From Acidithiobacillus sulfuriphilus (GTDB lineage Bacteria; Pseudomonadota; Gammaproteobacteria; Acidithiobacillales; Acidithiobacillaceae): a DNA stretch of 38,208 nt. The stretch lies in NCBI RefSeq assembly GCF_003721225.1, contig NZ_RIZI01000180.1, positions 1 to 38,208 of the forward strand. Reading direction: 5' to 3'. Shown one piece after another: positions 1-38,208 of the stretch (positions are counted from its first letter, which is position 1; each line of letters starts with the position of its first letter). The notes beneath the pieces were generated by a model that did no database searches, was not told the origin of the DNA, and saw only the letters and a program-made list of their open reading frames with translations. Both the position numbers and the translations under genes were made by a program.

Positions 1-2
1 GT

Positions 3-83
3 GCCCTTGAGGCGGACCATGCGCGGGTGAAATCCATCGCCGGATGGGAGTACATAATTAACTCTATTTCTAATGCGATTTAG
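3..83 (+). other. Possible 3' tail of an upstream gene
   Basis: An open frame entering from the left edge runs for 26 codons and stops at 81-83, 32 bases before hsdM. The residues (ending SIAGWEYIINSISNAI) are not recognised. It may be the end of a gene that starts outside the window, or chance; nothing else supports it. Confidence 0.2.
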
Positions 84-115
84 AATAACAACGCGAAGAA
101 ACATAAGGAAGCACC

Positions 116-1693
116 ATGCCGCGCGGACCAGCCAAGAAGAAGACCGAGGAGACCACCAGCCAGAGCCTCGAATCCAAGCTCTGGGCCACCGCCGACAAGC
201 TGCGTGGGCATCTGGACGCCGCCGACTACAAGCATGTGGTATTGGGCCTCATTTTCCTGAAGTACATCTCGGACCGCTTTGCCCAACGCCATGCGGAAAT
301 CATCCGGGAAGAGGCGGGGACTTACGCAGCCGAAGACCGCGACGAATACACGGCGGAAGGCGTGTTCTGGGTACCCTTATCGGGCCGCTGGGACATGGTA
401 CAGGCCGCCGCCAAACAGCCGGACATTGGCAAGCGCATCGACGACGCCATGACCGAGATCGAGCGGGAAAACCCGCATCTGAAAAACATCCTGCCCAAAG
501 GCTATGCCCGCCCTACCCTCGACCAACGCCGTCTGGGTGAACTGGTGGACCTCATCGGTACCATCGGATTAGGGACGGCGGAACATCAGGCCCGCGACAC
601 CCTGGGCCGGGTCTATGAATACTTTTTGGGGATGTTCGCCAGCGCGGAAGGCAAGCGGGGTGGTGAGTTCTACACCCCGGCTTCCGTAGTGCGCGTGCTG
701 GTCACCATGCTGGCCCCCTACAAGGGTCGCATCTATGACCCCTGTTGCGGGTCCGGCGGCATGTTCGTCCAGTCTGAAAAGTTCATCGAAGCCCATGGCG
801 GCAAAGTGGGCGACATCAGCGTCTATGGGGAAGAATCCAACCCCAACACCTGGAAGCTGGCCCTCATGAATCTGGCCATTCGCGGCATCGAGGCCGACCT
901 GGGGACGGAAGCGGCGGATACCTTTCACAAGGACCTGCATCCCGATCTGCGGGCGGATTACATCCTTGCCAACCCGCCCTTCAACATTTCCGATTGGGGC
1001 GGCGATCTGCTGCGCGACGACAAACGCTGGCAGTACGGCGCACCACCCACCGGCAACGCCAACTTCGCCTGGGTGCAGCACATGGTCCATCACCTGGCGC
1101 CCTATGGCATTGCCGGCTTTGTGCTGGCCAATGGTTCCATGTCATCGAACACCAGTGGTGAGGGCGAAATCCGCAAGAACCTCATCGAAGCGGATCTGGT
1201 GGACTGTATGGTGGCTATGCCGGGCCAGCTATTTTACAGCACCCAGATACCCGTGTGCCTGTGGTTCCTGGCGAAGAACCGGGATGACGGACGCGGCATG
1301 GCTGGCAAGGAACTCTTTGAGCGGTCAGGCGAAGTGCTGTTCATTGATGCCCGCAACATGGGTTTCATGGCCGACCGCACCCATCGGGAACTGAGCGACG
1401 AGGACATCCAGAAGATCGCCGATACTTACCATAACTGGCGTGGCGACGGTAAAGAGGAATACGAAGACATTCCGGGTTTCTGCAAGGCGGCCAGCCTCGA
1501 TGAAATCCGCAAGAACGGCCACGTCCTGACGCCGGGGCGCTATGTGGGTGCGGCGGCCAAGGATGACGATGACGAGCCCTTTGAAGAAAAGATGGCACGG
1601 TTGACCAAAGACCTATCGGAACAGTTGGCGGAAGGACGGCGGCTGGAAGACGAGATGCGGAAGAATTTTCGGGTGTTGGGGTATGAGTTATGA
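116..1693 (+). CDS. hsdM: Type I restriction-modification DNA methyltransferase subunit HsdM
   Basis: This is the modification subunit of a type I restriction system; with HsdS it methylates adenine in a bipartite target and protects the host from HsdR. The 525-residue protein has the HsdM N-terminal helical domain (about 10-150), the S-adenosylmethionine-binding motif I DPCCGSGG at 208-215 and the catalytic N6-adenine motif NPPF at 286-289, in the order of the family and at normal length. A ribosome-binding site (AAGGAAG) precedes the ATG by four bases. The last 20 or so codons are repeated at 3413-3477, behind a block of toxin-antitoxin genes, so the 3' end was duplicated when cargo entered. 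hsdS and hsdR lie 4.4 and 7.2 kb downstream on the same strand. Function is well supported; whether hsdM and hsdS still share a transcript is unknown. Confidence 0.97.
1626..1693 (+). repeat. Direct repeat copy 1: hsdM 3' end
   Basis: The last about 65 bases of hsdM, encoding [17 protein letters not shown] and the stop, recur at 3413-3477 with only a few substitutions and one missing base. The two copies are direct repeats enclosing the block 1694-3412. Confidence 0.85.
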
Positions 1694-1735
1694 GTGGCCC
1701 CATTGACAACGCAGTGTATCAATACAAAAATCAAT

Positions 1736-2017
1736 ATGCGGCTTGAATGGGACGAGGCCAAGCGGCAAGCTACCCTGGAACATCGGGGTTTGGATTTTGC
1801 CGATTGCAAAGAAATCTTTGCAAATGTGACCTTCGAGTTTCCCGACGACCGTAAGAACTATGGTGAACCCCGGACGATCTGCATCGGATTTCTGAAAGGC
1901 CGTATGGTAGCGGTGGTTTACACTCAGCGGGGGGTTCACCGTCGCATTGTCTCGATGAGGAAGTGCAATGAACGCGAAAAGAAAGCCTACCGTGACCGTC
2001 TGGAAAGACGAGGATGA
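1736..2017 (+). CDS. brnT: BrnT-family toxin (type II toxin-antitoxin)
   Basis: BrnT toxins are small RelE-fold ribonucleases that arrest translation and are held in check by BrnA. The 93-residue product has the family signature: an N-terminal RLEWDEAKRQATLEHRGLDF, a central DDRKNYGEPR, and a C-terminal RIVSMRKCNEREKKAY. I chose the ATG at 1736 because BrnT proteins start at this point; an in-frame GTG at 1694 would add 14 unlikely residues. The antitoxin gene brnA starts inside its 3' end (50-base overlap), the usual toxin-first order for this family. It sits directly behind the hsdM stop, as the first gene of the inserted block. The key charged residues appear intact, so it is probably active. 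Confidence 0.9.
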   Translation: MRLEWDEAKRQATLEHRGLDFADCKEIFANVTFEFPDDRKNYGEPRTICIGFLKGRMVAVVYTQRGVHRRIVSMRKCNEREKKAYRDRLERRG

Positions 2018-2306
2018 GGCCCCAGAGCTGACCGGGGTTGAATTCGATCATCCGCAAGGCCGATGGAAACACGGTGGGGAACCCATTGAAGAAGTTCAGG
2101 GCAAGGCGGCCTTCCGCGAGGCGCTGAAGAAGAAACAGGTCAACATGCTGATCGACGCCGATGTTCTGGAATTTTATCGCCGGAAGGCTGGTGGGCGCGG
2201 CTACCAGACACTCATCAATCGGACCTTGCGCGAATCCATGGAACGGAACGCCCTGCTGGACGCCGTGCGGCAGGTGGTTCGGGAAGAGTTGCACCGTCCC
2301 TCATGA
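1968..2306 (+). CDS. brnA: BrnA-family antitoxin
   Basis: BrnA binds and neutralises BrnT and represses the operon by DNA binding. The 112-residue protein has a variable, charged N-terminus and a C-terminal ribbon-helix-helix-like segment (IDADVLEFYRRKAGGRGYQ then TLINRTLRESME, about residues 62-92) typical of BrnA. It overlaps brnT by 50 bases and its TGA overlaps the ATG of the next small gene (ATGA at 2303-2306), so the chain is translationally coupled. Assignment is firm from the motif plus the BrnT partner. Confidence 0.88.
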   Translation: MNAKRKPTVTVWKDEDEAPELTGVEFDHPQGRWKHGGEPIEEVQGKAAFREALKKKQVNMLIDADVLEFYRRKAGGRGYQTLINRTLRESMERNALLDAVRQVVREELHRPS

Positions 2307-2578
2307 ACGCTATCCGGGGGATGCGGCATGGGCCTACTTGCAGACTGATCAAACTCACCCCGGAAGAGCTGGATGCCTTGAATGAGAGGCAAATCATCGC
2401 CGTGGATGTAGAAGGCGAATATGTGGTGTATCTTCAACGGAATGCGAAATCCCGGGACTGGGTGCAACCCCTGCTTTCGGAATCCGCGCTGGCGGAAGAC
2501 TGGCTAAAACCCGAAGAGGATGCGGCATGGGCCACCTTGCAGCCAGCTAGTCCACCCTCACCCGACTATGCACTGTAA
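2303..2578 (+). CDS. Small antitoxin-like protein with MazE-type acidic tail (possibly chimeric)
   Basis: This 91-residue frame overlaps brnA by four bases and the DUF4258 gene by eleven, so it looks translated in a coupled chain. Its C-terminal about 28 residues (LLSESALAEDWLKPEEDAAW) are nearly identical to the tail of the antitoxin at 4050-4259, which pairs with a MazF toxin. Its first codons contain another short copy of the same tail DNA read in a different frame (GATGCGGCATGGGCCTACTT at about 2320-2340). No MazF-like partner follows directly. It is either an orphan antitoxin or a chimera built by recombination at the repeated tail. The true start is uncertain; the first 15 or so residues look like read-through of the repeat. 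Confidence 0.55.
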   Translation: MNAIRGMRHGPTCRLIKLTPEELDALNERQIIAVDVEGEYVVYLQRNAKSRDWVQPLLSESALAEDWLKPEEDAAWATLQPASPPSPDYAL

Positions 2579-2852
2579 ACAAATCATTCTCAGCCGACAC
2601 GCGGTGCAACGGATGTTTACTCGGGGAATCTCCGTTTCGGAAGTAGAATCTGCCATACAGCAGGGGCAAATGATTGAAGACTATCCGGATGACCACCCTT
2701 ATCCCAGTTGCCTTTTACTGGGTGGATCGCCCGAGAACCCATTGCATGTGGTGATAGCCCTGGATGATGACGAACACCGCTGCATAGTCGTCACCGCCTA
2801 CAGACCATCTCCGGATCAATGGCATTTGGACAACAAAACGAGGAAGCCATGA
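2568..2852 (+). CDS. DUF4258 protein, probable RelE-fold toxin
   Basis: The 94-residue protein (from ATG 2568) begins with the DUF4258 hallmark ILSRHAVQRMFTRGIS and continues with an EDYPDDHPYPSCLLLG strand region and IVVTAYRP near the end. DUF4258 proteins have a RelE-like fold and commonly sit next to a YgiT-type zinc-finger antitoxin, as here: its TGA overlaps the ATG of that gene. An upstream in-frame start at 2520 would overlap the previous gene and adds residues foreign to the family. By family and context it is most likely the toxin of a two-gene toxin-antitoxin module; the activity is inferred. Confidence 0.82.
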   Translation: MHCKQIILSRHAVQRMFTRGISVSEVESAIQQGQMIEDYPDDHPYPSCLLLGGSPENPLHVVIALDDDEHRCIVVTAYRPSPDQWHLDNKTRKP

Positions 2853-3073
2853 AGTGTGTCATCTGTAAACATGGAAATACGGAACCGGGTTACGCCACCG
2901 TTACTTTAGAACGGGGTGATACGGTGCTGGTCATTCGTGATGTACCAGCACAAATCTGTAGCGAGTGTGGAGAATACTATCTCGATACAGCCACTAGCAC
3001 GCACGTCATGGCATTGGGCGAAGAAGCGGTAAAACGCCATGCAGAAGTGGAAGTGCTTCGCTACGTCGCTTAG
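2849..3073 (+). CDS. YgiT-type zinc-finger protein (MqsA-like antitoxin)
   Basis: A 74-residue protein with two CxxC knuckles, C3-x2-C6 and C37-x2-C40, matching the zinc-binding N-terminal domain of MqsA/YgiT antitoxins. The context LVIRDVPAQICSECGEYYLD is characteristic. It lacks the C-terminal HTH domain of full-length MqsA, as is usual for the short YgiT-type proteins paired with DUF4258. The ATG at 2849 overlaps the TGA of that upstream gene, giving a coupled pair. Probable role: neutralising antitoxin. Confidence 0.85.
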   Translation: MKCVICKHGNTEPGYATVTLERGDTVLVIRDVPAQICSECGEYYLDTATSTHVMALGEEAVKRHAEVEVLRYVA

Positions 3074-3086
3074 CTGACAACGCGAA

Positions 3087-3412
3087 ATGATTTGCGCACT
3101 GGATACCGTCATTCCAAGGGCACAATTGGTGGACTTAAACGAGGAGCCTGACTTGAGATCACAATCTGTGACCTCAAGTGCCCATGGCGGGAGAAGGTAC
3201 CATCCCTACGCCTTCACCGAACAGGGCGTGGCCATGCTCTCGGCGGTGCTGCGCAGCGAAACTGCCGTCCAGATCAGCATCCACATCATCAATGCCTTTG
3301 TCGCCATGCGCCGGTTCATGGCCGTCCATGGCGGCCTGCTCCAACGCATGGACTCGCTGGAAAAACGGCAAATCCACCACGAGATCAACACCGACGACCG
3401 CTTCTTGTTGAT
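3087..3412 (+). pseudogene. Truncated ORF6N-domain gene
   Basis: The frame encodes the C-terminal half of an ORF6N (phage KilA-N-associated) domain: SQSVTSSAHGGRRYHPYAF, TEQGVAMLSAVLRSETAVQ and NAFVAMRRF are diagnostic. The N-terminal part of the domain, normally some 60 residues with a LDADLAxLYGV segment, is absent; recognisable similarity begins at about 3135. At about 3413 the frame enters the duplicated hsdM 3' end and stops by chance at 3446. The gene is therefore broken at both ends. Intact relatives (RhuM/ORF6N types) often lie within type I restriction operons, consistent with this site. Confidence 0.8.
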
Positions 3413-3477
3413 TGCGGAAGACGGCGGCTGGAAGACGAGATGCTGAAGAACTTTCGGGTGTTGGGGTATGAACTGTG
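3413..3477 (+). repeat. Direct repeat copy 2: detached hsdM 3' end
   Basis: In one frame this segment encodes [18 protein letters not shown] followed by TGA at 3475-3477, differing by one residue from the HsdM C-terminus at 1626-1693. It lacks the rest of hsdM and follows a truncated ORF6N gene. It marks the right edge of the inserted block. Confidence 0.85.
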
Positions 3478-3541
3478 ATGGGACTCTGTTTGCGGTTTAT
3501 ACCCAATATGATATAGGCTGCCCCATGGCACAATCGCAACG

Positions 3542-3724
3542 TCCTTGCTCTGGGTGGCTTCCGCCAAAAAGGATCTCATGGATATGCCAGAGGACGTGCG
3601 GGATACGTTTGGGTATGCGTTGCATCTGGCGCAAATAGGTGACAAGCATCCCAAGCCGGATATGGACAGGATACGCGAGCGGTTGAAGTGGGCAGAACAA
3701 CACGCCAAGGGGGTGATCGAATGA
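3542..3724 (+). pseudogene. Internally deleted HigB/Gp49-like toxin
   Basis: Read in one frame from about 3542 (SLLWVASAKKDLMDM, PEDVRDTFGYALHLAQIGDK) this matches the first 40 residues of phage-derived Gp49-like (HigB, DUF891) toxins. It then jumps at KHPKPD straight to the family's C-terminal PDMDRIRERLKWAEQHAKG. The central core of about 50 residues (the LKGF...VLHAFQKKS segment that carries the RNase fold) is missing. No good start codon remains. The TGA at 3722-3724 still overlaps the ATG of the antitoxin gene, preserving the original coupling. It is very probably a dead toxin beside a live antitoxin. Confidence 0.8.
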
Positions 3725-4026
3725 ACATCGAATGGGGTGGTGGCAACGTCTATGCGGACATCGGTGTGTCTGATGCTGAAGAAATGCTGCTTAAAGCGCA
3801 ACTGGCTTCCCGTATTGCCGGAATGATTCAGAACAAAGGATTGACACAATCTCAGTCAGCGAAATTACTGGGTATCCCACAACCCAAGTTGTCCCTGATG
3901 CTGCGCGGGCAGTTCCGGGGAATCAGTGAAGTCAAAATGCTGGAATGTCTGGCCCGGTTGGGCCGGGATATTCAGATCGTCATCGGGCCGGAACATGCGG
4001 GGATAGGGAATATCGTGGTGGTATAG
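3721..4026 (+). CDS. XRE-family antitoxin (HigA-like)
   Basis: A 101-residue protein from ATG 3721 with a helix-turn-helix at about 40-75 (LTQSQSAKLLGIPQPKLSLM) and the C-terminal LECLARLGRDIQIVI strand typical of the HigA/HTH_37 partners of Gp49-like toxins. It overlaps the remains of that toxin gene by four bases. With the toxin core deleted, it survives as an orphan antitoxin that could act as a repressor or cross-protect against related toxins such as the pair at 18549-19168. Upstream in-frame starts fall inside the toxin gene and are not needed. Confidence 0.85.
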   Translation: MNIEWGGGNVYADIGVSDAEEMLLKAQLASRIAGMIQNKGLTQSQSAKLLGIPQPKLSLMLRGQFRGISEVKMLECLARLGRDIQIVIGPEHAGIGNIVVV

Positions 4027-4049
4027 ATGCGGAATTCGAGGATTGAGCC

Positions 4050-4259
4050 ATGCTACAGACCATTGAAGTGGAAATTGATGCACAGGGACAGGTGCATCCC
4101 GTGGGGTTGAACAAGCCGTTGCCGGCAGGCCGCGCCTTGCTGACCTTGCTGACGCCGCTTGCCAACGAAGAAGCGCTGCTTTCGGAAGCGGCACTGGCTG
4201 AAGATTGGTTGAAACCCGAAGAGGATGCGGCATGGGCCTACTTGCAGCCGGTCAGGTAG
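4050..4259 (+). CDS. MazE-like antitoxin of MazF at 4232
   Basis: A 69-residue protein: an N-terminal strand region (MLQTIEVEIDAQGQVHPV) as in small antitoxins of MazF/PemK systems, then an acidic tail ending EDWLKPEEDAAWAYLQPVR that would wrap the toxin. The toxin gene starts 28 bases before its stop. The tail sequence is repeated in the gene at 2303-2578. A GAGG lies about eight bases before the ATG. The partner makes the assignment likely, although the N-terminal fold is not a textbook AbrB domain. Confidence 0.75.
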   Translation: MLQTIEVEIDAQGQVHPVGLNKPLPAGRALLTLLTPLANEEALLSEAALAEDWLKPEEDAAWAYLQPVR

Positions 4260-4570
4260 TGGTGCTGCCCTTTTCGTTTTCTGATCTCTCACGAAACAAG
4301 TACCGGCCCGTATTGGTGCTGGCTGATGCGTGTCGTGGCGACTGGATTGCCTGTCAGATCACCAGCAATCCTTATTCCGACCCCCGCGCTCTCGCGCTGA
4401 CGGAACTGGACTTTGCGAACGGCAGACTTGCGCACACCAGCTATGTGCGTCCCGGCAAGCTCTTCACGGCTCACGCGGACTTGATGGAACAGATTGTGGG
4501 CACGGTGAAACCAGACTTTCTTGGCCGGGCACGGGAAGCGGTAATCCAGGTGATTCGGGGGAAGCCATGA
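4232..4570 (+). CDS. MazF/PemK-family mRNA interferase toxin
   Basis: From ATG 4232 the 112-residue protein begins MGLLAAGQVVVLPFSFSDLS and has the PemK/MazF core: NKYRPVLVLAD, WIACQITSN, and YVRPGKLFT followed by the C-terminal helix. This family cleaves single-stranded RNA at short sequences. It overlaps its antitoxin gene upstream by 28 bases and a DUF4926 gene downstream by four (ATGA), a tightly coupled trio. Key residues (the R of KYRPVLVL and the S/T of QITSN) are present, so it is probably functional. The track of in-frame codons back to 4205 lies in the antitoxin gene and is not used. Confidence 0.88.
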   Translation: MGLLAAGQVVVLPFSFSDLSRNKYRPVLVLADACRGDWIACQITSNPYSDPRALALTELDFANGRLAHTSYVRPGKLFTAHADLMEQIVGTVKPDFLGRAREAVIQVIRGKP

Positions 4571-4743
4571 CCCGCGAACTGGATACCGTCTTTCTGTTGA
4601 AAGGCCAACCCAATGAGGGCTTGGTGAAGGGCGATGTAGGGGCCGTGGTACTCACACATGAGGGCGGCAAAGCCTTTGAGGTTGAGTTTATAACTATGAC
4701 CGGGGATCCTCTGGGGGTTCTTAATTGCGAACTGATACCATAA
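4567..4743 (+). CDS. DUF4926 small protein
   Basis: A 58-residue protein, MTRELDTVFLLKGQPNEGLV then KGDVGAVVLTHEGGKAFEVE, matching the compact beta-rich DUF4926 family (ELDTVxL...EGLxxGDVGAVV...YEVEF). Its ATG overlaps the mazF stop. Members of this family are often found next to toxin-antitoxin genes and may be accessory antitoxins or modulators; the function is not established. Composition is like its neighbours. Confidence 0.8.
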   Translation: MTRELDTVFLLKGQPNEGLVKGDVGAVVLTHEGGKAFEVEFITMTGDPLGVLNCELIP

Positions 4744-4801
4744 TGTATAAAGTTAATAAGTGGCAATTTATGGGAGTGCCCGGTAACAAAGGCAAAGGCA
4801 A

Positions 4802-5878
4802 ATGAAATACGTTGAAACAATAAAGCAAGCGTTGATCTTCGTACAGTGTATACCTATACCTATCACGCAATATTCCAAATTTAAAAAACGTGTAACATCA
4901 GCCGTGATTTCATCTTTATTATTAGCGCCAATCGCATCAGCAGACATCAATCAATCAGGACCGAATATTTACATTTGCGAGTTTACCAATGCGTTAATAT
5001 TGATTCAGTTTAACGATATATCAGGAAAGCTTGTTGGTAATTATAGAGATACAACTTTAGTGAGGGGCGGAACAAGTGAGCATACCCAAGAACAATCTTT
5101 CACAGGGGAAGAAAATAACGGGTCTATTAGTATAAGTTTTCAATATGGCAATACTTGGATCGGCAAGGTTAGAGATGGACGGCTAGATTTTGAAATACCG
5201 AACTTTATAGTTGGCGAACCCCTTTCTTCAGTTGTATTCAGATCGGCTACTGTGGCGACGTATAATCAGTTGCAGTTCCACATGACAAGTGTTATAAACC
5301 ACAATATAATGGTGGAAAAGATGCGCGCCAATCTAGTGGCAACAAACAAAAGAAGAAATGATATATCAGAGCGCATTGTTAATGATTACCGAAACTTGCA
5401 GCAGGTGGAAGATATAAACGTGGTAACACCGGAAACAATACAGAAAAAATACATCAAGCAGATAGAGTCGGTAAAAGAGCTTATAAATGAACAAATAGCC
5501 CTAAAGGGCGGGCGGAATTTTTATGGCAAGGACTACAAAATTGACTCACTTAATTATGAGGTAAACAGTGATGCCTATAATGTTAACAGCATTAATTATG
5601 ACCTTATAGAACTTTATGGCAATGAAAAAAACGCCGAGAAGGCAATTAGCGACAATATTTCATCAATTAGTAAGGATTGCCAACTTATGATGGATATCGG
5701 GTTAAGCCCACTAGAACAGCGTGCAAATACTGTCTGTGCAAATGAGAATCATTTGTTTGCCGTTGCTAGGAATGTTTCCGCTAAAATAAACAAAACAATA
5801 TCCAGCACTAAAAAGATTCAAATATTATATAACCAGGATATGAAGGCTTTACAGGAAAAATCTGCATCAATAAGGTGA
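4802..5878 (+). CDS. AT-rich exported protein of unknown function
   Basis: A 358-residue protein I do not recognise. A basic stretch KFKKR (about residues 26-30) precedes the hydrophobic VTSAVISSLLLAPIASADI (31-49), a signal peptide with a likely cut after ASA. The mature part is beta-rich at first (about 55-150, many N, S and T), then mainly helical with long K/E/N-rich stretches (180-355) that could form a coiled coil. The 28 residues before the signal core are unusually long, so the start may be later. The base composition is far more AT-rich than the toxin-antitoxin genes before it and hsdS after it, indicating recent transfer. An export signal is unexpected inside a restriction-modification locus. 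Confidence 0.7.
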   Translation: MKYVETIKQALIFVQCIPIPITQYSKFKKRVTSAVISSLLLAPIASADINQSGPNIYICEFTNALILIQFNDISGKLVGNYRDTTLVRGGTSEHTQEQSFTGEENNGSISISFQYGNTWIGKVRDGRLDFEIPNFIVGEPLSSVVFRSATVATYNQLQFHMTSVINHNIMVEKMRANLVATNKRRNDISERIVNDYRNLQQVEDINVVTPETIQKKYIKQIESVKELINEQIALKGGRNFYGKDYKIDSLNYEVNSDAYNVNSINYDLIELYGNEKNAEKAISDNISSISKDCQLMMDIGLSPLEQRANTVCANENHLFAVARNVSAKINKTISSTKKIQILYNQDMKALQEKSASIR

Positions 5879-6101
5879 GTCAATTACACCCGTTGGATAT
5901 TTCCGCACCGGATGTGCCGCATGTGAGAGTGATGTAAATTTGGCAAAAAATGAAAACAAATATTTCTTCGGCAAACGCTGTCACCAAGATATCGTCACCC
6001 CGACAGAGGAATTCCTCACGGTATTGCGACAGGGCAAGCTGGTATTACGAGATTCATCGGCGACCGAGGCCAATCTGAGGGGGCTTGGGTATGGGGGGTG
6101 A
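5874..6101 (+). pseudogene. Unrecognised 3' gene remnant before hsdS
   Basis: A frame open from 5874 to the TGA at 6099-6101 encodes VGYFRTGCAACESDVNLA, then KYFFGKRCHQDIVTPTEEFL and TVLRQGKLVLRDSSATEANL. The only start available is a TTG at 5940 (53 residues). The stop lies inside the start of hsdS (ATG 6091), so hsdS may be translationally coupled to it. The codon pattern looks coding but the N-terminus is missing, as if cut by the AT-rich gene upstream. Family not recognised. Confidence 0.4.
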
Positions 6102-7428
6102 GTGGCGAGAGGCCCGACTGGGGCAACTTGGCGAGGTAAATAGAGGCCGATCGCGCCATAGACCCCGCGATGCAGCACATCTGTATGGTGGCGCATATCC
6201 ATTTATCCAAACTGGTGATATCAAGGCATCGGGTGGGCGGATCACAAGTCATTCCCAAACCTATAGCGAAGCAGGACTAGCTCAAAGCAGGCTCTGGCCT
6301 GAAGGCACAATGGTTATCACCATTGCAGCCAACATCGCTGAAACCGCAATACTCACATATCCGGCGTGCTTTCCAGATAGTGTAGTTGGCTTTATTGCCG
6401 ATAAGCAGCGAGGTGACGTGAGATTCGTCGAGTACCTTTTCCGCCATTTACGTCGGCAGATTCAACACGAAAACGTTGGAACGGGCAGTGTTCAAGATAA
6501 CATCAATCTGCAAACTCTTGCTCGGCTGACGCTTAGAGTCCCCGAACCCCACGAACAACGCCGCATCGCCCACGTCCTGGGCACCCTCGACGACAAGATC
6601 GAGAACAACCGCAAGACGGCGAAGACCCTGGAAGCCATGGCGCAGGCCATCTTCAAGTCGTGGTTCGTGGACTTCGACCCGGTACGCGCCAAGATGGCCG
6701 GGGAATCGCGGGAAAGCATCTGCAAGCGGCTGAAGCTCACGCCCGAGATTCTGGACCTGTTCCCGGATAGGCTGGTGGACTCGGAATTGGGGGAGATTCC
6801 TGAGGGGTGGGGGGTTGGCACGTTTGGTGATTTTGCTGGCATTGTGGGCGGAAGCACCCCAAGCACGACTAATCCTGAATATTGGTTCTCTGGAACTCAC
6901 AGTTGGGCCACACCAAAGGATCTGTCAAACTTGACGATGCCCGTCTTGCTTGCCACGGAAAACAAAATCACGGATGCAGGACTTCAACAGATAAGTTCGC
7001 GATTATTACCTGTGGGGACCGTTTTGCTCTCTTCTCGCGCGCCCATAGGATATCTTGCCATTACCGAAATACCCGTGGCAATCAATCAAGGATTTATTGC
7101 CCTTAGACCGAATAGAGACAATATGGCAGTATTTTTGTTGTTCCTCATGAAAAATAAATTAGAAGAAATTATAAGCAGAGCTAATGGCTCGACATTCCTT
7201 GAGATCAGCAAGTCCAAATTCAGGCCGATTCCGGTGTTGGTGCCCCCAGAAAATGTTTTAGCGGCTTTTAATGTGCTAGCGAACCCATTATACAGGATGA
7301 CCGTCCTTGCAGAGAGAAGCACAATCATACTTAGTAAGCAACGTGACACGCTTTTACCCAAACTTGTTTCAGGTGAAATCCGCATACCGGAAGATGAAGA
7401 GCCTATGACCTGGAATCACCAACAATGA
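6091..7428 (+). CDS. hsdS: Type I restriction-modification specificity subunit HsdS
   Basis: HsdS sets the DNA target of the HsdM/HsdR complex. The 445-residue protein has two target-recognition domains (about 1-150 and 245-400), each followed by a conserved helical spacer. The central one reads PEPHEQRRIAHVLGTLDDKI and KSWFVDFDPVRAKM (151-205); the C-terminal one reads LSKQRDTLLPKLVSGEIRI (about 410-430). Domain 2 opens with LGEIPEGWGVGTFGDFAGIV, the normal family start. The ATG at 6091 was chosen over a TTG at 6085. The two recognition domains are more AT-rich than the spacer, as expected when such domains are exchanged between strains. The next gene starts in the stop codon. Confidence 0.95.
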   Translation: MGGEWREARLGQLGEVNRGRSRHRPRDAAHLYGGAYPFIQTGDIKASGGRITSHSQTYSEAGLAQSRLWPEGTMVITIAANIAETAILTYPACFPDSVVGFIADKQRGDVRFVEYLFRHLRRQIQHENVGTGSVQDNINLQTLARLTLRVPEPHEQRRIAHVLGTLDDKIENNRKTAKTLEAMAQAIFKSWFVDFDPVRAKMAGESRESICKRLKLTPEILDLFPDRLVDSELGEIPEGWGVGTFGDFAGIVGGSTPSTTNPEYWFSGTHSWATPKDLSNLTMPVLLATENKITDAGLQQISSRLLPVGTVLLSSRAPIGYLAITEIPVAINQGFIALRPNRDNMAVFLLFLMKNKLEEIISRANGSTFLEISKSKFRPIPVLVPPENVLAAFNVLANPLYRMTVLAERSTIILSKQRDTLLPKLVSGEIRIPEDEEPMTWNHQQ

Positions 7429-8195
7429 AAACCGAAGACATTGAGAAGGATCTGTTATCAATATTTCATAGCATCAAACCATACACCCCATTTTTTGTTG
7501 GTCTTCAGCTATTGTCATCAAAATTAGAGGGCATAGAGTCCATCAAAAGAAACAAGCTCTTGTCTTTTCTGCTTTTGAAAAAGTATTCGCTTGTTACCTC
7601 TGTTGCCATATCTGCGGCATTCCTATACTGGATCAGAAAATCAACAATTGACGATGTAAAGGAAGAAGCGAAAAAATTTACGTTTATCGAGAAAAAGAAA
7701 ACGATAGAATATCCTTTTGTCGTTGAAACCATAGACGGCTCTCGCAAACATTTCTTTCATGTTAACAAGATAGCAGAATTCATTGGTTCTCTTTATGTTG
7801 GAAAAACCTCTGACCTGGCCGCAAGATCTTTCGTTGCCGCTAAGCGCACTGTAGTGCTGGGGTGGGTAGACGTTTATGCGTTGCGGACTGCCGAATTCAT
7901 AGCTATTAGATCATTAGAGCAGTTACTGCATGACCGTTACCCAGATGCTCGCTGCGTAAAAAATAAAAAAATTACAGGAATTGGCATAAGCAAAGTTTCA
8001 CTTTTCGAAGATGATGCAACGACTGCTTACCTAAATGGTAAATTTGGTACATGCTTCAATATCGGAAAAACCATTGAGGAGATTATAGAAATTAGGGATA
8101 ATTTTGCCCACCGTGATGACCCTGGTTTTGAATATTCACCACTGAGGCTTGCCCCGTTTCAACTCGTTTCCGCATTGCTGGAATACAGAGATTAA
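7425..8195 (+). CDS. Unknown AT-rich protein with HEPN-like motif
   Basis: A 256-residue protein whose ATG overlaps the hsdS stop (ATGA). A hydrophobic segment (about 50-70, VTSAVISAAFLYWI-like) could insert in a membrane or be a buried helix. Towards the C-terminus are two helices of HEPN type: AEFIAIRSLEQLLHDRYPD and then EIRDNFAHRDDPGFE, where R224-DNFA-H229 fits the R-x4-H catalytic motif of HEPN ribonucleases. HEPN proteins are common effectors in restriction, abortive-infection and toxin-antitoxin loci. The coupling to hsdS and placement before hsdR suggest an accessory effector, but the fold is inferred from a short motif only. Strongly AT-rich, unlike hsdS and hsdR, hence transferred cargo. 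Confidence 0.65.
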   Translation: MKTEDIEKDLLSIFHSIKPYTPFFVGLQLLSSKLEGIESIKRNKLLSFLLLKKYSLVTSVAISAAFLYWIRKSTIDDVKEEAKKFTFIEKKKTIEYPFVVETIDGSRKHFFHVNKIAEFIGSLYVGKTSDLAARSFVAAKRTVVLGWVDVYALRTAEFIAIRSLEQLLHDRYPDARCVKNKKITGIGISKVSLFEDDATTAYLNGKFGTCFNIGKTIEEIIEIRDNFAHRDDPGFEYSPLRLAPFQLVSALLEYRD

Positions 8196-8200
8196 AAACA

Positions 8201-8317
8201 ATGACCAACCCCCTCAACGAATCCACCATCGAGCACCACGCCATCGCCCCATTCAAGGAACTTGGCTACGCCTTTCCTTCTGAAATACTTGTGGACTGCC
8301 AAGGGACGCTGGAATGA
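8201..8317 (+). pseudogene. Detached duplicate of the hsdR 5' end
   Basis: This 39-residue frame starts [20 protein letters not shown], almost identical to HsdR at 8944 ([20 protein letters not shown]), and loses similarity at about 8275. Its TGA overlaps the ATG of the next gene (8314). It is the left member of a direct repeat pair enclosing the gene 8314-8931, and may now serve as a coupled leader peptide for it. Confidence 0.85.
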
Positions 8318-8931
8318 ATTTGATCGTGCCTTTCGGTTCATCAATTCTTGGAGCCATTATTGGTGGTGTGTTTCTTCTTGGTGGGCAGCAATGGAATAAT
8401 AGGCTAACGTGCCAGAATAATGCAAAAGTTGTTTTTACTGCATTTCATAGAGAAGCATTATGTCTGGACGCTGTAATTCATAACCAGCTTCTGAAAGGTG
8501 GTGTGCCAACTATAGATGTGGTGCAGATTGATGTAAACACCGACATTTATCACGATGCTGAAAAATTTTTGGTCGCATGCATGGATGTTACAACTATATA
8601 CTTTATATACAGCAAAGTCGCAGACATTGATTCAAAGAAAAAAAGCATAATATATTCTTCTACTGGCCCAGATATAGGCGTGAGCTATGAATATTTACGT
8701 TCAATACAGAGTAGCCTGATAGAAATCCTAGATGTTCTTAAACTCTACGCTTACAAGAAATCTATGTTTTTTTATCCAAAGCACTATACGGAAATAAACC
8801 GCATTGAGCAAGCAATTCAGAATCTCAAAGGTACTCTCAGTAGTTTTACTGATCGTATTGGCAGCTTTCGGTTTATCCTTACGCATCCAAGACGCGCCAT
8901 GAAAGATTTACTGCCAGATCCGCGATTATAG
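8314..8931 (+). CDS. Unknown membrane-anchored AT-rich protein
   Basis: A 205-residue protein with one N-terminal membrane segment (VPFGSSILGAIIGGVFLLGG, residues 4-23) and a soluble helical body, including SSLIEILDVLKLYAYKKSMF and INRIEQAIQNLKGTLSS. The family is not recognised. It is inserted between two copies of the hsdR start and its ATG overlaps the short remnant frame upstream. AT-rich composition contrasts with the flanking hsd genes. The layout (single N-terminal helix with cytoplasmic helical domain) is compatible with a membrane-tethered defence effector or immunity protein, but nothing in the sequence proves this. Confidence 0.6.
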   Translation: MNLIVPFGSSILGAIIGGVFLLGGQQWNNRLTCQNNAKVVFTAFHREALCLDAVIHNQLLKGGVPTIDVVQIDVNTDIYHDAEKFLVACMDVTTIYFIYSKVADIDSKKKSIIYSSTGPDIGVSYEYLRSIQSSLIEILDVLKLYAYKKSMFFYPKHYTEINRIEQAIQNLKGTLSSFTDRIGSFRFILTHPRRAMKDLLPDPRL

Positions 8932-8943
8932 ATTGGACAAGCG

Positions 8944-11900
8944 ATGACTAACCTCAACGAATCCACCATCGAGCACCACGCCATCGCCCTCTTCCGCGAA
9001 TTGGGCTACACCTACGCCTTTGGCCCCGACATCGGCCAGGGCGGCGACCACCAGGAACGCGAAGACTACGGCGAAACCCTTTTACTGGAACGCCTACGCA
9101 TTGCCATCCACACGCTCAATCCCGCCGTCCCCAAAGACATCCGCGACGAAGCCTTGCGCATGGTGCGGGATGCCGCCCACGGTGGTCTCGTCACCCAGAA
9201 TAACCTCATCCAGCGCATGCTGGTGGAAGGCGTGCGGGTGGCGCATCAGGTGGACGGCGAGGAACGTGGCATCATCGTCCGCCTGATCGACTACGACCAT
9301 CCCGAAAAGAACGATTTTCTGGTGGTCAACCAGTACACGGTCATTCACAACAGGGTGAATCGCCGCGCGGATCTGGTGGTTTTCGTGAACGGCCTGCCCC
9401 TGGGCCTCTTTGAACTGAAAAACATGGCGGACGCCAACGCCACCGTGCAAAAGGCATGGAACCAGTTGCAGACCTACCAGGCGGATATCCCGAACCTCAT
9501 GGCCTACAACGCCGTGCTGGTCATCAGCGATGGCCTCAAGGCCGCCATGGGCTGCCTGGATGCCCCTTACGAACGCTTTCTGCCCTGGAAGACCATCGAC
9601 GGTCAGGAACTCATGGACCGGGGGGATGACCCCTTACGTTTCCTGATTCACGGTGTTTTTGAACCCAGTCGCTTTCTGGACCTGCTGCGGTACTTCATCG
9701 CCTTCGAAGACGATGGCCGCAAACTCAGCAAGAAGATCGCCGCCTATCATCAGTTCCACGCCGCCCAGAAGGCCCTGCTGACCACTCTGGCAGCGGCAGG
9801 CATCGGTGGCGACCGCCGGGGTGGTGTGGTCTGGCATACCCAGGGGTCCGGCAAGAGCCTCACCATGCTGTTCTTCGCGGGCATGCTCATCCAGCATCCG
9901 GCGCTGGAAAACCCCACCATCGTCATGCTCACCGACCGCACGAACCTGGACACCCAGTTGTTCGATACCTTTGCGGCGGGCAGCCAGCTTTTACGGCAAG
10001 ACCCGCAACAGGCCGAAAGCGTCAGTGACATCCGCGAACTGCTGCAAAGGGCTTCTGGTGGGGTGATCTTCAGCACCATCCAGAAATTCCAGAAAGACCG
10101 CCACGAACCCCAGGGCAAGCACCCGGTATTGTCCGACCGGAAGAACATCATCGTCATGGTGGACGAGGCCCAGCGCAGCCAGTACGAGATTCTGGATGGT
10201 TACGCCGCCAATCTGCGGGCGGCATTGCCCAACGCGACCTTCGTGGCCTTCACGGGCACACCGCTGGAACTGGATGACCGGGATACGCGGGTGGTGTTCG
10301 GCGATTACATTGACATCTACGACATCCAACGGGCCGTGGAAGATGGCGCCACCGTCCCGATTTATTACGAAAGCCGCCTGGTGCGCCTCAACCTGCCGGA
10401 AGACCAGCGGCCCCTCATCGACAGCACCTTTGAGGAAATCACCGAAGACGACGAGCAGGAAAACAAGGAACGTCTGAAAACCCGCTGGGCGCAACTGGAA
10501 GCCCTGGTTGGCGCCCCCAAGCGAGTGGAACAGATTGCCGCGGATATGCTGGACCATTGGGAAAAGCGCAAGAGCATTCTGTCCGGCAAGGCCATGATCG
10601 TCGCCATGAGCCGCCGCATCGCCGTGGAACTCTATGATGCCATCATCCAGTTGCGTCCCGACTGGCGCGGTGACGACGACACGCAAGGCCGCATCAAGGT
10701 GGTCATGACGGGTTCCGCCAGCGACCCCATCGAATGGAAGCCGCACATCCGCAGCAAGGCGGGCAACGAGGCCATTGCCGACCGTCTCAAAGACCCCGAA
10801 GACCCGCTGGAGATCGTCATCGTGCGGGACATGTGGCTGACCGGTTTCGACGCCCCGGCGCTCAACACCCTCTATGTGGACAAGCCCATGCGTGGGCACA
10901 CGCTCATGCAGGCCATCGCCCGGGTCAACCGGGTATTCACCAACAAGTCCGGCGGACTGGTGGTGGACTACATTGGCATCGCCCAGGACCTGAAAAACGC
11001 CATCGCCACCTACACCCGTTCCGGTGGCAAGGGCAATCCGGCGGAAACCGTGCAGGAAGCCATCAAGGTGCTGCTGGAAAAGCTGGATATTTGCCGCAGT
11101 ATTTTCCACGGCTGTGACTATCAGGATTATCTGACCGGCGACGGGTCGGAAAAGGTGGCCACCCTGCGCAAGGCCACCGAATTCATTCTGTCCCAGGAAC
11201 TCACGGAAGACGGCATCAAGCGCCGCTTCCGCAATGCCACATCGGGGCTCAGAAAGGCCGCCACGCTGGCGGCGGGCGACGATGTGGTGGAACGTTGCCG
11301 CACCGAGATCATCTTTTTCCTGAGTGTCCGCAACACCCTGGACAAGACCAGTGACGCGGAATCCCTGGTGGAAGAGCAGGAATACGCCATCCGCCAGTTG
11401 ATCGACCAGTCCATCGCCCCGGAAGGCGTAGTGGACCTGTATGCGGTGGCGGGACTGCCCAAAAGCGAAATATCCCTGCTGTCCGATGAATTCATCCATC
11501 AGATCGAGGCCATGCCCGAAAAGAATCTGGCGCTGGAAATGCTGCGCCGCCTGTTGCAGGACAAGGTGCGCAAGGAAGGCAAAGGCAACCTGATCCAGAG
11601 CAAAGCCTTCTCGGAACGGCTGGATGAAGCCCTGCGCAAATACCACAACCGCTCGGTGGATACCGTCGAGGTCATGCAGGAACTCATCGAACTGGCGAAA
11701 GCATTGCAGGCGCTGGATCAACGCCACGCGGAACTGGGCCTCAGCAAGGACGAAGCGGCCTTTTACGACGCCCTGGCGACCAACGATTCCGCCGTACAGG
11801 CCATGGGCGACGACGCCCTGAAAATGATCGCCAAGGAAGTGGCCGATACCGTGCGCCAGAACACGCGCATCGACTGGTCCATCCGCGAACAGGCGCGCGC

Positions 11901-12012
11901 CCATTTGCGGCGCATGGTGAAACGGGTACTGAAACGGCATGGATATCCACCGGACATGCAGGAAGGGGCGGTGAATATGGTCATTGAACAGGCTGAGGGG
12001 TTGGTTCAATAA
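8944..12012 (+). CDS. hsdR: Type I restriction endonuclease subunit HsdR
   Basis: HsdR is the translocating and cutting subunit. The 1022-residue protein has the N-terminal nuclease core D143...E157-x-K159 ([20 protein letters not shown]). Helicase motifs follow: Walker A GSGKS at 301-305, motif II D407-E-A-Q (in place of the more usual DEAH), motif III FTGTPL, and a C-terminal RecA lobe with [20 protein letters not shown] and QAIARVNR. The C-terminal helical region reaches normal length. The 5' end is duplicated at 8201. ATG 8944 follows a weak AAGCG site. All key residues are intact, so with hsdM and hsdS the system is potentially functional. Confidence 0.97.
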
Positions 12013-12039
12013 TTGCTTAATGATAATATTCGACCGCCA

Positions 12040-13795
12040 CTATCTCTGATCGCCGACGATTTGAGAATAACCATACCGTGTCGCCACAACCTTATCCTCT
12101 AAAACACCAAGTCCGCAATAAAAACACTTTCCAACCTCGCAAAAAGAATCTTTGCGCCCTAAATCTGAAGCTTTCTTGAACCATAAAAATGATTTTTCAT
12201 ATTCCTTGTTCTCGCGATAAATATAACCCAATCTATTCATGGCTGGCGTATGGCCCCCCTGTGCGGCTTTTCTGTAAAACTCTAAGGCACTGTCAGCATC
12301 GAAATTTTTGATTAGTTTTAGATCATGAAATCTTGCCATATAGTAATAGAGAAAAGGATACTTTCGTTGCTCAAATGCATTTTTAAAGTAGTGGTACGCT
12401 AAAGATACATTGTGATCTGCCCAGGCACGTTCACCATAAACAATTTCTATGTCTGGATGAATAAGATCTATACATCTTGGTAAAGCGTGCCCAGATTTTG
12501 CCAAGAACGCAAAATAATCGTATGCATAATGCTCGAATAAGAACGTGTCAATGTCCGAATTCTTCGATAGTTTATCATAAATATCAGATATTTTTTCAGG
12601 ATCACTTATTATTTTTGCGCAGGAAAGAGCGCAATCAATATAAATGACTTCCGTTTTATAATGTGAATCCTGATTCCAATCACCATATGTGCCAAAGACA
12701 CTATCAATAAGCTCATATGCGTCCACTAGCTTGCCTTCGCACAGCGCCAGTAGCGCTCTTATTGCGATATTTTTATCTTCTTTGAAGATGCTAAAAAAAC
12801 GGGTCAGGAAATCAATCCTAGATTTACATGGTTCACCAATAATATTCTCTTCATTGCATGTTAATGTTCTAGATGGTAAGCATGATATGCAAGATGAGAT
12901 ACATTTATCGTTAAGCTCGTCCTCCTCTCCTGCGATTGAAAAGAATTGCCCTATTTCGTCAGCCAGATAGAAAGACTCTGATATAACGGATTTAAAGACA
13001 TCATTATTTCTAATGGTGGATTTGCTAGTCTGGTAAAGTTCCATGAGAAGCTGGGCGTATCTAGTTCTATCGATGTCATGATAATACATCTCTTGAATTA
13101 TAATATCGAGAAGTTCCGGGCTGTTCTTATTTATTGCTATTTTGCAGAACATTTCAAAATATGAGAGACTGCCGCTATCAGCGTGCTCTTCAGAATCGTT
13201 GAATAATATGAAAGTTAACTTGATATGGGTAAGGGCTAGACGCATTTCGTCCGCTGTCATGAGATTAAACAACATTTCATAATGTTTCAATGTATTATAA
13301 TAAATATCGAACGCGCCGATTTCTGTGCAATCCCTTGAGAACAAGGTTTGGACACAGCCTTGGTCTAGACTCATCTCATCGGATAACGCCAGCAATATTT
13401 CGACAAGCGAGTCCAGAGTCTTTGGTTCTAACGCTTCTATTTTATTAATAAATCCTGACTCTATCGCCAATAATTTAAAATCGTGAACCAATAGAGATAG
13501 ACGTATATCTGGATCATTCGCAGTTCCACACCTGATCTTGTCTTCTATATAAAGGTATGCCAGCGCATAGTTTCTATCCAAAAGGTTATTTCTATAGCTT
13601 ATTATATCCGCACCTTTTCTCGATAGTAGCAGGTGGGATATCAGACACGCGGAAATTCCAATAAGCAGGTCAATATGGTCATCTAATCGTTCGTGGTCTG
13701 CGATTCTGGTTAGAAAAAAATGACTCTAACGAAATGAGGTATTCTTTTAATATTCTAGTTTGTTGCTCGTGTTCATTTGTTTCTATCGAGTCCAT
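12040..13795 (-). pseudogene. Sel1/TPR-like repeat protein, frameshifted near its start
   Basis: The intact frame (12040-13581, 513 residues from ATG) ends with Sel1-like repeats: DADSALEFYRKAAQGGHTPA, MNRLGYIYRENKEYEKSFLW and FEVGKCFYCGLGVLEDK-like residues. The rest is helical and not recognised. Coding-like sequence continues upstream in the same frame (LDDHIDLLIGISACLISHLL...SYRNNLLDRNYA) to a run of seven A (+ strand 13714-13720). Beyond it, shifted by one base, lies an ATG at 13795 starting MDSIETNEHEQQTRILKEYL. Correcting the run by one base would give a protein of about 584 residues. This is either a real frameshift, a phase-variable site or a read error. AT-rich, convergent with hsdR. 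Sel1 proteins often mediate protein-protein contacts; the role here is unknown. Confidence 0.65.
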
Positions 13796-13814
13796 ATATA
13801 ACGCTTCCTGATAA

Positions 13815-14014
13815 TGTTTTTGGGTTTCGTCCCGGACGGGCGTGTTTCGCGCGCAAGGTGAAGATCCTAAACCCCGACAGCTTCATATCTTCACCCGAGG
13901 CCAGGGTCTGCATGATGCCGTTGAAAAAGGCTTCGACCAGCGCTTGGGAACCTTTCCGGGTCAAGCCCAGAGTGTCCAAAAGATGATCGGCCATATCGGC
14001 TTAGCGAAGGTCAT
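13815..14014 (-). pseudogene. ihfA remnant (integration host factor alpha)
   Basis: Read on the - strand from ATG 14014, MTFAK is followed after a one-base loss by DMADHLLDTLGLTRKGSQAL, then VEAFFNGIMQTLASGEDMKL, SGFRIFTLRAKHARPGRNPK. This is the IHF-alpha/HU fold up to the DNA-binding arm (RPGRNPKT), after which similarity ends at the AT-rich gene. The 3' quarter is missing and the N-terminus is frameshifted, so it is not a working gene. IHF assists tyrosine integrases, so capture from a phage or host next to integrase genes is plausible. Confidence 0.75.
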
Positions 14015-14143
14015 GGCAGTTTCCCCGTGATCCGGGTCATAGCCCGCTGAGTGGTTGTCAGACCTTTGCCGAGTTTTCGACCTCTTGATGATGTATGCCA
14101 GTGGCAGGATCTCATCGATCTCGCCATCAACCGCGTCATGACC

Positions 14144-14350
14144 TCACCCCCGCACCACATCGACCAGTACCTTACCGGAAATATGCGTGTACCGCTTCAA
14201 CATCTGCGTCAATTTATGCCCGGTGATGGCCTGCACGGTCATCATGGGGATAGCCTTCTCACAAAACCGGCTCGTGGCCTCGTGGCGCAGGTCATGGAAG
14301 GTTAGCCCCACGATGCCCGCCCGCTTCAGGGCTTTATTATAGCTGGCCCG
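14144..14350 (-). pseudogene. 3' remnant of a tyrosine integrase (repeat of 15807-16020)
   Basis: On the - strand this segment encodes RASYNKALKRAGIVGLTFHD, LRHEATSRFCEKAIPMMTVQ, AITGHKLTQMLKRYTHISGK and a stop at 14144-14146. It carries the HxxR, GHK and YTH parts of the catalytic domain. It closely resembles the end of the complete integrase at 15807 but lacks everything upstream. The two copies are direct repeats enclosing 14351-15806. Confidence 0.85.
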
Positions 14351-14371
14351 CTAGCTCTTTCTTTGTGGCCG

Positions 14372-15061
14372 TCATAGTGCTTTCAGTACCTTTTGCATGG
14401 CTCTGTGTGCCGATGTCAGTTCCTTGATAAGAAACTCGTGGCCTTCTGACCGGGACAGACATTCATCCCGCGCTGCCCTGTACGCACCCTGAAAGTCGCG
14501 GAACATGGCTTTGCGCTTGTCTTTCCCGGTCCTGATGAACGACTTGTCATAGTACACCATGACATCCAGCGCAAAAGTGCTGGCAATAATAATGGCCGCG
14601 TTGGTGGCGTATTCCGCCATGACGTCGGGACCGTAGCTGTCCATCGTCATGATGAAATCGTCCGATGGCAGCATTTCATCGAGCTTGTGCATCATTTTGT
14701 GGGCCTGCTTGCCTTGCCGGACCAGCGTGTCCGCATCTTCCTGGGGGAATTCCGCAGGATGACGCATGGCATGATAAACGAGCACATTGGCCGCGTCCGT
14801 CAGCGCATTGAGGCCATCGATAGTGCGCAGCAGGTGGGTCGTTGGCAGGTCATCGACAGGGCGTTCCGGCGTGGGGATGAGGTACATACCGCCCGCCTGA
14901 ATAACCGCCATGAGTACGTCCACAGGATCACCATTATGATCTCGCAGACGAAATGCAGGGCTGCCGCCAGCAGGGCCGCCGCCAGCAGGGCCGGGATCCT
15001 TGCGATTGAGTTTTACGGCTTTGCCTTTGGGGCTTTTGGGGAAAGGGTAAACGTTAGTCAT
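14372..15061 (-). CDS. Unknown protein
   Basis: A 229-residue protein, not recognised. The N-terminus is low-complexity, with a short repeat PAGGGPAGGSP at about 25-35 encoded by two near-identical 12-base units. The remainder is helical (for example LNALTDAANVLVYHAMRHPA, YATNAAIIIASTFALDVMVY) and ends in a charged helix. It has no signal peptide. It lies on the same strand as the MazEF pair and integrase upstream and inside the block bounded by duplicated integrase ends, so it is cargo of that element. GC content matches the integrase, suggesting a longer association than the AT-rich genes. Confidence 0.65.
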   Translation of the reverse strand: MTNVYPFPKSPKGKAVKLNRKDPGPAGGGPAGGSPAFRLRDHNGDPVDVLMAVIQAGGMYLIPTPERPVDDLPTTHLLRTIDGLNALTDAANVLVYHAMRHPAEFPQEDADTLVRQGKQAHKMMHKLDEMLPSDDFIMTMDSYGPDVMAEYATNAAIIIASTFALDVMVYYDKSFIRTGKDKRKAMFRDFQGAYRAARDECLSRSEGHEFLIKELTSAHRAMQKVLKAL

Positions 15062-15148
15062 GGTTGAAAATTTAGCACTTGTGGAACAGCACAGGAAGAT
15101 CCCACTAACTGGCGGCCTTCACCACGTCGCCAGTAGCCACAGTACCCG

Positions 15149-15514
15149 TTAGCCCGTATTCACTGCACAAATTCCCGCCACGGCAAGACGGTCCCGGACC
15201 GCATCGATGACACGTCGGCGATCCGGCAAGGTCAGACGGCCTATGCGGTCCGCCATGTCCATCTCTACGGTGGCGATTTTTGCTGTGCGCACCACAGACG
15301 CCGCCGACAGGCCGACACCCGCGAGATCGTCGATTTCAACATCTCCAGACCACCCCCTGTTTTCCGCGCTGGTGATCATGAGCACCCACAGCAGGCGCGG
15401 GGTCCCCGTGCCGTTGTGGATGGCGAGGACCAGGGCGGGGCGGTACTGATGAACTGGCCGGTTGGTATAGGGGAACGGTAGCCTTACGACATCCCAAACT
15501 TCACAACTGCCCAT
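15149..15514 (-). CDS. MazF/PemK-family toxin
   Basis: From ATG 15514 the 121-residue protein starts MGSCEVWDVVRLPFPYTNRP and has the PemK core HQYRPALVLA, LWVLMITSAENRGW, and the late SVVRTAKIATVEMD. These match the MazF RNA-binding strands and the S/T-K-I-x-T segment. The antitoxin gene overlaps its start by 14 bases, the standard antitoxin-first order. A frame extending to 15571 would run through the antitoxin gene and is not used. It would cleave cellular RNA when the antitoxin is lost, helping to keep the element in the chromosome. Confidence 0.88.
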   Translation of the reverse strand: MGSCEVWDVVRLPFPYTNRPVHQYRPALVLAIHNGTGTPRLLWVLMITSAENRGWSGDVEIDDLAGVGLSAASVVRTAKIATVEMDMADRIGRLTLPDRRRVIDAVRDRLAVAGICAVNTG

Positions 15515-15716
15515 AGGCCCGCCGGTCCGCTTCGCTATCCCATTCGGCAAACAGCACGAAGGGGTCTTCATCGGCTTCTTGAGTCGCTTTACTCAGAAGG
15601 ACCCGGCCATCCTCGATGCTGTAGGCGAGCACATCCCCCTCCCGAAGATGTAATGCGATCCGCACCGGCTGCGGAATGGTCGTTTGGGCTTTGCTGGTCA
15701 ATTTGCTGGTAATCAT
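15501..15716 (-). CDS. AbrB/SpoVT-type antitoxin (MazE/PrlF-like)
   Basis: A 71-residue protein starting MITSKLTSKAQTTIPQPVRI, the swapped-hairpin AbrB DNA-binding motif, with ALHLREGDVLAYSIEDGRVL following and an acidic tail (EADEDPFVLFAEWDSEADRR) for toxin binding. I prefer the ATG at 15716, with GGGGA about nine bases upstream, over one at 15725 that lacks spacing. Its stop lies inside the toxin gene. It probably represses its own operon. Confidence 0.87.
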   Translation of the reverse strand: MITSKLTSKAQTTIPQPVRIALHLREGDVLAYSIEDGRVLLSKATQEADEDPFVLFAEWDSEADRRAYGQL

Positions 15717-15806
15717 GGTGGTCATCCCCGCAGGTTCCGAGACGGCTCATGGTAAGGATATTCCTTGCGGTCGGCAAGCCCTGCAGGCTGCAAGCCGGGC
15801 GGCTCG

Positions 15807-16811
15807 CTATGACCCTCTCACCGCATCGACCAGCGTCTTCCCCGAAATATGCGTGTACCGCTTCATCATCTGCGTCGATTTATGCCCCGTAATGGCCTGC
15901 ACGGTCATCATGGGGATAGCCTTCTCGCAGAACCGGCTCGTGGCCTCGTGGCGCAGATCGTGGAAGGTCAGACCCTCGATGCCGGCTTTCTTGAGGGCCT
16001 TGAAATAGCTGGCCCGCATGCCGTCATTGGTGTACCGCCAGACCTTCCCGTCTTTTCCCGTGGCCCGTTGCTGCTGGCGTTGTAAAGCCGCTTCCGCACG
16101 CACCGACAAGGGAACGATCCGCGCCGTGCCGTTCTTGGTGTCCGGCAGGTAGCAGGTGTGGTCCAGCCAGTGTACGTGCCGCCATTCCAGACCCAGGATC
16201 TCGCTCTGGCGCATGGCCGTCTCGATGGCGACGATAACGATGTCCGCCAGTTCCGGGTTCATGGCGCTGGCCGCCGTCAAAAGACGTTCTTCTTCATCGC
16301 CTATCAGCCGCCGGTCACGGCCCTGGGGCAACCGTGGTTTTCTCACCAGTTCCACCGGGTTGATGAGGTCCACCATGCCCCATTCCTTGCGGGCGATGTT
16401 GTAGAGATGCGAGAGGACGGCCAGGTACAGTCGAATGGAATTGGCGGAAAGCCTTGTCTGCCACTGGCGGATCATGCCGGACAGCATTTGCCCGTCGATC
16501 CTCGCCAGCGCCATCTCCCCATAGTCCGCTTTCAGCCTTTTGATGATGCCCATATCCCGCCGCTGGGTGGTGGGCTTTTTACCGGGCAGAATGTCCAGGG
16601 CGTAGCGGTCCAGGGCATGGGCCAAGGCGTAGTCCTGATCCCGCAGCCGCTGGACGACCCGTTCCGGGGTCTGCTCTGAGAGCGTCTTTTCCTGTTGCGC
16701 GGCCCAGAAATTGGCTTCCGCTTTGGTGTCGAAGGTGCCGGACAGGGCAGGGTATCCCGTGCGCCGGATCTGGACCCGCCAGTAGTTGCCCCGCTTTTGT
16801 ATGCTTGCCAT
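15807..16811 (-). CDS. Tyrosine recombinase/integrase
   Basis: A 334-residue integrase (from ATG 16811, MASIQKRGNYWRVQIRRTGY) with the N-terminal arm-binding domain, a SAM-like core-binding domain (about 55-155) and a complete catalytic domain. R201 (AMRQSE), H284-DL-R287, H310 (GHKS) and the nucleophile Y319 (RYTHIS) are all present. It resembles the shufflon-type/phage integrases. A start at 16850 would add 13 residues. It is adjacent to the tRNA-Ile(CAU) fragment, and the intervening 130 bases hold two TGCACCAAT repeats (about 16929 and 16941) that may be binding sites. It is probably the recombinase of the element to its left. Confidence 0.93.
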   Translation of the reverse strand: MASIQKRGNYWRVQIRRTGYPALSGTFDTKAEANFWAAQQEKTLSEQTPERVVQRLRDQDYALAHALDRYALDILPGKKPTTQRRDMGIIKRLKADYGEMALARIDGQMLSGMIRQWQTRLSANSIRLYLAVLSHLYNIARKEWGMVDLINPVELVRKPRLPQGRDRRLIGDEEERLLTAASAMNPELADIVIVAIETAMRQSEILGLEWRHVHWLDHTCYLPDTKNGTARIVPLSVRAEAALQRQQQRATGKDGKVWRYTNDGMRASYFKALKKAGIEGLTFHDLRHEATSRFCEKAIPMMTVQAITGHKSTQMMKRYTHISGKTLVDAVRGS

Positions 16812-16983
16812 AAATCCGCCTTCTGATGTGGTGTAATCCACCTGCACCATAGGCCCCGCATTGTGCCATTTTCAAAAGCGAACCGGCACACTACAAGCCA
16901 TCGTGTCCGGCCTTTTTCGGTTGTTACTGCACCAATCATTGCACCAATTAGCGTTTTCTGATGTTTTAAGTGTTTGATTTATA

Positions 16984-17030
16984 TGGTGGGCCCGCACGGA
17001 CTCGAACCGTGGACCAAGGGATTATGAGTC
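16984..17030 (-). other. 3' half of tRNA-Ile(CAU): attachment-site scar
   Basis: On the - strand the segment reads from the anticodon stem-loop (GACTCATAATC, anticodon CAT) through the variable loop, a perfect five-pair T arm (CACGG/CCGTG around TTCGAGT) and the acceptor strand to an encoded CCA. GACTCATAATC plus the TTGGTC variable region fits tRNA-Ile2, whose C34 is modified by TilS. The 5' half is absent, so it is not a tRNA gene. Integrases commonly leave such 3' halves as attL/attR. It lies between two integrases pointing away from it. Confidence 0.85.
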
Positions 17031-17040
17031 TTATATTTTA

Positions 17041-17178
17041 GCGTCCCGTGCTATCCCTTGCTATCCCCATAAAAATTGCAACATACTGACTTTGGTAATA
17101 AGATTATCCCGCGTTGTCCCATCCAATCCCTCTATAACTCCCGACGAGTGGGGAATGAATGGGGAATGAGTGGGGAAC
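17041..17178 (+). repeat. Short repeats beside the attachment site
   Basis: Two GCTATCCC copies lie at about 17050-17067, other TCCC-containing words follow, and three tandem 10-11 base copies of GTGGGGAATGA-type sequence lie at about 17148-17178. Such iterated words between an att core and an integrase gene resemble arm-type integrase binding sites. The tandem part overlaps the longest possible start of the integrase frame, which is one reason to start that gene at 17201. Confidence 0.5.
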
Positions 17179-17200
17179 AGATCACAAAGGGATACACACC

Positions 17201-18517
17201 ATGCTCACGGTCAAAGAATTGGGTAAAGCCATAAAAGATGCAGTTGAAACGGGATATGTCACCAAGCTCGTTGACATCGAACGCCGCGGACAAGGGACAC
17301 TACAAATCCGCATCTCGACGGCGGGCAGAGCAAACTTCTACTACCGGCACGTTACCAGTGAGGGGAAACGCGATGACTATCCGCTTGGTACATATGACCC
17401 TGCCGGTTCTAAAGGACTGACGCTTGAGGACGCGCGGGATCGATACGGCGAACTGGCAGCCATCTATCGTAGCGGCACCAAGGATATTCGTGACCATCTA
17501 CAAAACCAGGAGCGCGCCAAGGCTGCAGGACTCCGCGCCGAGATGGATGCTCAAGATCGTCAGGAGGCAGGAAGTCTTATGGCGCTTCTGGCCGCTTACG
17601 TTGATTACCTCAAGGCTGGTGGCAAAGCGTCTGCACGGGAAGTGGAAAACACCCTTAAGAATCACGTCATTCTATTGGAAGATTTGGTGGGCACCCGTGC
17701 CAATGCACTGACTCCCAAAGATTTGCGAGCCATTTTTGACCGGCTTCAAGACCGAGGATTAACCCGCGCTCTGGGCAAGACTCGCGCCGCACTTCACAGT
17801 GCCTACAATCTCGCCGCGCGGGCGGAATTCGATAGCACTATTCCGATGACATTCCGCACCTTCAAGGTGACCATCAATCCGGTAAGCGTGCTTCCCACTT
17901 TCAGCGCCTTAAGCAAGCCGGGTGACCGGGTGCTGACCAGACGGGAACTTCAGCATCTCCTGCAGACGCTTCGCGGCATGAAAACGATGCCAGCGAGATC
18001 TATGTTGACGGCCATCTATCTGGGTGGTCAGCGGCCGACGCAACTACTCAGGGTCACGGAGGCAGATATTGATCTGGACCGCGGCATCATCACCTTACGC
18101 GACGGCAAAGGCAGACGCACCCACCCCCGACTGCACGTGCTCCCTCTTGTGGATCCAGTCAAGGGCTGGGTACAGGAGTTAGTCGCTGTCAATGGTAGTG
18201 CACCCAGTATTTTTTCCAGCGACGGCAAAACAGCCCCACATCCATCGACTCTTTCCGGTCTTGTGCATGCGATCTGCGGCGGTGCCTATCGCCTTGGCGA
18301 CATTCGCAGGACCGCCGAAACAGAGCTCGCTGCCCTTGGCGTCACCAAAGACGTCAGAGCACAGATCCTGAGCCATGAGCTTAGCGGGGTTCAGGCGCGA
18401 CACTACGACCGCCATCAGTATCTGGAGGAAAAGACGGAGGCGCTCAACCATTGGATTGCTTATCTGGAAGGACTTATGGCGGGGAATGTCATTCCGCTGC
18501 GCGGAGTCGGTACATGA
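17201..18517 (+). CDS. P4-type tyrosine integrase
   Basis: A 438-residue integrase from ATG 17201. The N-terminal DUF4102-like domain (to about 95) binds arm sites, a core-binding domain follows (about 125-235), and the catalytic domain has R278 (GGQRPTQLL), R370 (DIRRT), H392 (LSHELSG) and Y402 (ARHYDRH). The first His of the HxxR box is replaced by Asp (D367), a tolerated position in this family. The first frame codons (17159) are rejected because they read through tandem repeats. It sits 170 bases from the tRNA-Ile scar and drives away from it, so it probably belongs to the element to the right. Confidence 0.92.
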   Translation: MLTVKELGKAIKDAVETGYVTKLVDIERRGQGTLQIRISTAGRANFYYRHVTSEGKRDDYPLGTYDPAGSKGLTLEDARDRYGELAAIYRSGTKDIRDHLQNQERAKAAGLRAEMDAQDRQEAGSLMALLAAYVDYLKAGGKASAREVENTLKNHVILLEDLVGTRANALTPKDLRAIFDRLQDRGLTRALGKTRAALHSAYNLAARAEFDSTIPMTFRTFKVTINPVSVLPTFSALSKPGDRVLTRRELQHLLQTLRGMKTMPARSMLTAIYLGGQRPTQLLRVTEADIDLDRGIITLRDGKGRRTHPRLHVLPLVDPVKGWVQELVAVNGSAPSIFSSDGKTAPHPSTLSGLVHAICGGAYRLGDIRRTAETELAALGVTKDVRAQILSHELSGVQARHYDRHQYLEEKTEALNHWIAYLEGLMAGNVIPLRGVGT

Positions 18518-18548
18518 TGCTGACAGCTTATCGCAAAAATGCTATTGT

Positions 18549-18875
18549 ATGAACTGGGTCGTTAGTACGCTGGACCAGCGGGTAGATGCCGAACTCGGCA
18601 GCTTACCCAAACCCATCCTGGCGCGGCTGGTGCGAATCCTGGAAATGATCGAACAGGTGGGCTTGGAGCACGTCCACGAACCGCACATCAAGCACCTGGA
18701 AGCCAAACTCTGGGAAATACGCGCCAAAGGACCGGATGGGATTGCCAGAGCCATATACGTCACCGCATCCGGCAAACGCGTGGTGATTTTGCATGCTTTC
18801 GTCAAAAAAACGCAGAAAACGCCTAAGCAGATATTGGAGATAGCGCGGCAACGCGCCAGAGAGGTTGAAGAATGA
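18549..18875 (+). CDS. HigB/RelE-type toxin (phage Gp49-like)
   Basis: A 108-residue protein from ATG 18549: a conserved core KHLEAKLWEIRAKGPDGIAR, VVILHAFVKKTQKTPKQILE and a C-terminal ARQRAREVEE helix, which is the intact version of the Gp49-like fold deleted in the gene at 3542. These toxins cleave mRNA on the ribosome. Its TGA overlaps the antitoxin ATG (18872). The toxin-first order is typical of HigBA. Placement directly behind the integrase suggests it stabilises the element. Confidence 0.9.
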   Translation: MNWVVSTLDQRVDAELGSLPKPILARLVRILEMIEQVGLEHVHEPHIKHLEAKLWEIRAKGPDGIARAIYVTASGKRVVILHAFVKKTQKTPKQILEIARQRAREVEE

Positions 18876-19168
18876 CACGGCTGACTGAACTCAAAAAAGA
18901 ATGGATGCAGGATGCTGATTTCCGTGCAGAATACGTGGCACTGGAAGAAGAATTCGCTATTGCGCATGCCCTGATTCAGGCCCGGATCAAAGCCGGTCTT
19001 TCTCAGGCGGAAGTCGCGCGCCGAATGGGTACGACACAATCCGTAGTCGCACGGCTGGAGGGCGGCGGCAGTTTACCCTCTCTTCGCACCATCCAAAGGT
19101 ACGCATCTGCTACCGGCGCGCGGGCCGTGGTGAAAATTGTACCCGGACAAAGCACGCCTGTTGGATAG
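18872..19168 (+). CDS. HigA-type XRE antitoxin
   Basis: A 98-residue protein with an XRE helix-turn-helix at about 40-75 (AGLSQAEVARRMGTTQSVVA, RLEGGGSLPSL) followed by LRTIQRYASATGARAVVKIV, the C-terminal arrangement of HigA. It overlaps the toxin gene by four bases. It should neutralise the toxin and repress the promoter. A perfect short inverted repeat (19203-19219) follows the gene. Confidence 0.9.
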   Translation: MTRLTELKKEWMQDADFRAEYVALEEEFAIAHALIQARIKAGLSQAEVARRMGTTQSVVARLEGGGSLPSLRTIQRYASATGARAVVKIVPGQSTPVG

Positions 19169-19202
19169 TCCATACTGACCCATTGCGGTTTATGAAAAGA
19201 TC

Positions 19203-19219
19203 ATCGTGGCCGCCACGAT
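19203..19219. terminator. Short hairpin after higA
   Basis: ATCGTGG and CCACGAT flank a CCG loop, a perfect seven-pair stem 35 bases past the higA stop. There is no T run, so it is a weak terminator candidate or a protein binding site. Confidence 0.3.
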
Positions 19220-19294
19220 AGACTTGCCATTCCTACCCCGCCTCGGCATGCTAACGACAGGCATACCGTCATTACTGTCCTGTGGAGAACCCCT

Positions 19295-20515
19295 TTGGCC
19301 CGGCATTCCCCTCCCCTACCCCTCGATACCCTTCGGGCATTTTTTACACTATCGCATCTGAGCCTTTCCGAAATGGCCCGGCGCTTCGGTCTAAGTCGCT
19401 CCAATTTGATGGGTTTGTTAAGCGGTTTAAGCACCGTAGGATCGGATAAAGTCGATCAACTGCTGGCATGGTCAGGCTTGGAACGGAGGTCGGGTGCTGA
19501 GCTGGGCTTGCTTCCGGGCCTGCATCTCTGGCAAATCTCCTCGGCACGCGAAATGGAGGCCCTTTTTGAACTCCCCTCCCCGCTGCTGCCCGATCCAAGC
19601 ACCCTGACCGATTTTGAGCTGATTCTGGATCTTCCCCTTATCGATGAAAGCCGGGTGCATCTGCTGATCCATTTGCCGGAAGACCGACACATTCTGCTCT
19701 CCAGTCGTCCGGACTTTTTCCGATTATTGCAGGATCGCTGGCCGGTCCTGAATCGCCCGCAACATCTGCAGTGTTTTCGACCCCCCCATACCTTGCCGGG
19801 ACTGGTGGCTGTCAGCGGACGCGGTTCCCCCCTATTCCTCCCCAGCGCCTCCGTGCCTTCGATGTTTTCTCCCATCGGACCGGTCAGCAGCTCAGTAGCC
19901 ACCCATGTCGCGGATTGGGCCACCCGGGCCCGCCAGCACCTGCATCTGGATTTGGAGCACTGTCTCAGCGTCGATGATCAGGTCATTCCCTCGAACAGCG
20001 CATCGTGTACGTCCTTTCTGGACATGGATGCCGCATCGGAAAAGCCCGTTTCGAGATCCGATGCGGGTAACACGCCAACCCCTGTCGATGCCACCTGCAC
20101 CCAGACTCGACAACTCCTGACCCGCCGTCTGGATGTGGGCGGCGGTGCCCATCGCGATATCTGCGACATTCCCCTGTTTCTGCTGGAGGGGAAACATGAC
20201 TATCCCTCGGGGATGATCCGCATGGACCGTGCGTTTCTGGGTCCGGAGCGTTTGGCCTTGGGGAAAGCCCAGCGTTTGCGCTTCTATCAGCAAAGTCCGG
20301 AAAGCACCGAGGGATTGCGCTGGCTGGTCGTCATGGCGGCAGGGTCTCCGCCCTGCGGGCACCCCGGATCATCCAGAGACGGAATGTCACCGCGTGGGTG
20401 CCGTTACCTGGTACGGCGGGAGGGACACCTGCATATTACCGATGCACCCGAGGAAGGAGACAGTTGGATAGGTACGGTCGTGGGGCGCTTTGAGGCGTTT
20501 CCTCTGCTGACCTGA
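19295..20515 (+). CDS. HTH-domain protein of unknown function
   Basis: A 406-residue protein. Residues about 10-50 (LDTLRAFFTLSHLSLSEMAR, RFGLSRSNLMGLLSGLSTVG) look like a lambda-repressor or XRE-type helix-turn-helix. The remaining 350 residues are not recognised. They contain a hydrophobic middle domain (FELILDLPLIDESRVHLLIH), a low-complexity Ser/Asp/Thr linker (about 225-280) and a C-terminal region (GMIRMDRAFLGPERLALGKA, WLVVMAAGSPPCGHPG) resembling a small beta domain of a peptidase or sensor. The only long start is TTG 19295, preceded by TGGAG; the first ATG is 19373 inside the HTH. It is followed 158 bases later by a AAA+ ATPase gene, and the two may form a module. Composition is like the host-type genes. 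Confidence 0.6.
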   Translation: MARHSPPLPLDTLRAFFTLSHLSLSEMARRFGLSRSNLMGLLSGLSTVGSDKVDQLLAWSGLERRSGAELGLLPGLHLWQISSAREMEALFELPSPLLPDPSTLTDFELILDLPLIDESRVHLLIHLPEDRHILLSSRPDFFRLLQDRWPVLNRPQHLQCFRPPHTLPGLVAVSGRGSPLFLPSASVPSMFSPIGPVSSSVATHVADWATRARQHLHLDLEHCLSVDDQVIPSNSASCTSFLDMDAASEKPVSRSDAGNTPTPVDATCTQTRQLLTRRLDVGGGAHRDICDIPLFLLEGKHDYPSGMIRMDRAFLGPERLALGKAQRLRFYQQSPESTEGLRWLVVMAAGSPPCGHPGSSRDGMSPRGCRYLVRREGHLHITDAPEEGDSWIGTVVGRFEAFPLLT

Positions 20516-20673
20516 CGGATTGAATCTTTTTAGGGGAAACTTTTGTGCGCTTTCCTCTTTTTTGTGTACAGGACAGGACTATCATGATGACTGTTGCGTT
20601 TTCTTTGTAGCTCGACTATCCTGAATCTATCTGCCCGGCTGCAGATGGATTCCAACCCCTGACAAAGGAGACC

Positions 20674-21744
20674 ATGATGGACCATAAAGATCGTCTTCCC
20701 CCTTCCGACAAAAAAAACGCATCTCAAGAACATGTCGATACGCCAGATCCTTTCGCGGATTTTGATCTGTCTGAGTCCGTCGGCTATTTTGCCCTATCAG
20801 GGCTGGATGTCGGGGAGTGTACTGAGCAGGATGAGGCTTTGCTCCAATCGCTATTCGCCACCCGCACCCGGGTGGTGTTCCATAAGGTGCCTACGACCGG
20901 GCGCAACGATGCGGTCGTGCAGGAGTTTGTGCGTCTTGAAAAGACGGCGCTGGACTTGCGGCATGTCCCAGAGGTCAGTGTTTTCATTCAATTGCGCGCG
21001 GAATTCCCCTGGCTGGAGGAAACCATCTCTGTCCTGGATCATGCCTGCATGCTCGCACGCCGGGGTAATGGCATCTTGCGGCTGCCGCCTTTATTATTGG
21101 TGGGCCCTACGGGCATCGGCAAGACATCACTCCTTCGACGCTTTTGCGAGTTGGCGGAGGTGCCGTATGTGGTGATTTCCGCAGGCGGTGCCTCAGATTC
21201 GATGGTATTGAAAGGGGCCAGCCGGGTGTGGAGCACCGCGCAGCCAGGCGCTGTGATACGATTGATTCAGCAGACCGAGGTGGCGAACCCTATTATCATC
21301 ATTGATGAAGTGGATAAATGCGGGTCCGGCAACCAGAACGGGAATCTGATCGACACACTCCTGCAGTTGATCGAGCCTTCCAGTGCGGCGATGTGGCATG
21401 ACGAGTTCCTGCTGGGACGCGCGGATTTGTCGGCGGTGAATTATTTGATGACGGCGAATCGGTCGGATCAACTCTCCGGTCCCTTGCTCAGCCGGGTACG
21501 CACGGTACGTCAGGGCTTTATGTGCAGCAAGGATCTGTTGCGGGCATTACCCCAGGCCGTGGCGCAGGTGGCGCAATCCTATGGATGGCCTGCCGAACAA
21601 ATTCCCGTCATGGATCCGCTCACGGCGCAACGCATCGTCCGTGCCAGCAAGGACCTGCGGAAATTGTATCGGGCCGCTGAGGTGTGGTTACGCATTATTG
21701 CAGAGAATGAGGATCGGCAGGACGCAGAATTGGTACTGCATTGA
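20674..21744 (+). CDS. Lon-like AAA+ ATPase
   Basis: A 356-residue protein with one AAA+ domain: Walker A GPTGIGKT at 144-151, Walker B IIIIDEVDK with D211-E212, the sensor-1 region YLMTANRSDQLSGPLLSRVR, and a C-terminal helical lid. Flanking wording (PPLLLVGPTGIGKTSLLRRF, ANPIIIIDEVDKCGSGNQNG) is closest to the ATPase part of Lon. It lacks both the Lon N-terminal domain and the Ser-Lys protease domain, so it is not a protease itself. AAAGGAG lies seven bases before the ATG pair. It may remodel a protein partner, possibly the HTH protein upstream. ATP hydrolysis looks possible; substrate unknown. Confidence 0.8.
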   Translation: MMDHKDRLPPSDKKNASQEHVDTPDPFADFDLSESVGYFALSGLDVGECTEQDEALLQSLFATRTRVVFHKVPTTGRNDAVVQEFVRLEKTALDLRHVPEVSVFIQLRAEFPWLEETISVLDHACMLARRGNGILRLPPLLLVGPTGIGKTSLLRRFCELAEVPYVVISAGGASDSMVLKGASRVWSTAQPGAVIRLIQQTEVANPIIIIDEVDKCGSGNQNGNLIDTLLQLIEPSSAAMWHDEFLLGRADLSAVNYLMTANRSDQLSGPLLSRVRTVRQGFMCSKDLLRALPQAVAQVAQSYGWPAEQIPVMDPLTAQRIVRASKDLRKLYRAAEVWLRIIAENEDRQDAELVLH

Positions 21745-21918
21745 ATCGCGCTGGAGCAACATCGCGGATCGTAAGCGTTTCAATGCTGCCCAACCACTGT
21801 TGGGCTTGAACGACGGCAACAGACTGAAAGCCGTCATTCACTCTGAGGATGCCTCGAAGAGTGGGGCTGGATATCTGGAGGGCAGATCAAAAAACTCTGC
21901 ATCCAGTCATACCACGTC

Positions 21919-21997
21919 TTTTATCAATGCGCCATCAAGCTACCCCCCCCTTCAACTGCTAGTTTCAAGGGGGGGATAAAGTGGTGCATTGATAAAA
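21919..21997. repeat. Long imperfect hairpin upstream of a small membrane peptide
   Basis: The arms TTTTATCAATGC (21919-21930) and GCATTGATAAAA (21986-21997) are perfect inverted repeats. Inside them a run of C with TTCAA (about 21942-21955) faces TTCAAGGGGGGG (about 21963-21974) across a loop of about eight bases, with a few mismatches between. The 79-base structure lies in the otherwise empty stretch 21745-22047. It could be an RNA leader structure, an IS200/IS605-type transposon end or a MITE. Confidence 0.6.
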
Positions 21998-22047
21998 ACA
22001 CAGAAACTTTTTATGGCTACTCCAATACCTTAGAAAAGGAGATTTTA

Positions 22048-22131
22048 ATGATTGGGTTTATTTTAAATGTCATCATCTCAGCGATTATGTTGGTAGTGAT
22101 ATTTTATGGTTTTAAAAAACTTATGAGATAA
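22048..22131 (+). CDS. 27-residue hydrophobic peptide, candidate small toxin
   Basis: A strong ribosome-binding site (AAAAGGAG at 22034-22041, seven bases before ATG) precedes MIGFILNVIISAIMLVVIFY then GFKKLMR and a stop. The peptide is a single predicted membrane helix with a basic C-terminus, the format of type I toxin peptides and small regulatory membrane proteins. A large hairpin lies 50 bases upstream. The gene is more AT-rich than its surroundings. Coding is suggested by the ribosome-binding site and helix pattern; no family is recognised and there is no proof of an antisense RNA. Confidence 0.5.
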   Translation: MIGFILNVIISAIMLVVIFYGFKKLMR

Positions 22132-22253
22132 CTTATAAGCCGTCTGTTTATATCTCTCTGAGCAGTTGGAATCTATTTCTTTCCTGATTAGCACGATGAT
22201 TCCGCTGCGCGGAGCCAGCGCTCGGGTCGGGGCCCTATGTTGACGGCTGCACG

Positions 22254-22530
22254 AAGCAATCTGCTCGCCTGAAAGATGGTAGAGGCGCTTTAACACCAAT
22301 ATCCGCACCATGGTTTCCGTGGAATACGGAGGGCGACCGCCCTGGGGACTCACCGGACGAGGGGCCACACGATCGACCTCTGCCGCCAGGGCAGGAAAGT
22401 CGATGCAGGAAGCGATGCGCAGCAATGGATCATCCAGCTGATCCAGTTTCTGCTGGTGGAAATCCGCTGCAAACAGGTCGGTTTTCCAGTCCCCAGCCGA
22501 ACGCTTGACCGGGGGGTGGGTCGCGCCCAA
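22254..22530 (-). pseudogene. IS5-type transposase 5' fragment
   Basis: On the - strand: WKTDLFAADFHQQKLDQLDD, PLLRIASCIDFPALAAEVDR, RPVSPQGGRPPYSTETMVRI, LVLKRLYHLSGEQIA. This is the N-terminal helix-turn-helix region of IS5-family transposases. Similarity stops at about 22254, before the first catalytic Asp, and unrelated sequence follows. The element is inactive. Confidence 0.85.
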
Positions 22531-22638
22531 AGTAACAATTCCCCGCGCGTGACCGAGTGCCTCCGTGAAGTCGGTGCGGCGCGGAGGCGTCTTCCTGCCT
22601 GCGGCTGCTACCGCCGACCAGAACGTCAGGAGTGTGAT

Positions 22639-23046
22639 ATGGCAATGGACCTACTTTGGTCGCAAGGGATCCTTGTGTTGCACCTGGGAATTATCATCTT
22701 CAATGTGGTCGGTTTGGTGGTTATTCCCTGGGGTGCCTGGCGGCATTGGCGTTGGGTGCGGATTTTCTGGTGGCGCGCCTTGCACCTCGTTGCTCTATTC
22801 GTCGTGGCCCTTCAGGCCCTACTGGGGCGAGCGTGCTTTTTGACCATTTGGCAAAGCCGGCTGCAGGAAGAATCGGGTCGGGAAGGATTCCGTGCGCCAT
22901 TCATTCAAACCTGGGTCAACCATCAGCTCTTTTGGAACCTGCCGATGACGTTTTTCACCGTCGTCTACCTCCTCGTCTGGATTTACGTAATCATACTCTG
23001 GTGGAAAGTGCCGCCCGTTTGGCCGAGGAGAGGAACCGTAGCCTGA
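22639..23046 (+). CDS. DUF2784 membrane protein
   Basis: A 135-residue protein with four membrane helices (about 7-30, 40-65, 95-125 and the flanking hydrophobic stretches). The DUF2784 signature is GRACFLTIWQSRLQEESGRE, then GFRAPFIQTWVNH, with a conserved Cys at the membrane edge. The family function is unknown. CAGGAGTG precedes ATG 22639 by six bases. An in-frame extension to 22456 overlaps the transposase remnant and is not used. It has no functional neighbour; the 175-bp inverted-repeat element follows about 95 bases after the stop. Confidence 0.8.
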   Translation: MAMDLLWSQGILVLHLGIIIFNVVGLVVIPWGAWRHWRWVRIFWWRALHLVALFVVALQALLGRACFLTIWQSRLQEESGREGFRAPFIQTWVNHQLFWNLPMTFFTVVYLLVWIYVIILWWKVPPVWPRRGTVA

Positions 23047-23140
23047 TGGGCGGCCAAAGACTGCTTGCAGACATTCAGCAGCGGAAAGCCAATGACATCA
23101 TCCGACCCATAGCTGCAAGAAAAAACCACAACCGAGAACG

Positions 23141-23315
23141 CTAGCCGTTGGCGAAAGGTGTTGGTTTTTGGTGCCTTGATTCCCGCAAACCCACTCGTAG
23201 CTTGGTTCTCAGAGGATTTGCCATCGGCGGAAATTTTTCTTCAATAAAAAGGCCGCAAACCCTATATTGGGTGCGGCCTTCAGTCAAACCACCAACACCT
23301 TTCGCCAACGGCTAG
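23141..23315. mobile_element. 175-bp inverted-repeat element with internal terminator-like hairpin (MITE candidate)
   Basis: Bases 23141-23165 (starting CTAGCCGTTGGCGAAAGGTG) and 23291-23315 are a perfect 25-bp inverted repeat. The interior has no gene but holds a second hairpin at about 23249-23280, AAGGCCGC...GCGGCCTT with ACCC/GGGT inner pairs and flanking A and T tracts, suited to ending transcription from both sides. No clear target duplication flanks it. It fits a miniature transposable element or a large bidirectional terminator. Confidence 0.7.
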
Positions 23316-23328
23316 AATCTGGGGGGGG

Positions 23329-23493
23329 TGGCAATCAGGGAGCGTGGGAAACGCGCTGTCCATCGGTGGATTTTCCTGGGACAGTGAGAGAGCGGGAGAG
23401 TGGCATGGCGGCAAGGTCGTCGTGAACTTTCTCGCGGCCGATACCGGCAACCTGAAAGCGTATGCTGGCGATATTCAGGGCGTTAGCAATTGA
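23329..23493 (+). pseudogene. 3' remnant of an unidentified gene
   Basis: A 54-codon frame ending at 23491-23493 reads WQSGSVGNALSIGGFSWDSE, RAGEWHGGKVVVNFLAADTG, NLKAYAGDIQGVSN. It looks coding and beta-rich, like the end of an outer-membrane or surface protein, but has no start and begins in a G run just after the inverted-repeat element. The family is not identified. Confidence 0.4.
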
Positions 23494-23514
23494 ATTGACT
23501 GATGCGGCGATTTT

Positions 23515-23679
23515 GTGGACGATTTGGGCACCGACTCGCTGGATACCGAGGAATTGGTGATGGCGCTGGAAGAAGAATTTGACTGCGACATGCCAGATGA
23601 TGCGACAAACATCGGGACAGTTGGGGATGTCGTGAACTACTTTACGTCACACGTAGCTCCTTTGAGCCTAAATGATTAA
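23515..23679 (+). pseudogene. Acyl carrier protein 3' fragment
   Basis: The frame reads [47 protein letters not shown] and stops at 23677-23679. DSL is the phosphopantetheine site (Ser codon 23536-23538) and the rest follows helices II to IV of acyl carrier proteins. Helix I is missing and the reading frame is broken just upstream. It is a dislocated piece of a gene that is not the main housekeeping copy or is a relic of it. Confidence 0.8.
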
Positions 23680-23836
23680 CCACCAAAATCTGCATAAAAA
23701 TCAATTGGTTGTTACGGCATGGGCACCCGTTCCCGATGGCGTCCGGAATCCGCCACCGGCACCCGCATCGTCACCAACCCTTAACCCACGGCCACCCTCA
23801 CACTCCCAATATGCACCATCTGCATGAATGAAGGCC

Positions 23837-24298
23837 TTAGGAGATTTCTATGACCTCTGGGCTGTTCGGGGCCGAACCGTCGTGGCACACACACCCTTCC
23901 CCTTGGGCAGCGGCCACCAACTCATGCAGGATACCGCATTCGGCGGTGGTATGCCGCCCGTGGCAGCGTCCGCGCAGTTGCTCAAGCTGCCTCGCCAGCG
24001 CTTGTAGCGATTGGAGCCGTCCCTGTACATGAGCCAGATGCGTATTGATCAACCGATCCACGTCTAGGCAATCGTCCAGCGGATGATCCAGCAGATGCAA
24101 GAGTCGCTGCACGTCCGCAAGTGGCATGTCCAGCGCCCGGCAGTGGCGAATAAAGGCAAGCCGTTCCAGATGCGCGAGGCCATAAGCGCGATAGCCGTTC
24201 GCCCGCCGAACTGGCGCGGGCAAGAGGCCTATCCGTTCATAATAACGGATGGTCTCTGGATCCACGCACGTGGCCTGCCCAAGTTCGCCAATTCGCAT
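23837..24298 (-). CDS. cadR: MerR-family Cd/Pb-responsive regulator (CadR-like)
   Basis: The 153-residue protein from ATG 24298 begins MRIGELGQATCVDPETIRYY, the MerR winged helix, followed by the long dimer helix (about 80-120) with C119-region cysteines and a C-terminal metal-binding tail GEGCVCHDG. The spacing (C at the helix start, tail CxC then His) fits CadR/PbrR regulators of Cd(II) and Pb(II). It is divergent from a CDF exporter, and the shared region carries a 19-bp-spaced promoter with a dyad, the site MerR proteins twist on metal binding. A longer start at 24337 would overlap that promoter and is rejected. Confidence 0.87.
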   Translation of the reverse strand: MRIGELGQATCVDPETIRYYERIGLLPAPVRRANGYRAYGLAHLERLAFIRHCRALDMPLADVQRLLHLLDHPLDDCLDVDRLINTHLAHVQGRLQSLQALARQLEQLRGRCHGRHTTAECGILHELVAAAQGEGCVCHDGSAPNSPEVIEIS

Positions 24299-24329
24299 AT
24301 CAGCCCCCCAAAAAGAGCAGTATAAATCC

Positions 24330-24360
24330 TTGACCATGTAGTGGCTACAAGGTTTTTAAT
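24330..24360 (+). promoter_or_regulatory. MerR-type promoter/operator for the CDF gene
   Basis: TTGACC (24330-24335) and TTTAAT (24355-24360) are separated by 19 bases, the over-long spacer of MerR-controlled promoters. The dyad TGTAG-TGG-CTACA (24337-24349) sits in the spacer. It faces the transporter gene at 24398; the regulator starts on the other strand at 24298. Confidence 0.85.
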
Positions 24361-24397
24361 GGCAATTCATTCGGATTTTTGCAGAGAAGGATGGTGT

Positions 24398-33330: not shown

Positions 33331-33359
33331 TTGACATTTGATGGCCGTTGAGTTGTGAT
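33331..33359 (+). promoter_or_regulatory. Candidate sigma-70 promoter of the efflux operon
   Basis: A consensus TTGACA (33331-33336), a 17-base spacer and TGTGAT (33354-33359, four of six to TATAAT) lie 32 bases before the GTG start at 33391. It is the best promoter in front of the exported protein and cus-like genes. No operator is identifiable. Confidence 0.5.
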
Positions 33360-33390
33360 AGCCGGACTAACGTCTTGAGATTGGGGTACT

Positions 33391-33780
33391 GTGCGCGTTT
33401 TTCGCCCGTTCGTTCGCCGGATAGCCTTTATGGCCCTGCTTCTACTGTTGCCTTGGATGGTGACACCCGTAGACGCTGCCCCGGCGCTGTGCGCCCTGTC
33501 GATGACAGGGGTAGCCGCACACGGCACACAAATGCCGCGTTGCGAACAGGCCCTTGGTGCTCCGGCCCAGCAAGGCACCTGCCTGACTGCTTGCTGCCAC
33601 CACGATATGATGACGCCGGTAGCGGAGAGTGCCCACAACATCACCCCCGCCATGTCGGCCTTCGCCGTTTCCGTCGCACCCTTGATCACCCTCCCTTCTT
33701 CTAAGCCCGTTCCCCATTTTCTCCACGTTGCGGCCCACACTGGTCTTCCCCCACTCTCCGCAGTTCGTTTTCTCATTTAG
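33391..33780 (+). CDS. Cys/His-rich exported protein (copper-associated, unknown)
   Basis: A 129-residue protein from GTG 33391, MRVFRPFVRRIAFMALLLLL then PWMVTPVDAAP, a signal peptide cut near DAAPA. The mature part has several Cys (for example ALCALSM, PRCEQAL, GTCLTACCHHDMM) and Met/His near them, a pattern of periplasmic copper binding. Family not firmly identified; small DUF2946-type proteins occupy similar positions in copper loci. An alternative start at ATG 33430 would shorten the signal peptide. It probably heads the operon with the three efflux genes 94 bases downstream. Confidence 0.65.
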   Translation: MRVFRPFVRRIAFMALLLLLPWMVTPVDAAPALCALSMTGVAAHGTQMPRCEQALGAPAQQGTCLTACCHHDMMTPVAESAHNITPAMSAFAVSVAPLITLPSSKPVPHFLHVAAHTGLPPLSAVRFLI

Positions 33781-33873
33781 CCTCCCGCCTGAATCCGCAG
33801 TCCCGCGCACATAGTCGCGCCGGACAGGAAATTCGCGTCTTCGGCCCTAACTCGGGCCGTATGTGGAGGCTAT

Positions 33874-35190
33874 ATGAGCGATGTGCAAAGAAGTTCTGGA
33901 AATAAATATTTTCTAACGTGGGTTGCGGCTATTCGCAGGGGCGCGGGGCCACTCTCCCTTCCCGTCATGCTGATGATGGTGTTCAGCCCTTATGCCAGTG
34001 CCAGTGCCGCCCCATTGAGCCTGCAGAACGCGGAAGCAATTGCCCTGCGGCAAAATCCCGGGCTCGGCGCCCTGACCCAAAAGATTGCGGAATTACGGCA
34101 CAAAGCCGTGGCCGTTGCCCAGTTGCCCGATCCGCATCTTGATCTCGGTGCCCTGAACCTGCCCCTCAACAGCTTCTCCATGAACCAGCAGCAGATGAGC
34201 ATGCTGAGCGTGGGCCTGAGTCAGACTTTCCCCTCTTTTGGCAAACTGGGGCTGGAAGGACAGCAGGCGGGAGAGGAGGCCCAGGCGACCGTCGATACCC
34301 TGCGCGGCCAGTCCGCCGAGCTGGTGTTGTTGCTGCGCCGTGCCTGGCTGCAAGCCCTTTATACCGAAAATGCCATGGCCACGGTCCGGCATCAGGAACA
34401 GTTGGAGGCTGAAAGTGTGCAAGCGGCACTGGCGCTCTACCGGTCCGCTCAAGGGTCACAGGCCGAGGTACTCCGTGCCCAACTGGCGCGCGACAGTTTG
34501 GCCAATGACATCACCAGATTGCAGGCAGAGCAGGCAAGCGATCTGGCGCAAATCGCCCAGATTCTGAACCTGCCGGAACCGCCGTCCATAGAAAAGCAAT
34601 GGCCGAATCTGCCGCCAGCACCCACTCTTGCCGAAATGGAAGCCCGACTTTCCGGTCAGCCCCTCCTGCGCGCCGCCCAGGCGCAAACCCGTGCCGCGCA
34701 AATGGGCGTGCAGGTAGCCAAAACCGGCTATTGGCCGGACGTCACGGTCAGCGTCGGTTATGGCCAGGATTTCTACCCCGGCAGCCCCAACTGGCTGTCA
34801 GCGGGGGTTAACCTGAGCCTGCCGATATTCCCGGGGGATCGCCAGGACCAGGACGTTGCCGTCGCCCAGGCCAGGGCCCAGCAGGCGCAATATCGCTACG
34901 ACGATCAACACCTGGCCCTGACCCAGCAGGCGCGCGCCGCCTTTGCCCGCTATGAATCCTACAAAATCCAGTTGCAGCGCATGGATCGACAACTGCTGCC
35001 CACCGCACGGAATACCTTTTCCGCAACGCTCGCCGCCTACTCGGCGGGGCGCGCCGGACTGAACGCGGTGTTGCGCACCCAGAAGGAAATGCTGGACTAC
35101 GCCCTGACCCGCCTGCAATACCGCCGCGATCTGGCCATCAGCGCCGCAGAACTGGATTTCCTCACCACCCAAGGAGAGATGCAACCATGA
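33874..35190 (+). CDS. TolC-family outer-membrane efflux protein (CusC/CzcC-like)
   Basis: The outer-membrane channel of a tripartite metal efflux system. The 438-residue protein has a signal peptide (about 25-45, ending ASASAAP), then two tandem OEP repeats of about 190 residues each: AEAIALRQNPGLGALTQKIA and QPLLRAAQAQTRAAQMGVQV mark their start, with long helices rich in Gln and Ala. Length and internal repeat are normal for the family. Its TGA overlaps the ATG of the adaptor gene (35187), so expression is coupled. Placing it in the heavy-metal branch rests on the partner genes. Confidence 0.9.
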   Translation: MSDVQRSSGNKYFLTWVAAIRRGAGPLSLPVMLMMVFSPYASASAAPLSLQNAEAIALRQNPGLGALTQKIAELRHKAVAVAQLPDPHLDLGALNLPLNSFSMNQQQMSMLSVGLSQTFPSFGKLGLEGQQAGEEAQATVDTLRGQSAELVLLLRRAWLQALYTENAMATVRHQEQLEAESVQAALALYRSAQGSQAEVLRAQLARDSLANDITRLQAEQASDLAQIAQILNLPEPPSIEKQWPNLPPAPTLAEMEARLSGQPLLRAAQAQTRAAQMGVQVAKTGYWPDVTVSVGYGQDFYPGSPNWLSAGVNLSLPIFPGDRQDQDVAVAQARAQQAQYRYDDQHLALTQQARAAFARYESYKIQLQRMDRQLLPTARNTFSATLAAYSAGRAGLNAVLRTQKEMLDYALTRLQYRRDLAISAAELDFLTTQGEMQP

Positions 35191-36620
35191 AGTCACGCAA
35201 CTGGATCATCGGCATGGGTCTGCTCGTTCTTGGCGTAGCCCTCGGGGCTGGGGTGGTGTGGTGGCTGCGGGCCGCCCCTGACGCGGCACCGAGCGCCAAC
35301 GTCGCCGCAACCCATCCTCAGGAAAGCACACCCAAGGGACGGCACATCCTCTACTGGGCCGCCCCCATGGATCCCAAAATCCATTCGGATCACCCGATGA
35401 AGGACAGCATGGGGATGGCATATATCCCGGTCTATGCCTCCAGTCCGAGCGCACAAAAGGCATCCGGCCTCAGCATCGATCCGCGCCTGGCGCAAAACCT
35501 GGGGGTGCGCCTTGTGGCGGTGCAGCGCCGTCAGATGGGGCATGCCATCCATACCGTGGGCACCGTGGCAGTGGACGAGAACCGGGTCTATTCCGCCACG
35601 CCGCGTTTCTCCGGCTGGGTGACACGCTTGCACGTCCGCGCCGTAGGTGACCCCGTGCAGCGCGGCCAGGTGCTCGCCGAGATATATTCTCCCGAGCTGT
35701 ATAGTGCCCAGCAGGAATATCTCATTGCCCGCCGCCAGGGTGGGACGGCGGAAGACCCGGCACTGCTGGCGGCCGCCAAGGCGAGACTGCGACTGCTGGG
35801 CATGCCGGGAAAGCAGATCGCGGCGCTCGCCCGGCACGGCACGGCGGAGCGGGACGTGCCGCTCATGGCGCCCGCTTCCGGGGTGGTCGAGACCCTCAAT
35901 GTGCGCCAGGGTGGTTATGTCTCGCCGCAGACGAATCTCTATGAAATTGCCAACCTCGACCGGATATGGGTCAATGTGGCGCTCTATTCCTACCAGTTAC
36001 CGTGGGTACATATCGGCGATGCCGTGCGCTTGCATCTGCCCGCCTATCCCGGCAAATCCTGGGAGGGACGCCTGAACTTTCTCTACCCGACACTGGACCC
36101 CAAAAACCGGACGGTGACGGCCCGGCTGAGTTTTCCCAATCCCGGCGGGACGCTGCGCCCCGGCACCTATGCCGACGCCACGGTTCTGGCCAGCCCCGAG
36201 GAGACTCTGGCGGTACCCAGTAGCGCCGTACTACGTACCACTCAGGGGGATTATGTCATGCTGGGTGAAGGCCAAGGGCACTTTCTGCCGGTACAGGTCG
36301 CCCTGGGGCCGGAGGCCGACGGCTGGGTAGCCATCGACAAGGGACTCAAGGTGGGCGACCGGGTGGTGGAGAGCGCCCAGTTCCTGCTCTATTCCGAATC
36401 CCAGTTCCAGTCCGTCAAGGCCCGCATGCTGGGGGGCACCACGAGTGCCGCGCCGGGCACCGGGATTTCCCAGCCGCAGAACATGACTCAGGGCCGGAAG
36501 CCCCCTGCGTCCGCCGCTCCCGCCGGGAATGCTGGTGCCCCGCCAACGCCACCGGCCTCATCCGGTCCGGGCGTCATGGTCGGGATGAACAGGGGTCAAG
36601 GAGGCAAATCTCATGATTAG
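35187..36620 (+). CDS. RND efflux periplasmic adaptor (CusB/CzcB-like)
   Basis: A 477-residue membrane-fusion protein joining pump and channel. One N-terminal membrane anchor (IIGMGLLVLGVALGAGVVWW) is followed by a heavy-metal-binding domain YWAAPMDPKIHSDHPMKDSM GMAYIPVY-type (about 58-85, the YxCPMHP-like site with Met/His in place of Cys). Then come the barrel-sandwich (VYSATPRFSGWVTRLHVRAV, APASGVVETLNVRQGGYVSP) and beta-barrel domains (ALGPEADGWVAIDKGLKVGD, RVVESAQFLL). The C-terminal tail from about 420 is low-complexity (Pro, Ala, Gly). It overlaps both neighbours by four and eight bases, giving a tight operon. The Cus-like metal domain favours copper or silver. Confidence 0.92.
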   Translation: MKSRNWIIGMGLLVLGVALGAGVVWWLRAAPDAAPSANVAATHPQESTPKGRHILYWAAPMDPKIHSDHPMKDSMGMAYIPVYASSPSAQKASGLSIDPRLAQNLGVRLVAVQRRQMGHAIHTVGTVAVDENRVYSATPRFSGWVTRLHVRAVGDPVQRGQVLAEIYSPELYSAQQEYLIARRQGGTAEDPALLAAAKARLRLLGMPGKQIAALARHGTAERDVPLMAPASGVVETLNVRQGGYVSPQTNLYEIANLDRIWVNVALYSYQLPWVHIGDAVRLHLPAYPGKSWEGRLNFLYPTLDPKNRTVTARLSFPNPGGTLRPGTYADATVLASPEETLAVPSSAVLRTTQGDYVMLGEGQGHFLPVQVALGPEADGWVAIDKGLKVGDRVVESAQFLLYSESQFQSVKARMLGGTTSAAPGTGISQPQNMTQGRKPPASAAPAGNAGAPPTPPASSGPGVMVGMNRGQGGKSHD

Positions 36621-38208
36621 AGCGATCATGCGTTGGTGTATGGAAAACCGTTTGCTGGTCGTGATCGCCGTCCTGGTATTGATCGTCGGCGGTACGCTGG
36701 CGGTGATCAACATCCCCCTGGAAGCACTCCCCGACATTTCGCCCACCCAGGTCATCGTTAAGACCTCCTACCCTGGCCAGGCGCCGCAAATCATTCAGGA
36801 CCAGGTCACCTATCCTCTGGAAACCACCCTGCAGGAGGTACCCGGTGCCCAAGCCGTGCGCGGCTACTCCATGTTCGGGGACTCCTATGTCTACGTCCTC
36901 TTCAAAGGGGGCACCAGCATCTATCAGGCCCGCAATCTGGTACTCCAATACCTGAGCCAGGTGCAGTCCAAGCTGCCGCCGGGGATCACCCCGGCCCTGG
37001 GGCCGAACAGTTCGGGGGTGGACTGGATCTTCGAGTATGCCCTCACCGATCCCGGCGGGACCTTGAATCTCGCCCAGCTCACCACCCTGCAGAACTGGTT
37101 TCTCAAGTACGAACTGCAGGCCATCTCCGGCGTCGCGGAGGTGGCCACGGTGGGGGGCATGGTGCAGGAGTACCAGGTGGTGGTGGATCCCCAGAAGCTC
37201 CTCGCCTATAACCTGACTCTGCCGGAAGTGGAGGCCGCTATTCGGGCTGCCAATGGGGAGACCAGCGGCTCGGTGGTGGACATGGGAGGAGCGAGTTATA
37301 TCGTCCGCACCTCGGGCTATATCCATTCCCTGAAAGACCTGCAAGATGCGTCGCTGGCCGTACGCAACGATGTGCCCATTACGCTGCGGGAGGTGGCCCG
37401 GGTGCAGTTGGGTCCACAATTGCCCAACGGCGTCGCCGATCTCAATGGCCAGGGCCAGGTGGTGGGCGGTATCGTGATGATGAACCAGGGTGGCAACGCC
37501 TATGCCCTCATCCACCAGATCCAGCGCAAGCTGAAGGACATCCAGCCCTCCCTGCCCAAGGGCGTGCAGGTTGTCACGACTTATAGCCAGGCCCCGCTCA
37601 TCCAGCGCAGCATTCATACCCTGACCGGCAAGTTGCTGGAAGAATCCCTGGCGGTGGCGCTCATCTCCCTGCTCTTTCTGCTGCGCGCGCGTTCGGCGCT
37701 GGTGGCCCTCGTCGCCCTGCCGCTGGGAATACTGGCCGCCATCCTCATCATGTGGGCCATGGGTGTCCCCGCCAACATCATGTCCCTGGGCGGCATCGCC
37801 ATTGCCATCGGCGTGATGATGGATGCCCCCGTGGTCATGATCGAAAACATGCACAAGCATTTGGAACACAACCCCGGTGGCGACCCCTGGGCGGCGGCGA
37901 TGGCGGCGGCGGAGGAGGTCGGTCCGGCACTGTTTTTCTCGCTGATTATCATCGCTGTTTCCTTCCTGCCGGTCTTCGCCTTGGGTGGCGAGGAGGGCAA
38001 GCTCTTTGCGCCCCTCGCCTTTACCAAGACGTTTTCCGTGGCAGCCGCCGCCATCCTTTCCATAACCGTGGTGCCCATTCTCATGGCATGGTTCATCCGC
38101 GGCCGCATCCGCCCTGAAAACAAAAACCCCCTGAATCGGGCCTTGGCTTTCCTCTACCGGCCGGTGATCCACGGTGCCCTGCGCGCCCCCTGGATGATGC
38201 TGGTCATC
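36613..38208 (+). CDS. Heavy-metal RND efflux pump (CusA/CzcA-like), 3' end outside window
   Basis: The inner-membrane proton-driven pump of the system, 532 residues here and usually about 1040. ATG 36613 lies in the adaptor's 3' end. MIRAIMRWCMENRLLVVIAV opens helix 1; the periplasmic porter part has PLEALPDISPTQVIVKTSYP, DQVTYPLETTLQEVPG and SGVDWIFEYALTD; helix 4 has the HME-type motif GGIAIAIGVMMDAPVVMIEN followed by MHKHLE. MDAP stands where most Cus/Czc pumps have VDAA or VDGS, and the Asp needed for proton passage is present. The frame is open to the window end. Substrate (Cu/Ag or Zn/Cd) cannot be settled from this half alone; the adaptor's metal domain favours Cu/Ag. Confidence 0.94.
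   Translation, partial: MIRAIMRWCMENRLLVVIAVLVLIVGGTLAVINIPLEALPDISPTQVIVKTSYPGQAPQIIQDQVTYPLETTLQEVPGAQAVRGYSMFGDSYVYVLFKGGTSIYQARNLVLQYLSQVQSKLPPGITPALGPNSSGVDWIFEYALTDPGGTLNLAQLTTLQNWFLKYELQAISGVAEVATVGGMVQEYQVVVDPQKLLAYNLTLPEVEAAIRAANGETSGSVVDMGGASYIVRTSGYIHSLKDLQDASLAVRNDVPITLREVARVQLGPQLPNGVADLNGQGQVVGGIVMMNQGGNAYALIHQIQRKLKDIQPSLPKGVQVVTTYSQAPLIQRSIHTLTGKLLEESLAVALISLLFLLRARSALVALVALPLGILAAILIMWAMGVPANIMSLGGIAIAIGVMMDAPVVMIENMHKHLEHNPGGDPWAAAMAAAEEVGPALFFSLIIIAVSFLPVFALGGEEGKLFAPLAFTKTFSVAAAAILSITVVPILMAWFIRGRIRPENKNPLNRALAFLYRPVIHGALRAPWMMLVI

Follow-up and report, generated by a model that had tools for sequence, protein, structure and literature searches.

What does an additional gene do when it sits between hsdS and hsdR, which encode two of the subunits of a type I restriction enzyme? 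In the 38,208-nt stretch of Acidithiobacillus sulfuriphilus DNA analysed here (contig NZ_RIZI01000180.1; hereafter the window), an ORF that we call X follows hsdS within an hsd operon (Table 1). A sequence-only reading had placed the X start inside the hsdS stop codon and had seen in its C-terminal part the R-x4-H active site of HEPN RNases, and both details were borne out: the start of X and the end of hsdS share the 4 nt ATGA (7425-7428), and R224-DNFA-H229 is present in the 256-aa ORF, with the R224 codon at 8094-8096 and the H229 codon at 8109-8111, as counted on the sequence. We consider it on balance probable that X is an endoribonuclease of the HEPN fold, with a probable anchor in the inner membrane, and that it would be co-made with HsdS and HsdR, silenced by the intact complex, and able to stop growth in a PrrC-like manner.

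Table 1 Features of the hsd operon and of gene X, in window positions.
Feature	Positions	Strand	Basis
hsdM, type I methyltransferase subunit	116..1693	+	PF02384 3.3e-108, PF12161 4.7e-24
hsdS, specificity subunit, TTG start per ORF finder	6085..7428	+	PF01420 1.7e-38, two stretches
Gene X, putative membrane-anchored HEPN protein, 256 aa	7425..8195	+	open ORF; family alignment; structure model
Possible short membrane helix, X residues 54-70	7584..7634	+	unbroken run of 17 nearly uncharged columns; hydropathy averages 1.77 across 11 rows
Predicted beta hairpin and helix before HEPN-like domain, X residues 97-121	7713..7787	+	AlphaFold block means 86-92
Predicted HEPN-like helical domain, X residues 127-256	7803..8192	+	best seven VIA-align entries
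R224-DNFA-H229, predicted RNase active-site motif	8094..8111	+	R/H invariance; model block 221-230 mean pLDDT 79
Remnant of hsdR 5' end directly after X	8201..8275	+	tblastn 80% to HsdR residues 1-24
Second slot gene, 205 aa, strong N-terminal hydrophobic segment	8314..8931	+	no Pfam match
hsdR, type I restriction subunit	8944..12012	+	PF11867, PF18766, PF04313

When X is shuffled 20,000 times, an R-x4-H arises anywhere in 23% of the shuffles and in roughly the last 50 residues in 4.6%. What gives the R224 motif weight is therefore its conservation, position and predicted fold, not its presence as such. Eight relatives of X were returned from 5.8 billion proteins, and nine by a profile search; two have a named organism, both Acidithiobacillus. 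In an alignment of 11 rows the invariant columns include R224, F227, H229, R230 and E165. The sequence-only reading had named variable R224 and H229 as grounds for its own dismissal, and the two residues are the same in 11/11 rows, whereas a second R-x4-H in X, at R107, is common to one relative only. The residue after the motif arginine is D in nine rows, E in one and H in one, and X thus carries the conserved R-x4-6-H with a polar residue after R that section 6 of PMC3710099 describes for HEPN proteins. A second acidic residue, E165, is invariant in the X rows, with D at the same column in the sister family described below; of the E-x3-[KR] pattern typical of HEPN, X has H169 as the fourth residue after E165, not K or R.

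The predicted fold points the same way. A first structure model, from 10 rows, had a pLDDT of 48; the AlphaFold model that came after it, built on a MAFFT alignment of 29 X and sister rows, exceeds a pLDDT of 85 in 14 of the 17 ten-residue blocks of X 91-256. When this model was compared using VIA-align, the best seven entries among 371 aligned chains were HEPN proteins, and a low-confidence model of X built without the sister also favours HEPN toxins. The C-terminal domain, predicted as a helical bundle of the size of HEPN domains (about 100-120 residues), therefore best matches HEPN structures, the point on which the earlier reading had staked its second ground for dismissal.

No curated family reaches its cut-off for X. 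Against Pfam X gives no match up to E 10, NCBIfam is matched by single members only, PADLOC gives, apart from the two-TM protein model Mem_02, single weak hits among the 29 X and sister rows, and PDB sequence searches gave matches at chance level or none. Likewise, no curated HEPN model passes its cut-off, the best match of the X family being PF18735 at 0.021; section 5 of PMC3710099 describes how new HEPN families were reached from hits in the borderline range of about 0.05-0.2. Matches of two relatives to a clostridial translocation domain (0.024 and 0.0014, starting in the N-terminal helices) are sub-threshold and were set aside as composition effects. A viral-structure search returned no match at E 0.001. 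The lack of a curated family above its cut-off, together with E-values above 1 in a PDB Foldseek search of the model, the frequency of R-x4-H by chance and a profile comparison with Abi_C at E 0.37, would fit an unrelated helical protein with an incidental motif. We regard that explanation as very improbable, as two models from different alignments both favour HEPN structures and two families that share 16-22% identity keep an R-x4-H without exception. Prediction supports the HEPN reading of X, whose function is inferred.

The second of these families is represented by a 247-aa protein in a third genome (G001), which has 21 database relatives. Seventeen of them were aligned, leaving out P0010 (100% identical) and the short P0020, P0026 and P0030, and the R, N, T and H of its RNVTGH-type R-x4-H are invariant in 18/18 rows. 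The X and sister profiles align over 206 columns at E 7e-4 in one comparison, with an hhalign probability of 26.5%. Both hhalign and MAFFT pair R224 with the sister arginine and H229 with a histidine four residues beyond that of the sister R-x4-H, so the two histidines are matched by motif and not by alignment. We take X and the sister to be homologues; both fill the same slot between hsdS and hsdR. A scan for the sister found one locus, in Acidithiobacillus concretivorus ATCC 19703.

The linkage of X to hsdS and hsdR is kept in G007 (43% identity), the only other genome of the 29 in the family with X. The order there is hsdM, hsdS, X, hsdR, and X shares 13 nt with hsdS and 4 nt with hsdR. The sister gene lies in the same slot of G001, and the three loci seen support a link of X and its sister to restriction-modification. 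HsdR matches occur in 19/29 family genomes. Nine genomes, counting that of the window, encode a full-length HsdR of ≥84% identity and all nine slots were read; four genomes with partial HsdR orthologues (G008, G012, G023 and G013, the last with a stretch of only 580 bases, L039) were left out.

All nine orthologous loci carry at least one extra ORF between hsdS and hsdR, with HEPN-like proteins in three (X in the window and G007, the sister in G001), PIN-domain proteins in two and unnamed proteins in four. The PIN-domain protein of G002 has 295 residues (PF13470 1.4e-8), and the G010 copy is 78% identical. Among the unnamed proteins are those of G005 (213 aa), G004 (237 aa) and G003 (262 aa); the G011 slot holds a 455-aa ORF, which we take to be a transposase, and a 128-aa ORF, next to a short HsdS ORF. 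The slot gene overlaps hsdS or starts ≤3 nt from it in 7/8 loci (G004 is the exception and G011 is not counted). At the other end, hsdR is overlapped by a slot ORF in 8/9, the exception being the window, where the 205-aa gene and a remnant of the hsdR start, neither of them noted in the sequence-only reading, lie between X and hsdR. The two 295-aa slot proteins, at L033:9690-10577 (with the Pfam PIN match) and L038:594-1481 (-) (the 78% identical copy), have a C-terminal hydrophobic segment and are coupled to hsdS. Family loci further removed, with HsdR identity of 50-53%, carry other genes: in G026 a Piwi-domain (Argonaute-like) gene overlaps a DpnII/MboI-type nuclease gene between hsdS and hsdR (L040:3189-6556), and in G019 an ORF read by eye as RhuM/Fic-like is present, plus others.

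These contents bear on whether X could be a structural part of the enzyme, a HEPN-like protein without catalysis of its own that anchors the restriction complex at the membrane or assembles it there. Its possible membrane helix followed by a helical domain, and its overlap with hsdS, and with hsdR in G007, would suit such a part. The R, H and acidic residue of active HEPN RNases (PMC3710099 section 6) are nevertheless invariant in X, and a fixed assembly role is unlikely because orthologous slots carry PIN-domain or unnamed proteins; we judge this explanation improbable.

A comparison of the window with G007 shows identities of 95% for HsdM, 93% for HsdR, 35% for HsdS and 42% for X, and the middle of the operon has therefore undergone a replacement or divergence that its ends have been spared. 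Traces of exchange are also present in the DNA. The remnant at 8201-8275 resembles the hsdR starts of G004 (95% over 61 bp), G007 (92% over 65 bp) and the window itself (87% over 62 bp); being slightly nearer to those of other genomes, it is suggestive of a trace of slot-gene arrival, over a short stretch. On the simplest reading, X once stood directly before hsdR as in G007, and the 205-aa gene and a new hsdR 5' end would have arrived later. The hsdM 3' end is also copied at 3414-3471 (59 bp, 95%), and the hsdM-hsdS interval may have grown in the same way as the slot.

Outside the family, an HsdR match at E 1e-100 is present in 57/369 genomes of the class, and the reading of 29 loci beyond the window, each with short flanks, recognised hsdS within the stretch in 9/29. 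Eighteen slot proteins were run against Pfam; five are Abi_C, six RhuM and/or Fic, one each TIR, FRG, DUF4357, DUF4411 and DUF4268, and two have no match. The other 11/29 loci end at a contig edge, have no gene at this place (L053 and L066) or were left unclassified. The TIR-domain protein lies directly upstream of hsdR at L064:428-1498.

Such variety raises the possibility that X is an active HEPN RNase working alone, with the hsdS-hsdR gap no more than a tolerant site where genes land through recombination in the conserved hsd flanks, and with no control by the restriction enzyme. The slot contents differ between close genomes whose HsdM and HsdR are alike, the window has two slot genes and an hsdR-start remnant, and RhuM/Fic, TIR, FRG, DUF4411 or Abi_C genes precede hsdR elsewhere, all of which this explanation would accommodate. 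The coupling to hsdS and overlap with hsdR are, however, tighter than a landing site needs, and control by the enzyme can evolve at this place, as PrrC shows. We hold independent action to be unlikely, though a real contender, and favour an RNase under the control of the restriction enzyme.

The proposed tether, which like the exchangeable nature of the slot goes unmentioned in the sequence-only reading, rests on the N-terminal part of X, where residues 54-70 have low confidence in the AlphaFold model (block means 47-56). Mem_02 matches 6/29 rows, at best 8.1e-5, and on X itself residues 45-94 at E 0.033. The sister has a helix at a like place. Taking the maximum of 19-residue hydropathy with a cut-off of 1.6 of our choosing, 7/11 family slot proteins reach the cut-off versus 1/18 slot proteins of other families in the class, in counts that take homologues singly, so that rows are not independent. 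Most family slot proteins are thus likely to have a membrane helix. X (1.47) and its G007 copy (1.48) fall under the cut-off, and in X the helix is borderline and probable from the uncharged columns, the sister helix and the PADLOC matches. The unnamed slot proteins of L034 and L035 match each other only near the N-terminal hydrophobic segment (31%, 70 columns), as if different effectors shared one anchor.

The textbook example of a restriction enzyme guarded by a suicide RNase is PrrC. It is described as a HEPN RNase that stays latent, its gene lying within a type IC operon; the restriction enzyme silences it and T4 Stp sets it free (PMC3874165, PMC2610378), and the review PMC12707154 groups PrrC and PARIS as RM guardian systems. 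In its gene arrangement X resembles PrrC of EcoprrI (prrABCD) (PMC3874165, PMC2610378, PMC3710099), as it is by prediction a HEPN RNase encoded inside a type I hsd operon, as hsdS-X in the window and hsdS-X-hsdR in G007. PrrC is set apart by an N-terminal ABC ATPase, type IC linkage and an Arg-X3-Glu...His triad (PMC2610378), whereas X is smaller, has no recognised ATPase domain and has a possible membrane helix. For an ABC ATPase, X gives no Pfam match up to E 10, and about 90 residues precede the confident part of its model; X was accordingly rejected as a member of PrrC. PMC3710099 counts at least 16 HEPN clades linked to R-M systems and proposes, by analogy with PrrC, that they form multi-pronged defences.

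Computed for X are its position, its overlapping start, the hsdS-X-hsdR order in a second genome, an invariant R-x4-H and a HEPN-like predicted fold. From these we propose that X would be made together with the specificity and restriction subunits, that one N-terminal helix would tether it to the inner membrane on the cytoplasmic side, and that it would be catalytic but silent for as long as the restriction complex stays intact. If restriction were blocked or evaded by a phage, X would cut RNA and growth would stop, as with PrrC. The silencing by the enzyme and the suicide role are proposed purely by analogy, and the trigger, blocked restriction, is modelled on PrrC (PMC3874165, PMC2610378, PMC12707154) and on the general proposal in PMC3710099. 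It is possible, as a tentative extension that we think doubtful, that type I loci of the Acidithiobacillaceae keep a dedicated, exchangeable slot for membrane-anchored RNases of unrelated folds, HEPN in X and its sister and PIN elsewhere; in contrast to PrrC with its ATPase control, such membrane-tethered restriction guardians would make RNA cleavage depend on a block of restriction or on the arrival of DNA at the membrane. A small HEPN protein that lacks an ATPase, is probably held at the membrane and alternates with PIN in a like operon position would suggest that the strategy arose more than once, and X would make the sensing of blocked restriction testable in a simpler protein than PrrC.

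Among known proteins, several others come near to X. Abi_C (PF14355) proteins are HEPN-like. Those of other gammaproteobacteria are similar in size to X (225-254 aa) and lie immediately upstream of hsdR in 5/29 loci, in two of which hsdS was recognised (L052 and L063). Their conserved motif is R-x7-H as opposed to R-x4-H, X has no match to the PF14355 profile, and their hydropathy maxima (1.26-1.41) are only slightly under that of X. HEPN_RiboL-PSP (PF18735) shares with X the motif form R-x-x-[hydrophobic]-A-H and gives sub-threshold matches in 3/10 X-family rows; a profile comparison reached E 0.013 over only 22 aligned columns. Of 14 HEPN_RiboL-PSP matches seven were aligned, and two others (L084 and L085) were represented by a wrong ORF. 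A simple RiboL-PSP assignment is disfavoured, as the motif of the sister profile is unaligned there and the combined profile gives E 0.18 over 16 columns. The Campylobacter jejuni rlo genes (restriction-linked orfs) are likewise additional insertions in type I loci, and three of them, rloC, rloE and rloG, code for proteins of the RloC type (PMC2610378, citing Miller 2005). The Rad50-like ATPase and zinc hook of RloC were not recognised in X. Section 15 of PMC3710099 describes three membrane-associated HEPN groups, one of which resembles the architecture proposed for X in having one membrane helix ahead of an active HEPN domain at the C-terminus; that section does not mention R-M linkage.

Pattern-limited scans of viral contigs and of a contig collection of 84,980 species, and tblastn against plasmids, found no relative of X; the contig-collection scan also missed the G007 copy, found by whole-genome search, and absence there is not proven. 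Class-wide profile scans, of 369 genomes each, added no genuine relative: the L044 hit is a short stretch that contains a stop, and the L046 hit falls within an ORF that we take to encode a cation-efflux protein. Searches of an open-licence library returned no title or abstract start describing the X family. What looks new is the family, with its probable membrane tether; its kind is already known.

The surroundings of the operon contain further genes. The hsdM-hsdS interval (1694-4570) holds toxin-antitoxin-type genes, namely BrnT/BrnA, DUF4258, MqsA-like (below cut-off), HTH_37 and PemK-like, and a 358-aa ORF before hsdS (4802-5878) matches no family above its cut-off. Downstream, a 513-aa protein with sub-threshold Sel1/TPR matches is encoded opposite to hsdR (12040-13581 (-)), followed by another PemK-like gene (15149-15571 (-)) and a phage-type integrase (15807-16850 (-)).
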